Source of the DNA: Vannielia litorea | Lineage (GTDB): Bacteria; Pseudomonadota; Alphaproteobacteria; Rhodobacterales; Rhodobacteraceae | DNA length: 64,000 nt | Assembly: GCF_900142295.1 (NCBI RefSeq) | Contig: NZ_FSRL01000001.1 | Location: forward strand, 248,001 to 312,000 | Direction of reading: 5' to 3' | In this document: positions 1 to 64,000 of the stretch, one piece after another | Layout of the letters: every line of letters begins with the position of its first letter | Position numbering within the stretch: position 1 is the stretch's first letter | Translations under genes and position numbers: made by a program | The notes under the pieces: generated by a model | What the model saw: the letters and a program-made list of their open reading frames with translations, nothing else | Databases searched by the model: none | What the model was told of the DNA's origin: nothing

Positions 1-345
1 GACCAGAAAGAGCATCAGCAGCCCGGCCCCGGCAAAGCGCATCCGTGCCAGCGCGTAGCCGGCGAGCGACGACAGCACGAGGGTGATGACCGTGACCGTG
101 CAGGCGATGTAGATCGAGTTGAAATACTGCCGCGCGAAGGGCTGGTAGGTGAAGACCTCGAGGTAGTTGCCCCAGCGCCAGGTGTCGGGGATCAGGCTGA
201 GCTGGCCGAAGATCTCGGTGGCCGACTTGAAGCCCGAGGAGATCATCCACAGGAACGGAAAGACGAAGGGCACCGCCACCACGCCGAGCGAGAGCGCCCA
301 GCAGATCCGGGTGACGGTGCGGCTCTGGCTGCGGGTGAGGGCCAT
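1..345 (-). CDS. Sugar ABC transporter permease, MalG/UgpE type (partial)
   Basis: The 5' part of an inner-membrane permease running off the left edge. The N-terminus (MALTRSQSRTVTR) is followed by a hydrophobic helix, then by the periplasmic stretch with a SLIPDTWRWGNY motif and a second helix, as in the second permease of CUT1 carbohydrate importers. Its ATG overlaps the stop of the upstream permease by one base (TGATG), so the two are translationally coupled. Together with the upstream permease and binding protein it would form an importer whose ATPase is presumably beyond the edge. The substrate is unknown; the neighbouring catabolic enzymes suggest a sugar or sugar acid. Confidence 0.85.
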   Translation of the reverse strand, partial: MALTRSQSRTVTRICWALSLGVVAVPFVFPFLWMISSGFKSATEIFGQLSLIPDTWRWGNYLEVFTYQPFARQYFNSIYIACTVTVITLVLSSLAGYALARMRFAGAGLLMLFLV

Positions 346-1274
346 CAGGAGGAGCCTTTCTGCCGCAGCAGCAGCTGCACGATGGTGAGCGCCAGCACGA
401 TGACGAACATGATGATCGCCAGCGCCGCGGCATAGCCGATGTTGAAGAACTCGAAGGCCTGTTCGTAGATGTAATAGGCCAGCACCAGCGTGCCGTTCTC
501 GGGGCCGCCGCCTGTCATCAGGTAGATGTGGTCGAAGACCTTGAAGGAGCCGATGGTGGTGATGACCATGATGATGAGCGTGGTCGGCGCCAGCAGCGGC
601 CAGGTGACCATGCGGAAGATCTGCCAGCCGTTCGCGCCCTCGAGGCGGGCGGCCTCCTCGTAGTCGCGCGGCACGGCCTGCAGGGCGGCGATGTAGAGGA
701 TCATGTTGAGCCCGACCATCTTGATGACGCGGGTGACGATCACGGCAAACATCGCCCAGTTGGGCTCGCGCAGCCAGTTGGGGCCGTCGATGCCGATGGT
801 GGCGAGCATCTGGTTGACCGCGCCGGCCTCGCCCTGCAGCAGGAACTTCCAGACGATGGCCCAGGCCACGGCGGAGGTGATGACGGGGGCAAAGAAGACG
901 GTGCGAAAGAACACCACGCCCCGGCCCGGCCGGCAGAGCGCCATGGCCAGCGCGAGGGCCAGGGCCATGTTCAGCGGCACGAGCCCTGCGGCGAAGATCA
1001 CCGAGTTGCGGATGACATGCCAGAAATCGGGGTTGTCGCGCAGGGCGTTGGTGTAATTGGCCAGCCCGACATAGGTGCTCTTCTGGCTCAGCAGGTTCCA
1101 CTCGGTGAGCGAGTAGAAGACGACGGCAATGAGCGGGCCGAGAAAGAAGATCAGAAAGCCGATGAGGGTGGGGCTGACGAAGAGCCAGCCCTCGATCGCC
1201 TCGCGCCGGCGGAGGGTGAGCCACGGCGCGCGGGGTTTGCGCGCCGTGGTCTCGGAGGTTTGGGTCACGGCCAT
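345..1274 (-). CDS. Sugar ABC transporter permease, MalF/UgpA type
   Basis: A 309-residue inner-membrane protein of usual length for the first permease of a CUT1 importer. A basic N-terminal tail is followed by about six hydrophobic segments, and the cytoplasmic EAA loop is visible near residue 208 (DYEEAARLEGANGWQIF), the contact site for the ATPase. It lies 11 bp downstream of the binding-protein gene and overlaps the next permease by one base, so it sits in the middle of a minus-strand importer operon. The membrane role is well supported; the substrate cannot be read from the sequence. Confidence 0.92.
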   Translation of the reverse strand: MAVTQTSETTARKPRAPWLTLRRREAIEGWLFVSPTLIGFLIFFLGPLIAVVFYSLTEWNLLSQKSTYVGLANYTNALRDNPDFWHVIRNSVIFAAGLVPLNMALALALAMALCRPGRGVVFFRTVFFAPVITSAVAWAIVWKFLLQGEAGAVNQMLATIGIDGPNWLREPNWAMFAVIVTRVIKMVGLNMILYIAALQAVPRDYEEAARLEGANGWQIFRMVTWPLLAPTTLIIMVITTIGSFKVFDHIYLMTGGGPENGTLVLAYYIYEQAFEFFNIGYAAALAIIMFVIVLALTIVQLLLRQKGSS

Positions 1275-1285
1275 CTAGCGGGCGC

Positions 1286-2524
1286 TCACAGGTTGCCCTG
1301 GATCGCGTCGCAGACGGCGTCGAGCGAGGCCTGCACGTCGGCATCGGCACGCCAGAGCGCATCGAACCTGGGCTTCAGCGCCGCGCCGATCTGCGGGCTG
1401 TTCTGGTGGCTCGGCAGCACGTTGCCCTCCTCGATGGCGGCAGAGACATTGGCCATCTGCTCGGCGGGGATGAGCTTGTTGGCCTCGGTGAAGGCGGCGC
1501 TCCCCAGCACCGACTTGCGCGCCGGCGGGAAGAACTGCGCCATGACCGCCACGTTCTCGGCATTGGTCATATGGGCAATGAACGCCTTGGCCAGCTCCGG
1601 CTGGTCGCTCTCGGAGAACACCACGAGCCCGGCCTGCCCGATGATCGGCGAGGCGCCGGCGGGGCCGGTGGGCAGCGGCGCGATGCCCCAGTTGAAGCCC
1701 GCCTCCGCCATCCGCGAGGCGCGGCTGATCTGGTTGATCGTCATCGCCGCGCCGCCCGAGAAGTAATCGCCCTGCTCGCCCGGCGGCACGATCGAGCCAT
1801 CCTCGAAGACCATCTCGTGGAGCTGGGTGATCGCGGCCACGGCCTCGGGCTTGTTGAAGCCGCATTCGCCGTCCTTCCAGGCGTAGCCGCCATAGGCGCG
1901 GATCGGCGGCATGATCGCATGCATGATCCGCGTGTCGTAGCCCTGGCCGTCCTTGAACTCGAAGCCGTAGGGCGCGCCCGAGTCCTTCAGCGCCTTCGCC
2001 ACCTCGCGGAACTTGTCCATGTCCCACTCGCCCTTGGCGGCGAGCGCCAGCGGGTCTTCGAGCCCGGCGGCGTCGAACATGTCCTTGTTGTAGTAGATCA
2101 TGAAGGGCGAGGTGGAGAAGGGAACGCCGTAGATCGCGTCGCCGTCCTTCCAGAGGCCCATCGCCGGCTCGGAGAAGTCGGCGAGGTCGTAGCCCTCGGC
2201 GGCCTCCAGCGCGGGTGTCAGCTCCTGCACCGCACCGGCGGCGACGAAGGCGGGCATGCTGTCTTCGAACATCCAGCCCAGATCGGGCGGGTTGCCGCCG
2301 GCGAGCTGGAAGGTGAGCTTCTGGATGTAGTCGCCCGCCGGGATCGTCTCGAAGGTGACGGTGGCCTCGGGGTGGGACGCCTTGAAGCTCTCGGCGATGC
2401 CGTTGAGCATGGCGAGGTGGGCGTCGTTGCCCGTCCACACGGTGAAGCGCAGCTCCTCGGCGGCCAGTGGGGCGGCCAGCACCAGCGCGATGGCTGTGGC
2501 CGACAGGCTCTTTCTCAGTGTCAT
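1286..2524 (-). CDS. Extracellular sugar-binding protein of an ABC importer
   Basis: A 412-residue solute-binding protein. Residues 1-22 are a classical signal peptide (MTLRKSLSATAIALVLAAPL then AAE), so the mature protein is periplasmic. The rest has the family-1 extracellular solute-binding pattern: VTFETIPAGDY early, a YYNKDMFDAAGL segment near residue 150, and a GGAAMTINQ loop. The start is set by a GGGAGG ribosome site seven bases upstream. It is the first importer gene, 42 bp after the SDR gene, and should deliver the substrate to the two permeases. Substrate unresolved. Confidence 0.92.
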   Translation of the reverse strand: MTLRKSLSATAIALVLAAPLAAEELRFTVWTGNDAHLAMLNGIAESFKASHPEATVTFETIPAGDYIQKLTFQLAGGNPPDLGWMFEDSMPAFVAAGAVQELTPALEAAEGYDLADFSEPAMGLWKDGDAIYGVPFSTSPFMIYYNKDMFDAAGLEDPLALAAKGEWDMDKFREVAKALKDSGAPYGFEFKDGQGYDTRIMHAIMPPIRAYGGYAWKDGECGFNKPEAVAAITQLHEMVFEDGSIVPPGEQGDYFSGGAAMTINQISRASRMAEAGFNWGIAPLPTGPAGASPIIGQAGLVVFSESDQPELAKAFIAHMTNAENVAVMAQFFPPARKSVLGSAAFTEANKLIPAEQMANVSAAIEEGNVLPSHQNSPQIGAALKPRFDALWRADADVQASLDAVCDAIQGNL

Positions 2525-2566
2525 GGTTTCCTCCCTTGAAATGTTGGTCTTCCGGTCTTGTCGTCG

Positions 2567-3352
2567 TCAGCTTGGCCCCGGCAGCGCGGACATCGCGTCG
2601 CCGATGCCCCACCCGCCATCGACCGGGATGTCGGCCCCGGTGATGTAGCCGCCGCCGTCGGAACAGAGCATGAGCACCGGCGGCACGATGTCTTCAGGGG
2701 TGCCGGGGCGCGCGGCGGGGATCTTGGCGGTGACGGCGGCCACGAAGGCCGGGTCGTTGTAGCGGTCGGCCATGCGTTCGGTGCGGATCGCGCCGGGCGA
2801 GACGGCGTTGAGCGTGACCCCCTGCGCCGCCACCTCGCGCGCCAGCGCACGCAGGGCGGTGAGCTGGGCCGATTTCATCGCGGCATAGGCCAGGGTCTCG
2901 GCCCGAGGACGGGCCTGCATGATCGAGCCGAGGCAGACCACGCGCCCCCAGCCCCGCGCAGCCATGCCCGGCACGAGACCCTGCAGGAGCGCGATGAGCG
3001 ACAGGAAGTTGGCCTGCACATGGGCCTGCACGGTCTCGGCGGGCAGGGTCTCCCAGGGGCCGCGGCGCTCGATGGCGGCATTGGCGATGAAGATGTCGAC
3101 CGGGTGCCCTTCGAGCGTGTCCAGCAGCGCCGCAGCCGCACCCGGCGCGGTGAAATCCCCGGTGACGATCCGGGCCTCGCGGCCCAGTCCGCCGATCTGC
3201 CGGGCGACTTCATCGGCCGCCTCCGGCTGGCCGTGGTGATGCAGAACCAGATCGGCGCCCGCACCGGCCAGCCCGAGGGCGATGGCCCGTCCGATGCCGG
3301 AGCTTGCGCCGGTCACCAGCGCCCTGCGGCCGGTGAGGGAGCCCCCGGTCAC
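2567..3352 (-). CDS. Short-chain dehydrogenase/reductase (SDR)
   Basis: A 261-residue classical SDR. The nucleotide-binding TGASSGIG motif is at about residue 14, an NAA motif lies mid-protein (IANAAIERRG), the catalytic Tyr-Lys is in YAAMK with the Ser upstream in GSIMQ, and the C-terminus has the usual PVDGGW ending. The chosen start is GTG at 3352-3350, which overlaps the regulator stop by four bases (GTGA); without it no well-placed start exists. It probably oxidises or reduces an intermediate of the pathway served by the adjacent importer and the racemase-family enzymes. The exact substrate is unknown. Confidence 0.88.
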   Translation of the reverse strand: MTGGSLTGRRALVTGASSGIGRAIALGLAGAGADLVLHHHGQPEAADEVARQIGGLGREARIVTGDFTAPGAAAALLDTLEGHPVDIFIANAAIERRGPWETLPAETVQAHVQANFLSLIALLQGLVPGMAARGWGRVVCLGSIMQARPRAETLAYAAMKSAQLTALRALAREVAAQGVTLNAVSPGAIRTERMADRYNDPAFVAAVTAKIPAARPGTPEDIVPPVLMLCSDGGGYITGADIPVDGGWGIGDAMSALPGPS

Positions 3353-4110
3353 GCCCGTGGGCCTCCGGGCCCGGGGTCGCCGGCCACCTCGAGCGAGGCG
3401 AGGTCTGCGGCCTCGTAATGCGCCTCGATGCTGGCGCGGGCGGCCTCCACCGCGCCGGCGCGGATGGCCTCCAGCACCGCCTCGTGCCGCGCGATGGTGT
3501 GCTCCCAATCGGCCTTCGTGCGGTTGGAGCGGCGCGAGAACAGCTCCGACACCTCGCGCTGGATCGAGCCGAGGCCCTCCATCTGCACCTTGATCATGCT
3601 GTTGCCGGTGGCCGCCGCCATGCCGAGGTGAAAGGCGATGTCGCATTCGGTAAAGCCGCCCGGCTCGAGAATGGTCTCGCGCATCAGCTGCGTGGCCTCC
3701 TCCATCCGGGCAATCCCCTCCGGCGCGCGGCGCTCGGCGGCGAGCTGGGCGATGCCGGTCTCGACCACGCGGCGCATCTCGTTGGCCTCGCGCAGGCGCT
3801 TGAGGCTGGAGCGCACGGCATAGCCGTAGAACCTGTCGAGCGGTTCGCCGTTCAGCGCCTTGGCGCGGGCCACCTTGCCCTGTTGGGTGTGGATCAGCCC
3901 CACGCCCGCCAGCTGGCGCAGCGCCTCGCGGGCGATGGGCTTGGAGATGCCGAACTCCCTGGCGATCTCGCCTTCCGAGGGCAGCGCCTCGCCCGGCGCG
4001 ATCCGGCCTTCCAGCAACGCCCCGGCGATGGATTGCGACACCGCATCGGCCAGCCGCCCGGTAGGGGGCATCGCTTCGAAAAGGGCTTCGGACTTCCGCT
4101 TGTCGATCAT
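3349..4110 (-). CDS. GntR-family transcription regulator with FCD ligand domain
   Basis: A 253-residue FadR-subfamily regulator. Residues about 15-80 form the winged helix (EGRIAPGEALPSEGEIAREF, then ISKPIAREALRQL); the rest is an all-helical FCD domain with the metal/ligand residues D and H of the DIAFHLGMAAATGN segment and a later H in WEHTIARHEAV. Such proteins bind sugar acids or related carboxylates. It stands at the head of the minus-strand operon, divergent from the racemase-family genes. A CAACTA-N7-TAGTTG repeat in the gap is its likely operator. It probably represses both directions until ligand is present. Confidence 0.9.
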   Translation of the reverse strand: MIDKRKSEALFEAMPPTGRLADAVSQSIAGALLEGRIAPGEALPSEGEIAREFGISKPIAREALRQLAGVGLIHTQQGKVARAKALNGEPLDRFYGYAVRSSLKRLREANEMRRVVETGIAQLAAERRAPEGIARMEEATQLMRETILEPGGFTECDIAFHLGMAAATGNSMIKVQMEGLGSIQREVSELFSRRSNRTKADWEHTIARHEAVLEAIRAGAVEAARASIEAHYEAADLASLEVAGDPGPGGPRA

Positions 4111-4159
4111 CTCGGCCTCTCGCTGTTGGAGTGACGTTAGGCGAGGCCTCCCAACTTAG

Positions 4160-4178
4160 CAACTAGGTTTTTTAGTTG
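4160..4178. promoter_or_regulatory. Candidate GntR operator, CAACTA-N7-TAGTTG
   Basis: Perfect six-base arms (4160-4165 and 4173-4178) around a T-rich spacer, in the 129-bp gap between the divergent GntR gene and the first racemase-family gene. FadR-type regulators bind short palindromes in such positions. The assignment to this regulator is inference from position. Confidence 0.5.
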
Positions 4179-4239
4179 TTATGTTTTTCAAATCTGCTAC
4201 CCCTTGCCGGAGATCGGATGCGACGGAGGAGCACAGCGC

Positions 4240-5367
4240 ATGGCGGGCGAAGGGGATCACAAGATCTCGGAAATAAGGGTTTTTCCGCTGGTTCAGCGGC
4301 TGCCCCAGCCGACGCGCACCTCCTGGGGCACCTACGACTCGGTCTCGATCCTGCTGGTCGAGGTGCGCACCTCCTCCGGGCTATCGGGCGTGGGCGAGGC
4401 GCTGGCGCGATTCGCCCCGCAGGGCTACGCCGAGCTGATCGAAAGCGCCCTCGCGCCCCGGCTGCTGGGCCGGGATGCCACCGCCATCTCCGCCCGCTGG
4501 GCCGACATGCGCCGCGCCCTCTCGGGCCGCGCGGGCGGCATGCTGATCGAGGCGATCTCGGCCGTCGACATCGCGCTCTGGGACATCCTGGGCAAGGCGG
4601 CCGACCTGCCGGTCTGGCAATTGCTGGGCGGTGTCGGGCGCAGCCATGTGCCGGTCTACGGTGCCTCGATCCGCTGGGGCGACGATGCGCAGGCCGATGC
4701 CGATGTGGAGGCCATGCTGGCCCGCGGCCTCACCGACATGAAGGTCAAGATCGGCGGCCCGGTGGAGGCCGCCTGCGCCCGCATCGCGCGGGTTCGCGCA
4801 AGGGCCGGGGCGGAGATCACCCTCACCGCCGATGCCAATTGGGCCTACAGCCTCGACGAGGCCGTGCAGGTCGCCCGCGCGCTCGAAACCCACGGCTATG
4901 CCTGGTTCGAAGAGCCGCTGCGCCCCGAGGACGAAGCGGGCTACCGCAGCCTGCACCGCCACACCAGCGTGCCGCTCGCGGCGGGCGAGAGCAACTATAC
5001 CCTCGACCAGGCCATGCCGCTCGTCCGCGACCGGGTGCTCTCGGTCCTTCAGCCGAATGTCACCCGGTCCGGCGGGATCACCGAGGCCCGCCGCATGGCC
5101 GAACTGGCCGCGATGCATGACATCGCCTATGCGCCGCATGTCGGCATGTCGGGCATCGTCTGCGAGGTGGCGAGCCTGCACCTGGGCGCGGCCATGCCCA
5201 ACACCCGCACCATGGAATGCGCCGCCAGTCCCAATCTCTTCCGCGACGGGCTGGCCGATATCGTCCCCGGCCACGCGCGCATCGAGAACGGCCGTGTCGC
5301 CGTGCCCAACGGGCCGGGGCTGGGCCTCACCCTCGACTGGGACGCGGTCAAGGAGCTTGCGGCATGA
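4240..5367 (+). CDS. Mandelate racemase/muconate lactonizing enzyme family protein (copy 1)
   Basis: A 375-residue enolase-superfamily enzyme. Visible catalytic parts are the Lys pair in MKVKIGG (about residue 168), metal ligands in DANWAY, WFEEPL and AAGESN, and the His in APHVGMSG, all in family order and spacing. These enzymes abstract a proton alpha to a carboxylate (racemase, dehydratase or cycloisomerase). The start at 4240 is preferred over 4204 because GGAGGAG lies ten bases upstream. It overlaps copy 2 by four bases (ATGA). With the importer and SDR it suggests sugar-acid catabolism; the actual reaction is not readable. Confidence 0.9.
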   Translation: MAGEGDHKISEIRVFPLVQRLPQPTRTSWGTYDSVSILLVEVRTSSGLSGVGEALARFAPQGYAELIESALAPRLLGRDATAISARWADMRRALSGRAGGMLIEAISAVDIALWDILGKAADLPVWQLLGGVGRSHVPVYGASIRWGDDAQADADVEAMLARGLTDMKVKIGGPVEAACARIARVRARAGAEITLTADANWAYSLDEAVQVARALETHGYAWFEEPLRPEDEAGYRSLHRHTSVPLAAGESNYTLDQAMPLVRDRVLSVLQPNVTRSGGITEARRMAELAAMHDIAYAPHVGMSGIVCEVASLHLGAAMPNTRTMECAASPNLFRDGLADIVPGHARIENGRVAVPNGPGLGLTLDWDAVKELAA

Positions 5368-6485
5368 GCGACGCCACGATCACCGATGTCATTGCCCATC
5401 CGCTGACCCAGCAGATGCGGCGGCCCACCGTCACCTCCTGGGGCACCTACAGCGAGGTGTCGATGGTGCTGGTGGAGGTTCGCACCGATGCGGGCATCAC
5501 CGGCGTGGGCGAGACCCTCGCCCGCTTTGCCCCCAGAGCCTATGCCGAGGTGATCGAGACCTTGCTCAAGCCCCGGCTCCTCGGCCGGCCCGTCGCCGAC
5601 ATCGCGGCCCACTGGCAGCAGATGCGCCGCGCCCTCTCGGGCCGCGCGGGTGGCATGCTGATCGAGGCGATCGCGGGCGTGGACATCGCGCTGTGGGACA
5701 TCATGGGCAAGCGCGCGGGTCTGCCGCTGGCCACCCTCCTCGGCGGCTGCAACCGCAGCGAGATCGACGTTTATGCCGCGGCGGTGAACTGGGGCGACGA
5801 CGCCCAGGCCGATGCGGAGCTGGAGCGCTTCATCTCGCGCGGGTTCCCCCGGATCAAGGTCAAGATGGCCCGCCCGGTGAAGGAGGCCTGCCGCCGGATC
5901 GAGCGGATGCGGCAGCGCGCCGGTGACGGCATCGAGCTTTGCGTGGATGCCAACTGGGCCTATGGGCTCGACGAGGCCATCGAGGTGGGCCGGGCGCTCG
6001 CGGCCAACGGGTACTTCTGGTTCGAGGAGCCGCTGCGGCCCGAGGACGAGCAGGGCTACGAGCAGCTGCGCGCCCGCTGCGACGTGCCGCTGGCGGCGGG
6101 GGAGAGCAACTACACCGTCGACCAGGCCATGCGGCTGGTGAGCAACCGCACGCTGTCGATCCTGCAACCCGATGTCGCCCGCGCCGGCGGCGTGACAGAG
6201 ACCCGGCGCATGGCCCTGCTCGCTGGGGCGCATGACGTGGGCTACGCCCCGCACATCGGCATGTCGGGCATCGTCTGCGAGACCGCGAGCGTGCACCTCT
6301 CGGCGGCCATGCCGAACTTCCGGGTGATGGAATGCGAGGGCGACGAGAGCCCCTTCAAGGTGGATATCGCCGATCTCAAGCCCGGGTGCCTGCGCCAGCA
6401 GAACGGCACGCTCGACGTGCCGCGCGGGCCGGGCCTGGGCCTCGAGATTGACTGGGACGCGGTGGCACACCTGCGCAGCAACTAG
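5364..6485 (+). CDS. Mandelate racemase/muconate lactonizing enzyme family protein (copy 2)
   Basis: A 373-residue paralogue of the gene just upstream, collinear over its whole length and sharing long identical stretches (RRALSGRAGGMLIEAI, APH-GMSGIVCE). The catalytic set is intact: KVKMA, DANWAY, WFEEPL, AAGESN and APHIGMSG. The ATG overlaps the previous stop. Differences lie in the N-terminal capping domain (PTVTSWGTYSEVS) and the far C-terminus, which determine specificity in this superfamily, so the two copies may act on different epimers or successive substrates. Confidence 0.9.
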   Translation: MSDATITDVIAHPLTQQMRRPTVTSWGTYSEVSMVLVEVRTDAGITGVGETLARFAPRAYAEVIETLLKPRLLGRPVADIAAHWQQMRRALSGRAGGMLIEAIAGVDIALWDIMGKRAGLPLATLLGGCNRSEIDVYAAAVNWGDDAQADAELERFISRGFPRIKVKMARPVKEACRRIERMRQRAGDGIELCVDANWAYGLDEAIEVGRALAANGYFWFEEPLRPEDEQGYEQLRARCDVPLAAGESNYTVDQAMRLVSNRTLSILQPDVARAGGVTETRRMALLAGAHDVGYAPHIGMSGIVCETASVHLSAAMPNFRVMECEGDESPFKVDIADLKPGCLRQQNGTLDVPRGPGLGLEIDWDAVAHLRSN

Positions 6486-6524
6486 AAACGGCGCCCCGGC
6501 CGGGGCAAGGAAGGACGCGATGCA

Positions 6525-7409
6525 ATGACAGACCAGACCGAGGCCATCCGGCAGGGGATGCTGCTGGCCAACCCGCAGCTCAGCCGGTTCGACCCGATGC
6601 GCCGGATCATCTGCCACGACGACTTCAGCCGCGGGCATTGCGGCTGGTCGCAGCTGGTGGGCAACTACGAGGGCAGCCTTGACACCATGCTGCCCGGCTA
6701 CGCCCAGCACACCAGCGCCATGCTCTCCACCCTGGCCCATTGGGATGCGGGCTCCCACGGCGGCTACGACAGCTCCTATGCCCTCAAGATCGCCACCCGC
6801 CCGCGCCCCGGCGCGCAGAACGTGGCAATCAAGCGGCTGACCATGCGCCACCGCGGGCCGATCCGCTTTGAGGCCTATGTGACCTGCAAGCCCGAGGCCA
6901 CCGAGCTTCGGCTGGGCGACAATGACGTGCGCTCCTGGGGCTTTCTCTTCGACCTTCAGGCGGGCGACAAGGTGGCCGAGCGGCGGGTCATGCCGCACCT
7001 GCGCTTTCTCAACGCCGACCAGGGCGAGACCCTGCGCAAGTGGCAATACAAGCCCGGGCAGACCCGGTTCACCGACATCGGCAGCGAGAAGAAGACCGCA
7101 AGCCACTATCACCTCTCGCCCGATGGCTGGGTGGACCTGCCGGGCGGCGACCAGCTGATGTGCTACAACGAGATCGCGACCAAGGTGAACTGGCACTACA
7201 TGTGCTTCGATTTCGACCTCGAGACGATGCGCCCCCTGGCGTTTCGGGTGAACGACCGGGAGTTCGACGTGACGGGCTTCGAGTCGATCGAGATCCCCGC
7301 CATGCCGAACCTCTGGAACATGCTCAACTTCGCCTTCTTCGTGGAGACGGACGCCGCAAAGCGGGCGTTTCTCTACATCGATTCGGTCTGCATTTCGGGG
7401 GATTTCTGA
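6525..7409 (+). CDS. Conserved hypothetical protein, DUF6772-like
   Basis: A 294-residue soluble protein with no signal peptide and no catalytic motif that I recognise. It is rich in Trp, Tyr and His (CGWSQLVGNYEG, YDSSYALKIATRP, KVNWHYMCFDFDL), a composition typical of beta-sandwich carbohydrate-binding folds. I recall similar proteins (DUF6772) next to sugar-acid enzymes, but this is recollection and not a search. It lies 39 bp after the racemase-family pair and overlaps the next small gene by one base, so it belongs to the same operon. Confidence 0.7.
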   Translation: MTDQTEAIRQGMLLANPQLSRFDPMRRIICHDDFSRGHCGWSQLVGNYEGSLDTMLPGYAQHTSAMLSTLAHWDAGSHGGYDSSYALKIATRPRPGAQNVAIKRLTMRHRGPIRFEAYVTCKPEATELRLGDNDVRSWGFLFDLQAGDKVAERRVMPHLRFLNADQGETLRKWQYKPGQTRFTDIGSEKKTASHYHLSPDGWVDLPGGDQLMCYNEIATKVNWHYMCFDFDLETMRPLAFRVNDREFDVTGFESIEIPAMPNLWNMLNFAFFVETDAAKRAFLYIDSVCISGDF

Positions 7410-7741
7410 TGCTGCCCGAGAACATCACCGCAATTCTGGCCCGCAACGAACGCTGGGAGGGCGCGGCGGCGACCGAGCCTTTCGAGGCCGGATGGGCGCG
7501 CGAGGCCGTGCTCTTCGTCCGCTCGCTGAAGGCCCCCGAGGGCGCGCAGCCCGCGCTGAGGGTGCAGATCTCGCCCGACGGGATGCACTGGCTCGACGAG
7601 GGCGCGACGGTGCAGGTGCCCGCCGAGGGCGCGCTTGCGGCGGTGCGGCTCGCGCACTTCGGCAACTGGCTGCGGCTGGCCGGCGATTTCGAGGCCGGAA
7701 GCGCCGCAACGGTGCTGGTTACCCTGCACCTGAAGGCCTGA
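7409..7741 (+). CDS. Small hypothetical protein in the catabolic operon
   Basis: A 110-residue protein whose ATG shares its A with the preceding stop (TGATG), indicating coupled translation. The sequence alternates hydrophobic and polar residues like a beta-sandwich (VRLAHFGNWLRLAGDFE near the end; LRVQISPDGMHWLDEG in the middle). There is no signal peptide or membrane segment. Function unknown; the coupling suggests it works with the preceding protein. Confidence 0.65.
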   Translation: MLPENITAILARNERWEGAAATEPFEAGWAREAVLFVRSLKAPEGAQPALRVQISPDGMHWLDEGATVQVPAEGALAAVRLAHFGNWLRLAGDFEAGSAATVLVTLHLKA

Positions 7742-7861
7742 GCGCCGCCCCTGCGATCGGCGTGCAGTCGGCCACTGCCCTGTCGGGACGCCGGTGACAC
7801 CCGATCGGCGGGAGATGGACGCCCGGCCAGCTTCTGCTGCCCGTTCAACTCCACCGCCGAG

Positions 7862-8155
7862 ATGCTGGAGCCGGTCTCCGCCGTCGACCGGCTTGAGCTG
7901 CGCAGCACCCCCGGCCTCTTCCACACCCAGATCGGCGAGGGAGGCAGCATCCGCGGGTGCGAGGCCCGCCCGACCCGGATCGGCGAGGTGCGGGTGGCCG
8001 ACAATCCGGGCCGCTGCGAGCCCGGCACCGGCGAGATGAACCACCCCGCCACTGTCCGCGCGCGCGACGTGATGGGCTACGCCTGCCTCTCGCGCCTGGC
8101 GGGCGACCCCGAGGCCGCGCCCGGGGCCTTCCGTGCCGCCTTCGGCCCGCAGTGA
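7862..8155 (+). pseudogene. Remnant of a hydroxypyruvate isomerase-like gene
   Basis: The frame encodes the C-terminal end of a TIM-barrel isomerase. The signature of the Hyi family, normally IGHxQxADxPGRHEPGTGEIN, appears as IGEVRVADNPGRCEPGTGEM, and FHTQIGEGGSIR matches the family YHxQIxEGxLIR step. Only about 98 residues remain of a usual 250-260, and the upstream 120 bp has no continuation that resembles the family. Two positions normally conserved are changed (His to Cys in PGRH; the Asp of DIYH lost). It looks like a decayed gene at the end of the catabolic operon. Confidence 0.6.
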
Positions 8156-8171
8156 GCCCGTCCGGCCCGGC

Positions 8172-9467
8172 TCAGGCGCACAGGGCAGGGGGCGCGGTCT
8201 CTGGCTCCGGGCTGCGTGCGCTGACCTCGCGCAGGTGCACCCCGAGAAGCACGAGGCCCGGCCAGAGCATGTAGGCCTCGATCTCGATGTTCTCGCCGAA
8301 GGAGAGCAGCACCATCGTCATCAGAATGCCCAGCGGCAGCCGTCCACCGGGGTGGCGTGCGGCGTCGAGAAGGGCGAAGCCCACGTGCCAGGCCATCGGC
8401 ACCAGCAGCGCGAAGAACCCCACCAGCCCCTTCACGAAGAGCAGGCCGAACCAGGTGTGGTGGCTGCCGATCGGCATGTATTCCACCGCGTGCGAGCCGG
8501 GATGCACCGTACCGTGCCCGAACCAGGGCGCCTCGTTCTCCCAGCGCTCGCGGGCGATCCGCTGCAGGGTCTCCCGAACCCGCGTGCTGTCGGCCCGCGC
8601 GCCCTTGAAGGCCGAGACGGCATCCTGCGCCAGCGTCACCAGCGTGGTGCCCACCACCGCGAGCGAGGCGGTGAGCGCCGCCGTGACCTGCCACGCCCAG
8701 CCGCGCAGGATCAGCGGCAGCATCCGCGGCCCCACCGTGCAGGCGACGAGGCCGACGAGCCCCATGCGGGACTTGGAGGCGAGGATCATCAGCACCCCCG
8801 CCGCCACGCCCGCCGCCATCCAGCGCCGGTCCTTCTCTTCCAGCGCGAAGAGCACCATGATGACCCCGAGCAGCGCCGCGAAGGGCGACCAGGGGGCGTA
8901 GAACTGCCAGCGCGGCGTCCAGCTTGCCGGATCCCAGGTGAAGAAGAACACGCTGAAGTACTCCGGCCCCGGCCCGCCGATGGCCTTCAGAGGCGAGGTG
9001 AAGATGCGCTCGGGCAGGCCGATGTAGGGGGCGGCCAGCAGCACCGGCGCCAGCGCCAGCGTCCAGAGCCCGACCACGCATTGCCCCCGGATCAGCACCT
9101 CCCGGCGGATCTGCAAGACCGCGCCAGCGAGCGGAAACAGCGCCAGCAGCGCCCAGCCCTTGGCCCAGCCGATCGAGCTCTTGATCGTCTGCTTCAGCCC
9201 CAGCCCCCAGTCGAGGTGCCCGGCCCAGAGCGCGACGAGCATCACCGCCATGCCGATGAACCAGGCCCAGACGAGGGGCGGCACCGGGCCGGTCGGGCGC
9301 AGGTCGTCGCGCAGCGCCGGGCCGAGGTAGAGCGCCAGCGCCGCCAGCCCGCCCAGGAGCCAGGCCAGCACCGGCCCCACGACATAGAGCGCGCCCAGAG
9401 CGTAGAATGGCCACGTCCAGATCAGCGCCTTGTAGACCATCCGCTCGGGGCCGGTGAGCCCGGTCAT
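8172..9467 (-). CDS. O-antigen ligase/polymerase-like membrane protein (Wzy-type)
   Basis: A 431-residue polytopic inner-membrane protein with about ten hydrophobic segments. Between residues about 265 and 335 is a large periplasmic loop (RVRETLQRIARERWENEAPW, then GHGT and GSHHTWFGLLFVKG), the pattern of the O-antigen ligase/Wzy_C family. It would polymerise lipid-linked repeat units at the periplasmic face. Its start overlaps the stop of the Wzz-like gene by four bases, so the two are co-translated. Polymerase fits better than ligase given the neighbouring Wzx, Wza and Wzz. Confidence 0.8.
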   Translation of the reverse strand: MTGLTGPERMVYKALIWTWPFYALGALYVVGPVLAWLLGGLAALALYLGPALRDDLRPTGPVPPLVWAWFIGMAVMLVALWAGHLDWGLGLKQTIKSSIGWAKGWALLALFPLAGAVLQIRREVLIRGQCVVGLWTLALAPVLLAAPYIGLPERIFTSPLKAIGGPGPEYFSVFFFTWDPASWTPRWQFYAPWSPFAALLGVIMVLFALEEKDRRWMAAGVAAGVLMILASKSRMGLVGLVACTVGPRMLPLILRGWAWQVTAALTASLAVVGTTLVTLAQDAVSAFKGARADSTRVRETLQRIARERWENEAPWFGHGTVHPGSHAVEYMPIGSHHTWFGLLFVKGLVGFFALLVPMAWHVGFALLDAARHPGGRLPLGILMTMVLLSFGENIEIEAYMLWPGLVLLGVHLREVSARSPEPETAPPALCA

Positions 9468-10903
9468 GCACCCGGCTCCGGGCGGGCCAGCAGGCGGCCG
9501 ATCAGGGCGCCGCGCATCCAGCCCAGCAGCAGACCGAAGAGCATCATCAGCGTCGCCGCCACCCCGGCGGCCAGTGCCAGCTTGCGGTTGGGAGACGAGG
9601 GATCCTCGGGCAACGAGGGATTCTCCAGCACCTGCACCAGCGGGTAGGAGGCATAGACGTCGGACTTGGTGGACTGGGTCCGCGCGATGGCGCTGGCGAA
9701 GACCGCCTCCGCCACGCTGAAGTCGCGCTGCAGGTCCTGCAGACGCGCGGCCGGCGCGGCCAGCTGCTTCTGCCTGGCAAGCTCCCCGGCCAGCCGCTCG
9801 GAGAGAGTGTCGTGCTGCCGGGCCACGCCCGCGCGCTCTGCCTCCATCCGCACCAGCTGCGCCAGCAGCTCGGCGCGGGCGCCGTCGGGCGCGAGGTCGA
9901 GCGCGGCCAGATCGGCCTCGCCCAGCCCGGTCACGCCCACCGCGCGGGCCAGGATCGCCTCCCGCGCCGAGCCATGGGCGGCCCGGGCCACCTGAACCTT
10001 GGGATGCCCCTCGCCATAGGCCGACCGTGCCTCGGCCAGGGTTGCGGCATGGGTGGCAGCCTCCTGCGTGAGCGCGGCGAACTCGGCATCGGCATAGAGC
10101 TTCAGCGTTGCGGCGGCGGCCCGCGCCGGCAGGCCCAGCGTGGCCTCCAGCGCGGCGACGCTCTGCGTCTTCTCGCTCAGCGTGGCTTCCACGTCGCGCA
10201 CGCGGCTCTGCAGCTGGCGGGTTTCCTCCACCATCGCGTCATACTGGTCGGCCGAGATCAGCCCCGTCTCGCCCTGCAACGTGGCAATGTCCTGCCGGGT
10301 CGCCGCCACAGAGCTGCGATATTCCGAGATCGCGGCCAGCCCGCTGTCCTCGCGGGTGGCCATCTCGTCGGCCCGAAGCGCATCGATCTCGGCGAAGAAG
10401 GCCGCGATCAGGGCATCGCCGCGTGCCTGCGCCGTCTCCGGGCTGCCGCCCGCCATCTCCACGTGGATCAGGCTGGTCTGGTCGACGAGGTTGATCCGGG
10501 GCGCGCCGAACTCGCGGCGGGTCATCCCCATAGCGCCGGCGGCGGCATCCACGATCCGGTCGGCCCCGATCAGGCGCTTGTAGGTCTCGGTCGGGCTCAC
10601 CGCGTTGCTGGCGAAGGCGGAGTTGGCATAGGACGAGGCCTGGCCGATCCCGTTGAGGTTCATCGAGGCCGAGGCGCCCGAGCCGGGCAGGATCAGCGAG
10701 GCGGTGGACTTGAAGGTGAGCGGCGCGGTCCGCAGGTAGCCCGTGACCGGCGCCCAGATCGCCGCCCCGCCCATGAGCGCGAAGGCAAGATACCGGGGGA
10801 AGCGGCCCAGATCGCCAATCCGCCCGCCCAGCAGGATGCGCTTGCCGGTCAGGCGGCGCTTGCGGGCAGGCTTGGCGGGTTGAAACGTGTCTTGCAGGGT
10901 CAT
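9464..10903 (-). CDS. Polysaccharide chain-length determinant (Wzz/GumC family)
   Basis: A 479-residue protein with a membrane helix near residue 40 and a second near the C-terminus (LALAAGVAATLMMLFGLLLGW), enclosing a long periplasmic coiled-coil region rich in Ala, Glu and Arg. A Pro-rich segment precedes the last helix (ENPSLPEDPSSPNRK), as in GumC-type co-polymerases. There is no fused tyrosine kinase domain. It should control polysaccharide length with the Wzy-like partner. An imperfect CTATCC-N4-GGGTAG repeat lies about 95 bp upstream. Confidence 0.85.
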   Translation of the reverse strand: MTLQDTFQPAKPARKRRLTGKRILLGGRIGDLGRFPRYLAFALMGGAAIWAPVTGYLRTAPLTFKSTASLILPGSGASASMNLNGIGQASSYANSAFASNAVSPTETYKRLIGADRIVDAAAGAMGMTRREFGAPRINLVDQTSLIHVEMAGGSPETAQARGDALIAAFFAEIDALRADEMATREDSGLAAISEYRSSVAATRQDIATLQGETGLISADQYDAMVEETRQLQSRVRDVEATLSEKTQSVAALEATLGLPARAAAATLKLYADAEFAALTQEAATHAATLAEARSAYGEGHPKVQVARAAHGSAREAILARAVGVTGLGEADLAALDLAPDGARAELLAQLVRMEAERAGVARQHDTLSERLAGELARQKQLAAPAARLQDLQRDFSVAEAVFASAIARTQSTKSDVYASYPLVQVLENPSLPEDPSSPNRKLALAAGVAATLMMLFGLLLGWMRGALIGRLLARPEPGA

Positions 10904-10995
10904 CGGGCTTCTCCTTTGGCGAGGACCATAGAAGAAGCAGCCCTGCCTCGCCGCCGCGCGGGCGGGGAGGGCCGTGGGGTATCAGGGGGTGGGGG

Positions 10996-11011
10996 CTATC
11001 CGATGGGGTAG
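10996..11011. promoter_or_regulatory. EPS-locus inverted repeat, site 1 (CTATCC-N4-GGGTAG)
   Basis: Six-base arms with one mismatch and a four-base spacer (GATG), about 93 bp upstream of the Wzz-like gene. It matches the inverted repeats at 12263, 14728 and 19224, all in promoter regions of the polysaccharide locus. Confidence 0.45.
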
Positions 11012-11060
11012 GGTGGGGGGCGTGCCTGCGGTCCGTGTGAGCGCGCCGCCGGATCAAGGG

Positions 11061-11480
11061 TCAACCGGGGAGGCCGTCGATCGTCTCGAGGGCGGCAAGG
11101 TCGTCGTCCCAATCCGCGCGATCGGCGAAGCAGATGTGCGCGTTGGGCTTCATTCCGATCAGGCCATCGAGTGAGCCTGCCGGCACCACAACCATGCCAT
11201 CGTCTGCCTGCTCAAAGGGCAGCGCGGACCCGCACCTGGTGCAGAAGCACTTTGCGTGTCGCGACCCGGAAAGCCGGAAGCTTCTGACACTTGCCTCGCC
11301 CGACAGCCAGGTGATCCTGGCCGCCGAGAAGAACAGGTTTGCCGAATGGGCTGACCCGGTATCCTTGCGGCAGCGCGAACAATGGCAAAGAAAGAAGGCT
11401 TCGAAAGCGCCGGATATGGAGAACGTCGCATCGCCACACAGGCACTGCCCGGTCGCAGGGTCGGTCATCGGAAAATCCAT
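11061..11480 (-). CDS. GFA-family (CENP-V/Mss4-fold) zinc protein
   Basis: A 139-residue protein of the glutathione-dependent formaldehyde-activating-enzyme family. The zinc-binding cysteines are all visible: CLCG near residue 13, CHCSRCRKDTGS near residue 33, and CTRCGSAL near residue 80. Most family members have no proven substrate, and the GFA name is historical. A second start at 11468 (MTDPATG) is possible. It is oriented like the Wzz operon but seems functionally unrelated to the polysaccharide genes. Confidence 0.85.
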   Translation of the reverse strand: MDFPMTDPATGQCLCGDATFSISGAFEAFFLCHCSRCRKDTGSAHSANLFFSAARITWLSGEASVRSFRLSGSRHAKCFCTRCGSALPFEQADDGMVVVPAGSLDGLIGMKPNAHICFADRADWDDDLAALETIDGLPG

Positions 11481-11554
11481 CAGAACTCAAGCATCAAGTC
11501 GCCCGCAAGATTTGGATTGACGGGCGGCCTGCCCGCGCATCCCCCACACCCCCC

Positions 11555-12172
11555 TCAAAACAACCCCGCCTCCCGGGCCATCAGCGCCGCCTGGGTGCGG
11601 TTCGAGGCGCCGACTTTCCGGTAGAGGGTTTTCATGTGCAGCTTGATCGTCGGCTCGGTGATGTCGAGGTCGCGGGCGATTTCCTTGTTGGATTTGCCCT
11701 CGGTCAGCCCTTTGAGCACCTGCAACTCGCGCGGCGTGAGCTTGTCGGCCATCGGATGGGTGGGGGTCTCGTCGGCGGCGGTCATGAAGTCGATGGGGGC
11801 GTATTGCTCGCCCATCGCCATGAACTTCACCGCGTTGATCATCGACTTGGCGGGCAGGGTCTTGGGCACGAAGCCCGCCGCACCCGCCTCCAGCGCCTTC
11901 TCCGCGATCTCCTTGGTGGCCTCGCCCGAGAGCAGTGCCACGCGCTGGCCGGCCCCGAGGGCCAGCGTTGCCTTCAGCCCGTCGAGTCCGTTCATTCCCG
12001 GCATGTTGAGGTCGAGCAGCACGAGGTCGAAGGGCTCGTCGGCCGCTTCGATCAGTTTGTGGGCCGCGGGCAGGTCGGGCGCGGTCTCGGTCTTGATGTC
12101 ACCCTGGCTCTGCAGGAACATCACGAGGGTGTCCCGCAGAAGGTCGTGGTCATCGGCAATCAGAACGCGCAT
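11555..12172 (-). CDS. NarL/LuxR-type response regulator
   Basis: A 205-residue regulator. The receiver domain occupies residues 1-120, with acidic pocket DDHD at 7-10, phospho-acceptor Asp54 in LLDLNMPG, and the conserved Lys in VPKTLPAK. A linker leads to a LuxR helix-turn-helix at about 140-205 (LTPRELQVLKGLTEGKSNKEIA). It lies within the polysaccharide locus, divergent from the WecG-type gene. It is the obvious partner of the hybrid kinase at 15.4 kb and the best candidate for binding the shared CTATCC/GGATAG repeats; both links are inference. Confidence 0.9.
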   Translation of the reverse strand: MRVLIADDHDLLRDTLVMFLQSQGDIKTETAPDLPAAHKLIEAADEPFDLVLLDLNMPGMNGLDGLKATLALGAGQRVALLSGEATKEIAEKALEAGAAGFVPKTLPAKSMINAVKFMAMGEQYAPIDFMTAADETPTHPMADKLTPRELQVLKGLTEGKSNKEIARDLDITEPTIKLHMKTLYRKVGASNRTQAALMAREAGLF

Positions 12173-12262
12173 CGGAGGCTCCCGGGTATCCGCACTGGTA
12201 GAACGCTTCCCTCATATCTAACCCGCGGGCGAACGGAAAGGCACGGCGAATTCGGCCAGACT

Positions 12263-12279
12263 TTATCCCCTTCGGATAG
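12263..12279. promoter_or_regulatory. EPS-locus inverted repeat, site 2 (TTATCC-N5-GGATAG)
   Basis: It lies in the 232-bp gap between the divergent response-regulator and WecG-fusion genes. The five-base cores TATCC and GGATA are perfectly complementary around a CCTTC spacer; the spacer is one base longer than at the other three sites. Confidence 0.5.
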
Positions 12280-12404
12280 GTTTTCGCGCCGCAGGTAATA
12301 GCCTGTTAACCAACGCGCCGCGCACCTCTCCTCCCGCTCCGTTGAGCCGGGAGGGGGGCGGGGGGCATGAGAGGGCAACTTCCTGAACCACAAGGATTTG
12401 CCTG

Positions 12405-13784
12405 ATGAAAGCCGCCACGTTCGACCTGCCCCTCACCGCCGTCACCCCGGCCCTCCCCACCGCCAGGCTGGCCGCGCTGGGCCTCGACCTTGTCGATGCC
12501 ACGCCTGCCCGGACCATCGCCGCCCTGCTCGCGCCGGGCCGCCGCCGCGCCTTCTTCATGAACGCGCATTGCTGCAACGTCCATCGCCGCAACCGGGCCT
12601 ACCGCGAGGCGGTGGCCGGTGCCGACGCGCTGCTGCCCGACGGGATCGGCGTTGAGCTGGCGGGCCGGATGACCGGCCAGCGCCTCACCGCCAACCTCAA
12701 CGGCACCGACCTTGTGCCTGCCCTGCTCGAGCAGGCCGCCGCGCAGGGCAAGTCGGTCTATCTCTTCGGCGGCAAGCCGGGCACCGCCCGCGCCGCCGCC
12801 GCCGCCCTCCAGGCCCGCATCCCCGCGCTGACCATCGCCGGCACCCGTGACGGCTACGACGGCGCCGCCGATGCCGATGCCGTGGTCGACGACATCAACG
12901 AGAGCGGCGCCGACATCGTGCTGGTCGCCCTCGGCGTGCCGATGCAGGAGCTCTGGCTGCACCGCCATGCCGGGCAGCTGAACGCGCCGCTCACCCTCGG
13001 CGTGGGTGCGCTGTTCGACTTTCTCGCCGGCAACGTCAGCCGCGCCCCCGCCTGGCTCCGCAAGGCCAGGGCCGAGTGGGTCTGGCGGCTGGCGCAGGAG
13101 CCGCGCCGCATGGCCCGCCGCTACCTTGCCGGCAACCCGGGCTTCCTCGCCCGCGCCGCCCTCAAGGCCTGGGGCCCCGAGAGCCTTGCCGCCGCGCAGA
13201 GCCGCCTGCTCGACGTGACCCTCTCCTTCACCGCGCTGGTGCTTCTCTCCCCCGTGCTGGCCGTGACCGCGCTTGCGATCAAGATCGACAGCTCCGGGCC
13301 GGTGCTCTTCCGGCAGACCCGCGTCGGCCACAACGGTCGCCCCTTCACCATGCTGAAGTTCCGCTCGATGGGCGTGGATGCCGAGGCCCGCCGCGCCGCG
13401 CTCCTGGCCAGCTCCGACCGCGAGGGCGTGTGCTTCAAGGCCAAGGCGGATCCGCGCGTCACCCGCGTCGGCCGCTTCATCCGCCGCTTCTCGATCGACG
13501 AGCTGCCGCAGATCATCAACGTTCTGAAAGGCGAGATGGCCATCGTCGGTCCGCGCCCGGCGCTGCCGGTCGAAGTGGCCGCCTATCCGCCCCGCGCGCT
13601 GGGCCGCCTCGCGGTCAAGCCCGGCCTCACCGGCGTCTGGCAGGTCTCGGGCCGTGCCTCCGTCGGCTTCGACAAGATGGTCGAGATGGACCTCTCCTAT
13701 GCCGCCTCGCGCACCCTGCTGCTCGATCTCTCCCTCATCGCCCGCACCTTCGGCGCCGTGCTCGGCGGCCGGGGTGCCTACTGA
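12405..13784 (+). CDS. Fusion: WecG/TagA/CpsF glycosyltransferase plus bacterial sugar transferase
   Basis: A 459-residue protein made of two enzymes. Residues about 20-240 are a GT26 WecG/TagA domain (FFMNAHCCNVHRRNRAY, ADALLPDGIGVELAGR, YLFGGKPG, ALGVPMQELW). Residues about 265-455 are a WbaP/WcaJ-type initiating phosphoglycosyltransferase: a membrane-inserting helix (LLDVTLSFTALVLLSPVLAV), FRQTRVGHNGRPF, LKFRSM, the catalytic Asp-Glu in SIDELPQIINVLKGEM, and VGPRPALP. One protein could therefore place the first sugar on undecaprenyl phosphate and add the second. GalU follows 49 bp later. Confidence 0.88.
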   Translation: MKAATFDLPLTAVTPALPTARLAALGLDLVDATPARTIAALLAPGRRRAFFMNAHCCNVHRRNRAYREAVAGADALLPDGIGVELAGRMTGQRLTANLNGTDLVPALLEQAAAQGKSVYLFGGKPGTARAAAAALQARIPALTIAGTRDGYDGAADADAVVDDINESGADIVLVALGVPMQELWLHRHAGQLNAPLTLGVGALFDFLAGNVSRAPAWLRKARAEWVWRLAQEPRRMARRYLAGNPGFLARAALKAWGPESLAAAQSRLLDVTLSFTALVLLSPVLAVTALAIKIDSSGPVLFRQTRVGHNGRPFTMLKFRSMGVDAEARRAALLASSDREGVCFKAKADPRVTRVGRFIRRFSIDELPQIINVLKGEMAIVGPRPALPVEVAAYPPRALGRLAVKPGLTGVWQVSGRASVGFDKMVEMDLSYAASRTLLLDLSLIARTFGAVLGGRGAY

Positions 13785-13833
13785 CCCCAACCTGACCCCA
13801 CACCACCCCCAGCTCTCACAAAGGACCACCCCC

Positions 13834-14721
13834 ATGACCCACGTTCGCAAAGCCGTCTTCCCCGTCGCCGGAATGGGCACCCGCTTTCTGCCCGCCACCA
13901 AGTCGATCCCCAAGGAGATGCTCCCGCTGGTCGACCGCCCGCTGATCCAATACGCGGTGGACGAGGCCCGCGAGGCCGGGATCGAGGAGTTCATCTTCGT
14001 CACCGCCGCCGGCAAGGGCGCGCTGGAGGATTACTTCGACACCGCCGCCGCGCTGGAGCAGCGCATCGAGGCCGCCGGCAAGGCCGATGCCCTGGCCGCG
14101 CTGGAGCGTACCCGGATGCCCGAAGGTGCGCTCAGTTTCCTCCGCCAGCCCAACCCGCGCGGCCTCGGCCACGCCGTCCGGCTGGCCCGCAAGCTGGTGA
14201 GCGACGAGCCCTTTGCCGTGCTGCTCCCTGATGATGTGATCCGCGCCCGCCGCGGCGCGCTGGCCCAGATGGTCGAGGCCCACGCCCGCACCCGTGGCCA
14301 CATGGTCGCCACGATGGACGTGCCGCGCAGCAAGGTCTCCGCCTACGGGGTGCTCGATGTGGCGCGGCGGGACGGTCGCGTTGCCGTGGCCCGCGGCATG
14401 GTCGAGAAGCCCCGCGCCGAGGCGGCCCCCTCCACCAGCGCCGTGATCGGGCGCTACATTCTCGAGCCCTCGATCTTCGACAAGCTCGAAACCCTGGGCC
14501 CGGGTGCCGGCGGCGAGTTGCAGCTGACCGATGCCATCAATGCCGACCTGCCCCGCGCCGGGGTTTGCGGCTACGCCTTCGAGGGCGAGCGGTTCGACTG
14601 CGGCTCGATCCAGGGCTTCGTCCAGGCCACCGCCGCCTTCGCGCTCGATCGCCCCGAGCTGGCGGGCGAGCTGCGCGGCTTTCTCGCCGAACGCAGCGCG
14701 CCCCTGCGCCAGGTGGCCTGA
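13834..14721 (+). CDS. galU: UTP--glucose-1-phosphate uridylyltransferase
   Basis: A 295-residue cytoplasmic enzyme making UDP-glucose from UTP and glucose-1-phosphate. It shows the nucleotide-binding loop GMGTRFLPATKS, the adjacent PKEMLPLVDRPLIQYAVDEA block, LPDDVI, and the sugar-binding EKP and GGELQLTDAI blocks, with normal family length. It supplies an activated sugar for the polysaccharide. Its stop codon is only six bases before the inverted repeat at 14728. Confidence 0.95.
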   Translation: MTHVRKAVFPVAGMGTRFLPATKSIPKEMLPLVDRPLIQYAVDEAREAGIEEFIFVTAAGKGALEDYFDTAAALEQRIEAAGKADALAALERTRMPEGALSFLRQPNPRGLGHAVRLARKLVSDEPFAVLLPDDVIRARRGALAQMVEAHARTRGHMVATMDVPRSKVSAYGVLDVARRDGRVAVARGMVEKPRAEAAPSTSAVIGRYILEPSIFDKLETLGPGAGGELQLTDAINADLPRAGVCGYAFEGERFDCGSIQGFVQATAAFALDRPELAGELRGFLAERSAPLRQVA

Positions 14722-14727
14722 GCCGAC

Positions 14728-14745
14728 CCTATCCCGAAGGATAGG
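14728..14745. promoter_or_regulatory. EPS-locus inverted repeat, site 3 (CCTATCC-N4-GGATAGG)
   Basis: The strongest copy, with perfect seven-base arms and a CGAA spacer. An extra half-site CCCTATCC follows at 14747 and GGGATAG occurs near 14787, both upstream of the molybdopterin-fold/hybrid-kinase operon. No T-tract follows, so it is less likely to be a terminator for galU. Confidence 0.55.
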
Positions 14746-14821
14746 TCCCTATCCGCCTGACCCATTGGGTCGGGCGGGTGTTCCGTGGGATAGAGTTCTA
14801 CAGGAAACCAAGGAGCCCATG

Positions 14822-15328
14822 ATGCTGCGCAGATTCATCCCGTCGCTGGCGATTGCCGCGTTCGCCGCCCTGCCGCTCGCCGCGCAGGAGCTCGCCGCGC
14901 CTGAGGGCGAGGTGATCCTCACCCTCTCCGGCGAGATCGCCACCACCAACGCCGGTGACACCGCCCAGTTCGACCTCGCCATGCTCGAGGCGCTCGGCAC
15001 CGAGACCATCGAGACCACCACGATCTGGACCGAGGGCACCAACACCTTCGAGGGCGTCTCGCTCAAGGCGCTGGCCGAGGCCGCCGGCTTCGAGGGCGGA
15101 ACCCTGCGGGCCACCGCGATCAACGACTACGCCGTGGAGATCCCCGTGACCGATGCCGTCGAGGGCGGCCCGATCGTGGCCTACCGCATGAACGGCGCCG
15201 AGATGTCGGTGCGCGACAAGGGCCCGCTCTGGATTGTCTACCCATATGACGCCAGCGCCGAGTATCGCACCGAGGTGATCTACTCGCGCAGCATCTGGCA
15301 ACTCGACCGCATCGTCGTGACCGACTAA
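14822..15328 (+). CDS. Secreted molybdopterin-binding-fold protein (YedY-like domain)
   Basis: A 168-residue protein with a signal peptide at residues 1-20 (MLRRFIPSLAIAAFAALPLA, then AQE). The mature part resembles the oxidoreductase molybdopterin-binding domain seen in short form: FEGVSLKALAEAAG, a TAINDYAVEIP strand, and IVYPYDAS near the end. It is far shorter than a full sulfite-oxidase-type enzyme and lacks an obvious cofactor Cys, so it may be a sensor or binding protein. AGGAG at 14811 fits this ATG (or the ATG one codon earlier). It lies 49 bp before the hybrid kinase, and this pairing suggests a periplasmic input partner. Confidence 0.7.
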   Translation: MLRRFIPSLAIAAFAALPLAAQELAAPEGEVILTLSGEIATTNAGDTAQFDLAMLEALGTETIETTTIWTEGTNTFEGVSLKALAEAAGFEGGTLRATAINDYAVEIPVTDAVEGGPIVAYRMNGAEMSVRDKGPLWIVYPYDASAEYRTEVIYSRSIWQLDRIVVTD

Positions 15329-15377
15329 GGCTGAACCGGCCCGCGCCGCCCGCGCGGGCCCGACCCAGGAGCCGCAC

Positions 15378-17933
15378 ATGTCCGGCAGAAAGCGCCGCAA
15401 CAGCCACCCGCGTTTCATCGCCTCCGCGCTCGCGGGGGCGTTCTGCCTTGCGGCGCTTGTCTACCTGTCGATCAACGTGGCGCGCGACCTGCGGCTGCTC
15501 AACTCGGCCAGCTCCGACAACGTGCAATGGACCCTGTCCCAGGCCGAGGTGGAGTTTCTCGAGTTCCAGATGCACCTGGCCGCCCTGGCCGGGGCCGATG
15601 CCGAGGAGCTGCGCACCCTCAGGCGCGAATACGATATCTTCTACAGCCGCATCACCACGCTTGAGCAGAGTTCGATCTATGGCGGGCTGCGCGATGAGCC
15701 GGAGTTCTCCCGCAACCTGCGCATCGTGAAGACCTTTCTCGACCGCACCGTGCCACTGATCGACGCGCCCGACGATGCGCTGGCCGCCGCCGTGCCGGAG
15801 CTTCTGGCGCGCACCGAGGCCGTGCGCATCAACGTGCGCGGGCTGGCCAACTCGGGGCTCAACTACTTTGCCGTCGAGTCCGACCGGCGGCGCGACAACG
15901 TGGCGGTCACCCTGACCCAGCTCGCCGTGGGCGTCACCTTTCTGGTGCTGGCCCTGCTCGCCTTCGCCGCCTACCTCAACCACCTCAACCGCCTGAACAT
16001 CCGCCGCCGCCGCGAGGTGCTGGAGAGCGCGCGCCGGATGAACGTGGTCACCTCCACCGCGCTCGACGCGGTCATCGTCGTCGACAAGACCGGCGCCGTG
16101 CTCGACTTCAACGCCGCCGCCGAGCAGATCTTCGGATACCGGGCCGCCGAGGCTCTGGGGGCCAACCTGGGCGAGCTGATCGTGCCCGAACAGTACCGCG
16201 CCGCCCATGACGCCGGGATGCAGCGGATGCGCGATGGCGGCGAGCCTCGCGTGGTGGGCAAGGGCCGGGTCAAGCTCGAGGCACGGCGCAAGTCGGGCGA
16301 GATCTTTCCGGTCGAGTTTGCCGTCCAGTCGGCCGAGACCGACGCGGGCACTGTCTTCATCTCCTTCCTGCGCGACATCTCGCACCGGGTGAAGGCCGAG
16401 CAGGAGCTGGTCGAGGCCCGAGACCGCGCGCTGGCCGGCGAGAAGGCCAAGACCGATTTTCTCGCCACCATGAGCCACGAGATCCGTACGCCGCTGAACG
16501 GCCTGCTGGGCAATCTCGAACTCATGCAGGACACGCCGCTCAGCGCGCGCCAGGCGCGCTATGTCCGCAACATGGACACCTCCGGCAAGCTCTTGATGAG
16601 TCACATCTCCGACGTGCTCGACATCACCAAATACGACGCCGGCAAGCTCCAGCTCCGCCCGGTGGCGATGAACCTCTCCACGCTGCTGCAGGATATCGTC
16701 GACAACCAGAGCGGCGCCGCGCTGGCGCAGGATACCACGCTCGAATGGGGCTGGTCCGGGCCCCGGCTCGACTGGATCAGGGCCGACCGCGACCGGTTGC
16801 AGCACGTGCTGATGAACATCATCGGCAACGCGGTCAAGTTCACCCGCGGCGGGCGTGTGAAGGTCGAGGCCGAGCGGTTCGACGGGGCAGGGGGGGCGGA
16901 GTTGCAGATCACCGTCAGCGACACCGGCATCGGCATGGATGCGGGGCTTCAGGCCCGCATCTTCGACGATTTCATGACCGGAGACGCCTCCTATGACCGC
17001 GAGGTCGGCGGCACCGGCCTCGGGCTGGGCATCGCCAGGCGCTTCGTCACCGCGCTGGGGGGCACGATCGAAGTGGAGAGCGAGAAGGGCCAGGGCAGCA
17101 GCTTCCTGATCCGCCTGCCGGTCGAACCCATCGCCGCGCCGGGGCCGGAGATGGCGGCCCGCAAACCGCGCGGCACGGCAGCGGCCAGCAAGGTGCTGCT
17201 GGTCGAGGACAACGAGATCAACCGCGTGGTCGCCCGCGAGATGCTGGAGGCCTCGGGCCACAGCGTGACCCTGGCCCACAACGGGCACGAGGCGGTGGAG
17301 CGGGCCGGAAAGGAGCGTTTCGATCTCATCCTGATGGACATCTCCATGCCGGTGATGGACGGGCGCGAGGCCACCCGCACCATCCGTGCAGGCAAGGGCC
17401 CCTGCGCCCGCGTGCCCATCGTTGCCCTCACCGCCAATGCGATGGCCGAGGAGCAGGAGGCCTTCCTGAAGGACGGGATGGACGACATCGTGACCAAGCC
17501 GCTCTCCCGCGCCGCGCTCGACAGGGTGCTGGCCGACCACGCGGGCGCCGACAGCCCCGAGCGCGCCCCCGAGAACCCCGCCGTCGCCGGCAGCTACCTC
17601 GACGAGCTGCGCGAGACTCTGGGGGTCGAGGCGCTGGGCGGCCTGCTCGACCGCTTCGGCACCGAGGTGGAGGCGCTGCTCGCCTTTCTGGGCAGTTCCG
17701 CCGGGGAGGATCTCGCCGAGACCGCCGCCCGCGCCCACAAGATCGCCGGCAGTTCGGCGACCCTTGGCGCTGTGGCCCTGCGGGCTGCGCTGGTGCGGGT
17801 CGAGGAGGTCGCCAAGGCCGGCGAGGTCGCGGTCATGCAGGAGGCCATCGCGGCCCTGCCGCAGGTCTGGGCGCAAACCCGCGCCGCGCTCGTGGCCGAG
17901 CGCCGCAGGGCACCCCGCCCGGCGGCGCAGTAG
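15378..17933 (+). CDS. Hybrid sensor histidine kinase (PAS-HisKA-HATPase-REC-HPt)
   Basis: An 851-residue membrane kinase. Helices near residues 14-35 and 178-205 enclose a periplasmic helical sensor. A PAS domain follows (about 225-335, ALDAVIVVDKTGAVLDFN). The phospho-His is about residue 367 in MSHEIRTPLNG; ATP-binding blocks are NIIGNAVKF, DTGIGMD and GTGLGLGIA. A receiver domain follows (VLLVEDNEINR, phospho-Asp near 654 in LMDISMPVMDG), then a C-terminal HPt with His in AHKIAGSSATLG. The HPt should pass phosphate to a separate regulator, plausibly the LuxR-type protein at 11.6-12.2 kb. Confidence 0.92.
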   Translation: MSGRKRRNSHPRFIASALAGAFCLAALVYLSINVARDLRLLNSASSDNVQWTLSQAEVEFLEFQMHLAALAGADAEELRTLRREYDIFYSRITTLEQSSIYGGLRDEPEFSRNLRIVKTFLDRTVPLIDAPDDALAAAVPELLARTEAVRINVRGLANSGLNYFAVESDRRRDNVAVTLTQLAVGVTFLVLALLAFAAYLNHLNRLNIRRRREVLESARRMNVVTSTALDAVIVVDKTGAVLDFNAAAEQIFGYRAAEALGANLGELIVPEQYRAAHDAGMQRMRDGGEPRVVGKGRVKLEARRKSGEIFPVEFAVQSAETDAGTVFISFLRDISHRVKAEQELVEARDRALAGEKAKTDFLATMSHEIRTPLNGLLGNLELMQDTPLSARQARYVRNMDTSGKLLMSHISDVLDITKYDAGKLQLRPVAMNLSTLLQDIVDNQSGAALAQDTTLEWGWSGPRLDWIRADRDRLQHVLMNIIGNAVKFTRGGRVKVEAERFDGAGGAELQITVSDTGIGMDAGLQARIFDDFMTGDASYDREVGGTGLGLGIARRFVTALGGTIEVESEKGQGSSFLIRLPVEPIAAPGPEMAARKPRGTAAASKVLLVEDNEINRVVAREMLEASGHSVTLAHNGHEAVERAGKERFDLILMDISMPVMDGREATRTIRAGKGPCARVPIVALTANAMAEEQEAFLKDGMDDIVTKPLSRAALDRVLADHAGADSPERAPENPAVAGSYLDELRETLGVEALGGLLDRFGTEVEALLAFLGSSAGEDLAETAARAHKIAGSSATLGAVALRAALVRVEEVAKAGEVAVMQEAIAALPQVWAQTRAALVAERRRAPRPAAQ

Positions 17934-17939
17934 GCCGCG

Positions 17940-19139
17940 TCAGGGCCGGACCAGCCCCAGCACCCGCCCGATCTCGCCCACGTTGGTGATCGTGCTGTCA
18001 TAGCAGGCGATGGAATCGCCCGGCAGCAGGAAGGGGTCGTAGTCGTCGCGGTCGGCGCGGCGCAGAAGGTTCTCGATATCGCGCTCGATCACCACCGAGA
18101 CCTTCGTGATCGGGTTGCGCGAGAACAGCACCGAAGAGCGGTTGGCGCTGGTCGCCCGCGCACCGCCCACGCAATTGGTGTTCACCACCGCCTGCAGATA
18201 GCGGGTGCCATAGGGCACCTCGCGGGTCTCCCGCCCGATGGCGGAGGGCGCGTTGCCGGTGGCGGGCTGGGTGAGGTTCGACAGGAACAGCGAAATCCCC
18301 GGCGGGCTGATCGGGCTCGGGCGCATCAGGTCTTCCTGGAAGCAGCCCCGGCTCGGCACGTTCACCTCGTCGCCGGTGAGCAGCATGATGTCCACCGCGT
18401 TCTGCCCCTCGAACACGCCGCGCATGTCGAGCGTGTAGAGCGTGCCGCCCCGGCGCACCTCGACGGCGGAAATGTCGGCATCGGGCCGCACGCCCCCCGC
18501 CGCCCGCAGCGCGGCAGAGAGGTTGCGCCCCTCGGTCGAGGCCCCCAGCGCCTGCTGGCGGCGGCTGTCGACCTGGTCGCCCGGCACGCCCCCGATCTCC
18601 ACGGCCTGGGGCTCGAAGACGGCGCCCGAGACCCCCACGGTCACGGAGGCGAAATCGGCAACCCGCACCGAGATCCGCGGTGTGTCGGCAAAGAAGTCGC
18701 CGGCCAGCAGCTGGCGGGCGATATCGGCCTCGATCTGCGAGGTGAGCCGCCCCTGCGCCGAAATCGGAGCGAGGAAAGGCAGCTTCAGGGTGCCGTCGCG
18801 CGACACGACGTAATCGCCGTTGAAGGTTTCGTCGTCTCCGACGCGGATATTCACCAGGTCGTTGCGGGTGAGCCGCTCGCCGCGCAGCGCCGAGGCCGCC
18901 GCCGCGCCACTGCCCTTGCCGCCCGCGCCGCCGCGCGGGGCGCGGCATTTCTGGGCGTTGAGGGTGGCCGAGCGGAGAAACTGCGCCTCGCCCCGGCTCA
19001 CGTCGGGCTGGCGATACTGCGCCTGGTAGGCATCGCCCTGGTCGACCGGTTCGAGGTTGTCGGGCGTATCGAGCGCGGCGCAGGCCGTCAGGGCCAGCGC
19101 GGTAACGAGCGCCGTGGAAGATTTGAAGACCTGCACCAT
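17940..19139 (-). CDS. Outer-membrane polysaccharide export protein (Wza family)
   Basis: A 399-residue lipoprotein. The start at 19139 gives a lipoprotein signal ending in LTAC (Cys20), whereas the longer upstream frame has no signal. The polysaccharide-export domain is visible at about residues 90-190 (VNIRVGDDETFNGDYVVSRD, then GTLKLPFLAPISAQG), followed by SLBB-like repeats (EIGGVPGDQV, LDMRGVFEGQNAVDIMLLTG). It should form the outer-membrane channel for the polymer. It converges with the hybrid kinase (6 bp apart) and diverges from the flippase gene, with an inverted repeat in the shared promoter region. Confidence 0.88.
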   Translation of the reverse strand: MVQVFKSSTALVTALALTACAALDTPDNLEPVDQGDAYQAQYRQPDVSRGEAQFLRSATLNAQKCRAPRGGAGGKGSGAAAASALRGERLTRNDLVNIRVGDDETFNGDYVVSRDGTLKLPFLAPISAQGRLTSQIEADIARQLLAGDFFADTPRISVRVADFASVTVGVSGAVFEPQAVEIGGVPGDQVDSRRQQALGASTEGRNLSAALRAAGGVRPDADISAVEVRRGGTLYTLDMRGVFEGQNAVDIMLLTGDEVNVPSRGCFQEDLMRPSPISPPGISLFLSNLTQPATGNAPSAIGRETREVPYGTRYLQAVVNTNCVGGARATSANRSSVLFSRNPITKVSVVIERDIENLLRRADRDDYDPFLLPGDSIACYDSTITNVGEIGRVLGLVRP

Positions 19140-19223
19140 CACTGCTTTCGCCTTGTCACCTGCGGTTGAGTGATTGTTATTGCCTTGTCTCGCCCCGGTC
19201 GAGAGAGCGTCGGTCGCGGACAC

Positions 19224-19240
19224 CCTATCCGTTGGGATAT
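19224..19240. promoter_or_regulatory. EPS-locus inverted repeat, site 4 (CTATCC-N4-GGATAT)
   Basis: It lies between the divergent wza-like and wzx-like genes, 85 bp from one start and 100 bp from the other. Five-base TATCC/GGATA cores are exact with a GTTG spacer. Confidence 0.5.
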
Positions 19241-19339
19241 GATGCACAACTGTTGCGCCTTTCGCCTCTCCTTGGGCGCGCAAGACGGCGGAATGCTGCT
19301 GGCGTAGACCTTGGCCACCAACAGCCAAGGGACCAACAG

Positions 19340-20578
19340 ATGCTTACCACTCACGGAACATCTCGTATCGTGCAGAACCTCCTCGCCTACGGCGCGTCGG
19401 AGGTTGCTGCCAAGGTCTCGCGGCTGTTGGTGGTCGTCGCCGTCGCCCGAACGCTCGATCTCGAGCAGATCGGTGTGGCGGCGGCGGCTCTTGCGGCGGC
19501 CGACATCCTGAAGGCGCTCACCGAGAACGGCGTCGGCCAGCGCATCATCGCTGCCCGCGACGACGAGCTGGAGGCCACCTGCGCCACCGCTCACCGGATC
19601 TTCTGGGCCTGGTGCCTCGGCCTCTTCGTGCTGCAATCGGCGGTGGGTTTTGCGCTCTACGCCGCTGGCGGCAGCCTGACCCTGCTGCTGCTGATCCTCC
19701 TGCTGGCGGGCGAGTACCTCTTCATGCCCGGCGGGCTGGTGCAGACGGCGCTGGCCATGCGCGCGGGCAAGCTGCGCCAGACAGCCGCCATCTCCGGCGG
19801 CCAGATCGTGGCGGCCAACTTCATGTCGGCGGCGCTTGCCCTGGCCTGGCCCTCGGCACTGGCGCTGATCCTGCCGCGCCTGCTCACCGCGCCCTTCTGG
19901 CTCGTCGCCATGCGCCGCCTGCACCCCTGGACGCCCGATGTCACCGCCCCCCGCGCCCCGCTCGCACCCTTCGCCCGCTTCGGCGCGGCGGTGCTCGGGG
20001 TGGAGCTGGTCAAGGCCCTGCGCCTGCAGGCCGACAAGCTGATCGTCGGCACCCTCATGGGCGCCGAGGCGCTGGGCCTCTACTTCATGGCCTTCAACGC
20101 GGGCCTCAGCCTCGCAACCTCGTTCTCCACCGCCTTTTCCACCGTGCTCTTTCCGCACCTCTGCACCAGCACCGACCGGGCGCAGGCGCTGCGCCAGGCG
20201 ATGCTGCTCGGCCTCGGCCTCATCACCCCCGCCGTGCTGGCCCAGGCGCTGCTGGCCCCGGTCTATGTTCCGCTGCTCCTGGGCGCGGGCTGGGAGGAGC
20301 TACCGCAGATCGTGTCGATCCTCTGCCTCGTCGCCATCCCCACCACCCTCTGGGCCGCCGCTGCCGGCTGGATGCGGGCGCAGGGCCGCGCCGGGGCCGA
20401 GTTTCGCGTGACTGCGCTGATGACCGCCGCGCTCATGCTCAACACCGCGGCCCTCGCCCCCTTCGGCTTGCTGCCCGTCGCCACCGGCTACGCGCTCACC
20501 GCCACCGTGGTGATGGTGCTGGCCTCGCTTCCCGCCCTGCACGCGGCCTTCGCCCGCCCCAACCTCGCAAAGGTCTGA
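19340..20578 (+). CDS. Lipid-linked oligosaccharide flippase (Wzx/MATE-like)
   Basis: A 412-residue polytopic membrane protein with about twelve hydrophobic segments. It begins with the typical amphipathic start and SEVAAKVSRLLVVVAVAR, and contains a charged loop LVKALRLQADKLIVGTLMG as in polysaccharide-biosynthesis flippases. It should move undecaprenyl-linked repeats across the inner membrane before polymerisation. The ATG at 19340 has AAGGGA nine bases upstream. Three glycosyltransferase genes follow with almost no gaps, so it heads their operon. Confidence 0.85.
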   Translation: MLTTHGTSRIVQNLLAYGASEVAAKVSRLLVVVAVARTLDLEQIGVAAAALAAADILKALTENGVGQRIIAARDDELEATCATAHRIFWAWCLGLFVLQSAVGFALYAAGGSLTLLLLILLLAGEYLFMPGGLVQTALAMRAGKLRQTAAISGGQIVAANFMSAALALAWPSALALILPRLLTAPFWLVAMRRLHPWTPDVTAPRAPLAPFARFGAAVLGVELVKALRLQADKLIVGTLMGAEALGLYFMAFNAGLSLATSFSTAFSTVLFPHLCTSTDRAQALRQAMLLGLGLITPAVLAQALLAPVYVPLLLGAGWEELPQIVSILCLVAIPTTLWAAAAGWMRAQGRAGAEFRVTALMTAALMLNTAALAPFGLLPVATGYALTATVVMVLASLPALHAAFARPNLAKV

Positions 20579-20581
20579 CCC

Positions 20582-21502
20582 ATGCCCGCGATCTCCATCG
20601 TCATCCCCTGCTACAACGCCGAGGCAACCATCCTCGCCACACTCGAAAGCCTGCTGCGCCAGAGCTTTGCCGACTGGGAGGCCATCTGCATCGACGACGG
20701 CTCGACCGATGCCACCATGACCCTGGTGCGCTCCGCCGCCTGGCAGGATCCGCGCATCCGCCTCGTGGTGAACCTCGGCAAGGGCCCCAGCGTGGCCCGC
20801 AACGCGGGCGTTCTGCGCCATGCCACCGCGCCGCTGGTGGCCTTCTGCGATGCCGATGATCTCTGGCACCCGGAGAAGCTGGCCCAGGTCGTCGCCGCCT
20901 TCGACGACGAGACCACCGAGGCCGTCTATGGCCAGATCGAGTTTTTCCGCCAGGCGCCGGGCGATGGCCGAGTGCGCTCCACGGTGCCCGAGGGGCCGCT
21001 GACCATTCCGATGCTGCTGGGCGAGAACCCGGTCTGCACCATGTCCAACCTCTCGGTCCGGCGCGAGACCTTCGCGCAGACCTGCGGGTTCGACAGCGCG
21101 ATGGTCCACAACGAGGACCTCGAATGGCTGATCCGTCTGGTGGGCGACGGCGCCCGTGTGGTGGGCCTGCCCGCCCTGCACACCTACTACCGCACCAGCC
21201 CGGGCGGGCTCTCCACCGACCTCGCCGCCATGACCGCAGGCCGCGCCACCGCGCTCGAAACCGCCGCCCGCTACGGCTTTTCTCCTGACGCGGGCAACCA
21301 CGCCCGCCACGAGCGCTACCTCGCCCGCCGCGCGCTGCGCCTCGGCGCGCCCGCCCGCGAGGCCCTGCGCCACGCCCTGGCCGGGCTGCGCCACAGCCCC
21401 GCCGGCTTTTTCTCGCCCGCCCGCCGCGGCGCGCTCACCCTTGCGGGGGCCGCGCTCGCCCCGCTTCTGCCGCGCCCCCTGCGCCGCGCCCTCTTTTCCT
21501 GA
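20582..21502 (+). CDS. Glycosyltransferase family 2
   Basis: A 306-residue cytoplasmic GT-A enzyme. It has the start motif VIPCYNAEATILATLESLL, nucleotide-binding DDGSTD, the metal-binding DADD in FCDADDLWHPEKL, and the acceptor-side NEDLEWLIRL. The gene begins four bases after the flippase stop. It would add one sugar of the repeat unit; donor and acceptor are not readable. Confidence 0.9.
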   Translation: MPAISIVIPCYNAEATILATLESLLRQSFADWEAICIDDGSTDATMTLVRSAAWQDPRIRLVVNLGKGPSVARNAGVLRHATAPLVAFCDADDLWHPEKLAQVVAAFDDETTEAVYGQIEFFRQAPGDGRVRSTVPEGPLTIPMLLGENPVCTMSNLSVRRETFAQTCGFDSAMVHNEDLEWLIRLVGDGARVVGLPALHTYYRTSPGGLSTDLAAMTAGRATALETAARYGFSPDAGNHARHERYLARRALRLGAPAREALRHALAGLRHSPAGFFSPARRGALTLAGAALAPLLPRPLRRALFS

Positions 21503-21525
21503 TCGCCCGCCAGAAAGGCCACGCC

Positions 21526-22500
21526 ATGACCCTCGCCTCCATCATCGTCCCCGCCTTCAACGTCGAAGCCACTCTGGCCGAGACCCTGACCGCGCTGCTT
21601 GCCCAGACCTACCCCGACTTCGAGATCATCGTGGTCGACGACGGCTCGACCGACCGCACGCCGCTGATCGCGCAGCGCTTTGCGCGCGACGCCCGCCTGC
21701 GCATCGTCCAGCAGGGCAACCGGGGCCTCGCCGGGGCCCGTAACTCCGGTATCCAGGCCGCACGGGGCGAGATCATCGGTTTCTGCGACGCCGATGACCT
21801 CTGGCACCCCGAAAAACTCGCCCGCCACGCGGCCCACCTCGCGGCCAACCCGGAGGTCGGCATCAGCTACTCCGGCTCGGCGCTGATCGACGAGGCCTCC
21901 CGCCCGCTCCGCACCGCACAGCGCCCGCGCCTCGCCGGGGTCGACGCCAGCACGATCTTCAAGCGCAACCCGATCGGCAACGGCTCTGCCCCGGTCATCC
22001 GCCGCGCCGTCTTCGACGAGATCGGCTACTGCCCCCGGCAGGAGCCCTCCCGTATCTGGTATTTCGACGAGACCTTCCGCCAGTCGGAAGACATCGAGTG
22101 CTGGCTGCGCATCGCCCTCTCCACCTGCTGGCGCTTCGAGGGCATCGAGGGGCTGCTCACGCGGTATCGGGTCAACTCCGGCGGCCTCTCGGCCAACACC
22201 GCCCGCCAGCGTGCCGCATGGGAGCGGATGGTTACCAAGCTGACCCCGCTCAACCCCGCCTTCTTTGCCGTCAACACGCCCGCTGCGCGGGCCTATCAGC
22301 TGCGCTACCTGTCGCGCCGCGCCATCTCCGACCGCGACGGTGCCCGCGCATGGGAGCTGCTGCGCGAGGCCATGGCCGCCTCCCGCCTGCCGCTGCTGGA
22401 AGAGCCGGTCAAGACCGGCGTCACCTGCGCCGCCGCCGCCCTGCTCAATGCCGCCGGCCGCCTCGGCAAGGCCCGCATCGCCGGGGAGCAGGCCCGATGA
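21526..22500 (+). CDS. Glycosyltransferase family 2
   Basis: A 324-residue GT-A enzyme, clearly a relative of the preceding gene: VPAFNVEATLAETLTALL, VVDDGSTDRTPL, GFCDADDLWHPEKLARH and SEDIECWLRIA align with it. It starts 24 bp after the previous stop and overlaps the next gene by four bases. The close similarity suggests local duplication with divergence of the C-terminal acceptor part. Confidence 0.9.
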   Translation: MTLASIIVPAFNVEATLAETLTALLAQTYPDFEIIVVDDGSTDRTPLIAQRFARDARLRIVQQGNRGLAGARNSGIQAARGEIIGFCDADDLWHPEKLARHAAHLAANPEVGISYSGSALIDEASRPLRTAQRPRLAGVDASTIFKRNPIGNGSAPVIRRAVFDEIGYCPRQEPSRIWYFDETFRQSEDIECWLRIALSTCWRFEGIEGLLTRYRVNSGGLSANTARQRAAWERMVTKLTPLNPAFFAVNTPAARAYQLRYLSRRAISDRDGARAWELLREAMAASRLPLLEEPVKTGVTCAAAALLNAAGRLGKARIAGEQAR

Positions 22501-23510
22501 CCCGCCTCCGTGTTCTCCATCTCGTCGACGACACCACCGCCGGCGGCGTCATGCGGGTGATCGACCACCTGCTGACCGCCCCCGAACTGGCCGCGCAGGC
22601 CGACCACGAGCTGCGCACCGTCGCGCGCGGCGGGATCGGGCCGGGGCGGCTCAAGGCCGATGTGATCGTGTCCCATCTCGCCGTCAGCTGGCGCGCGCTG
22701 CCGATGCTGGCGCTCCTGCGCCTGTGCAACCCGCGCGCCCGGCTCATCCATGTCGAGCACAGCTACACCGAGGCTTTCGTGGCCGAATGCGTGCCGCGCA
22801 AGGGCCGGTTCACCCGCCTCCTGCGCACCGCCTACCGCCTGTTCGACACGGTGGTGGCGGTGAGCGCGGCCCAGGGCGCATGGCTTGCCCGCATCGGTGC
22901 CGTCAGGACCGGTGCGCTGCGGGTGATCCGCTCCACCGTCGACACCGCGCCCTTCCGCGCGCTGCCGCGCCCCGCCGGTCCGGTCCGGGTGTTCGGTGCC
23001 ATCGGGCGGCTCGACCGTCAGAAGGGCTTTGACACGCTCATCGCGGCCTTCCGGCAGGTCGAGCGGGAGGACATCGCGCTGCACATCTACGGCGAAGGCC
23101 CCGAGAAGGCCGCGCTCGAGGCGCTCGCCGGGGCGGACCCGCGCATCCGCTTCATGGGCTTCGCCGCCAATCCGGCAGAGGCCTTTGCGGCGGTGGATTG
23201 CGTTGCCATGCCGTCGCGCTGGGAGGCCTATGGCCTCGTCGCGCTGGAGGCCCTCGCCGCGGGTCGCAGCCTGCTGGTCAACCCGGTCGACGGGTTGCAG
23301 GACCATGTCGCCACCGGCGCTGTTGCCGCCCGGGCACCCTCCGCCGAGGCCTGGGCCGCGCTCATCACGTGCACCGCCGAAAGCCGCGAGGCCCGGCCCG
23401 ACGCCCCGATGCCCACCTCGCTGCCGCTCTGGCAGGCGCTCATCGCCGGGACAGACACGCAGGCAGGGCAGGGGGCCGGTGAGCCCTCCGCCGGGCCGCG
23501 CGCGGCCTAG
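22497..23510 (+). CDS. Glycosyltransferase family 4 (GT-B fold)
   Basis: A 337-residue GT-B enzyme. The N-terminal half begins RVLHLVDDTTAGGVMRVIDH with the Gly loop; the C-terminal half has GAIGRLDRQKGFDTLI, IYGEGPEKAAL and the E-x7-E donor site in MPSRWEAYGLVALEALAAG. Its ATG overlaps the previous stop (ATGA). It is the last gene of the flippase operon and overlaps the convergent ROK gene by four bases. Confidence 0.9.
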   Translation: MTRLRVLHLVDDTTAGGVMRVIDHLLTAPELAAQADHELRTVARGGIGPGRLKADVIVSHLAVSWRALPMLALLRLCNPRARLIHVEHSYTEAFVAECVPRKGRFTRLLRTAYRLFDTVVAVSAAQGAWLARIGAVRTGALRVIRSTVDTAPFRALPRPAGPVRVFGAIGRLDRQKGFDTLIAAFRQVEREDIALHIYGEGPEKAALEALAGADPRIRFMGFAANPAEAFAAVDCVAMPSRWEAYGLVALEALAAGRSLLVNPVDGLQDHVATGAVAARAPSAEAWAALITCTAESREARPDAPMPTSLPLWQALIAGTDTQAGQGAGEPSAGPRAA

Positions 23511-24718
23511 AGCGAGGTCAGCCCCGCGTTCGCGTTCAGCAGGAACTGCGAGAAGATCGGTGCGCTGGCCGCGCCGATGCCCCGCGCGATCTGCCCGATG
23601 CTGCCTGCCTCGATGCGCGGCTCGATCAGCCCGCGCGTGTCCTGGTTCACCAGGTAGCGCCGCACCCGCGCCACGAGGTCGGCCCGCACCTCGGGCGGAA
23701 AGGCCCCGTCGATCACGATGGCCTCGAAGTCGATCACCGAGCAGATCGAGAGCGAGGCCTTGGCCAGCTCCTGCGCCGTCTGCGCCAGCCACGGGTCCAC
23801 GTAGCGCGCCAGCATCGGCCAGTCCTGCGGCTTTTGCCACAGCAGGCGCGGGTCCACCCCCGCCTCCGTCAGCCGCCCCTCGAGCAGGTGAATGGAGGCC
23901 ACGTCGATCATCTGCCGGCTCTCGCCCATCGGCCCGGTCGTGCGCAGCGAGCCCAGTGCGCCCGCATTGCCCTGGTTGCCGGCAAAGACCGTGTTGTTCA
24001 GCACCACCCCGCCGCCGATGAAGGAGCTGACGAAGAAGAAGGCGTAATCCCTGAACTCCTTGCCGCGCCCGTAGAGATGCTCGGCCTGGCAGGCGGCGGT
24101 GCCGTCGTTCAGCATGAACACCGGCAGATCGCTGAACCGGGCCACCTCGGCGGCAAAATCCACGTCCTTCCAGGAGCGGAACTTCTCGGCCATCTCGCCG
24201 GTCAGGTCGTGCCACTTCCAGAGTTCGAAGGGCGCGGCGATGCCGATGCCGCAGAGCCGCCCGCGCGCGTCGGGCGCCAGCGCGTCGAGAAACCCGGCGA
24301 TGCCGCGCTCCAGCAGGCTGAACACCGCCTCGGGGAAGGGGTAGTCGTAATGCTCCTGCAGCTGCTGGCGCACCTTGCCGTCGATGCCCGTCAGCACCAG
24401 GTCGGCGCTGCGCCGCCCGATCTTGAAGCCGATCGAGAGCACCCCGTCGGGGTTGAGCCCCATCGGGATCGAGGGCTTGCCCACCCGGCCCCTGCTCGGG
24501 GTGCCGCGCAGCACGATGCCGTCCTTCTCGAGGCGGCGCAGGATGATCGAGATGGTCTGAGGCGAGAGGTTGACGAGCCGGGCAATGTCGCTTCCGGCCA
24601 TCGCGCCGCGACGCTGCAAGACAGAGAGCAGCAGGCGCTCGTTGTAATCGCGCACGCCCGACTGGTTCACACCGCCGCTCAGCCCTTTGATCTCGCTGCC
24701 GTCCATCCCCTTGGCCAT
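23507..24718 (-). CDS. ROK-family transcription regulator of the fructose operon
   Basis: A 403-residue repressor of the NagC/Mlc/XylR type. An N-terminal winged helix (about residues 25-85, GSDIARLVNLSPQTISIILRR) is followed by an ROK sugar-kinase fold with ND in MLNDGTAACQAEHLYGRG and GGG in FIGGGVVLNN. The usual ROK zinc-cysteine cluster is absent: the corresponding region reads GNQGNAGALGSLR. ATG at 24718 is chosen over GTG at 24724. It is divergent from frcB with an AATAAA-N5-TTTATT repeat between them, so it probably represses the operon in response to fructose or its phosphate. Confidence 0.88.
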   Translation of the reverse strand: MAKGMDGSEIKGLSGGVNQSGVRDYNERLLLSVLQRRGAMAGSDIARLVNLSPQTISIILRRLEKDGIVLRGTPSRGRVGKPSIPMGLNPDGVLSIGFKIGRRSADLVLTGIDGKVRQQLQEHYDYPFPEAVFSLLERGIAGFLDALAPDARGRLCGIGIAAPFELWKWHDLTGEMAEKFRSWKDVDFAAEVARFSDLPVFMLNDGTAACQAEHLYGRGKEFRDYAFFFVSSFIGGGVVLNNTVFAGNQGNAGALGSLRTTGPMGESRQMIDVASIHLLEGRLTEAGVDPRLLWQKPQDWPMLARYVDPWLAQTAQELAKASLSICSVIDFEAIVIDGAFPPEVRADLVARVRRYLVNQDTRGLIEPRIEAGSIGQIARGIGAASAPIFSQFLLNANAGLTSL

Positions 24719-24760
24719 ACGCACATTCCCGCTCTCGCGGAAGTAGGCCCGCTGCCGATT

Positions 24761-24777
24761 AATAAATCAAGTTTATT
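24761..24777. promoter_or_regulatory. Candidate ROK operator AATAAA-N5-TTTATT with adjoining -35 box
   Basis: An AT-only inverted repeat in an otherwise GC-rich gap, the kind of site bound by Mlc/NagC-type repressors. A TTGACA hexamer (24784-24789) directly follows it on the frcB side, so binding would occlude the frcB promoter. No convincing -10 box is visible. Confidence 0.5.
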
Positions 24778-24895
24778 TATTTATTGACAGGTTCGTGAGA
24801 ATCGAGCTTTCCTTCGCCTCACCCCGAGGCAGAGGACGGCCCCGGGGCGGATCAATGGGAGATCCGACCAGGTCAATGATCCCAGGGAGGACATC

Positions 24896-25909
24896 ATGAA
24901 GAAACTCGTCGCAACCACTGCGCTCGCGCTCTGCGCCACGGCCACCACCGCCGCGGCCCAGGATATCGGCGCGTGCCTGATCACCAAGACCGATACAAAC
25001 CCCTTCTTCGTCAAGATGCGCGAAGGCGCCGAGGCCAAGGCCGCCGAGCTGGGCGTCACGCTCAACAGCTACGCCGGCAAGGTCGACGGCGACCACGAGA
25101 CCCAGGTCGCCGCCATCGAGACCTGCATCGCCAACGGCGCCAAGGGCATCCTGCTCACCGCCTCCGACACCAGCTCGATCGTGCCCGCCGTGCAGCAGGC
25201 CCGCGACGCCGGCCTGGTGGTGATCGCGCTCGACACCCCGCTCGAGCCGATCGACTCCGCCGACATGACCTTCGCCACCGACAACTTCCTGGCCGGCGAG
25301 CTGATCGGCAAGTGGGCCGCCGCCACCCTGGGTGACGAGGCCGCCAACGCCAAGATCGCCATGCTCGACCTCGCCGTCAGCCAGCCCAGCGTGGGCGTGC
25401 TGCGCGACCAGGGCTTCCTGCAGGGCTTCGGCATCGACCTCGGCGACCCGAACAAGTGGGGCGACGAGACCGATCCGCGCATCGTCGGCAACGACGTGAC
25501 CGCCGGCAACGAGGAGGGCGGCCGCAAGGCGATGGAGAACCTGCTCGCCAAGGACCCCGAGATCAACGTGGTCTACACCATCAACGAGCCCGCCGCCGCC
25601 GGCGCCTACGAGGCGCTCAAGTCCATCGGCCGCGAGAACGACGTGCTGATCGTCTCGGTCGATGGCGGCTGCCCCGGTGTGGCCAACGTGAAGGATGGCG
25701 TGATCGGCGCGACCTCGCAGCAGTACCCGCTGCTGATGGCCTCCAAGGGCATCGAGGCGATCGTGGCCTGGGCGAAGGACGGCACCAAGCCCGCCAACAC
25801 CCCCGGCAAGGATTTCTTCGACACCGGCGTGGCGCTGATCACCGACAAGCCCGCCGAGGGCGTCGAGAGCATCGACACCACCGAAGGCACCGAGCTCTGC
25901 TGGGGCTGA
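24896..25909 (+). CDS. frcB: Fructose-type ABC transporter periplasmic binding protein
   Basis: A 337-residue protein with a signal peptide at residues 1-21 ([20 protein letters not shown], then QDIG). The mature part is a type-1 sugar-binding fold: [43 protein letters not shown] and [13 protein letters not shown]. Four-gene synteny (binding protein, permease, ATPase, small kinase) matches the frcBCAK operon known from Sinorhizobium meliloti. It would bind fructose, possibly also mannose or ribose. Confidence 0.88.
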
Positions 25910-26010
25910 CCCGACGGGGCGCTACATGACTCAAGGCCGGGGCGGCGCGGGCTGCCCTGGCCAGACCATCAGGCAGTGAGCGGCACGGGGGGCGTGCCCT
26001 GGGGGGAACC

Positions 26011-27072
26011 ATGTCACAATCCGACAATTTCGAAGCATCCGCGTCGAGTGCGCCCGGCGAGGTCGCCTCCTTCGGCGCCCGGGACAAGAGCCTTGTCGAC
26101 CGCTTCCAGCACCTGCTCCACACCACGCCCGCGATGGTGCCGCTGATCGTGCTGGTGGCCTCTGTCCTGATCTTTGGATTCGCGCTGGGCAGCAAGTTCT
26201 TCTCGCCCTTCGCGCTCACGCTGATCCTCCAGCAGGTGCAGATCGTGGGCATCGTCGCCGCCGCCCAGAGCCTGGTGATCCTGACCGCGGGCATCGACCT
26301 CAGCGTGGGCGCCATCGCTGTGATCTCTTCCGTCATCATGGGCCAGTTCACCTTTCGCTACGGGCTGCCGGTAGGCATTTCCATCCTCTGCGGCCTGACG
26401 CTGGGCACCGCCATCGGCGCGCTGAACGGCTGGCTGGTGGCGCGGGTCAAGCTGCCGCCATTCATCGTCACCCTCGGCATGTGGCAGATCGTGCTGGCGG
26501 CCAACTTTCTCTACTCGGCCAACGAGACCATCCGCAGCCAGGACATTGCCGAGGCGGCCCCTCTGCTTCAGCTCATGGGCGCCAAGTTCAGCGTCGGCGG
26601 CGCGGTCTTCACCGTGGGCGTGGTCTTCATGCTCATCCTCGTGATGATCCTCTCCTACGTGCTGCGCCACACCGCCTGGGGCCGCCATGTCTATGCCGTG
26701 GGCGACGACCCGGAGGCGGCGGAGCTTTCGGGCGTCAACGTGAAGGGCGTGCTGATCTCGGTCTACGCGCTCGCGGGCCTGATCTGCGCCTTCGCCGGAT
26801 GGGCGCTGATCGGGCGCATCGGCTCGGTCTCGCCCACCTCGGGGCAGCTGCTGAACATCGAGAGCATCACCGCCGTGGTGATCGGGGGCATCTCGCTCTT
26901 CGGCGGGCGCGGCTCGATCCTGGGCACCCTCTTCGGCGCGCTGATCGTGGGGGTCTTCACCCTCGGGCTGCGCCTTGCCGGGGCCGATGCCCAGTGGACC
27001 TACCTCCTCATCGGCACTCTCATCATCGCGGCGGTGGCCGTGGACCAGTGGATCAGAAAGGTGGCAGCCTGA
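26011..27072 (+). CDS. frcC: Fructose-type ABC transporter permease
   Basis: A 353-residue inner-membrane permease of the ribose/xylose (CUT2) family with about nine to ten hydrophobic segments. The signature ILTAGIDLSVGAIAVISSV is near residue 90, and GGISLFGGRGSILGTLFGA lies near residue 290. A 40-residue polar N-terminal tail precedes the first helix. It overlaps the ATPase gene by one base. Confidence 0.92.
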   Translation: MSQSDNFEASASSAPGEVASFGARDKSLVDRFQHLLHTTPAMVPLIVLVASVLIFGFALGSKFFSPFALTLILQQVQIVGIVAAAQSLVILTAGIDLSVGAIAVISSVIMGQFTFRYGLPVGISILCGLTLGTAIGALNGWLVARVKLPPFIVTLGMWQIVLAANFLYSANETIRSQDIAEAAPLLQLMGAKFSVGGAVFTVGVVFMLILVMILSYVLRHTAWGRHVYAVGDDPEAAELSGVNVKGVLISVYALAGLICAFAGWALIGRIGSVSPTSGQLLNIESITAVVIGGISLFGGRGSILGTLFGALIVGVFTLGLRLAGADAQWTYLLIGTLIIAAVAVDQWIRKVAA

Positions 27073-27842
27073 TGGAACCCATTCTCAAGGGCCGCGGCCT
27101 GACCAAGCGCTACGGCCGCGTGACCGCGCTCGACAACTGCGACTTCGACCTGATGCCGGGCGAGATCCTCGCCGTGATCGGAGACAACGGCGCCGGCAAG
27201 AGCTCTCTCATCAAGGCGGTGTCGGGGGCGGTGATCCCCGATGCCGGGACCGTGACGCTGGAGGGCAAGCAGGTGCACTTCTCCTCGCCCATCGACGCCC
27301 GCGAGGCCGGAATCGAGACCGTCTACCAAACGCTCGCCATGTCGCCCGCCCTCTCTATCGCCGACAACATGTTCATGGGCCGCGAGATCCGCCGCCCCGG
27401 CTGGCGCGGCAAGCTCCTGCGCCAGCTCGATCGCCCGGCGATGGAAAAAATCGCCCGCGACAAGCTCACCGAACTGGGCCTGATGACGATCCAGAACATC
27501 AACCAGGCCGTCGAGACCCTCTCGGGCGGCCAGCGCCAGGGGGTTGCCGTGGCCCGCGCCGCCGCCTTCGGCTCCAAGGTCATCATCCTCGACGAGCCCA
27601 CCGCCGCGCTGGGCGTGAAGGAAAGCCGCCGGGTGCTCGAGCTGATCCAGGACGTCAAGTCGCGCGGCATCCCGATCATCCTCATCAGCCACAACATGCC
27701 CCATGTCTTCGAGGTGGCCGACCGCATCCACGTGCATCGGCTGGGCCGCAGGCTCTGCGTGATCGACCCGCGCGACTATACCATGTCCGATGCGGTGGCC
27801 TTCATGACCGGCGCCAAGGAGGCGCCCGCCGAGGCGGCATGA
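27072..27842 (+). CDS. frcA: Fructose-type ABC transporter ATP-binding protein
   Basis: A 256-residue single-domain ATPase. Walker A is GDNGAGKSS (about residue 37), the signature is LSGGQRQGVAVARA, Walker B is VIILDEPTAALG, and the switch His is in ILISHNMPH. CUT2 importers usually have a duplicated about 500-residue ATPase, so this half-length form is characteristic of the FrcA type. It is translationally coupled at both ends. Confidence 0.92.
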   Translation: MEPILKGRGLTKRYGRVTALDNCDFDLMPGEILAVIGDNGAGKSSLIKAVSGAVIPDAGTVTLEGKQVHFSSPIDAREAGIETVYQTLAMSPALSIADNMFMGREIRRPGWRGKLLRQLDRPAMEKIARDKLTELGLMTIQNINQAVETLSGGQRQGVAVARAAAFGSKVIILDEPTAALGVKESRRVLELIQDVKSRGIPIILISHNMPHVFEVADRIHVHRLGRRLCVIDPRDYTMSDAVAFMTGAKEAPAEAA

Positions 27843-28468
27843 GCGGGCCGGTGGCCTCTCTCGCCGGGCTGGCCGAGGCGGTCGCCGCGGCACCGCGGCG
27901 CGGCCGGCGCCGGCTGGTGGCCCTCGCCGGGCCGCCCGCCAGCGGCAAGTCGACCCTCGCCGAGGCGCTCTGTGCCCGGCTGACGGAGGCCGGGACGCCC
28001 GCGCAGGTGGTGCCGATGGACGGCTTTCATCTGCACAACCCGATCCTCGTCGAGCGCGGGCTGCTGGCCCGCAAGGGCGCGCCCGAGACCTTCGACGCCG
28101 CGGGATTCCTGCATCTCGTTCGGCGGCTGAGCGAGGAGGCCGAGGTGGCCTACCCGCTCTTCGACCGCAGCCGCGACATCGCCCTCGCCGGGGCCGGCAT
28201 CCTCGCGCCCGCCTGCGATACGGTGATCGTCGAGGGCAATTACCTGCTCTACGACGCCCCCGTCTGGCGCGACCTGCGGCCGCTGTGGGATGTGGCCGTC
28301 AGCCTCGACGTGCCGCTCGCCACGCTGCGCGAACGCCTGGTCGCACGCTGGCTCGCCCATGGCCTGTCGGAGCCCGAGGCCTCTGCGCGGGCCGAGGGCA
28401 ACGACCTTGCCAATGCCGCGCTGGTGGCGGGCGCCATGCTGCCCGCCGACCTCGTCTTTCCCGCCTGA
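27839..28468 (+). CDS. frcK: P-loop sugar/nucleoside kinase of the fructose operon
   Basis: A 209-residue kinase resembling uridine kinase/pantothenate kinase-type P-loop proteins. Walker A is ALAGPPASGKSTLAEAL, a substrate loop MDGFHLHNPILVERGLLARK follows, and VIVEGNYLLYD is the Walker-B-like strand. The ATG overlaps the ATPase stop by four bases. In FrcK of other alphaproteobacteria the substrate is not firmly established; phosphorylation of the imported sugar is the simple inference. Confidence 0.85.
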   Translation: MSGPVASLAGLAEAVAAAPRRGRRRLVALAGPPASGKSTLAEALCARLTEAGTPAQVVPMDGFHLHNPILVERGLLARKGAPETFDAAGFLHLVRRLSEEAEVAYPLFDRSRDIALAGAGILAPACDTVIVEGNYLLYDAPVWRDLRPLWDVAVSLDVPLATLRERLVARWLAHGLSEPEASARAEGNDLANAALVAGAMLPADLVFPA

Positions 28469-28478
28469 CCGGCCCGCC

Positions 28479-29542
28479 TCAGGCCTCGGCCTGCGCCGCC
28501 TTCCAGGCCTGCCGCCGCCGCCAGGCGATCCAGCCCGCGCCCGCCAGCAGCAGCAGGTTGATCGCAAGGATGCTCGCCGCCACAGGCCGGTCGAGGAAGA
28601 TCCAGTATCCCTCCCGCGAGATCAGCAGCGCGCGGCGCAGGTTGTTCTCCAGCAGCGGCCCGAGGATGATCCCGATCACCACCGGCGCGAGCGGATAGTT
28701 CGTCGCCCGGAACAGGATGCCCACCAGCAGCAGCGCGATGGTGGCGGCGAGGTAGACCAGGAAGATGCCGCCGACGATTTCTGTCTGTTGCTCGAACAGC
28801 GTCGGACCGGGGAAGAACCCGAGGATCAGCAGCGAACCGATCAGCACCGCCGAGGAGGCGTCGCCCGGAATGCCCAGCGCCAGCGAGGGCACCAGCGTGC
28901 CGCCCACGGTGGCGTTGTTGGCGCTTTCGGTCGCCACCACGCCGCCTGCGCCCCCTCGCCGTAGCGCTCGTCCGGCCTGGCGGCGGCCTTGGCGGCGGCA
29001 TAGTCGGCAAAGGAAAAGATCACGCCGCCCGCACCCGGCAGCGCGCCGAAGAAGGCGCCGATGCCCCAAGAGCGCAGCAGGTTCACCCAGTGCCGCAGGG
29101 TCAGCAGCACCGAGCCGAAGCCGGGCCGCACCACGTCGATCTTCTGCCGGTCGAGCAACTGCCCGCCGGTGAACTGCTCCACCATCTCGGAGATGGCGTA
29201 GAGCCCCACCACCACGGCGACGATGTGGAAGCCGTCGAGCATGTGGTAGGAGTCGAAGGTGAAGCGATACCCGGTCGAGATCTCGTCGGTCCCGATGGTG
29301 GCGATGAGCAGCCCGAAGCCGCCGGCGATCGGCCCCTTGACGAGCGATCCGTCGGAGATGACGGCAATGGTGATGAGCCCGGTCACGGCAAGCGCAGCAA
29401 ACTCGCGCGGGGCAAAGCCACCGGCGAAGCGCGCCAGCAGCGGCGCGAAGAGTACCAGAGCCACGCCACCGACGAGCCCGCCGAGCGCCGAGGCGGAAAT
29501 GGCGATGCCCACCGCATCGGCGGCCCGGCCCTGCTGGGCCAT
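28479..29542 (-). pseudogene. Broken tripartite tricarboxylate transporter permease (TctA)
   Basis: Two frames together encode the middle and end of a TctA-type permease. The 5' piece (29542 to about 28950) begins at AQQGRAADAVGIA, where an intact TctA already has about 100 residues before it, and carries GIGAFFGALPGAGGVIFSF. The 3' piece (about 28950 to 28479) carries ESANNATVGGTLVPSLALG and the last helices. The join near 28945-28955, in a run of Cs and Gs, needs a one-base frame change. The gene has lost its N-terminal end and is frameshifted, so it should be inactive. Confidence 0.8.
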
Positions 29543-29550
29543 CGATTCTC

Positions 29551-29982
29551 ATGCGCAAGTGTGCCACCGTCGAGCACGGGGTGGTGCTGGCGGCCAGCGA
29601 TCCGCTGGCCGGCGGCAGCAAGGTCCGCGCCGACCAGATCCTTGACAGGCAAGGGGTGATCTACTCCGACGACCCGGAGACCGAGCGCTGGCTCACCGGA
29701 TACTTCATCCGCCACGGCCTGCCCGAGCCCACGATCTGCGTGCGCACCAGCTCTTTCGCCAATGGCATGGACCTCGTCCGCCACCCCGGCTTCACCATGA
29801 TCGCGCCGATCCAGCTGAGCGCCAGGATCACCGATTTCGGCCTCGTCGCCCTGCCCGCCGAACCGCTCATCACCCGGTTGCCCGCCGGGGCCTACATGCG
29901 ATCGAGCTCCGCCAGCTACGGCGCCATCACGCGCTTCGTCGACCTCGTCGAGACTCACGTGCTGGCGCAGCTGCCCGGCTGA
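29551..29982 (+). pseudogene. Truncated LysR regulator (C-terminal ligand domain only)
   Basis: The 143 codons match the last half of a LysR substrate-binding domain: an SDDPETERWLTGYFIRHGLPEP segment, then a loop IAPIQLSARIT and the C-terminal LITRLPAGAYMRSSS. The DNA-binding helix-turn-helix and the first half of the ligand domain are missing. The apparent ATG at 29551 is probably fortuitous. It abuts the broken end of the TctA gene, consistent with one deletion having removed the middle of a divergent tct/LysR locus. Confidence 0.7.
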
Positions 29983-30124
29983 GCCGAGCCATTCCTGCCG
30001 GTTATGGCTGGGTGCCAATAATGCGATTTTACCCCGGCGCGAATCCGGGTTAGCCCTCGGGCCGCGCCGCTGCCGATGCGGCCAGGCGCAGACACCAAAA
30101 CCAAAGCCGCAGGACCGCCGCACC

Positions 30125-30292
30125 ATGCCCAAGACCGAGGCACGCTTCACCGCTTTCGCAACCCTCTGGACAAGACTGCTGCGGTGGGTCGGACGTGGCG
30201 ACGCCGCCGCGCGGGCCTATCGCCCCGAGCGCAACTACATGCGTGGCCCGGGCGAGGCCTGCACCCGTGCCGGCAGGGGCGCCGGGCACTGA
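30125..30292 (+). CDS. Possible 55-residue small basic protein
   Basis: An ATG-to-TGA frame with strong G/C bias at third positions, like its neighbours. The product (starting MPKTEARFTAFATLWTRLL, ending RAGRGAGH) is Arg-rich with an amphipathic first half. No family is recognised and no strong ribosome site is seen. It lies 100 bp upstream of the FGE-like gene in the same direction, so it could be its leader gene or simply chance. Confidence 0.35.
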   Translation: MPKTEARFTAFATLWTRLLRWVGRGDAAARAYRPERNYMRGPGEACTRAGRGAGH

Positions 30293-30391
30293 GCAGGGCC
30301 TGCGCCCGTCACCAGGGCTTTGCAATGCGCGGCCGAATCCGCTCTGCTGGGCGGACCGATGCGCCGAGGGCTGCGCAGGGAGGACAACCGG

Positions 30392-31405
30392 ATGCCGGAT
30401 CAAGCTGACGCAGGAAACGCGGGCAAGGAGAAGAGCGGCTGCTGCCCCTCCACCGGCCCGCGCATGGACGGTCGCGCGGACTACCTCGCGCTGGCCGAAG
30501 ACGTGGCGCCCGCCGATCCATCCACCCGCGACCGGCTCCGCGCCGCGCTGATCGACCTGCCCGGCGGCATCTTCGAGATGGGCACCCGCAAGTCCACCTT
30601 CGCCGCCGACCTCGACAGCCCGCGCCGCAAGGTCAAGCTCTCGCCCTTCGCCATCTCGCCCCACAGCGTGACCGTCGCGCGGTTTCGCGCCTTCGTGGAG
30701 GCAACCGGCTACGTCAGCGTGGCCGAGCACGAGGGCTGGAGCTACGTCTTTCACCTGCTGCTGCCAGATCCCGCCGCATGGCCGAACAGCCCGCCCGGCC
30801 TGCGCTGGTGGCGCCAGGTCAACGGCGCGACCTGGTTTGCGCCCGAGGGGCCGGGCTCCACCACCCGAGGCCGCGAAGAGCACCCGGTGACCCATATCTC
30901 CTGGTACGATGCCCGCGCCTATGCCCGGTGGAGCGGGCTGCGCCTGCCCCGCGAGGCCGAGTGGGAGTTCGCCGCGCGCGGCGGGCTGGCGCGGCAGAAG
31001 TTTCCCTGGGGCAATGCCTTCGAGCCCTCGGGCAAGCCGGCGATGAACACCTTTCGCGGCCAGTTCCCCGACCGGCACGACCTCGGCCCGGACTGGCAGG
31101 GCACGGTGCCTGTCACCGCCCACGCGCCCAACGGCTACGGGCTCTACAACATGACAGGCAACGTCTGGGAGTGGGTCGAGGACCGCTTCGGCCCGCTGCC
31201 CCCGGCGCAGGCGATCCCGCCGCGCGACCCGGGCGGCGCGGCAGAGGGCTACGCCCGCGTCCAGCGCGGCGGCTCCTACCTCTGCCACGTCAGCTACTGC
31301 GACCGCTACCACGTGCACTCCCGCACCCGGACCGACCCCGACACCTCGATCGGGAACTGCGGCTTCCGGGTGGCGGCGGGCGGCGCCGCGCCGGTGGTCT
31401 GCTGA
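30392..31405 (+). CDS. Formylglycine-generating enzyme (SUMF1/FGE family)
   Basis: A 337-residue cytoplasmic protein of the FGE-sulfatase fold: DLPGGIFEMGT near the start, HPVTHISWYDARAYARW, LPREAEWEFAARGG, and GNVWEWVEDRFG. The active-site region RGGSYLCHVSYCDRYH has both copper-binding catalytic cysteines (about Cys298 and Cys303) that separate true FGE, which oxidises a sulfatase Cys to formylglycine, from look-alikes. GGGAGG seven bases upstream fixes the start. No sulfatase gene is in the window, so its client must be elsewhere. Confidence 0.88.
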   Translation: MPDQADAGNAGKEKSGCCPSTGPRMDGRADYLALAEDVAPADPSTRDRLRAALIDLPGGIFEMGTRKSTFAADLDSPRRKVKLSPFAISPHSVTVARFRAFVEATGYVSVAEHEGWSYVFHLLLPDPAAWPNSPPGLRWWRQVNGATWFAPEGPGSTTRGREEHPVTHISWYDARAYARWSGLRLPREAEWEFAARGGLARQKFPWGNAFEPSGKPAMNTFRGQFPDRHDLGPDWQGTVPVTAHAPNGYGLYNMTGNVWEWVEDRFGPLPPAQAIPPRDPGGAAEGYARVQRGGSYLCHVSYCDRYHVHSRTRTDPDTSIGNCGFRVAAGGAAPVVC

Positions 31406-31424
31406 CAGGCGCGGCCCGGCCGGG

Positions 31425-31823
31425 TCAGGCGGCGCGGGTCATGCCCCGCGCGCTCGGGCGCGGCGCTGCCGGGCGCGGCGTGAGCGGGGTCACGTTGTCG
31501 GGGGTGGCGGTGGCGCGATAGGTCGCCCTCACCAGCGCCCGAAACACCAGCCCCGCCGCGACGATCAGCGCCACGGCCAGCAGGTCGGTGCCCGCCGTCA
31601 GAAACGCGCCGGCCGTCACGCCGCCGGTGAGCGACTGCCAGAGCGCCGCCCCCGCCGCGCCGAGGGCGAGCGGCAGCAGGCTGGTCAGCAGCGCCATGAG
31701 CACCATGCCCAGCAGGTCGCTGCGCAGCCAACTGCCGGGGCGGGTGCGGAGGTTGCAGAGGTAGATCGCGCTGACGAGGCCGAGCACGGCCAGGGCAGAG
31801 GCGAGCGAGAAGCTGTGATACAT
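31425..31823 (-). CDS. Hypothetical membrane protein
   Basis: A 132-residue protein with three hydrophobic segments (residues about 4-22, 33-58 and 70-98) and a Pro/Thr/Arg-rich cytoplasmic tail. The start at 31823 (MYHSFSLASALAVLG) puts the first helix at the N-terminus; upstream codons would add a Pro/Arg-rich stretch without support. No family recognised. It is convergent with the FGE gene. Confidence 0.6.
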   Translation of the reverse strand: MYHSFSLASALAVLGLVSAIYLCNLRTRPGSWLRSDLLGMVLMALLTSLLPLALGAAGAALWQSLTGGVTAGAFLTAGTDLLAVALIVAAGLVFRALVRATYRATATPDNVTPLTPRPAAPRPSARGMTRAA

Positions 31824-32274
31824 CACGAGATCTTTCCGAGGGCCGCCGGAATGGCGTCCGGCGGAGGGGTGAACGGGAGCAGGGGCAGGGGGCCGTGCCG
31901 CCGGGCCGGAACGGCGCGCGCAGGGCTGCACCCCGCGGGACTCGCGCAGTCACGGACCGGAGGCCGCAAGTCGGGTATGCTCAAGATCAACCCCCAGGCG
32001 CCCCGCAGGGTCCGGGGCGCATAGACCGTCCGTCGAAGGGCGCAAGACGCGGGCGCAACGGGTGCGCCCGTGGATGGTCTGCGGCGGGCAGGCAGAGTAT
32101 CGGAGCGTCAACGTGCCGTTGCAATGGCTCCGCAAAAATATTCCGCCCCGCCGCCCTTGCAGCCGCGCCGCCGATGCCCACTTCTCGGAGGCCGGACCTT
32201 CCCGGCGTGGCCAGCTCCGGGGGTGCCGCCAACATGCCTTTCGCCGCCAGCCAATGCCCTGCGCACCGCGCCGC
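31824..32274. other. Intergenic region with one hairpin
   Basis: No convincing gene is present. A perfect hairpin, CGGGCGCA-ACGGG-TGCGCCCG (32050-32070), is not followed by a T-tract. It lies in the gap before the ExoD-like gene, where it could be part of an untranslated leader. Confidence 0.4.
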
Positions 32275-32910
32275 ATGACCCATATCGACGAGCCTCTCCC
32301 GCTGCTCAACCGCCAGCCCGGCCGGCGGCTCTCCGAAGTGCTGCGCGACCTCCAGGCGGGCGATGCGGCCCGCATATCGGTGGGCGACATCATCGCCGCC
32401 CTGCGCGACCGCAGCTTCGCGCCGCTGATGGTGATCTTCGCCGCGCCCAACGTGTTCCTGTTCATCCCCGGCAGCTCGGTCTTCACAGGCCTGCCGCTGA
32501 TGGTGCTGGCGGTGCAACTGGCGCTGGGGCGGCCCGATGTCTGGCTGCCGCGCTGGGTGGCGGCGCGCTCGATCGAGCGCAGCGCCTTTGCCCGGATCGT
32601 CACCGTGACGGTGCCCTATGTCGAGCGCATCGAGCGGCTGGCACGGCCGCGCTGGTGGCCCAACTCCTACCTTCTGGCCGAACGGGTGATCGGCCTTGCC
32701 ACGCTGATCCTCGCCGTCTTTCTGTTCTTGCCGATCCCCTTCGCCAACGGGTTGCCGGCGCTCTCGATCATCATGCTGGCGCTGGGTCTCAGCGAGCGCG
32801 ACGGCTACTGGTTCGCCGCCGGGCTCGTGCTCTCCCTAGCCTCCACGGCGTTGGTCGCCGGCATGGTGTTTCTCGGCGGTTTCGCGGTACTCGAACTGCT
32901 CTTCCGCTGA
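32275..32910 (+). CDS. ExoD-family membrane protein
   Basis: A 211-residue protein. The N-terminal soluble part (LSEVLRDLQAGDAARISVGDIIAAL) leads into four or more hydrophobic segments (APLMVIFAAPNVFLFIPGSS, VIGLATLILAVFLFLPIPF), matching the exopolysaccharide-synthesis ExoD family. Family members affect polysaccharide production and alkaline tolerance, but their biochemical role is unknown. It stands alone, convergent with chrR. Confidence 0.82.
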   Translation: MTHIDEPLPLLNRQPGRRLSEVLRDLQAGDAARISVGDIIAALRDRSFAPLMVIFAAPNVFLFIPGSSVFTGLPLMVLAVQLALGRPDVWLPRWVAARSIERSAFARIVTVTVPYVERIERLARPRWWPNSYLLAERVIGLATLILAVFLFLPIPFANGLPALSIIMLALGLSERDGYWFAAGLVLSLASTALVAGMVFLGGFAVLELLFR

Positions 32911-32926
32911 AGGAGCCGCCCGGCGC

Positions 32927-33562
32927 TCAGATCCGGAACACCCGCTGGAGCAACCGCGGCAGCAGCGCCGAAAAGCGCAGCGGCGCATCGGTTGCGGCCA
33001 GGCAGATGCAGGTCTCGCCCGGATCGGCGATCGGGGTGTGCTCCAGGTCCGCATCCGCGATCTCGAGGTCGCCGACGCCGTAGCGCCCGGTCTCGTCGCT
33101 GAAGCTGCCCTGCAACACCAGCGTCAGCTCCATGCCGTTGTGGCCGTGGTCCGGCACCGCCTGCCCCGGCGGGATCGAGAGCAGACGCACCGAGCCATGC
33201 CGGTCGGCGCCGATGATGCACTGGCGAATGCCCATGCCGAGCGGGCTCCACCGGGGCTCCGCGCCGTTCAGCGCCTCCATCACCGGGCCGGGCAGGGGGC
33301 CCTTGCGCACCTGCCGCGGCTTCTCGTGCACTGGCGCATCGAGCAGGGCCAGCACGTTCTGCTTAAGCCCGTCCGAAACCGCCTCGCCCCGGCCATTGGC
33401 CATCAGGCTGCCGCCCACGGCCTGGTGCGCCTCGTAGGTCGCCCGCGCGTCATCGCTCAGCGAGACCTGCGTGGCCATCACCAGCGCATAGTGCTGCGGA
33501 AGACTACCGGTGGCATAGGCCGCCAGCAGGGCATCGGGGGTGGGGTGTGCAATCGCCGTCAT
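32927..33562 (-). CDS. chrR: ChrR-type anti-sigma factor with cupin domain
   Basis: A 211-residue cytoplasmic anti-sigma factor. The N-terminal zinc-binding anti-sigma domain is recognised by HPTPDALLAAYATGSLPQH; a C-terminal cupin follows, with metal-ligand pattern PDHGHNGMELTLVLQGSF and a later H in DLEHTPIADPG. In Rhodobacter, ChrR holds RpoE inactive until singlet oxygen triggers release. It lies one base after the sigma gene stop, in the standard rpoE-chrR order. Confidence 0.92.
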   Translation of the reverse strand: MTAIAHPTPDALLAAYATGSLPQHYALVMATQVSLSDDARATYEAHQAVGGSLMANGRGEAVSDGLKQNVLALLDAPVHEKPRQVRKGPLPGPVMEALNGAEPRWSPLGMGIRQCIIGADRHGSVRLLSIPPGQAVPDHGHNGMELTLVLQGSFSDETGRYGVGDLEIADADLEHTPIADPGETCICLAATDAPLRFSALLPRLLQRVFRI

Positions 33563-33563
33563 C

Positions 33564-34118
33564 TCAACGCATGTCCTTCAATTCATGGCGCAACCGCTCG
33601 AGCCCCAGCCGGATGCGGGACTTGATGGTGCCCAGGGGAAGGCCGGTCTGGTCGCTGATCTCCTGGTGGGTCAGCTCGCCCATGTAGGCCTTCTCGATCA
33701 CCTCGCGCTGCGCCGGTTTCAACCGGGCCAGCGCCTCCTTCAGGGCCCCCGCCTCCTGCTCGACGGCCAGCACCTGGCCTCCGTCGGGCTCGGGGTCGGG
33801 AAACCCGCCGATATCTTCGGGCACCGGACGCCGCTCCTTGCGGATCACGTCGATCTGCCGGTTCCGCGCGATCTGGTAGATCCAGGCCGCAACCTGCGCC
33901 CGTGCCGGGTCGTACATCGACGCCTTCCGCCAAACCGTCAGCATGACCTCCTGCACGATCTCCTCGGCCTGGGCGGCGCCCATGCCGCCCCGCATCATGA
34001 AGCCTTTCAGCCTGGGGGCGAAGTCGTCGAACAGGGCCTCGAAGGCCGCCCGGTCGCGCCGGTCGCGCACCGCAAGCATCCACACCGTCTGGGCAGAGAA
34101 TTCGGGGTCAGCGGGCAT
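33564..34118 (-). CDS. rpoE: ECF sigma factor RpoE (ECF11, singlet-oxygen response)
   Basis: A 184-residue sigma factor. Region 2 is visible as RDRRDRAAFEALFDDFAPRLKGFM and ARAQVAAWIYQIARNRQIDVIRKE; region 4 is LKPAQREVIEKAYMGELTHQEI then LPLGTIKSRIRLGLERLR. The start at 34118 (MPADPEFSAQTVW) matches the usual length; in-frame starts at 34208 and 34202 exist but add an unconserved tail. A TGATCC-N18-TAGGA promoter upstream fits autoregulation. The -10 box lies close to 34208, which also favours the downstream start. Confidence 0.92.
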   Translation of the reverse strand: MPADPEFSAQTVWMLAVRDRRDRAAFEALFDDFAPRLKGFMMRGGMGAAQAEEIVQEVMLTVWRKASMYDPARAQVAAWIYQIARNRQIDVIRKERRPVPEDIGGFPDPEPDGGQVLAVEQEAGALKEALARLKPAQREVIEKAYMGELTHQEISDQTGLPLGTIKSRIRLGLERLRHELKDMR

Positions 34119-34213
34119 TTGTGTCGGCACGTCCTTTCGCCGCCCCCGGATCGGGGCGGGGACCGGTCGCCGCTGGGGTGCGGCCACTTCTGAAGTCTGC
34201 ATCAACATAGCCC

Positions 34214-34242
34214 TCCTACGCAGAGGGGTAAAACCCGGATCA
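34214..34242 (-). promoter_or_regulatory. RpoE-type promoter reading toward rpoE-chrR
   Basis: On the minus strand, TGATCC (34242-34237), an 18-base spacer, then TAGGA (34218-34214). It matches the rhodobacterial RpoE pattern TGATCC-N18-TAAGA with one difference. It would make the sigma gene autoregulated. Confidence 0.7.
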
Positions 34243-34248
34243 TTTTTT

Positions 34249-34278
34249 TGATCCACGGCGTTGATCTTCGCGTAATCC
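34249..34278 (+). promoter_or_regulatory. RpoE-type promoter reading toward the lipid-modification operon
   Basis: TGATCC (34249-34254), an exact 18-base spacer, then TAATCC (34273-34278). It lies 26 bp before the amine-oxidase start. Its -35 box is six bases from the -35 box of the rpoE promoter, so the two are back to back. Confidence 0.65.
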
Positions 34279-34304
34279 CTTGGAAACTGGACAAACGAGG
34301 CCCC

Positions 34305-35582
34305 ATGTCGCTCGACGCCCCCCCATCACGCCCGCAAAGGGTCGCCATCATCGGCGGCGGCATCTCGGGGCTCGCGGCCGCGCACCTGCTGGCTCCGCAG
34401 CATTCGGTCACGGTCTTCGAGGCTGCGCCGCGGCTCGGCGGCCATGCCCGCACCGTCACCGCGGGCCTGCGCGGCGATCAGCCGGTCGATACCGGCTTCA
34501 TCGTCTTCAACTACGCCAATTACCCGCATCTCACCCGGCTCTTCCAGGAGCTCGATGTGCCGGTGACGAAGAGCGACATGAGCTTCGGCGCCTCCATCGA
34601 CGGCGGCCGGATCGAATACGCCCTGCGCAACCTCTCCGCGCTCACCGCCCAGAAGCGCAACCTCGCGCGCCCGGGCTTCTACCGCATGGTGCGCGACATC
34701 CTCCGCTTCAACGCCCGCGCCGAGGCGCTCGCGCAGGACGAGGCGGCCACCATCGGCCAGTTGATGGACGAGATGCGCCTCGGGAGCTGGTTCAAGCAGT
34801 ATTACCTGGTGCCCCTCTGCGGCGCGATCTGGTCCACGCCGCCCGACCGGATCCGGGAGTTTCCGGCGCGCGCCGTGCTGCAATTCTTCCGCAACCACGC
34901 CCTGCTCAGCCGCGGCGGGCAGCACCAGTGGTGGACGGTCGAGGGCGGCAGCATCGAATATGTCCGCCGGCTCGAGCACAGCCTGCGCGGCCGCGGCGTG
35001 GCGCTGCGCACCGGCACGCCTGTCGCTTCCGTGACCCGTGACGCCTCGGGCATCACCCTCCACGGCACCGGCGACGAGGCGCCCTTCGATCAGGTCATCC
35101 TCGCCTGCCACGCCGACCAGGCGCTCAGGCTGCTCGCCCGGCCCACGCCCGCCGAGCAGGCCGCGCTCTCCGCCGTGCGCTTCCAGGACAACCGCATGGT
35201 GCTTCACCGCGACGAGGCCCAGATGCCCCGCCGCCGGGCCACATGGTCGAGCTGGGTCTATACCGCCGACACCACCCGCCCCGCGCCCGCCATCGGCGTC
35301 ACCTACTGGATGAACCGGCTCCAGAACATCCCAAAGACCGACCCGCTCTTCGTCACCCTCAATCCCGCCCGCGAGGTGCCCGAGGCCCTCACCTATGACG
35401 AAACCACCTTCCGCCACCCGGTCTTCGACGCCGCCGCGCTGAAAGCGCAAGAGCAGCTCCGCAAGATGCAGGGCGCGAACAACACATGGTTCGCCGGCGC
35501 CTGGACCCGCCACGGCTTTCATGAAGACGGCTTCGCCAGCGCCGTCCGCATCGCCCGCCAGATGGAGCTTCAGCCAGCATGA
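34305..35582 (+). CDS. FAD-dependent amine oxidase/desaturase-like protein
   Basis: A 425-residue flavoprotein. The dinucleotide-binding motif is VAIIGGGISGLAAAHLL (about residues 11-27), followed by FEAAPRLGGHARTV, the family GFIVFNYANYPHL step, and a C-terminal FAGAWTRHGFHEDGF where the flavin ribityl chain binds. This type always accompanies a DUF1365 protein and a CFA-synthase-like methyltransferase in RpoE-linked clusters, where lipid modification (cyclopropane or furan fatty acids) is the proposed role. It is the first gene after the RpoE promoter and overlaps the next by four bases. Confidence 0.85.
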   Translation: MSLDAPPSRPQRVAIIGGGISGLAAAHLLAPQHSVTVFEAAPRLGGHARTVTAGLRGDQPVDTGFIVFNYANYPHLTRLFQELDVPVTKSDMSFGASIDGGRIEYALRNLSALTAQKRNLARPGFYRMVRDILRFNARAEALAQDEAATIGQLMDEMRLGSWFKQYYLVPLCGAIWSTPPDRIREFPARAVLQFFRNHALLSRGGQHQWWTVEGGSIEYVRRLEHSLRGRGVALRTGTPVASVTRDASGITLHGTGDEAPFDQVILACHADQALRLLARPTPAEQAALSAVRFQDNRMVLHRDEAQMPRRRATWSSWVYTADTTRPAPAIGVTYWMNRLQNIPKTDPLFVTLNPAREVPEALTYDETTFRHPVFDAAALKAQEQLRKMQGANNTWFAGAWTRHGFHEDGFASAVRIARQMELQPA

Positions 35583-36331
35583 GCTTCGCGCCCCAACATC
35601 TCGCCGGCACCACCACGCACACCCGCCGCGGCGCCATCCGCCACGGCTTCCGTTACGGCGTGGATTACGTGCTGATCGACCCCGAGCAGGGCGGGCCCGG
35701 CCCCCGGCTCTTCTCCCGCAACCGCTTCAACCTCGCCTCGGTCCACGACACCGACCACGGCGGTCCGCTGAAGCAGGGGCGCGGCCCGGCCTGGGCCCGC
35801 GAGGTGCTGGCCGCACACGGCCTGCACCCGGCCCGCCTGCTGCTGCTCACCCAGCCGCGCTTCCTGGGCTATGTCTTCAACCCGGTCAGCTTCTGGCTCG
35901 CGCTCGATGGCGACAGCCTGCACGCCGTCATCGCGGAGGTCTCCACCCCCTTTGGCGACCGCCACTCCTACCTCTGCCACCTGCCGGAGTTCGCACCGAT
36001 CACGCCCGAACACACGCTGACCGCCAGCAAGGCGCTCCATGTCTCGCCGTTCCAGGACGTGGCGGGCCGCTACGACTTTCGCTTCGACCTGCGGCCCGAC
36101 CGGCTGTCCTTCACCATCCTGCACCGCAACGGCGAGGAGGGTGTGGCCGCCGCGCTCTTCGGCCCCCGTGCCCCGCTCACCAACAGCGGCCTGATCCGCG
36201 CCAGCCTCCGCCGCCCGCTGGGCGCGCTGCGCACCATCGCCCTGATTCATTGGCAGGCCCTGCGGCTGCGCCTCAAGGGCGCCCGCTACCGGTCCCGCCC
36301 GACACCCCCGTCTTCCGAGGTAACCTCATGA
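35579..36331 (+). CDS. DUF1365 family protein
   Basis: A 250-residue cytoplasmic protein with the family opening GTTTHTRRGAIRHGFRYGVD, then LFSRNRFNLASVHDTDHGG and RFLGYVFNPVSFWLA. The biochemical role of DUF1365 is unknown; it is nearly always encoded between the amine oxidase and the CFA-synthase-like enzyme, as here, with four-base overlaps on both sides. Confidence 0.9.
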   Translation: MSFAPQHLAGTTTHTRRGAIRHGFRYGVDYVLIDPEQGGPGPRLFSRNRFNLASVHDTDHGGPLKQGRGPAWAREVLAAHGLHPARLLLLTQPRFLGYVFNPVSFWLALDGDSLHAVIAEVSTPFGDRHSYLCHLPEFAPITPEHTLTASKALHVSPFQDVAGRYDFRFDLRPDRLSFTILHRNGEEGVAAALFGPRAPLTNSGLIRASLRRPLGALRTIALIHWQALRLRLKGARYRSRPTPPSSEVTS

Positions 36332-37482
36332 CCTTCCTGACCAACCGCGCCCGCCGCGAGTTTCTCGACAGTTGCGCCCGGATCACCCGCGGCAGCCTCC
36401 GCCTGCGCACCCCCGAGGGCGAGATCCACGACTTCGGCAGCGGTACGCCCGCCGCCGAGATGGACATCCACGACTGGTCGGTGGTCACATCCATGGCCGC
36501 GCGGGGCGATATCAGCCTGGGCGAAACCTATGTCGAAGGCCTCTGGGATACCCCCTCGATCGAGAGCCTCGCCGAGCTTGCGCTGCTGAACTTCGACCAG
36601 TTCGAGGGCCACGCCGACGCGGGCTTCTGGAGCCGCCTCAAGTTTCGCCTCACCGACCGGCTGCTGCGCGCCAACTCCCGCCGCGGTGCCTCGCGCAACA
36701 TCCGCGCCCATTACGATGTGGGCAACGAGTTCTACCAGCTCTGGCTCGACGAGGGCATGACCTATTCCTCCGCCCTCTACGCGCCGGGCGACGACCTGCC
36801 CACCGCCCAGAACCGCAAGTACGACCGCATCCTCGACCGTGTCCGCGACGCCGACAGCCTGCTCGAGATCGGCTGCGGCTGGGGCGGTTTCGCCGAGCGT
36901 GCCGCCGACCGGGGCCAGCATGTCACCGGCGTCACCATCTCGCCCAGCCAGAAGGGCTATGCCGACGCCCGGCTCGACGGCCGCGCCGAGATCCGGCTCC
37001 AGGATTACCGCGCGATCGGGGGCAAATACGGCAGCATCGTCTCCATCGAGATGATCGAGGCCGTCGGCCAGCGCTACTGGCCCACCTACTTCGCCACCCT
37101 CAAGGACCGGCTGGCCGAGGGCGGCCGCGCCGTGCTTCAGGCCATCACCGTGCCCGACGCCAACTTCGACCGCTACAGCACCCGCTCCGACTACATCCGC
37201 CACTATACCTTCCCCGGCGGGATGCTGCTGAGCGACGCGGTGATCGCCGACCAGGCCGGGCGCGCCGGGCTGAAGGTGACCGACAACTTCGCCTTCGGGG
37301 CGGACTACGGCCGCACCTGCCGCGAATGGGACGACCGGCTCGAGGCCGTCTCCGACAAGGTCCGCCGGCTCGGCCACGGCGAGCGCTTCCTGCGCAACTG
37401 GCGCTACTACCTCGGCACCTGTACCGCCGCCTTCGCCACCGGGCGCTGCGACGTGGTGCAGGTGGAACTCTCCCATGCCTGA
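36328..37482 (+). CDS. Cyclopropane-fatty-acyl-phospholipid synthase-like methyltransferase
   Basis: A 384-residue SAM-dependent enzyme. An N-terminal lipid-binding part (GDISLGETYVEGLWDTPSIE) precedes a Rossmann methyltransferase: NIRAHYDVGNEFYQLWLDEG, SAM loop LLEIGCGWGGFAERAA, GVTISPSQKGYA, and SIEMIEAVGQRYW with the bicarbonate-site Glu. It transfers a methyl or methylene group to unsaturated acyl chains of membrane lipids. Known relatives in this context make cyclopropane or methylated fatty acids in the singlet-oxygen response. It overlaps the SDR gene by eight bases. Confidence 0.9.
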   Translation: MTFLTNRARREFLDSCARITRGSLRLRTPEGEIHDFGSGTPAAEMDIHDWSVVTSMAARGDISLGETYVEGLWDTPSIESLAELALLNFDQFEGHADAGFWSRLKFRLTDRLLRANSRRGASRNIRAHYDVGNEFYQLWLDEGMTYSSALYAPGDDLPTAQNRKYDRILDRVRDADSLLEIGCGWGGFAERAADRGQHVTGVTISPSQKGYADARLDGRAEIRLQDYRAIGGKYGSIVSIEMIEAVGQRYWPTYFATLKDRLAEGGRAVLQAITVPDANFDRYSTRSDYIRHYTFPGGMLLSDAVIADQAGRAGLKVTDNFAFGADYGRTCREWDDRLEAVSDKVRRLGHGERFLRNWRYYLGTCTAAFATGRCDVVQVELSHA

Positions 37483-38212
37483 GCCGGAGCGCATCTGGAT
37501 CATCGGCGCGAGCGACGGCATCGGCGCGTCGCTCGCCCGGCATTACGCGGGGCAGGGCGCCCGGCTGATCCTCTCGGCCCGGTCGGAGAACAAGCTCATG
37601 GCGCTGGCCTCCGAGCTCGGAGAGGGCCACGAGGTCGTCACGCTCGACGTGGCCGACCGCGCCTCCGTCGAGGCCGCCACCGCCCGTATCGGCGCCTCCG
37701 GCCCGCTCGACCGGATCATCCACCTCGCCGCGCTCTACGACCCGGGCCGTGTGGCCGACCTCGACCCGGACAGGGCCGCGCAGATCGTCACCGTCAACCT
37801 CACCGGCAGCTTCTACGTCGCCCAGCTCGCCCCGCCGCTGCTGCGCGAGGGCGGGCAACTCGCTCTCTGCGGCTCGGTCGCCGGCTACATCGGCCTGCCC
37901 AGGGGGCAGATCTACTCGGCCAGCAAGGCGGGCGTGATGAACCTCGCCCAGACGCTCCGCGCCGAGCTCGCGCCGCGGGTGGATGTCCGCCTCATCAGCC
38001 CCGGCTTCGTCGACACGCGGCTGACCCGGCAGAACGACTTCACCATGCCCGCCATCACCACCCCCGAGAAGGCCGCCCGCGCCATCGCCTCCGGCCTCGA
38101 CCGGCGCGGCTTCGAGGTCCACTTCCCGCGCCGCTTCACCTACCCGATGAAACTCCTCGCGAGCCTGCCCAACTGGGCCGCGCTCCGCCTGACCGGGCGG
38201 CTTGCCCGATGA
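37475..38212 (+). CDS. Short-chain dehydrogenase in the RpoE operon
   Basis: A 245-residue SDR with GASDGIGASLARHYAGQGA, then GSVAGYIGLPRGQIYSASKAG, giving the catalytic Ser, Tyr and Lys. The start codon lies inside the end of the methyltransferase gene. Its substrate in this lipid-modification operon is unknown. Confidence 0.88.
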   Translation: MPEPERIWIIGASDGIGASLARHYAGQGARLILSARSENKLMALASELGEGHEVVTLDVADRASVEAATARIGASGPLDRIIHLAALYDPGRVADLDPDRAAQIVTVNLTGSFYVAQLAPPLLREGGQLALCGSVAGYIGLPRGQIYSASKAGVMNLAQTLRAELAPRVDVRLISPGFVDTRLTRQNDFTMPAITTPEKAARAIASGLDRRGFEVHFPRRFTYPMKLLASLPNWAALRLTGRLAR

Positions 38213-38243
38213 GCCGCCGCCCCGCCATGAAAGACCCCAGTCG

Positions 38244-38648
38244 ATGAAGATCGCGATTCTCTACGCCGTCACCGCCACGCTCTTCCTGGTGGGCGATGCC
38301 ATCGGGCTGAAGCTGCTCGTCAAGCCGGTGTTCGAGCGCCACGTCGGCCACCTGCTGGCAACGCCCCTGCGCCTCGGCCCCGCGGCCGCCTTCTACCTCG
38401 CCTATGTCGCCGGGCTGCTCTGGTTCGTCTCGGTCCCCGCGCTCAACGCCAAGGACCCGACCGCGGCCCTGATCGGCGGCGCCCTGCTGGGCCTGCTGGC
38501 CTATGGCACCTACGAGTTCACCAACTACGCCACCCTGCGCGACTGGACCCTGCACCAGGTCGCCGTCGATACCCTCTGGGGCGGAGTGCTCACCGGCTTC
38601 GCCGCCTGGGGCGGCGTCTGGATCACCCGCGCGCTGATGCCGTCGTAA
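38244..38648 (+). CDS. DUF2177 family membrane protein
   Basis: A 134-residue protein with four hydrophobic segments and the DUF2177 landmarks GDAIGLKLLVKPVFERHVG and TYEFTNYATLRDW near residue 95, followed by DTLWGG. It is the last gene of the RpoE operon, where DUF2177 commonly occurs. Function unknown. It ends 69 bp before the left end of the inserted element. Confidence 0.9.
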   Translation: MKIAILYAVTATLFLVGDAIGLKLLVKPVFERHVGHLLATPLRLGPAAAFYLAYVAGLLWFVSVPALNAKDPTAALIGGALLGLLAYGTYEFTNYATLRDWTLHQVAVDTLWGGVLTGFAAWGGVWITRALMPS

Positions 38649-38655
38649 GCCACGC

Positions 38656-38675
38656 GGGGCCGCATAGCCGGCCCC
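38656..38675. terminator. Stem-loop after the DUF2177 gene
   Basis: A perfect GGGGCCG-CATAGC-CGGCCCC hairpin eight bases after the gene. No T-tract is present on either side. In the ancestral chromosome it would have lain between the ends of the RpoE operon and the tRNA-Thr gene and could have served both. Confidence 0.55.
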
Positions 38676-38716
38676 GGCGGCACGCCTGCGACCCGTTCCA
38701 TGTGAGATGCGGGGAG

Positions 38717-38723
38717 ATGGTGC
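38717..38723. repeat. Left attachment core (attL)
   Basis: ATGGTGC, preceded by GAG; the right copy at 61743 is preceded by GAA. Joining the element ends here gives an open recombinase frame through the junction, which supports this exact position. Confidence 0.65.
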
Positions 38724-38840
38724 AGCTAGAGGGAGAAACTTGGAACTCTCTCTTTGAGATTTTGCACGATTGGGAACTCCAACTCAAGGCTGTCGAAGAC
38801 CTTAACACCGTAACTCAGGACAACGATCCGAGGTGCGGTG

Positions 38841-39266
38841 ATGAGCATTTCGGAACGTGATTTCAATGCGGTAGCAGCCGCCAAGCCTAAAAAGAAGAAG
38901 CGCGAGGCTCCGTTCTCGCTGCGCTTCTCCTTTGAACAGATGGCTCTCTTGCAGTCCGCCGCGAATGGCGTACCGCTCGGCGCGTACATCAAGGCCAAGC
39001 TGTTCGATGAGCCGCTGGAGAAGGTCCGCCGCCGCAACACCAACCCCGTCAAAGACCATGAAGCCTTGGGCCGCGTCCTAGGCGAGCTTGGCAAGTCTCG
39101 CCTGTCGCAGAACCTCAACCAGCTTGCCCGCGCGACGAACACGGGCGCGCTGCCTGTTTCGCCTGAGCTGGAAGCCGAACTTCGCCAAGCCTGCGAGGAC
39201 GTGAAGGCCTTGCGTGAAGAGTTGCTGCGCGCGCTCGGCTCCCTATCCGATGGAGGCGAGCCATGA
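38841..39266 (+). CDS. mobC: Mobilization accessory protein MobC
   Basis: A 141-residue relaxosome protein. A Lys-rich start (KPKKKKREAPFSLRFSFEQM) leads to an RHH-like region, then the MobC signature LGRVLGELGKSRLSQNLNQLARATNTG. It would help melt the transfer origin for the relaxase. ATG at 38841 has GAGGTG eight bases upstream. It overlaps the relaxase gene by four bases. The 120 bp before it probably hold the transfer origin. Confidence 0.88.
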   Translation: MSISERDFNAVAAAKPKKKKREAPFSLRFSFEQMALLQSAANGVPLGAYIKAKLFDEPLEKVRRRNTNPVKDHEALGRVLGELGKSRLSQNLNQLARATNTGALPVSPELEAELRQACEDVKALREELLRALGSLSDGGEP

Positions 39267-40627
39267 TCCTGAAAGGCTCACAGCGCGGGAATGCCGCCAA
39301 GCTGGCGACGCACCTGATGAACATGCAGGACAACGAGCATGTCAGCCTCCACGAGCTTCGAGGCTTCATGAGCGAAGACGATCTGCATGGCGCGCTGAAA
39401 GAATCCGAGGCCATCGCCAAGGGCACGCGTTGCCAGCAGCATCTCTTCTCGCTCAGCCTCAATCCCCCGCAAGATAAGCAGGTCGACACCGCCACCTTTG
39501 AAGCTGCCATCGAAATGGCGGAGCAGCGGCTCGGCCTGAACGGCCAGCCGCGCGCCGTTGTCTTCCATGAGAAGGAAGGCAGGCGGCACGCCCACGCTGT
39601 TTGGTCCCGCATCGATACGGACACCATGACGGCCAAGCAGCTATCCTTCACCAAGCGGCGGCTGATGGGTTTGAGCCAAGAGCTTTACCTCCAGCACGGC
39701 TGGGACATGCCAAAAGGCATGATCGACCGCGCCGCCAAAAACCCGCTCACCTTCACGCGTGCCGAATGGCAGCAAGCGCAAAGGACCAAGCAAGACCCGC
39801 AAATCATCAAGGCCATCTTCAAGGACGCCTGGCAGCGCTCGGATTCAGCCGACGCGCTGAAGGCCGCGCTGGAAGCAAGGGGCTACTACCTCGCCAAAGG
39901 CGACCGCAGGGGCATTGTCGCGGTCGATTATCGAGGCGAGGCCTATGCCCTGTCGCGCTGGTCGGGGGTCAAGGCGAAGGATGTCACCGCTCGCTTCAAG
40001 GAAGTGGAGGCGTTGCCCTCCATCGAAGAGCAGAAGCAACGGCTCGGCGGCCTGGTGGCCGACAAGCTCCGCAGCCATGCGCAGGAACTTGCGGCAGGCC
40101 ACAAAAAGCTGCGCCCCGCATTGGAATTGCGGCGCGCGCAAATGGTCGAGCGCCACCGCACTGAGCGCACCGAACTCGCCCATCTTCACAAACAGCGCGA
40201 AGCCAGAGAAGCGGCGGCGCGGGCCGCGCGCCTGCCGCAAAAGGGCTGGGGAAAGCTCTGGAGCCGCCTGACAGGTAAGTATTCCGAGCTTAAGGCGCAG
40301 AGCGAGCATGATGCCTGGCAGGCGCTCCGCCGCGATCAGGCCGAGCGCGACAAGATGATCGCCAAGCAGCTCGATGAGCGCCAGCGGCTGCAAGAGGTTA
40401 TCAAGAAGCAGCGCGAAGAGCAGCTTCAAGAGCTGATGTCCATCCGCCAGCAACTCGCCAATGTCATGCTCATGAAGCAGGGCAAGAACCCGACGATCAT
40501 GCCAAAGGACGCAGCCCAGAAGCTGAGGCCGCAAGCCAGAAACACAGAGAGAACCCGTGAGACCAGACCGGGCCAAGGCCGTGAGCGTGAGCGCTCACGC
40601 GGGCCGACCCGAGGATTTGAACGCTAA
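39263..40627 (+). CDS. Relaxase (MobA/VirD2-type, MOBP-like)
   Basis: A 454-residue nicking enzyme. The metal-binding three-His motif is HEKEGRRHAHAVW at about residues 111-123. The probable nicking residue is a Tyr further into the protein (no classical early Tyr is seen). Residues about 260-450 are a long Lys/Glu/Gln-rich coiled coil ending in an Arg-rich tail, typical of MOBP relaxases that pass through the transfer pore. It is co-translated with mobC. Confidence 0.88.
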   Translation: MILKGSQRGNAAKLATHLMNMQDNEHVSLHELRGFMSEDDLHGALKESEAIAKGTRCQQHLFSLSLNPPQDKQVDTATFEAAIEMAEQRLGLNGQPRAVVFHEKEGRRHAHAVWSRIDTDTMTAKQLSFTKRRLMGLSQELYLQHGWDMPKGMIDRAAKNPLTFTRAEWQQAQRTKQDPQIIKAIFKDAWQRSDSADALKAALEARGYYLAKGDRRGIVAVDYRGEAYALSRWSGVKAKDVTARFKEVEALPSIEEQKQRLGGLVADKLRSHAQELAAGHKKLRPALELRRAQMVERHRTERTELAHLHKQREAREAAARAARLPQKGWGKLWSRLTGKYSELKAQSEHDAWQALRRDQAERDKMIAKQLDERQRLQEVIKKQREEQLQELMSIRQQLANVMLMKQGKNPTIMPKDAAQKLRPQARNTERTRETRPGQGRERERSRGPTRGFER

Positions 40628-40648
40628 TGCATAGAAAGGAGACTACAA

Positions 40649-40867
40649 ATGCGACACACACTTATGCTCAATCTTGACGAGGCGCATGCCTGCTTGCTGG
40701 ACGAGCTGCGCCAGCATTTTCATCTGGCGGCGGAGGACACGGTACGCCTTGCCATCCGCCTGACCCACGCGCGCCACAAGCAAAAGCCGGACGTGCTGGT
40801 GCCGGAGTTCAAGCCTCGCGCAAAACGCGATGACTGGTTTGATGATGAAGAACATCTGCCGGAATAG
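40649..40867 (+). CDS. Small hypothetical protein, possible RHH-type
   Basis: A 72-residue acidic-tailed protein with a good ribosome site (AAGGAG seven bases upstream). The start MRHTLMLNLDEAHACLLDEL and DTVRLAIRLTHARH look like a short strand followed by two helices, as in ribbon-helix-helix proteins. It lies 21 bp after the relaxase and may be an antitoxin-like or plasmid-control protein, in possible partnership with the next gene. Confidence 0.6.
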   Translation: MRHTLMLNLDEAHACLLDELRQHFHLAAEDTVRLAIRLTHARHKQKPDVLVPEFKPRAKRDDWFDDEEHLPE

Positions 40868-40871
40868 CCCG

Positions 40872-41168
40872 ATGGTTGAAGTTGATGAAGAAATTGAACG
40901 CCGTCTCAAGGCGCGCGTCATGGACGAGTTCTGGCGCAAGGTATCTGCCGCAAAGAAGCAGTACGGAACACATTTTATTCAGCGGCTTATTCTCCTGAGC
41001 GTGCGGGTCATGCATGAAGGCAACGAGGTCGTGCGCGCTTCCTACGCGGACCGAATTTATTCCGTGGTGCTGCTGGCGAAAAATGGCGAGGCTTTTTTGC
41101 AAAGCCCATATGCAGACGCTCTTTTTGCGCTGCTCCGGCACTATCGCCAGCGGCGAACGGTGCATTGA
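40872..41168 (+). CDS. Hypothetical protein paired with the preceding small gene
   Basis: A 98-residue basic protein, MVEVDEEIERRLKARVMDEF at the start and ending ALFALLRHYRQRRTVH. An in-frame earlier ATG at 40830 overlaps the upstream gene. No motif recognised. Size, basic character and position four bases after a small RHH-like gene are reminiscent of a toxin-antitoxin pair, but no catalytic residue pattern supports this. Confidence 0.55.
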   Translation: MVEVDEEIERRLKARVMDEFWRKVSAAKKQYGTHFIQRLILLSVRVMHEGNEVVRASYADRIYSVVLLAKNGEAFLQSPYADALFALLRHYRQRRTVH

Positions 41169-41198
41169 GCGCCGCCCAAGACGGGCGAAGCGGGCGAA

Positions 41199-41648
41199 CT
41201 ACAGTAAGTCGAATATATCTGATTGCTCGGGCGCGGCCTTTTCTTCGGATGGAAGGAAGAGGCTGGCGGGGCCTACAAGCACGCAATCAAGCTTACCCCA
41301 TTTCACGCTCATGCCGTGATAAAAGCCTTCTGGCCGTCCACGGGCAGCGGCGCTGAGGCGAGCGTTTTCGTTGTAGGTGATTGGCGTGCCATCGAAGAAC
41401 TTGCGCTCTATGATGCGGTAGGCCTGCACGGCGCGGTAGTCGCCTCTGGACGTGCCGCCGACCGAAACCCAAAGGGCATTTTGCCATTTGAAGGGTGAGC
41501 GTACGCGGCCCTCGGCGATCTTGTCGGCGCTGTATGAAGCGCTGATATCACCTTCTCCGATCTGGCGGTCTCGCGTGTGGCACCATCTGCCGGATGCAAG
41601 ACGGGCAGGATCAACGAAAAATTCCTGCAACTTGACGGGGGCGCTCAT
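41199..41648 (-). CDS. Conserved-looking hypothetical protein
   Basis: A 149-residue soluble protein (LQEFFVDPARLASGRWCHTR early; FYHGMSVKWGKLDCVLVGP late). No signal peptide, membrane segment or known motif is seen. The ATG overlaps the stop of the gene upstream by four bases, so the two are a unit. Confidence 0.55.
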   Translation of the reverse strand: MSAPVKLQEFFVDPARLASGRWCHTRDRQIGEGDISASYSADKIAEGRVRSPFKWQNALWVSVGGTSRGDYRAVQAYRIIERKFFDGTPITYNENARLSAAARGRPEGFYHGMSVKWGKLDCVLVGPASLFLPSEEKAAPEQSDIFDLL

Positions 41649-41881
41649 GAGCGCCCCGCGTCGTTTGCTGCGTCGGGGGCATCTTCCAGCGGCAGGCGCA
41701 AGACGATGCGGCCATCGATCGGACAGGTCTCAAGCTGGAGCGTGTAGCCCCGCTCATCCTTATGCTTCCATGCGGCTCCGACCTTGTTCCAATAGGCCTT
41801 GTCGCCTTTCTGGGTGACGTGCCACGCCAAATAGTCGGGCGCATTCAGGGGCAGATTTTGGTTGGTTTTTTCGCGTAACAT
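41645..41881 (-). CDS. Small hypothetical protein, first gene of a minus-strand pair
   Basis: A 78-residue protein with a clear AAGGAG ribosome site. The sequence YLAWHVTQKGDKAYWNKVGAAW then LPIDGR-like CPIDGRIVLRLP suggests a compact beta-rich fold. Small proteins of this kind are common in alphaproteobacterial mobile elements, with no known function. Confidence 0.6.
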   Translation of the reverse strand: MLREKTNQNLPLNAPDYLAWHVTQKGDKAYWNKVGAAWKHKDERGYTLQLETCPIDGRIVLRLPLEDAPDAANDAGRS

Positions 41882-42313
41882 GATGTTTCTCCTTTGCTTG
41901 TCGTTGGCTTGCTAACGCCCTCCCGACAGGCCGAAGCAAAGGATCGGCCTTCATGTTCAACACGGATTTTTGGAGCGGGCAGGACATTGAAGGGCGAGCC
42001 GCTTCGGCCAGGGATTAAGGGCTCTCTGAGGCAAGCCATCGATGAGCAAAGGAACTCAAAGCAGCACGGCTAACGAGAAAAGCGGCCAGCCTGACGCCTA
42101 TGCGCTGCCGGGCACGAGGCACACCTGTTCCCAGATCGATGATTGTGCCTTTGGAACGCATCGCCGCTCTTGGATACGCGGAGGCGGGCAAGCGCCGTTG
42201 TCAGACCTCTTCCGACAGTCCGATCATTCCCGCCAGCACTGCAAAGATCACTGCATCAAACCGATAGTGAAGCGCCATCTGCGCATCCGCCTGTTTGCAG
42301 GATCAAGTTCACC
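41882..42313. other. Gene-free stretch between divergent units of the element
   Basis: No coding sequence I can support. It holds one perfect hairpin, AGGCCGA-N9-TCGGCCT (41928-41950), 47 bp upstream of the minus-strand pair. A frame runs from 42042 into the small gene at 42411, but its composition is not protein-like. Confidence 0.5.
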
Positions 42314-42384
42314 TCCCGAACCATCAGGCCTTCCATGGGCCGATGATGGTTGTGCGGGGCCGAAAGGCCCTGAGTGGTTCGGGG
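42314..42384 (+). ncRNA. Candidate structured RNA or cis element, three-way junction
   Basis: The outer stem CCCGAACC (42315-42322) pairs perfectly with GGTTCGGG (42376-42383). Inside are two hairpins: ATCA-GGCC-loop-GGCC-GA-TGAT (42323-42347) and GGGCC-GAAA-GGCCC (42357-42370), the latter with a GNRA tetraloop. It ends 17 bases before the ribosome site of the small gene at 42411, so it could be a leader element. It does not match a riboswitch class that I recognise. A DNA-level role (origin or recombination site) is also possible. Confidence 0.45.
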
Positions 42385-42410
42385 CTTCCTTGAAGCAAAA
42401 GGAGGATGAG

Positions 42411-42590
42411 ATGACACTCGTCTCACGTTTTGAAGCGGCATCCCGCAGCACGGCAGAATTGCACGGCCTGTTGGCCGAGGCGTTCAACGCCTTCGCCGCC
42501 GCCCCGCGCGGATCGCAAGAGCGCTGCGACGCACTCCAATCGATGCACAACATCGAGAATGAACTGGCGACACGCGCGCCAGGTCTCTAA
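42411..42590 (+). CDS. Small hypothetical protein (59 residues)
   Basis: GGAGG five bases upstream supports the ATG. The product (MTLVSRFEAASRSTAELHGL then SMHNIENELATRAPGL) is a short helical protein with no known motif. It follows the structured element and is itself followed by a strong hairpin at 42598, so it forms a self-contained unit. Confidence 0.6.
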   Translation: MTLVSRFEAASRSTAELHGLLAEAFNAFAAAPRGSQERCDALQSMHNIENELATRAPGL

Positions 42591-42597
42591 CCGATCA

Positions 42598-42621
42598 GCG
42601 GTCAGCCGTCAGGCTGGCCGC
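42598..42621 (+). terminator. Hairpin after the 59-residue gene
   Basis: GCGGTCAGCC-GTCA-GGCTGGCCGC, a ten-base stem with one wobble pair, eight bases after the stop. A nearly identical hairpin follows the DUF6884-like gene at 44075. Confidence 0.6.
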
Positions 42622-42702
42622 ACTTCTTGAGTTGTGGGTAGATCGGCAAAGCGCTGATTTCATACTAGCCTCTGCTGAAACTGCTGCTCTACGATAGCAG
42701 GC

Positions 42703-43410
42703 ATGGACAACAGGCTTGCAGACTTACAACGATTTTATGAGCTTATGGCTGAACTGGATAGCTACATCGAGGGGAAGCATCTGCTTCGAGACTGCCATGG
42801 CCGCATGAACTGGCCTATGCGCGGCGTGTACTTTTTCTTCGAAGACGGTGAAGTGCGCGGCCAATCAGGTAACGGGCCGCGCGTGGTGCGGGTCGGCACG
42901 CACGCGCTTAAATCCGGTTCCCGCACAAGCCTTTGGAAACGGCTTTCGCAGCACAAGGGCGTTGCGCTATCTGGCGGTGGCAATCATCGTGGTTCGATTT
43001 TCCGTTTGATTGTCGGCACGGCTCTTCTCGAACGTGATGGCCTTACGTCCGAGAGTTGGGACAATCGGAAATCAACCGCTCCCCGCGAAGTGCGCCTTGC
43101 AGAGCAACACATAGAACAATTGGTTAGCGGCGTGATCGGGGCGATGCCGTTCTTGTGGCTCGATGTCGGCGATGACCCTGGCGCAGAAAGCGAGCGCGGT
43201 ATCATCGAGCGGGGTTCCATCGCCCTTTTAAGCAATTGGCGGAAAGAGCCCATCGATCCTCCGTCATCTTCCTGGCTTGGGAAATATTGCAACCGTGAGC
43301 GTATTCGTTCGTCGGGTCTATGGAATTCGAACCATGTGGATGAGGCCTACGATCCAAACTTTCTTGACGTTCTTGAAAGCCGCGTCGAGCAAATAAGGAG
43401 ACGTCGATGA
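42703..43410 (+). CDS. GIY-YIG nuclease-like protein
   Basis: A 235-residue protein. MRGVYFFFEDGE near residue 44 and RVVRVGTHAL near residue 66 look like the two strands of a GIY-YIG fold. Then LWKRLSQHKG carries the Arg and His, GGGNHRGSIFR follows, and a Glu-rich ESERGIIERGSIALLSNW carries the late acidic residue and Asn. The catalytic Tyr of the first strand is present; the second strand has Val-Gly. Its stop overlaps the next ATG by four bases, so it works with the DUF6884-like protein. A nucleic-acid-cutting role, probably defence, is inferred. Confidence 0.65.
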   Translation: MDNRLADLQRFYELMAELDSYIEGKHLLRDCHGRMNWPMRGVYFFFEDGEVRGQSGNGPRVVRVGTHALKSGSRTSLWKRLSQHKGVALSGGGNHRGSIFRLIVGTALLERDGLTSESWDNRKSTAPREVRLAEQHIEQLVSGVIGAMPFLWLDVGDDPGAESERGIIERGSIALLSNWRKEPIDPPSSSWLGKYCNRERIRSSGLWNSNHVDEAYDPNFLDVLESRVEQIRRRR

Positions 43411-44066
43411 TTGTGGTCATTCAATGCGCTGGCTCCAAGCTTGCTAATGCCGGAAGCCTTAGCACGCCGGACGGCAGAAGTGTTCGCTTCGTCGCCCATC
43501 CAGAACTTGCGCCGGATGATGGCGAATTTTACGCAAGGCCGGATGATGAAGCGGACAAGGGTAGATCATGGCGCGATCTGCTGCGTGACATCAATCGCGG
43601 TTTGGCGGCGGCATCGCCAAATCTGCTGGCGGCAGGAGACCTCTATCGGCCTGCCGCCTATCGAGGCCTGTTAGAGTATGCAGGACGCGAAAAGCTCTAC
43701 ATCCTTTCCGCTGGCTGGGGGCTGATACGTTCAGATTTCCTGCTGCCCGAATATGACATTACCTTCTCGGGACAAGTCGATACCTACAAACGGCGACGGA
43801 AACCGGATCGCTATCGGGATTTTTCCATGCTGCCGCCAAACTGGCTTGAGCCGCTCTTGTTCTTTGGCAGCAAGGACTATCTGCCGCTCTTCCGCGAACT
43901 GAGCGCAGATCATCGCGGTCAACGGGTCGTCCTGTTTAGATCGGCGGAGCCCCCAGAAGTCCCCGACTGCGTAGCAGTGCGGTTTGAAACCAACCGTAGG
44001 ACGAATTGGCATTACGAGGCAGTCGAACGCTACATAGCTGGCAATCTTCAACTTCCCGTCCGATAG
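43407..44066 (+). CDS. DUF6884/YaaA-like protein
   Basis: A 219-residue protein. It starts IVVIQCAGSKLANAGSL, then GDLYRPAAYRGLLEYA, and YILSAGWGLIRSDFLLPEYD: the C-x2-SK, A-x2-LY, and SA-x-GL-(x)n-YD pattern of DUF6884 and related YaaA-type proteins. The function of the family is not settled; relatives include DNA-damage-linked and nucleobase-handling proteins. It is translationally coupled to the GIY-YIG-like gene, and a terminator hairpin follows. Confidence 0.65.
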   Translation: MIVVIQCAGSKLANAGSLSTPDGRSVRFVAHPELAPDDGEFYARPDDEADKGRSWRDLLRDINRGLAAASPNLLAAGDLYRPAAYRGLLEYAGREKLYILSAGWGLIRSDFLLPEYDITFSGQVDTYKRRRKPDRYRDFSMLPPNWLEPLLFFGSKDYLPLFRELSADHRGQRVVLFRSAEPPEVPDCVAVRFETNRRTNWHYEAVERYIAGNLQLPVR

Positions 44067-44074
44067 GACGCTGA

Positions 44075-44098
44075 GCGGCTGGCCATCAGGCCAGCCGC
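44075..44098. terminator. Bidirectional terminator hairpin
   Basis: A perfect ten-base stem GCGGCTGGCC-ATCA-GGCCAGCCGC, followed by AAATTTT. It lies between the convergent DUF6884-like and ardC genes and could end both. Confidence 0.8.
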
Positions 44099-44125
44099 GA
44101 AATTTTCTGGATGTGGAGCCGCCGC

Positions 44126-45034
44126 TTAAGCGGCGACTCCTTCGGCTTGTTCTTCCTCGATCAGCGGTTGTAGTCCGTGTAGGAAGTCTGCGGCGCGCTG
44201 CGCATGGGCGGCGGCGGCGAAAATCGCGCGCTTGTCGTCCTTCAAGACCTTGAGCCAACTTTTAATATAGGCGGCATGATCCATGCGAGGTTCGGGCGTT
44301 AGCTCCAGATCAGCGCAAAGGAAAGCCGCGCCAAGTTCGGCGACCAGCTCTTCGCGGGCGTAGCCTTCATCACCCCAACGCTTCCGGCCAAAGTCGCGGT
44401 CAAGGCGGGTTTTGTGCTTCGTCCAGTGGGTCAGCTCATGGGCAAGCGTGGCGTAGAAGCTCTCAGGGCTGCGGAAGGTTTCGAAAACTGGCATCTGCAC
44501 ATGATCGCTGCCGCCGCTATAGTGTGCGCTGTTCCCGCCGTGGCGGATGTCTGCGCCAGTGTTCCCGAAAAACTCTTCCGCGTGGCTGATCCGCAAGGCG
44601 GGGTCAATCACGGGCTCGGGCTTCGCATAGTAATGCTCGGGCAAGCCTTCGATCTGCTCGACATTGAAAACGCTGTAGCCCTTCATGAAAGGGATTTTGC
44701 GCTCTTCCTCGCTGCCATCGTCCTGCTCTTCGGTCTTGGTGATGGTGTTCGCATAGACCACCAGATTGCCGCGTTCGCCCTTCTTGACGTGCGCGCCAAG
44801 CTCCTTGGCTTGTTTGAAAGTCATCCAGTATGGGGAGAGATACCCCGCCTCAACGCTCGCTCCCCACAGCATCAGCACGTTGATTCCGTTGTAGGGCATG
44901 CCGTTGTGCCGTAGGGGCTTGGTGATCTTGCCTTCAAGGTTTCCAGCGTTCCACGGCTTGAGCCAAGACAGCTCGCCCTTCTCCAGATCGGCAATAATCT
45001 TGTCTGTTACTTTCTGATAAACATCTGCTTTCAT
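44126..45034 (-). CDS. ardC: ArdC-type antirestriction protein
   Basis: A 302-residue protein. The N-terminal ssDNA-binding domain reads YQKVTDKIIADLEKGELSW and GMPYNGINVLMLW; the C-terminal metalloprotease-like domain has HELTHWTKH (HExxH) near residue 190, followed by a downstream acidic ligand in YAREELVAEL. ArdC proteins protect incoming single-stranded element DNA from host restriction. The start at 45034 has AAGGAGAA seven bases upstream; the longer frame to 45163 is not supported. Confidence 0.9.
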   Translation of the reverse strand: MKADVYQKVTDKIIADLEKGELSWLKPWNAGNLEGKITKPLRHNGMPYNGINVLMLWGASVEAGYLSPYWMTFKQAKELGAHVKKGERGNLVVYANTITKTEEQDDGSEEERKIPFMKGYSVFNVEQIEGLPEHYYAKPEPVIDPALRISHAEEFFGNTGADIRHGGNSAHYSGGSDHVQMPVFETFRSPESFYATLAHELTHWTKHKTRLDRDFGRKRWGDEGYAREELVAELGAAFLCADLELTPEPRMDHAAYIKSWLKVLKDDKRAIFAAAAHAQRAADFLHGLQPLIEEEQAEGVAA

Positions 45035-45480
45035 TTTTTTTTCTCCTTTGTTCGGTTGCGCATGCAACCGAACTGCCCCTCTGGCGAAGAGAGGGGGGAG
45101 ACCGTCCAGACCGAAGGCCATGGTGGGTGGTGCGGGCGCAGCCGAAGGCGAGCCACGGCCCATGGCCTTCGCCCAAAGCCGTAGCGAAGGGCTTGGTCTT
45201 GACGGGGGATGGGCCGTCAGGCCCCAATGAAAGAGAAGGGTGTCAGCCGTTCATGGCTGGCGAAAAGTGTGCAAGGGATGGAAGCCGCATGGCCGAGACT
45301 TCAGGCTCGGTTCACGACAGCCCGACCCGCAAGGGATGCGCGCAAATGCATCCGTATGGCCTACTTTTTATCGCAAGTTTTCATGGACTTAAGTTGCGAG
45401 CTCTATATATTGAACAACCAGAAAAAGTATGTTCTGGACGCCTCGGCTAGACCTGAACGATAGTGATAACGAGAAAGAAT
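45035..45480. other. Structured gene-free region upstream of ardC and the helicase-nuclease
   Basis: A divergent promoter region with several hairpins: CCCCTCT-N7-AGAGGGG near 45076-45096, the 12-base inverted repeat CGAAGGCCATGG/CCATGGCCTTCG (45112-45123 and 45160-45171), and CTTCGC/GCGAAG just after it. The last 100 bp before the helicase gene is AT-rich and would hold its promoter. Short frames here show no ribosome site or protein-like pattern. Confidence 0.5.
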
Positions 45481-45492
45481 GAGAGCAGTCGA

Positions 45493-47970
45493 ATGCCGAT
45501 AGATTTTGACGACCTTCTGGATGACGATGATTCAATCGTCACGGACCCCAGAGATATTTTTCTGACGCTGGATCGAGACAAAGCGTTTGCATTTCCTCGC
45601 GACATCCAAACGGAAGTCATGAAAGAGTGGTACGGGAATAGAGATCAACCGGACACTGTAATCAAACTAAATGTTGGTAGCGGCAAAACTCTGGTTGGGC
45701 TCTTACTTCTGCAAAGTTCGCTGAATGAACAAGTCGCACCCGCCGTCTATATCGCACCCGACAAGCAACTCGTCGATCAAATTATTGCCGAAGCGAACGC
45801 GCTTGGGATCGAAACGACTGACGATCCTCATGACGCGGATTTTCAGTCGGGTGAAAGTATCTTAGTTACGACAATCCATCGGCTGTTTAACGGGAAATCT
45901 ATATTTGGAGTTGGCGCAGAAGGTGTGAAGATAAAGTTGGGTTCCGTCGTGATCGATGATGCCCATGCCTGTATTGCGACTGTTACAGAGCAATTCAGGA
46001 TAGAGCTTCCCAACACGCATGCGGCCTATCAGGAAATCCTCAAGATCGTTGAACCCGACTTGAGAAGGCAAAGCCATGCTCGCTTCCTCGATGTTCAGTC
46101 GAGTGATCCGCGTGCGATAATGGAAGTGCCATACTGGGCCTGGGCAAAGGCGCAGGAAGAAATAATGCAGGCCTTGCATAGCCGCAAGAACGACGACGAG
46201 CTGAAGTTTTCCTACCCGCTTCTTCGCGACATCCTACACCTCTGTCGGTGCGTGATAGGCGGTCAAAAACTAGAAATCGAGCCAGATTGCCCACCAACCG
46301 ATCTTATTCGCGCATTTTCTCGTGCGAAGCGTAGAATATACATGACCGCAACGCTTTCCGATGACAGCGTTCTGGTGACACATTTCGGGGCTGACCCCAA
46401 CAAACTTTCTGATCCGATCGTTCCTACGTCCTCCCAATCCATGGGCGAGCGCATGATCCTTATGCCCCAAGAACTGAACCCCGAAATCACCATGAAGGAA
46501 ATCAAGGGGCTTCTGGTCGATCTAGCGGAAGAAGAAAATGTCGTTGTTATTGTCCCGTCCAAAAGTGCCTCGGAGGATTGGAAGGATGTTGCCGACCAGA
46601 TTCTAACTGCGGGTAACGTCGTGGATGGCGTGGAGAAGCTTCGCGAAGGCCATGTAGGTCTGACGGTTCTCGTAAACAGATATGACGGGATCGATCTGCC
46701 CCACGACGCCTGCCGCGTCCTGGTAATATATAACCTGCCAGAAGTAGCATCGTTTTCGGACCTGACAGATATGGCTGTCTTGAGCGACTCGCAAACCGGA
46801 CTGCGGCGTCAGATGCAGCGGATCGAACAAGGCATGGGGCGCGGTGTGCGTTCCAACGACGATTACTGTGTCGTCTTGCTCGCCGGATCGAAGCTTACGC
46901 GGCGCGTGAAGTCACCGGACGGACTCAAGTTGTTGACTCCCGCCACGCAGGCACAGCTCGATCTTTCAAAGAAGATCGCCAAGCAACTTGATGGCGTTGA
47001 CATCAAAGGAATTTCAGACGTTATTGACCAGTGCCTTAAGCGTGATCCCTCTTGGGTGAAGGTCAGTAAGAAAACGCTGCTGAAGGCGCAGGCCCAGACG
47101 GGTCTGGTTCTTGATAAAGCCAGTGTTGCGGTGCGACTTGCTTTTGACACAGCCCGCTCAGGCGATTACAAGGCCGCCGCCGAGCTACTCAGCGCCGCGG
47201 CAAACAAAGCACAGGATGACGATGAGAAAGCATGGCTTATGTCGAAATTGGCAGGCATGCAAAATCACCTAAATCCTGCGACGTCGCAGAAAACCTTACT
47301 GGCGGCACACAAACTTAATCCGAACGTCCTTCGGCCAATCGAGGGTATCGCCTATCAAAAGCTGGCCACCCAGAAAGGCGCGCAAGCTGCTGAAGTCCAG
47401 TCTTATCATCAGGAACGATTCCTTGAAGCGGCAGACCGAATACTGGAAGTCAACCAGCTTACAGACGAGTTGCGCTTTCAAAGCGTGACGCCGGATAAAT
47501 TCGAGGCAGCGATCAATGATCTCGCGCGTTTCATCGGTCTTCACTCCCAACGACCTGAAAAACAGTTCAATGATGGACCGGATAATCTTTGGGCTCTACC
47601 GGGCGGTTCATTTCTTGTAATCGAATGCAAGAACAATGCGACCTCGGAGAGTGGAATATCCAAAAGCGACTTGGGACAGCTCGATCAGGCTATGTCTTGG
47701 TTCTTCGGCAAGTACACGAAAGCTGCAATCGGAACACCCATAATGATACATCCGCTTCGGAAGCTCGGCGAGGGGGCGTCCGAAGTGGAAGGCATGCGGA
47801 TCATCACAGAAAAGGAACTGAAAAAGTTGCGGAAGGCGCTCTCGGAGTTTGCGAAGTCGCTTGGTGATCCTGATATTCTGAATAGCCAGAAGCAAATAAA
47901 TGAGTTGCTCGCATCCCACGGCTTCAACGGCGATGAGTTCTTGAAACGGTATACGACAACCCTAAAATGA
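45493..47970 (+). CDS. DExH helicase fused to a PD-(D/E)XK nuclease-like domain
   Basis: An 825-residue protein (835 with GTG at 45463). The helicase motor occupies about residues 35-510: Walker A NVGSGKTLVGLL, IAPDKQ, Walker B VIDDAHA (a DDAH box), YMTATLSDDS, and motif VI IEQGMGRGVRS, as in the DinG/XPD-like group. Residues about 535-640 are helical repeats, TPR-like (SGDYKAAAELLSAAAN). The C-terminal part has GPDNLW and FLVIECKNNA, with Glu and Asp upstream in AINDLARF, matching a PD-(D/E)XK nuclease core. No partner gene is coupled to it. A single-protein defence role is inferred. Confidence 0.75.
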   Translation: MPIDFDDLLDDDDSIVTDPRDIFLTLDRDKAFAFPRDIQTEVMKEWYGNRDQPDTVIKLNVGSGKTLVGLLLLQSSLNEQVAPAVYIAPDKQLVDQIIAEANALGIETTDDPHDADFQSGESILVTTIHRLFNGKSIFGVGAEGVKIKLGSVVIDDAHACIATVTEQFRIELPNTHAAYQEILKIVEPDLRRQSHARFLDVQSSDPRAIMEVPYWAWAKAQEEIMQALHSRKNDDELKFSYPLLRDILHLCRCVIGGQKLEIEPDCPPTDLIRAFSRAKRRIYMTATLSDDSVLVTHFGADPNKLSDPIVPTSSQSMGERMILMPQELNPEITMKEIKGLLVDLAEEENVVVIVPSKSASEDWKDVADQILTAGNVVDGVEKLREGHVGLTVLVNRYDGIDLPHDACRVLVIYNLPEVASFSDLTDMAVLSDSQTGLRRQMQRIEQGMGRGVRSNDDYCVVLLAGSKLTRRVKSPDGLKLLTPATQAQLDLSKKIAKQLDGVDIKGISDVIDQCLKRDPSWVKVSKKTLLKAQAQTGLVLDKASVAVRLAFDTARSGDYKAAAELLSAAANKAQDDDEKAWLMSKLAGMQNHLNPATSQKTLLAAHKLNPNVLRPIEGIAYQKLATQKGAQAAEVQSYHQERFLEAADRILEVNQLTDELRFQSVTPDKFEAAINDLARFIGLHSQRPEKQFNDGPDNLWALPGGSFLVIECKNNATSESGISKSDLGQLDQAMSWFFGKYTKAAIGTPIMIHPLRKLGEGASEVEGMRIITEKELKKLRKALSEFAKSLGDPDILNSQKQINELLASHGFNGDEFLKRYTTTLK

Positions 47971-48063
47971 CGCTGTTACGGCAAAGGACTTGGGTGATCT
48001 GCCGTTGAAATGACAGTGAGTGATCGTGCAGCCTGCGCAAGTGAGCAACAGAGTAAATATGCG

Positions 48064-49812
48064 CTAGATTTCGCGGACATTCACCAAAGCACCTTGCTCC
48101 TCAAGATGAGCTTTCAAACGCGTCGCCTGGCTTCTGGGTGCGGCTATAACCAGCAGCTTTTCTGCGCGCGATGCCGCCACGTACAGCTTTCTGGCGTTCT
48201 CGGCTTGCTCAGCAGGCTCGCCCGTCAGCAAGAAATCGAGAATTCCTCCTAAGGTTCTTGATGTCGTCACCACACACACGGCAGGAAATTGCATACCCTT
48301 GACCGAATGGATCGTACGCGCAAAGACAGTGTCCGCTGGAGCGTCTGCAAGCAGGCCTTCGAGACCTGCATTCCAACTCAGTTTTTGTGAGATCGATTGA
48401 CCATCATCGATGCAAAGTTCGCGCCCCAGCACTTCTTTGGCAGCGCGGTGCCAACCACGGGCATCTCCATGAACATCTGGGGAGAATCGAAGCATCCGCA
48501 TTACTGCAATCACTTGCGAGCGCCAACTGACCGGATCTATGCCGTTATCTGCGACGTATTGATGATAGGACGCGCCGCCAAGTTTGCCTTCAAGGCTCAA
48601 GAATAATTCATGGGCGCTGTCCATGGCCTTCCTCATTTCGATGTAACCAGCGGCAAAGTGAAATTCCGAGACCGCCTCTGCAAGACGAAGAGTGCGGTGA
48701 GCGGAACCTGTCACTTTGGGCTGACCTGACGCAGCGGCTCCACTCGCCTTTGTGGAAGCGACAATCGGGGCGGAAGAAGGATGGATATGAGCGTCGCGTA
48801 AAATGGCGGAGAATGTCTCTCCTATTAAGGGCGGAACGCTAGTGCCTCCGTAGGCCAGAATCTCGACAGGTGCGGCATGTTCCTTATGTGCTCCAAGCGC
48901 TTGATCAGAATCGCCCCGCACAGCGATAGGGCGAAATCCGGAGACGGCCTTGCAGATATCGGGGGAAGAACGAAAGTTCCCGCTGACCTTCTTGCGCTGC
49001 TCGGCAGGAAAGGTCTCGGCAAATGAATAGAGGTGGTCTGTAACCCCGCCGCGAAATTCGTAAATCGCCTGATTGGGATCGCACACTACTTTGGTCGGAA
49101 GGCCGGAGTCGCGGAGCCATGTAATGATTCTTAGATCATCAGGGTTACAGTCCTGCGCTTCATCAACGATCACTTCACAAAAGCGCCCTTTCAGCGCGAG
49201 CGCGATCCTTTGCGCGGCCTCTGCGTTTGATATTCTCTGCAAGGCGAGCGACCGTGCTTCATCAAAGCCGAGATGGCCACGCGCGAGGAGGTTCTCTCGT
49301 ATGCGTCTCGCCGTCGTTTGATAGGCCTGCACCTGATGATCGGACTTTTGAGTGACATCAAAGCCCTTGGATTTTGCCTCCGCCGGATAGATCGCGCCTG
49401 TCTCGGGGCAAAAACAAGATAGCGGCAGGGATTGCGCACCATCAAATGGCTCGACAGAAAGCCCTGCCATATCGGCAATCAGGCGAGGCCGAACAGTTGC
49501 GCCAGGCAGTCCGAATGGCGCGACGAGGAACTGCCAGACAAAACTGTCGAACGTTCCAATAAAATTTGGGAAGACAGGCGCCGGCAGCAATCGCTCCTGC
49601 GAAAGTCGGGTCTCCAACTCGAAGACTGCGGCATGGGTGAAAGACAAAAAGGCGATGCCTCTTCCGTGTCCCAATGCGCCGAAGAGCTTGCGGGCGCGTT
49701 CGATCAGAATTCTAGTTTTTCCGGCTCCTGGACACGCATCAACAAAAGCCGAACCGTCAAGCCCTATGACAGCGCGCTGCTCTTCTGTTGGCGTGAAAGG
49801 CTTTGGCGTCAT
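48064..49812 (-). CDS. gajB: UvrD/PcrA-like helicase, GajB of a Gabija-like system
   Basis: A 582-residue SF1 helicase. Walker A is DACPGAGKTRIL, motif Ia LSFTHAAVFEL, Walker B VDEAQDCNPDDL, motif III VVCDPNQAIYEFRGG, motif V TIHSVKGMQFPAVCV and motif VI LYVAASRAEKLLVIAAP. In Gabija defence, GajB partners an OLD-family nuclease to destroy phage DNA. Its ATG overlaps the stop of the OLD gene by four bases. Somewhat longer than typical GajB (about 500). Confidence 0.85.
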   Translation of the reverse strand: MTPKPFTPTEEQRAVIGLDGSAFVDACPGAGKTRILIERARKLFGALGHGRGIAFLSFTHAAVFELETRLSQERLLPAPVFPNFIGTFDSFVWQFLVAPFGLPGATVRPRLIADMAGLSVEPFDGAQSLPLSCFCPETGAIYPAEAKSKGFDVTQKSDHQVQAYQTTARRIRENLLARGHLGFDEARSLALQRISNAEAAQRIALALKGRFCEVIVDEAQDCNPDDLRIITWLRDSGLPTKVVCDPNQAIYEFRGGVTDHLYSFAETFPAEQRKKVSGNFRSSPDICKAVSGFRPIAVRGDSDQALGAHKEHAAPVEILAYGGTSVPPLIGETFSAILRDAHIHPSSAPIVASTKASGAAASGQPKVTGSAHRTLRLAEAVSEFHFAAGYIEMRKAMDSAHELFLSLEGKLGGASYHQYVADNGIDPVSWRSQVIAVMRMLRFSPDVHGDARGWHRAAKEVLGRELCIDDGQSISQKLSWNAGLEGLLADAPADTVFARTIHSVKGMQFPAVCVVTTSRTLGGILDFLLTGEPAEQAENARKLYVAASRAEKLLVIAAPRSQATRLKAHLEEQGALVNVREI

Positions 49813-51683
49813 TTGACGATGGCCTCAATCGCATCGATCAGGTATTGCGGCACCTGGAAGTCGGCGGAGTTTGCGACTTTTCCAGATAAAATCTGAGCGA
49901 AGTCTCCCTTGCGCGTGCCCTTGAATATCTCGTGGATTTCCTTTGCTTTTTCGCTCCCCTCCAAGGCTGCGGCCCTATCCCATTTCGCTTCTGATCTGGA
50001 ATGGAGTTCAAGGTAAACTTCCTTCATGATGGCGGCGTTTCCGGCGTTCAAAAGTTCGGTCTCAAGCGAATAGGTATTGATGCAAACGTCCAGATTGCCT
50101 GACGCCGCCTTGATTCTTGCCAGTTCTTCCAGTTTGTTCTTGCGGTTTTGACCAGGCAGTTCATCACCTTCATCGTCGGACGCTTTTGCATCACCATCTG
50201 TGACAATCACCAGTCTTTCGGCGATCCTGACGCCGTTATAGGGTGACAGAAGCGCTTTGGCGTAGGGTTCAAAGTCGACCCCATCGATCGGCACAAAGAC
50301 GGCTGAACGAAAAATACGAAAGTCGGCGGGCCTGTCTTTAAGCACGTGATGCTTGGCAATGGCGGGCAGGAGCAGTGCCTCGGCAATGCCTTCGACCAAA
50401 AACACCCGCCCTCCGAACAAAAGCGCGGATTTGGTGACATCGAGGTAGCGATCAATCTTGCGCCGCTCTTCATCGCTCAGTTCTAGTTTTGAGAGCGGGA
50501 TGCACCGCGACTCCGGTCGCAGTGGTTGCGCCGGTGACGGTTCCGCCTGAGCCTCGGAAATGCCTCGTGGCTCGGCGCTGTCCCCAAGGTCTGCGAGAGA
50601 TTGCTCTTCGTCCTCGGCTGGCGTCTCCGCAGTTTCTGCGGTCATGGTTTCGGGGATGATTGACTTAACGAAGACAAGGTTGCGGTTTGGCACCCAGGCC
50701 GAGAGGTTAGGAGAATGTGTGGCGACGACAACCTGTAAATTGCCTGCGGGTGCGTTCGGATCGCTCTTGGGCTTGAATGATTGTTCGGCGCGCTCTTCGA
50801 GAAAATTCAGAACGGCGGCCTGAAGTTGCGGGTGCAAGTGCGCTTCCGGCTCCTCGACAAGAAAAAGTGTTAACTCTGCATTGTCGGTCTTCTCTAGTTC
50901 CACGGCGATAATCGCCATGTATAGGAGATTGGCATAACCGTGACCGGAGTATTTCAGGTCTTCCGGTGATATACCGTGATCTGCAAGCTTGAAGCGAAGG
51001 TCGCGGGCAATGTCGATCAGGCTTTCATTTGTATTAAAACCCAATTTGGCACTTTGCCGCCGCACGCCTGCTGTCAAGTCATTGAGACCGCTCGCTACGG
51101 CGCTGTCCACGTTTCCCAGGATCGGGTTGTCCGCGCTACGGGCAAGGCTCTGCGCTACTTCGGCGGCTTCCTGGTCTCCGAGAAAGTGATTCAGGAGAGC
51201 GTGTATGCGCGTCGGATTGCCGGATGCCAATGCTAGCTTGGCATCACGGAGGGGCGGTAGATAAACATGGCGGATCATCTCATGCGAGCCTGGCTCGGGA
51301 GCGGCTTTGAAGCGCCCGCCCCACAGGGTCGGCCTAGCATATTGCGTCCGAACCGCCGCATTGTAAGTAATGCCGAAGCAGGCGCTTTGCAGGCTATCGT
51401 CCATTGTTGCCGAAAGCATTCGCCCCTGCTGCGGCGGGGTAAGGTCTTGAAAGTTGGCCTTCAACTCAAAGCTTGCAGGACTTGATCCAAATCTGATGTC
51501 GGTATGCTCGCAATAAAGCTCCCTGCGCCCACCAAGCGGTGTTGTCAGAAGCCGGATTGCATCGATGATATTGCTCTTGCCGCCATTATTTTCACCGACC
51601 AGCACTGTGAGCTTCTTTTCGAAATGGACCGTCTCCTCAGAGAAAGACCGGAAATTATTCAACTCCAATTCACTTAAATGCAT
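49809..51683 (-). CDS. gajA: OLD-family ATPase/TOPRIM nuclease, GajA of a Gabija-like system
   Basis: A 624-residue class-2 OLD protein. The ABC-type ATPase has NNFRSF at the start, Walker A VGENNGGKSNIIDAI near residue 31, a GYANLLYMAI signature-region helix, Walker B LFLVEEPEAHLHPQLQ, and VVATHSP. The TOPRIM nuclease domain follows: VFLVEGIAEALLLPAIAK (Glu) and VIVTDGDAKASDDEGDE (Asp-x-Asp). Between them is an acidic 50-residue linker rich in Glu, Ala and Pro. It is coupled to the UvrD-like gene and lies 44 bp after the restriction-enzyme gene. Confidence 0.88.
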   Translation of the reverse strand: MHLSELELNNFRSFSEETVHFEKKLTVLVGENNGGKSNIIDAIRLLTTPLGGRRELYCEHTDIRFGSSPASFELKANFQDLTPPQQGRMLSATMDDSLQSACFGITYNAAVRTQYARPTLWGGRFKAAPEPGSHEMIRHVYLPPLRDAKLALASGNPTRIHALLNHFLGDQEAAEVAQSLARSADNPILGNVDSAVASGLNDLTAGVRRQSAKLGFNTNESLIDIARDLRFKLADHGISPEDLKYSGHGYANLLYMAIIAVELEKTDNAELTLFLVEEPEAHLHPQLQAAVLNFLEERAEQSFKPKSDPNAPAGNLQVVVATHSPNLSAWVPNRNLVFVKSIIPETMTAETAETPAEDEEQSLADLGDSAEPRGISEAQAEPSPAQPLRPESRCIPLSKLELSDEERRKIDRYLDVTKSALLFGGRVFLVEGIAEALLLPAIAKHHVLKDRPADFRIFRSAVFVPIDGVDFEPYAKALLSPYNGVRIAERLVIVTDGDAKASDDEGDELPGQNRKNKLEELARIKAASGNLDVCINTYSLETELLNAGNAAIMKEVYLELHSRSEAKWDRAAALEGSEKAKEIHEIFKGTRKGDFAQILSGKVANSADFQVPQYLIDAIEAIVK

Positions 51684-51727
51684 ATCAAATTACCTACGCG
51701 CTAAATAAAGAACCTCGAGCCATCTGG

Positions 51728-52519
51728 TCAGTCCCGATAATTTCGGATCGCGCCTTGATCAATTTGTTTCGCAGGAACTAGTCGATAATGACGCTCTTCG
51801 ACGACGCGAATTTCATCTTCCTGCAATGTAAGCTCAAAAAGTGCAACCACGTCATCGCCCATGAATTGCGCTGCGATTGCGCGGCATCGCATACCAGAGA
51901 ACTTTTCTTCTACAAAACGAATATCTTGAGAAATCTGGACGATACCAATTTGATCTTTTCCACCCTTGGCCTGTACTGGAATGACGTAGTGACAGCCTCT
52001 CTTGTCAATCCCGACATAAAGCTCATCTATTTCAATCTGCCCAACACCCTTTACGGTTGTGCGCAGATGGTTCTGGAGACTGTAAGTGGTAAGTCCCAAG
52101 AAGGTGTCGATTAGGCGGTTGTAGCGCACGATCGCAAGTAGTGCCTGCTCATCGTCCAGAGCATATGCACGAATAATTTCTGGGGTAGCGTCGGGAATGT
52201 CGATCCGCGCAAGGTCTTCGCGTGGCAATACCCGATTGATCTTGACGAGAGAGAACCTATATTTGGCTCTTCCTGCAAGCTCTATAACCCACTCCTTACC
52301 TTCAGGTTGTGTGGCAATAATTTTTTCCGGCAGGTCGGTTCTAAAGCGAAAGGAATAAATCACGTCACCCAGGTTGTCCGGCAATACAATGCCTAGGTGG
52401 GCGGCCGCGTCTTTTATCTCAGGTCGCGTGAAGTCAAGTGACGTTTTTCCATCACTATAATGATCGAAGAAAATCTTCTCGATAAGAGCCTGATATCGGT
52501 TTCGAACTTTGCTAGCCAT
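51728..52519 (-). CDS. Putative restriction endonuclease of the C5-methylase unit
   Basis: A 263-residue protein starting MASKVRNRYQALIEKIFF. The likely PD-(D/E)XK core is IEIDELYVGIDKRG, a strand, then VIPVQAKGGKDQIG. Its start lies inside the methyltransferase 3' end (eight-base overlap); the in-frame start at 52552 would overlap more. Adjacent methylase and Vsr genes make it the natural restriction partner. The cut site is not readable. Confidence 0.75.
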   Translation of the reverse strand: MASKVRNRYQALIEKIFFDHYSDGKTSLDFTRPEIKDAAAHLGIVLPDNLGDVIYSFRFRTDLPEKIIATQPEGKEWVIELAGRAKYRFSLVKINRVLPREDLARIDIPDATPEIIRAYALDDEQALLAIVRYNRLIDTFLGLTTYSLQNHLRTTVKGVGQIEIDELYVGIDKRGCHYVIPVQAKGGKDQIGIVQISQDIRFVEEKFSGMRCRAIAAQFMGDDVVALFELTLQEDEIRVVEERHYRLVPAKQIDQGAIRNYRD

Positions 52520-53879
52520 AAATCTTCTGCCCCGACAGTCTTTCTCTCTCAATATCAGCTTGCTTGCGTTTCTTTGCTCCGCTCTTTTGATCTCGACGAC
52601 TTGGCAGTGGCTTTACGCCAAAATGAGCAGCGGCCTTCGACAAGTCCATTGATAATAGTTCTTCAGACCCAAGAGGGATAATTTGGGCGGGACGTGCTGG
52701 ACGGAAATCGAGAGATTCAATCACCTGCGTTGCAATCGCTCGTGCAAGAGGTGGAGGAACGGCATTTCCGATCTGGCGTGCTCCGTGCCATTTTGTAACA
52801 TTGAAGCGAAACCAGTCAGGGAAGCCATGTAGTCGTGCCATTTCCCGTACTGTCACGCATCGGTCATAGCGGTAGTGGATGGGTCTGGGGCTCGTGAATG
52901 CGCCCCGTGCACCGTCTGTACCGGCGCGAAGAGTATTTGAAACCCCCCGCGAAGGCAGCTTGAAGAAACGACTGATTGGCTCAACAGAGCCTGGCTCGGT
53001 TTCGGAGAAGCGCCGCTGCGAAATCTCCGTATGAGCTGTACGTGCACTGGAAGTCAGCAGAGCAGGATTCCACTCCCGCACGTAGCCGAAATGCCAAGCG
53101 TCGTTTGTCATACAGCGCAACTCGGCTGAATACGGCGAAGGCGCTCCGAACGCACTGGTTTTCACAGCATCACTAGTGAGCAAACTCTGAAATTTGTCGG
53201 CGTCGGGAAGATCGGCCAATGCATCTGTGCAAGTGGGTCCTGATGGCAAGCCATCCCTTGTTCCTTTACGCCCCGCAATATTGGTAGCCGGATCGGGGTA
53301 CTCTGGCAGTGCTTCGCCCTTGCGGCATCCAAACAGTATCAGTCGCTCTCGGGATTGCGGCGTTCCGTAGTTTCCCGCATTCAACACCTTCCAAGGGGTT
53401 CTCACTTCATACCCTGCGGCATCAAACGCTTGAACCAATTCCTTTAGGAATGCTTTGTGCTTGCCGACAGTGAGACCTTTTACGTTTTCAAACACAAAGG
53501 TTCGAGCTTTCAACTCGGCGACAATGCGGACAAAGTCTAGAACAAGGCTGTTTCGAGGGTCATCCAATACGCGGTGACCAATAAGCGAAAAGCCCTGGCA
53601 AGGAGCTCCCCCGAAGACGCAATCCACTGGAGCGTTGCCGATGCTGGCAACCTTTCGAATAAGCTCGCCGCTCAATCCTTCCACCGAGCGAGGAATAATG
53701 GCGGTCTTCGGGAAATTGAACTTATGGACAGCGCAATGCACAGGGTCGATTTCAACAGCGGCAGCTATATCGAAACCTGCTTGCTCGAAACCGAGGCTCA
53801 TGCCGCCTGCGCCTGCAAACAGGTCGATGCCTATCGGTCGGTGGGGTTCGTCGTCGATCATGGGCCTGTGCTGATTCAT
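52512..53879 (-). CDS. DNA (cytosine-5)-methyltransferase
   Basis: A 455-residue C5-methylase. Motif I is DLFAGAGGMSLGFEQAGF, motif IV GGAPCQGFSLIG with the catalytic Cys, motif VI FVFENVKGL, motif VIII GVPQ-like NYGTPQSRERLILFG, and motifs IX-X VREMARLHGFPDWF and RQIGNAVPP. The variable target-recognition region lies between about 245 and 330. An alternative start at 53861 exists. It protects host DNA from the neighbouring endonuclease. Confidence 0.93.
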   Translation of the reverse strand: MNQHRPMIDDEPHRPIGIDLFAGAGGMSLGFEQAGFDIAAAVEIDPVHCAVHKFNFPKTAIIPRSVEGLSGELIRKVASIGNAPVDCVFGGAPCQGFSLIGHRVLDDPRNSLVLDFVRIVAELKARTFVFENVKGLTVGKHKAFLKELVQAFDAAGYEVRTPWKVLNAGNYGTPQSRERLILFGCRKGEALPEYPDPATNIAGRKGTRDGLPSGPTCTDALADLPDADKFQSLLTSDAVKTSAFGAPSPYSAELRCMTNDAWHFGYVREWNPALLTSSARTAHTEISQRRFSETEPGSVEPISRFFKLPSRGVSNTLRAGTDGARGAFTSPRPIHYRYDRCVTVREMARLHGFPDWFRFNVTKWHGARQIGNAVPPPLARAIATQVIESLDFRPARPAQIIPLGSEELLSMDLSKAAAHFGVKPLPSRRDQKSGAKKRKQADIERERLSGQKIYG

Positions 53880-53921
53880 GTGGATAGCTTACCGTGAATA
53901 TCACAGCATGTCGATCGGCTT

Positions 53922-54329
53922 CTAGCTTTCATCCACAAATTGTTGTAGCCGCTCAGCGAGAGCCGCTCGATCTCTCGTTTGACACTGCCACACAACAAGG
54001 ACTGTCCACCCCATCGCTTCCAGTTGGCCAGTCTTCGCGGTGTCACGGCGAACGTTGGCAGCCAGCTTTGGTAGCCAGTAGTCTTGTCGAGACTTGGGCG
54101 GTTGCCCCTTAGCGCAACCGTGCGCATGCCAGAAACAACCATGTACCAAGATGATCTTTCGGTATTTTGGCAGAACGATGTCGGGCTTGCCTGGCAGGTC
54201 GTTGCGGTGGAGCCGGAAGCGGTAGCCTTGTGCATGCAGCAGGCTCCTGACCAGAACCTCTGGTCGGGTGTTCCTGCTCTTGACAGCTTGCATGATGCGC
54301 CGTCTCTGCTCTGGGCTGCGTGTGTCCAT
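53922..54329 (-). CDS. vsr: Very short patch repair endonuclease (Vsr)
   Basis: A 135-residue mismatch nuclease. It has the family opening SPEQRRRIMQAVKSRNTRPE, the catalytic D in GKPDIVLPKYRKIILVHGCFWHAHGC, and the zinc-site residues around CFWHAHGC. Vsr cuts at T:G mismatches left by deamination of 5-methylcytosine, so it protects the sites of the methylase encoded 42 bp downstream. The start at 54329 gives normal family length; longer frames are unsupported. It is the first gene of the five-gene minus-strand run. Confidence 0.93.
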   Translation of the reverse strand: MDTRSPEQRRRIMQAVKSRNTRPEVLVRSLLHAQGYRFRLHRNDLPGKPDIVLPKYRKIILVHGCFWHAHGCAKGQPPKSRQDYWLPKLAANVRRDTAKTGQLEAMGWTVLVVWQCQTRDRAALAERLQQFVDES

Positions 54330-54899
54330 GTGTCTACCTATCAGGCACGCCCGCTGACCGACAGCACTCGCTACCAGTGAGAAGCGGAAGGTCTCATGAT
54401 CGGGTTCAGCGCCGACGCGCTGGCGGCATCCAATCCGCGGAGGGTTGGTCAGGGGTCCACGGGGGCAGGAACGCCCCGTGGTCGATGGGATGGTTCCAAG
54501 GCAAGGGCAGCTATGAAATGCTCGCTTCCTGGTCTCGATGAAGTCGTCTCCATGACATGGCGCGCATCCAAACTGCGGAAGGTTGGTCTCCATGAAATGG
54601 TGGTGATCGGACGGCCAGACGTTCGTGCATGGTTCGGTGTTGGTGGAGAGGCACGTCTCCAAGCCCAACGACTGATTGAACGGGGATACGTTCTACTGGC
54701 TCTGGATGGGTTCAATGCCCAGGAAGAGCCACTGGCCGGGGGGATGCAACGGGGGCGCGCAGCGGGACCCCTTGCCAAGCGCGTGGTACTACCACGCACA
54801 GCTTGCGTTCGCTCCTAGTCCTGCCGTCATCCTTAGGGGACAAGTGGTAGTACCAAGTTTGAGATGCTGCTAGCGCTAAGGCTTTGTGCAGAGGAAGCG
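54330..54899. other. Repeat-bearing region upstream of the restriction/Gabija genes
   Basis: No supported gene. Two imperfect 25-base direct repeats (54426-54450 and 54564-54588; 22 of 25 match), two 15-base repeats differing at one base and exactly 40 bp apart (54546-54560 and 54586-54600, GTCTCCATG-C/A-CATGG type), and two GTGGTA-centred palindromes at 54781-54797 and 54845-54855. This is the expected place for control of the restriction operon. Confidence 0.5.
54781..54797. promoter_or_regulatory. Palindrome GCGTGGTA-C-TACCACGC
   Basis: Perfect eight-base arms about one central base. A related palindrome, TGGTA-G-TACCA, lies at 54845-54855, 58 bp away centre to centre. Their shared core suggests binding sites for one dimeric regulator; the regulator is unknown. 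Confidence 0.45.
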
Positions 54900-55622
54900 T
54901 TATGCCGCTGTCTTATTTACTAGCGTAGTGTCGACCAACCATGCCACCCACCGCCGTAGAAACTCTTTGTAGTTGTCCTCGCTGATACGCAAAATATTAA
55001 TCCGTTCAAGTTCGCCCATACCGAAGCGGCAATCACCTTCAGCGTGTTGGCATTGGGGCTTCCCATACTTTCCGCTGACGAATGCGTACATTCTTACCGC
55101 TGCGCCATCTGTACTGTGGCCGTTCTCATCAAGGTAAGCGATGCCGCCATGTGCCATGGCATTTCGGAGGACACTTACCCACTGAGACGCGTTCATCTCG
55201 TGCGCTCTCTTTTCCGCATCTGCGCCTCTTAGTTCGTTGGCGAGTTCCGTGGAAAGCCCCTTGGCAATGTTAGGCAGAGTCTTCGGCTCCACCTGTACGA
55301 AATGCCACACACCCGTTTGATAGAACGGTGCGTCGGAGAGCCTACCCTTACGTATGACGTCGTCAAAAGCCTTCTCTGCCTCAGCATTCAGATGCCGATC
55401 ATCAGCGTATGTTGCTCCCTCCGGCTTATTAATATGCCGCTCGATCCGCTCTAGCGGGATGTTGATAACTGGGATGGACATAGACAGCAGAAAGGTTGAT
55501 GTCAGTGGCCCTAGGTCCGGTCTTTCTCCACCGTGCACTTCGCAGGCAGCAGGCCAGAGCTTCTCTATAAGCTCAAGGCAGCGTACAGGCAGTTCGATTC
55601 CGTAATGCTTCGGATTTCCCAT
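54900..55622 (-). CDS. HEPN-motif hypothetical protein
   Basis: A 240-residue protein beginning MGNPKHYGIELPVRCLEL. The start at 55622 has GGAGG seven bases upstream, better than the earlier in-frame ATGs at 55634 and 55727. Residues near 165-175 read VLRNAMAHGG, a perfect R-x4-H motif of HEPN RNases, in a predicted helix. The remainder is helical except for a short DENGHSTDGAAVRMYAF turn. HEPN proteins are frequent in defence and toxin modules. No nucleotidyltransferase partner is coupled to it; a multi-RHH protein is divergent. Confidence 0.65.
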   Translation of the reverse strand: MGNPKHYGIELPVRCLELIEKLWPAACEVHGGERPDLGPLTSTFLLSMSIPVINIPLERIERHINKPEGATYADDRHLNAEAEKAFDDVIRKGRLSDAPFYQTGVWHFVQVEPKTLPNIAKGLSTELANELRGADAEKRAHEMNASQWVSVLRNAMAHGGIAYLDENGHSTDGAAVRMYAFVSGKYGKPQCQHAEGDCRFGMGELERINILRISEDNYKEFLRRWVAWLVDTTLVNKTAA

Positions 55623-55736
55623 GCTTTCCTCCATGATTCCGATAAGCTCTTGCTCCTTTCCATACTGAACCTGATCGCTTGGACATAGGTTCGGTTTTAC
55701 TTGCTCGGCGGAGGGCCAGCGCGTCATATATAGATT

Positions 55737-56744
55737 GTGATGGATGGGGCGGCTTTTCCGGTGCTAAGGCGCTCAAAGATGGGGGAGACCTTCCGGTCAT
55801 CGGTCCTCCGGCTCGCTCACGAGGATCGTGCGGAGTTTTTTGAGCCTCGGCGTTCCAGAACCTTTCCATGGTACTTGGTACTCTTTCGTATTGCCCTTGA
55901 GGACTGTTCAGGATCGCTAAGGCTTTTCTCGAAGGGCGTGGACGATGACCGGACCCAGCGGCGCGCCCGAGAAGTTGTCGGGATTTTGCGCGAGCTGCAT
56001 TCTGATCGTTGTCTAATCCCGCAGCCGGGGCTTGCCGCTCGGCTGCTGCGTGAGGCGCTGGACAACCAACCGCTCTTTGATGATCTGGCTCGCCAGATCA
56101 TGATCGATGTGGGGCCACATCTAAACAATGCAGAAGAAGTCGCGCGCTATGGTAGGAAGAAGCATGCGTACAAGCTGCCCCGTCGTCCGGCTCGCAAGCG
56201 CCAGCAACTTACAGATGCAGAGCAGCCTGGATGGGCGGGAGTGAACAGAATGCCGTCGCAGAAGGTCCAGATGCCGTGCCGCGTCGTACCCGACATCAAG
56301 AAGCTCATAGAGGATGAAGCTTTTCACGTAGGCATCAGTCAGAGCCGATGGCTTGAAGAGGCGATAGCGGAAAAGCTCCAGCGTCAGGGACACCCAGTCT
56401 ACCTCCCCGCGCCATCGAAAGCGCCCAAGACGTCCGAAGGCAGTGCCAGACGCCCTCGGCGCGCTTCACTTCCCCATCCAGACAAGTCGCGCAGCTCTGC
56501 CGCGAACCGCGCCGACAAGATGACCACCGTTCGGTTTAGCCGAACGCTTGCGGCGCAGATCGACAGAGCCCGTGGCCGCACGGAACGCTCGGCATGGGTG
56601 AACGAGGCGGTGAGCTCCTTCATGAACGAGGAGGCAAGGCTGCCCGAAGCACTCGCCCCAAAGCAGGCGTTGCCTGTGGCTGTGTCAGTTGGGTTCGATC
56701 ACCAAATTTTTTGCTGCCATCGAACGCGCTGCGAAGAAATCTAA
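55737..56744 (+). CDS. Multi-RHH DNA-binding protein, frameshifted near the C-terminus
   Basis: The frame gives 335 residues (a start at 55779, MGETFRSSV, is also possible). The first 140 are helical and unrecognised. Then come two ribbon-helix-helix-like segments: VQMPCRVVPDIKKLIEDE through WLEEAIAEKL (about 180-222) and MTTVRFSRTLAAQIDRA through WVNEAVSSFM (about 262-300). After residue 318 the frame degenerates, while the +1 frame continues as a third RHH (ITKFFAAIERAAKKSK, then SECIRRMATWYL) to a stop at 56803-56805. A one-base shift near 56694 explains this. Confidence 0.6.
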   Translation: MMDGAAFPVLRRSKMGETFRSSVLRLAHEDRAEFFEPRRSRTFPWYLVLFRIALEDCSGSLRLFSKGVDDDRTQRRAREVVGILRELHSDRCLIPQPGLAARLLREALDNQPLFDDLARQIMIDVGPHLNNAEEVARYGRKKHAYKLPRRPARKRQQLTDAEQPGWAGVNRMPSQKVQMPCRVVPDIKKLIEDEAFHVGISQSRWLEEAIAEKLQRQGHPVYLPAPSKAPKTSEGSARRPRRASLPHPDKSRSSAANRADKMTTVRFSRTLAAQIDRARGRTERSAWVNEAVSSFMNEEARLPEALAPKQALPVAVSVGFDHQIFCCHRTRCEEI

Positions 56745-57054
56745 GCTTACCAAGTCCGAGTGCATTCGCCGTATGGCTACATGGTATCTTACTGATAAAT
56801 CATAGTTTTATTCGGCTTAGAGTGTATTGCGTTAGCGGTTGCATGTGATCGCATTGGACGGGTCGAAATTTGAGCCCGCATTTTCTTTTTGTCGCCCCCA
56901 TATCGGCTGAGCAACGGGAAACGACCCGGAGCAGCAAGCCTGAGGGGATGCTCCCCGAAACACACGAAGAAGACCAAACCCGCCGGAGACATGCGCTTTC
57001 CGGTGACCTGAAACCTGCGTCCTGACGGACGCCGAAAATAACAAAGGAAAGACA

Positions 57055-57354
57055 ATGTACGCACCCAATAACTACCCTCCACGCGGGCCGCAGAGCCCGA
57101 TGGATGATATCAAAGGCGGATTTGCGACCACGGCTGCGGCCATGGTGGCGATCCTTCTCGGCTCTCCGTTCAACGCGCTGACAGCACCGTATGTCACCGC
57201 AATGGCAGAGCGCTCCTATTCCTATGAGGTCGTCGATCTCATCGGAATTGCCTGGATGATCTTGGCGTACCCGTTCGTGTTCTTCGCGGCGCGGGCAAGC
57301 ATTCTCGCAGCCCTCACGGCGGCGGGCGTGTACCTCGCCTACAGATTCATCTGA
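57055..57354 (+). CDS. Small membrane protein of the transfer module
   Basis: A 99-residue protein with a polar N-terminus (MYAPNNYPPRGPQSPMDD) and two or three hydrophobic segments (ATTAAAMVAILLGSPFN, LIGIAWMILAYPFVFFAA, LAALTAAGVYLAYRF). AAAGGAAAG upstream supports the start. It is the first of three small membrane genes leading to the coupling protein. Confidence 0.7.
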   Translation: MYAPNNYPPRGPQSPMDDIKGGFATTAAAMVAILLGSPFNALTAPYVTAMAERSYSYEVVDLIGIAWMILAYPFVFFAARASILAALTAAGVYLAYRFI

Positions 57355-57386
57355 ACCCAGAAACCCACATCAGAAAAGGAAATACC

Positions 57387-57614
57387 ATGATTAACCGTGC
57401 ACCCAAAACGATCACCAACCCGCTCGCCGAGTTGGCTCAGAACGCACTCTTTATTCTTGGCGCGATCATCGCGTTGGCGGCTTTCGGCGCGTTCTCAAAC
57501 GGTGAATATCTGGGAATGCTGATCTGCGGCGGTCTCTCTCTCGGAGCATTCCAATGGGGCGCGTCGATCAAGACGCGTTGGAACGCCAAAAGCCAAATTA
57601 CCACTTACGAGTGA
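57387..57614 (+). CDS. Small membrane protein of the transfer module
   Basis: A 75-residue protein with two hydrophobic helices (ALFILGAIIALAAFGAF and YLGMLICGGLSLGAFQWGA) and short polar ends. AAAAGGAAA lies upstream of the ATG. No family recognised; it presumably assists the coupling protein or is a small membrane chaperone. Confidence 0.65.
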   Translation: MINRAPKTITNPLAELAQNALFILGAIIALAAFGAFSNGEYLGMLICGGLSLGAFQWGASIKTRWNAKSQITTYE

Positions 57615-57697
57615 TTGCAATGCTTGGCGATCCCGTTTCGGCGGGGTCGCCATCCCATCCACATCCTCAAACCTCAATACAAATAAAGGAGTAAACC

Positions 57698-57937
57698 ATG
57701 GACGCTTTCTCTCAGATCTCGGCGCAGAACAGTGTGCTGCACTTAATTGCCCGTCCCTTCAAATGGCTTTGGGAGCTAAATGAGACGCATTGGATGAATC
57801 CTCTCATCCTGATGATCTGCTGGCCCGTGATGTTCAATGTCACAGCCGCGCTCTTCCCGCCAATTGAAAATAGCTGCTGGCTAAATTCCAGTTCAATCGT
57901 TCCCGTAGCCTTCAGCGATGAGGGGGATCAGCCATGA
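57698..57937 (+). CDS. Small membrane protein coupled to the T4CP
   Basis: A 79-residue protein with AAGGAG eight bases upstream and one main hydrophobic helix (WMNPLILMICWPVMFNVTAALF). Its stop overlaps the T4CP start by four bases. The T4CP lacks its own N-terminal membrane helices, so this protein may supply the membrane anchor; that is inference. Confidence 0.65.
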   Translation: MDAFSQISAQNSVLHLIARPFKWLWELNETHWMNPLILMICWPVMFNVTAALFPPIENSCWLNSSSIVPVAFSDEGDQP

Positions 57938-59577
57938 ACCCCATCGATTATCCGTACGGCTCGGCGCGTTTTGCGGATGAGATGGAAGTCCTGCGGGCGT
58001 TCCGTGATCAGGGTGGTGTGCCCTTCGGCTTCTATAATGGGCGTAAGCTCTTCCACGCCAAACAAGCTGGCATGCTGCTGATCGGCGGGGCGGGCTCCGG
58101 CAAGTTCACGAGCGTTCTTGCGCACCTGATGGACGCGCCAGGCCGCAAGGGCGAGCCGCCGCGCTATGCGATCTTCGATCCCAAGCGCGAGCTGCGGGCA
58201 GTCTTGGAGCCGTATTTCGCGCACATCAAGGCAGCCGTCTATGAGATCAATCCCTATCTCACCCACGGCGTGCAGGGCCACCGTCTCTCGGTGCTCTCGC
58301 ACCTGACGCCGCAATCGCCGCGACTGGTCGCGGACAGCCGAAGGGCAGCACGCACCTTGATCGCGGAAAGCGGCGGCGGCGATGCCCGCTTCTTCGAGCA
58401 GAAGGCACAAAACTGGCTCGATCCGCTGATCCGGGGGCTCGTGCACCTCGATGGCGGGGTCTCCCCGAGTTCGCTCTATGAGCTGGTCGGCATGATCCGC
58501 TCCGCTCCCGAAGCCTGGGCTGAAGTCTCGGAGCTGATGGAAGCGCTCGGCGAGCCGGACTTGCACGTTACCTTCGCCGAGATGCGGAATATGGCCGAAG
58601 ATGCCAGCCGCACTTTCGAATCCGTGATGGCGGAAATCACGAACGCCCTGGCCTTCATGAACGATCCGAGGCTGCAAGAGACCTTCGTGGCATCGGCGCA
58701 AGCGGATTTCTCGCTTGATGTGCTTTGCGAAAATTCAAGGCAGTCCGTCTTTGTGTTCTTCGTCATGCCGCCGGAGATGACGCAGCAGAATGCGGCGCTC
58801 ATCCGCCAGTTCTTCTCGACTTTGCGCACGCTTAAGCAGGTAAGGCCGGAGGCTCCGACGCTGAACCTCGTCATCGATGAGGCCGCCCAGCTCGGAGCCT
58901 TCCCTGAAATTGCAGAGTTCTATTCCATCGGTCGAGGCTTTGGTCTGTGCCCGGTTTGCGTCTATCAGGATATCGGCCAGATCAGAAAGAACCTGGGGCC
59001 AACGGGAGCGATGACGCTCTCGGCCAGCGCGGACCTCGAAGTCTATCTCGGCGGCGGAATCTCCGACCTTGAGACCGCAAGGATGCTGAGCGCCAAGCTT
59101 GGCAACCAGACCCTCGCTCTGGAAGATCACCTCGTCCAGCATCGTGCGCAGCGCTCCCGCCGCGAAGCGCTATTGGATGCGTTCAGTGGGCGGAGCGATC
59201 CCTTGAAAACAGGATCGGCGCTGCGCGCGCTGGACTATGAGCAGCAGCATAAGCGCAAGCTCTCACGTCCGCTCTGCACGCCCGAGGAAATCCTTGCCAT
59301 GGCGCAAAGCCAAGCGCTCGTCATGCCGTCCGGCTACGGCATCCCGCCATTCTTCGCGGCCAAAACACCGTACTACGCGAACAAAGCCTACACAGGCCTC
59401 TACGGCCCGAACCCGTACTTTGACCGAGAGTTAAGCGCGGTCAGCGTCCCTGGCCGATGGGGCGGCACGTCCAGTCTGCGCGTCATTCGCGAGACTGTAC
59501 CCGCCAGTCATGCCCACCTTCCGCAATACAAACACGGCGAATGGCAATTCATCGAAGGCCACCCTCCGCAATCCTGA
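57934..59577 (+). CDS. Type IV coupling protein (TraG/VirD4 family)
   Basis: A 547-residue ATPase that would bring the relaxase-DNA complex to a helper secretion channel. Walker A is LIGGAGSGKFTSVL near residue 48, with FDPKRELRA soon after, and Walker B is LNLVIDEAAQLGAFPEI. A VYQDIGQIRKNLG segment follows as in VirD4-type proteins. The sequence begins directly with the soluble part: the usual two N-terminal membrane helices are missing. The three preceding small membrane proteins may compensate. Confidence 0.88.
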   Translation: MNPIDYPYGSARFADEMEVLRAFRDQGGVPFGFYNGRKLFHAKQAGMLLIGGAGSGKFTSVLAHLMDAPGRKGEPPRYAIFDPKRELRAVLEPYFAHIKAAVYEINPYLTHGVQGHRLSVLSHLTPQSPRLVADSRRAARTLIAESGGGDARFFEQKAQNWLDPLIRGLVHLDGGVSPSSLYELVGMIRSAPEAWAEVSELMEALGEPDLHVTFAEMRNMAEDASRTFESVMAEITNALAFMNDPRLQETFVASAQADFSLDVLCENSRQSVFVFFVMPPEMTQQNAALIRQFFSTLRTLKQVRPEAPTLNLVIDEAAQLGAFPEIAEFYSIGRGFGLCPVCVYQDIGQIRKNLGPTGAMTLSASADLEVYLGGGISDLETARMLSAKLGNQTLALEDHLVQHRAQRSRREALLDAFSGRSDPLKTGSALRALDYEQQHKRKLSRPLCTPEEILAMAQSQALVMPSGYGIPPFFAAKTPYYANKAYTGLYGPNPYFDRELSAVSVPGRWGGTSSLRVIRETVPASHAHLPQYKHGEWQFIEGHPPQS

Positions 59578-59829
59578 CCCCTCAACCCTTGCCAAAAGAG
59601 AAAGCACACAATGGAAACGACTATCAGAAATACCCGCGAAACCCGTAGAATTTGCGATAATCGCAATGATTATGGTAAACTTAAGGTAGAAGGAGCAATT
59701 GCGCATACAATCGAATGTGCTGGCCAAAAAGCTCCGGTTTCAGAGAGTTCACCAAACGATGCATATCCGCATAACGCGGATGATGGTACGCGCGCGCCTG
59801 CAAACCAGCCAAGCAAGGAGGTTGCAGCG

Positions 59830-60177
59830 ATGGAAGAAGAAAACGGTAGCGGCCTCGGCCATGCTGCGCTGATAGGCGAAGCCCTAGGAGTGGCACTCGA
59901 TGCGCCGCCAAAGAAGACCATCAAGGTCGATGTGCAGAAGTATCAGGCCTGGCTCGATGATCCCGCGCTGAGCGATCAGCAAAAGGAGCAAATTATTGAG
60001 TCGCTGTGGCAGATGATCCTTTGCTTCGTGGACCTCGGGTTTGACGTCTCTCCGCTGGAGGATGCCTGTGGACAAGTGGCAGAAAGTGAAGGTTTCTGCG
60101 GTGATCCGGCGCAAGATGTAGTAGTCTGCCAAGGTCACACATTGAGCAAGAAATTCAACCAGATGGCGGCTGAGTAA
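59830..60177 (+). CDS. Small conserved-looking protein upstream of the recombinase
   Basis: A 115-residue protein. AAGGAGG eight bases before 59830 favours this start over the in-frame ATG at 59611, whose extra 73 codons are low-complexity. It contains KYQAWLDDPALSDQQKEQII then LWQMILCFVDLGFDVSPLED, a helical pattern I associate with small genes immediately before serine recombinases. Function unknown; it might be a directionality or accessory factor. Confidence 0.65.
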   Translation: MEEENGSGLGHAALIGEALGVALDAPPKKTIKVDVQKYQAWLDDPALSDQQKEQIIESLWQMILCFVDLGFDVSPLEDACGQVAESEGFCGDPAQDVVVCQGHTLSKKFNQMAAE

Positions 60178-60200
60178 AGCCGCGTAAGATAGGAGGATTC

Positions 60201-61754
60201 ATGGGCTATGTTCAAAAAATCGAAGGCGATGCGCCCGCCGCGCTTATCTATTGCCGCGTATCGTCTACCAAGCAGAAGGTAGACGGGAGCGGCCTGGAGA
60301 GCCAAGAGCAGCGCTGCCGCTCGTACGCCGACATGCACGGCTATGCGGTGGAGGCTGTGTTCCCCGATGATGTCTCTGGCGGCGGCGATTTCATGAAGCG
60401 CCCCGGTATGGTTGCGCTGCTGAGCTTCCTCGATGCCCAGCCGGGCAAGCCTTACGTCATTATTTTTGACGATCTTAAGCGCTTTGCCCGTGACCGTGAC
60501 TTTCACTGGAAGCTGAGAAAGGCATTGTCCGCGCGCGGCGCGGTGCCGAAGTGTCTGAACTTCAATTTTGAGGATACGCCCGAAGGCGAATTCATCGAAA
60601 CGATTATGGCGGCACAAGGTCACCTTGAGCGCGAACAGAACCGCCGCCAAGTGATCCAGAAAATGAAAGCGCGCGTTGAAGCAGGCTATTGGGTGTTCCG
60701 CGCCCCGGTCGGATACAAACACGTTTCCGCCAAGGGAGGTGGCGGCAAGGTGCTTGTACCTGATGAGCCTCTAGCCTCTGTCGTGCGCGAAGCTTTGGAC
60801 GGCTATGCCTCTGGCCGCTTTGTCAGCCAAGCCGAAGTGCAGCGCTTTTTAGAGCGCGATCCGCATTTCCCGAAAGACCGCAAGGACGGCTCACTTCGCC
60901 CCATGACAGTCACGCGCCTTCTCAAGAAAGTCGTCTATGCGGGCTATGTCGAGGCCCCGAAGTGGGGCGTGACCGTACGCGAAGGTCAGCATGACGGTCT
61001 TATCAGCTTCGAGACATACCAGCGTATTCAGGACAATCTGGAGGGCAAGAAACGCGCTCCGGCTGCGCGGAAGGACTACCACATCGATTTCCCGCTGCGC
61101 GGGTTCGTCGCCTGTAACTGCTGCGGCAATGCCATGACGGCGGCTTGGTCCACAGGCTGCCGCAAGCGCTACGCCTATTACAGATGCGAGACGCGCGGCT
61201 GCGAAGAAAAGAGCAAAGGCATTCCGCGTGCCAAGATGGAAGAAGCCTTCGAAGGCATCCTCCAGAGCCTCACACCATCTCGCAAGCTCTTCGGGCTGGT
61301 AAAGGCAATGTTCGCTGATGCCTGGGAGATGAGGAGCGCTCAAGCCCATGCGGCGCGGGATGAGTGGAAGCGCCAGCTCAAGGACGCTGAGAAGCAGGTT
61401 GAAGGCCTCATCGACCGCCTGGTCGATACCGAGAACCGCACGGTCGCGAAGAAGCTGGAAGAGCGCATTGACGCTCTGGAGCGGCAGAAGCTCGTGCTGG
61501 CCGAAAAGGCCACGAAAGAGCTGCCAACCAAGGCAAGGCTGGAGGATTGTATGGAACTAACTCTCCGATTCCTCTCAAGCCCTTGGAATATCTATAAGAA
61601 TGGCACTCATGCGGTGCAGCAAACAGTGCTCAGACTGGCCTTCGCAGAGCCTCTGAGATACTGCCGAAATAATGGGTATGGAACTATAAAAACTGCCTTT
61701 CCCTTCAAGGTGTTAGGGGATTTGACAGGCCTAAATGGAGAAATGGTGCTGTGA
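60201..61754 (+). CDS. Large serine recombinase (integrase of the element)
   Basis: A 517-residue integrase. The resolvase domain has the catalytic Ser in IYCRVSSTKQKVDGSGLE and the arginine block DDLKRFARDR; the recombinase domain follows (APVGYKHVSAKGGGGK, GYASGRFVSQAEVQRFLERD), then a zinc ribbon CNCCGNAMTAAW with a second Cys pair CETRGCEEK, and a coiled coil (about 395-440). AGGAGG precedes the ATG. The last three codons (Met-Val-Leu-stop) lie in the tRNA-Thr gene, so integration sets this C-terminus. In the excised form the frame would run 45 codons further. Confidence 0.92.
   Translation: MGYVQKIEGDAPAALIYCRVSSTKQKVDGSGLESQEQRCRSYADMHGYAVEAVFPDDVSGGGDFMKRPGMVALLSFLDAQPGKPYVIIFDDLKRFARDRDFHWKLRKALSARGAVPKCLNFNFEDTPEGEFIETIMAAQGHLEREQNRRQVIQKMKARVEAGYWVFRAPVGYKHVSAKGGGGKVLVPDEPLASVVREALDGYASGRFVSQAEVQRFLERDPHFPKDRKDGSLRPMTVTRLLKKVVYAGYVEAPKWGVTVREGQHDGLISFETYQRIQDNLEGKKRAPAARKDYHIDFPLRGFVACNCCGNAMTAAWSTGCRKRYAYYRCETRGCEEKSKGIPRAKMEEAFEGILQSLTPSRKLFGLVKAMFADAWEMRSAQAHAARDEWKRQLKDAEKQVEGLIDRLVDTENRTVAKKLEERIDALERQKLVLAEKATKELPTKARLEDCMELTLRFLSSPWNIYKNGTHAVQQTVLRLAFAEPLRYCRNNGYGTIKTAFPFKVLGDLTGLNGEMVL
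61743..61749. repeat. Right attachment core (attR)
   Basis: ATGGTGC, overlapping the tRNA 3' end (complement of GCACCA-T). It matches the left copy at 38717-38723. Confidence 0.65.
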
Positions 61755-61818
61755 GAGAGGATTGAACTCTCGACCTCACCCTTACCAAGGGTGTGCTCTA
61801 CCACTGAGCTACCACAGC
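61744..61818 (-). tRNA. tRNA-Thr (GGT anticodon)
   Basis: On the minus strand it starts GCTGTGGTAGCTCAGTGGTA and ends with encoded CCA. The anticodon stem CACCC/GGGTG holds loop TTGGTAA, giving anticodon GGT. The acceptor stem pairs over seven bases with one G-U. The T-arm is GAGAG-TTCAATC-CTCTC. The gene is intact despite the insertion at its 3' end; the recombinase stop overlaps it. Confidence 0.96.
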
Positions 61819-61905
61819 ATTCTCGACCTGCGCAGACCCCCTCGAAGGCGTCCGGCGCAGCGTGAAGGGGCTTTTACATCAGTCGCGCCCACATGCAAGC
61901 CCCCC

Positions 61906-62877
61906 TCACGGCATTTTCGGCGACATTTTCAACCTTCCCCGCCATCCGAAGGCGCCGGTGAGGCGAGGGGCCCGTGCGCCGGTGCCCTCGGCGGCCAGTT
62001 GGCGCAGCCGCTCCATCAGCCGCAGCTCGACTCCCGCCTGTGTCTTCACCCGCTCCGGGTCGGGGTGGCCGGTGCCGAAGCGGATGTAGGGGTTGGTGTT
62101 GAGCTCGAACACGGCAATCCCGCTGTCGGCCAGGCCAAAGTCCACCCGGCCAAAGTCCTGCCCGGCGAGAGCCATCACCCGCCGCACCACCTCGGCATGC
62201 GGGTAGGCGTGCATCTCGGCTTCGTCGGCGGCGTATTGCGCGGCGCTCGCCGCACCCACCTCGCCCGACTTGGCCACCCAGTGCCGCTGGCTCACCGTCA
62301 AGGCCGGCACCACGTCGCCTTGCACCGCATAGGCCGCGCGCTTGCGAAACACCCCGCCTTCCCGTGCGAGCCCGGCATATTCGATGAACATGAGATCCGC
62401 GAGCGCATGGCCCGCCGCCAGCGCCGCCGTCAGGGCTGCATCGGCCTGATCCGGTGTCTCGAGCAGGTCGCCGATGACCCCGCGGTGCGCCCAGCCGGTC
62501 CGCAGGAAGCACGGAAACCGCTCCGGCCGTTCCCCCAGCACCGGCAGCCAGCAGCCGAACCGGTTGATCCCCTCGCGCTGCAAGGCCTTCAGCAGGGCCG
62601 CGCGCGGCATGAAGCGGGCCGGGTCGTTGAGCACCGGGGCGCCGGTCTCGGCGGTCCTTGCCCGGAGCGTTGCCGCCACCTCGAGCCAGGGCGGTGACAT
62701 CCGCTCGAAATCGGTGAAGACCGCGCTGCCCGCCGGCAACCGCCACGCCCGCGCCGCGGCCTCGTAGCCCATCAGCTTCACCCGGAAACCCGCTTTCGGG
62801 GCCTTTGCCCGGATTTCCCTGAAGGTATTCAGCCGCCGTCCGGTGGCATAGATCACAAGGCGGGGCAGGCGGGGCAT
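61906..62877 (-). CDS. ATP-grasp protein, possible peptide ligase
   Basis: A 323-residue protein starting PRLPRLVIYATGRRLNTF. An N-terminal preATP-grasp-like Rossmann part leads to a central VLNDPARFMPRAALLKAL, and to the metal-binding signature VDFGLADSGIAVFELNTNP near residue 265 (Asp, Glu, Asn-x-Asn-Pro). ATP-grasp enzymes activate carboxylates and join them to amines; in RiPP pathways they crosslink or extend peptides. It is divergent from a small Gly/Lys-rich gene 70 bp away, so it may modify that product, or serve an unrelated ligation. Confidence 0.7.
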   Translation of the reverse strand: MPRLPRLVIYATGRRLNTFREIRAKAPKAGFRVKLMGYEAAARAWRLPAGSAVFTDFERMSPPWLEVAATLRARTAETGAPVLNDPARFMPRAALLKALQREGINRFGCWLPVLGERPERFPCFLRTGWAHRGVIGDLLETPDQADAALTAALAAGHALADLMFIEYAGLAREGGVFRKRAAYAVQGDVVPALTVSQRHWVAKSGEVGAASAAQYAADEAEMHAYPHAEVVRRVMALAGQDFGRVDFGLADSGIAVFELNTNPYIRFGTGHPDPERVKTQAGVELRLMERLRQLAAEGTGARAPRLTGAFGWRGRLKMSPKMP

Positions 62878-62887
62878 TTCGGGCTTC

Positions 62888-62916
62888 TTGACATGCAGGC
62901 TGAGCTAAAGGTTAAT
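62888..62916 (+). promoter_or_regulatory. Sigma-70-like promoter of the small-peptide gene
   Basis: TTGACA (62888-62893), a 17-base spacer, then GTTAAT. It lies 31 bp upstream of the peptide ATG and just beyond the start of the divergent ATP-grasp gene. Confidence 0.5.
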
Positions 62917-62947
62917 CGAGCCACGCTGTAGACGAAAGGATGTTTCA

Positions 62948-63145
62948 ATGACGATCAAGATTGACGAGAAGAAACTGCTCGGCTTCCGGCTCGAGTCCGA
63001 GGCTTCCGGCGGCCTGAAGATGGGCGACAAGGGCGGCGGTGCCCTCGGCCTGAAGGCAGGGGCCAAGGTGACCGGTCCGATGAGCCTGAAGATGGGCACC
63101 AAGACTGGCGGGGGCCAGCCGGCCGGTTCGCAGGGCACGCTCTGA
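62948..63145 (+). CDS. Candidate RiPP precursor peptide, Gly/Lys-rich
   Basis: A 65-residue peptide with AAGGA seven bases upstream of its ATG. Residues 1-20 (MTIKIDEKKLLGFRLESEAS) have a leader-like mix of Lys, Leu, Phe and Glu. Residues 21-65 are Gly/Lys-rich with two copies of LKMG-x-K (23-28 and 47-52) and LKAGAK between them (35-40). There is no membrane helix, no Cys and almost no acidic residue in the second half. It lies ten bases before the HExxH gene, so it is the likely substrate. It could instead be a small structural protein. Confidence 0.6.
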   Translation: MTIKIDEKKLLGFRLESEASGGLKMGDKGGGALGLKAGAKVTGPMSLKMGTKTGGGQPAGSQGTL

Positions 63146-63155
63146 CCACAGCCTG

Positions 63156-64000
63156 ATGTCTTTAGAAAATCTGCTGGCCTTCCCGCCCGATGCTGCTCGG
63201 GCGGGTTTCGTCGATGCGCGGATGCACCGTGAGCTGGCCGCCAGTCTCGCACATATCGCCGCGGCCTGCGCCGAGGCGGGCCACCCGGCCGCACCGCTCC
63301 TGTCCCAGGCCTCCGACCTTGTCGCCCGAACCCGCGTCGGCCCCGAGGCCTTTGCCCGCTACTACCTGATCGGCAGCGCCCTTCTGGCCGGCGAAGACGC
63401 CGGCCTCGAGGCCGAGGCAAAGGCGCTCCTGTCCGATGTCCGCGCCGGGCGGGCACCCTTCCGGGTCTCGCCACGCGGCGGGGCAGGGGAGGTCGACGCG
63501 CTCATGGACCGCCAGATGGGCGACGAAGCCGTCAATTTCGCACCGGTGTCGCACGAGACCGCCGACGCCTTCGGCACGCGCCTCGCCGCCGGGCTCGACC
63601 TTCTGCGCCAAGGCCTGCCGGAGCTTCACGCAGAGATCACGAGCATCGTTCACCACGTCGTCTGCGCCGTCGCACCGGAAGGGTCGGCCATGCAGTTCGA
63701 CGGCGCCTCGCACTACCAGTTCTGGGGCCTGCTGCTGCTCAATCCCACCTTCCACACCACGCGCCTCGCCGTGGCCGAAGTGCTGGCCCACGAAAGTGCC
63801 CACTCGCTGCTCTTCGGCCTCACCATCGACGAACCCCTCACCCTCAATCCGGGCGAGGAAACCTATGCCTCCCCCCTCCGCGCCGACCCGCGCCCGATGG
63901 ATGGCATCTACCACGCCACCTTCGTCTCCGCCCGGATGGCCTGGGCGATGGAGGGCCTCGCCGCCTCCGGTCTGCTCTCCCCCGAAGAGGTCGATGCCGC
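63156..64000 (+). CDS. HExxH-type peptide hydroxylase-like protein (partial)
   Basis: The first 281 codons of a gene running off the right edge. The product begins MSLENLLAFPPDAARAGF with a helical N-terminal half. The key region is AEVLAHESAHSLLFGL, with His212, Glu213 and His216 as HExxH, then YASPLRADPRPMDGIYHATF, where His253 is the likely third metal ligand. This ordering, with SPLRxDPRPMDG before the last His, fits the HEXXH-domain family of RiPP clusters, reported members of which are 2-oxoglutarate-dependent peptide beta-hydroxylases, not proteases. It is encoded just after the candidate precursor. Confidence 0.68.
   Translation, partial: MSLENLLAFPPDAARAGFVDARMHRELAASLAHIAAACAEAGHPAAPLLSQASDLVARTRVGPEAFARYYLIGSALLAGEDAGLEAEAKALLSDVRAGRAPFRVSPRGGAGEVDALMDRQMGDEAVNFAPVSHETADAFGTRLAAGLDLLRQGLPELHAEITSIVHHVVCAVAPEGSAMQFDGASHYQFWGLLLLNPTFHTTRLAVAEVLAHESAHSLLFGLTIDEPLTLNPGEETYASPLRADPRPMDGIYHATFVSARMAWAMEGLAASGLLSPEEVDA

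Follow-up and report, generated by a model that had tools for sequence, protein, structure and literature searches.

The window (the whole stretch of DNA that was analyzed, 64,000 nucleotides long) ends at its 3' side with a compact group of three genes, located between a tRNA-Thr gene and murA: an ATP-grasp gene, a gene for a small peptide, and a gene for a protein bearing an HExxH motif. The features of this locus were as follows.

61744..61818, minus strand: tRNA-Thr(GGT), the border of the locus
61906..62877, minus strand: ATP-grasp ligase gene (323 aa), divergent in sequence
62948..63145, plus strand: candidate precursor peptide gene (65 aa), an open reading frame with AAAGGA seven bases 5' of the ATG
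62948..62992, plus strand: leader-like residues 1–15 of the peptide (MTIKIDEKKLLGFRL), fitting the family consensus LDxxKLLGF[K/R][L/I]; putative leader
63011..63031, plus strand: core unit 1, GLKMGDK (residues 22–28), with the K-x-G-x-K motif
63047..63067, plus strand: core unit 2, GLKAGAK (residues 34–40), with the K-x-G-x-K motif
63083..63103, plus strand: core unit 3, SLKMGTK (residues 46–52), with the K-x-G-x-K motif
63156..64000, plus strand: gene for a predicted aKG-HExxH-type peptide hydroxylase, assigned by profile, alignment, and predicted fold; the window end cuts the gene
63789..63803, plus strand: HESAH motif (residues 212–216), aligned with ChlH; H-E-x-x-H is invariant in 54 alignment rows
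63870..63926, plus strand: SPLRADPRPMDGIYHATFV motif (residues 239–257), aligned with SPWREDLRPPSGLLHAIFV of ChlH

The complete HExxH gene was read from the same genome (L002:5157-6128) and encodes 323 residues; its start at 63156 lies ten bases past the stop of the peptide gene. This gap, the 65-residue peptide with its two copies of LKMG-x-K, and the adjoining divergent ATP-grasp gene had all been described in the initial annotation, and were confirmed from the open reading frames and their coordinates. The two copies occupy residues 23–28 and 47–52, and a related third unit, LKAGAK, is found at residues 35–40. The same annotation held the core to be free of cysteine and of acidic residues. 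The former is correct; the latter is not, as Asp27 lies in the tail, inside the first repeat (Glu16 and Glu18 are ahead of it). Asp27 is present in 3 of 6 aligned close peptides, the window peptide counted. Besides itself, the peptide has five homologs with the same features. When its gene was compared to the ortholog in locus L005, pN was 0.158 and pS was 0.557 (dN 0.18, dS 1.0); the differences are mostly synonymous, and purifying selection on the peptide protein was therefore concluded.

The gene order tRNA-Thr, ATP-grasp, peptide, HExxH, murA recurs in L004 and L005, and the trio was thus taken as a settled chromosomal locus. A serine recombinase gene ends within the tRNA-Thr gene (window 60201-61818, overlap 61744-61754), which suggests that this tRNA serves an element as its integration site; no repeat of the tRNA 3' end that could be an attachment site was found elsewhere in the window. 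Farther upstream (52512-59577) lie genes for a C5 DNA methyltransferase, a Vsr mismatch endonuclease, and a conjugation coupling protein, which are perhaps parts of the recombinase's element. The possibility that the trio is cargo of this neighboring element was rejected, because the tRNA-Thr gene intervenes and because the alignment of L004 with the window begins at the tRNA and does not extend across the recombinase, while the trio and murA are retained. L005, which also retains the trio and murA, aligns across the recombinase as well. A defense system was likewise rejected (PADLOC gave no match for any of the three proteins), as was an origin from a phage or plasmid, since the HExxH protein had no match in phages and the ATP-grasp had only two distant plasmid matches. 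No transporter or protease gene was recognized beside the trio in the window. The named close homologs come from Vannielia and Oceanicola.

The window-cut HExxH protein was matched by TIGR04267 at 87.2 bits (curated cut-off, 40), and the score on the genome was 106.3 bits. A downstream SPxRxDxRPxxGxxH motif is also present. The predicted model of the full-length protein (pLDDT 97.4) has the ChlB-HExxH fold, with 8s5f and SjiH used for comparison. By profile, motif, and predicted fold, the protein is a member of the aKG-HExxH-type peptide beta-hydroxylase family, in keeping with the order of HExxH and downstream histidine that had been pointed out at the outset.

For the ATP-grasp protein, the predicted model (pLDDT 94.7) has a RimK/LysX/ArgX-like fold; these three are the nearest solved structures, superposing over residues 5–302 at 14–18% identity. 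The fold match score was 19.2 for RimK against 14.4 for PsnB, a difference that still allows kinship with PsnB. D246, E258, and N260, which we take to be the usual ATP-grasp metal-site positions, are conserved in an alignment of 53 rows. No Pfam or NCBIfam family scored above its cut-off for the window protein or five relatives; with the rimK_fam model (TIGR00768), the window protein gave no match and a relative in L008 reached 15.9 of the 143.4 bits needed. A second, distant ATP-grasp copy (ca. 204 bits) was located in the same genome at G000:C1:2527949-2528821 (minus strand) and was read in L096:7824-8825, where it adjoins a methyltransferase gene (Pfam) and apparent tripartite tricarboxylate transporter genes (by eye).

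The association of the three genes was surveyed in 67 loci gathered by one scan with the HExxH alignment, the window's own locus being excluded. Ligases were counted within 3 kb of the HExxH gene using profiles built in this analysis. The short ATP-grasp was found in 47 of the 67 loci and a long, cyanophycin-synthetase-like ATP-grasp in 11 (including two weak cases: L063, at 168 bits only, and L050, truncated by a contig end); no locus had both, and nine had neither. Precursors were found in 50 loci. The reading of the genes in the initial annotation as a ribosomally synthesized and post-translationally modified peptide (RiPP) system is supported by this conserved clustering of precursor and modifying enzymes.

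The ligase types beside the HExxH gene are mutually exclusive. The chance probability of zero overlap between the short and long types is 1.3e-7 if the loci are independent, which they are not wholly. The nine loci having neither type are L018, L037, L043, L057, L065, L066, L067, L068, and L069. L057 does contain a pair of long-type matches with lower scores, 91 and 87 bits. In L065, L067, and L069, an AMP-binding enzyme is encoded directly downstream of the HExxH gene; in the complete genes of L067 and L069, this adenylation enzyme features carrier and thioesterase-like parts (the thioesterase of L069 is below the Pfam cut-off). A short ATP-grasp with one internal stop (398 bits) lies 5.5 kb downstream in L043, and the genome of L068 has a long-type ligase on another stretch (E 2.9e-86). 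The genomes of L037 and L066 had no ATP-grasp ligase of either type above 40 bits. In L037:4589-11374, perhaps a glycosylated variant, four genes stand in a row: those for a short precursor, a 350-aa protein that no Pfam family matched, the HExxH enzyme, and a multidomain glycosyltransferase of 1467 aa. The L006 locus of Histidinibacterium lentulum (identical in sequence to L102) features six precursor genes, two tandem ATP-grasp genes, and one HExxH gene, and the same genome houses L018, where another HExxH gene is paired with a precursor whose core differs. The 25 most recurrent neighbor clusters comprised antisense frames, precursors, the long ligase, and genes common to related Burkholderiales or Rhodobacterales loci. 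On a tree of the HExxH proteins, built by a quick method with SH-aLRT as the only branch support, the label for the long ligase, carried by 12 rows with L057 and L063 included, needs five changes, at least four of which are forced by well-supported branches; ligase partners were thus exchanged more than once.

Precursors were identified by screening for a leader-like motif followed by at least two lysines and at least two glycines. Fifty-eight peptides were obtained in this way, or 59 with that of the window; 17 loci yielded no precursor by this rule. Because the screen required K and G, richness in these residues was partly selected, but the order K-x-G was not. The leader consensus, LDxxKLLGF[K/R][I/L], was derived from 24 peptides, and variants exist. 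K-x-G-x-K occurs 160 times in 51 of the 59 cores, compared to 6.9 times in shuffles that kept composition. K-x-G is present in 71 of 72 cores (13 more having been read by eye), versus a shuffled mean of 43 and maximum of 54; the core of L064 is the one lacking it. Successive lysines are four residues apart in 172 of 352 pairs, by far the commonest spacing. In L065, L067, and L069, where the precursor gene precedes the HExxH gene, the cores beside adenylation enzymes differ from the others yet keep K-x-G, as LLSKIG, LLSKVG, and LFSKRG (L[LF]SK[IVR]G). Since K-x-G is kept beside differing ligases, the constant elements are the HExxH enzyme and K-x-G, and the variable one is the carboxylate-activating partner.

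Two genome samples were also searched. Among 295 genomes of the family, the HExxH profile matched 13 and the ATP-grasp profile 14. All eight genomes with an ATP-grasp above 280 bits also had an HExxH gene, which adjoined it in the loci read. The other six had no HExxH match, and their ATP-grasps scored 184–203 bits in four cases and below 40 bits in two. These four and the additional copy in the window genome (204 bits) appear to form a sister group. In the six loci of this group that were read (L096-L101), a methyltransferase-like gene recurs (by eye; Pfam for L096), and the pairs in L097-L101 are likewise without an HExxH match. Among 337 genomes of the class, nine had the HExxH gene and 14 the ATP-grasp (10 of these below 50 bits); besides the window genome, both were found only in G474, separated by 190 kb or more; the HExxH gene of G474 adjoins a long-type ligase (L146). 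ATP-grasp relatives in L142-L145 stand without an HExxH gene, so short ATP-grasp relatives also serve elsewhere. One of these loci, L145:5939-7842, carries a tandem pair of ATP-grasp genes, which scored 252 and 253 bits, close to an apparent ABC transporter (by eye). In eight of 11 HExxH loci lacking the short ATP-grasp (L114, L117, and L147-L152), no ligase of the three types was seen in ca. 1.5 kb of flank per side.

The reading we prefer, at a probability of roughly 0.55, is that the three genes produce one modified peptide, a RiPP, through leader-guided hydroxylation at K-x-G by the HExxH enzyme and amide or ester joining by the ATP-grasp. The N-terminal segment around LDxxKLLGF would be the leader, bound by the HExxH enzyme. 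The latter would act on the K-x-G repeats as an Fe(II)/alpha-ketoglutarate oxygenase, and its likeliest target there is the lysine, which hardly any core lacks. The ATP-grasp would convert a carboxylate to an acyl phosphate and form an amide or ester, joining an amino acid or small acid to the peptide. The acceptor would most likely be the lysines (the amine or the new hydroxyl), given their conservation, the scarcity of acidic residues, and the adenylation enzymes; the C-terminus is a less likely site, favored by the chemistry of RimK, LysX/ArgX, and cyanophycin synthetase. Elsewhere, beside HExxH enzymes of this family and K-x-G cores, the place of the ligase is taken by an ATP-grasp resembling cyanophycin synthetase or by an adenylation enzyme. 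The leader function, the sites and order of the reactions, the joined group, and any biological role are putative. Asp, His, Phe, Gln, and Pro are the targets of the known aKG-HExxH enzymes (PMC12636437, PMC13060819), so lysine would be a new one. This speaks against the preferred reading, as do the ATP-grasp relatives that stand apart from any HExxH gene, the HExxH loci in which a ligase was not found, and the 17 loci that yielded no precursor. A broader proposal is advanced tentatively, at somewhat less than even odds: a widespread RiPP family in which HExxH-hydroxylated K-x-G lysines are acylated or aminoacylated by three interchangeable carboxylate-activating enzymes (the RimK-like ATP-grasp, the cyanophycin-synthetase-like ATP-grasp, and the adenylation-carrier-thioesterase module). 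The outcome would be a polycationic peptide bearing several such groups, of a type not described so far.

Other readings were weighed against this one. It is possible, though unlikely, that the ATP-grasp follows the mode of RimK or of the cyanophycin G domain, activating the C-terminal carboxylate and adding one or more amino acids there while the HExxH enzyme independently hydroxylates the repeats. The C-termini of the 59 precursors have no evident common pattern (by eye), whereas the lysine repeats are patterned, and the adenylation enzymes that stand in the same place activate the small acid, not the peptide. The fold comparison favors it, for RimK and LysX/ArgX, the nearest folds, activate the carboxylate of a peptide or protein. 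The replacement ligase, moreover, is related to cyanophycin synthetase, whose G domain, as a passage of PMC9262961 describes, activates the peptide carboxylate and extends the C-terminus. A graspetide-like course, in which the ATP-grasp would link core lysines by isopeptide bonds to acidic residues in the linker or core while the HExxH enzyme hydroxylates the same lysine as in corallotide, is distinctly improbable: an aspartate or glutamate stands at i+4 of only 1 of 211 K-x-G lysines, 25 of the 59 cores have neither residue after the first K-x-G, the two amount to 3.4% of that stretch, and Asp27 is conserved in part, as given above. A standard graspetide was rejected, as the initial annotation had proposed, since conserved acidic acceptor residues are absent from the cores.

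We judge it more doubtful still that the peptide serves as a ribosomal carrier with many sites, on whose lysines or C-terminus the ligase would build small molecules that are then released, the peptide itself not being the product. LysX and ArgX work on the carrier protein LysW. Both are near fold matches (with LysW in the chain titles), each peptide offers many equal sites, and the trio's surroundings, devoid of a recognized transporter or protease, fit such a role; no release enzyme was recognized among the recurrent neighbor clusters, which speaks against it. Least credible is maturation of the peptide by the HExxH protein as an ordinary metallopeptidase. The HExxH motif accords with such an enzyme, and PflC, of the same family, is able to cleave the backbone according to PMC12636437; this reading was disfavored on the comparison of the predicted model, and very little weight was left to it.

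A description of this gene combination was not found in the openly licensed PMC literature. Because relatives of the trio occur together in many other bacteria, it seems to represent a family of modified peptides that has not been described, in which the ligase family and the core are new and the RiPP architecture and oxygenase family are known. RiPP biology would gain a coherent, testable family with an ATP-grasp outside the Pfam and NCBIfam models and a repeat core devoid of graspetide acidic partners. The swapping of carboxylate-activating enzymes beside one oxygenase family and core motif amounts to a natural experiment. Lysine is the predicted new target residue of aKG-HExxH enzymes, in short substrates having several equal sites.

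Among known systems, ChlB-HExxH (8s5f), SjiH (22ob), PflC/PosC, PesO, and BpmH belong to the same enzyme family and are likewise encoded beside a small precursor gene. Their clusters feature radical SAM, MNIO, or asparagine-synthetase-like partners, whereas the partner in the window is an ATP-grasp ligase, the core is a K-x-G repeat, and transporter or protease genes were not recognized nearby. The part of PMC12636437 that treats the HExxH network names rSAM-fused, biphenomycin, and MNIO-nitroreductase clusters. The predicted fold of the window ATP-grasp is shared with RimK, LysX, and ArgX, but its partner is a repeat-bearing, RiPP-like peptide. The long ligase of the 11 loci is related to residues ca. 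117–570 of CphA; the seven that were scanned (601–696 aa) scored 204–264 bits against CphA cut-offs of 850–877, and they aligned with the CphA model only over its N-terminal portion and ATP-grasp. Corallotide (graspetide group 15, CorA/CorB/CorC) also pairs an ATP-grasp with a 2OG oxygenase, and its substrate is a repeat peptide too; according to PMC13097080, both enzymes act on one lysine, the ligase first, CorC is a PF13640 oxygenase, CorB is a TIGR04187 synthetase, and the motif is KxxxD. The window system differs from corallotide in its HExxH oxygenase, in an ATP-grasp outside any family model, and in a KxxxK motif without a conserved acidic partner.
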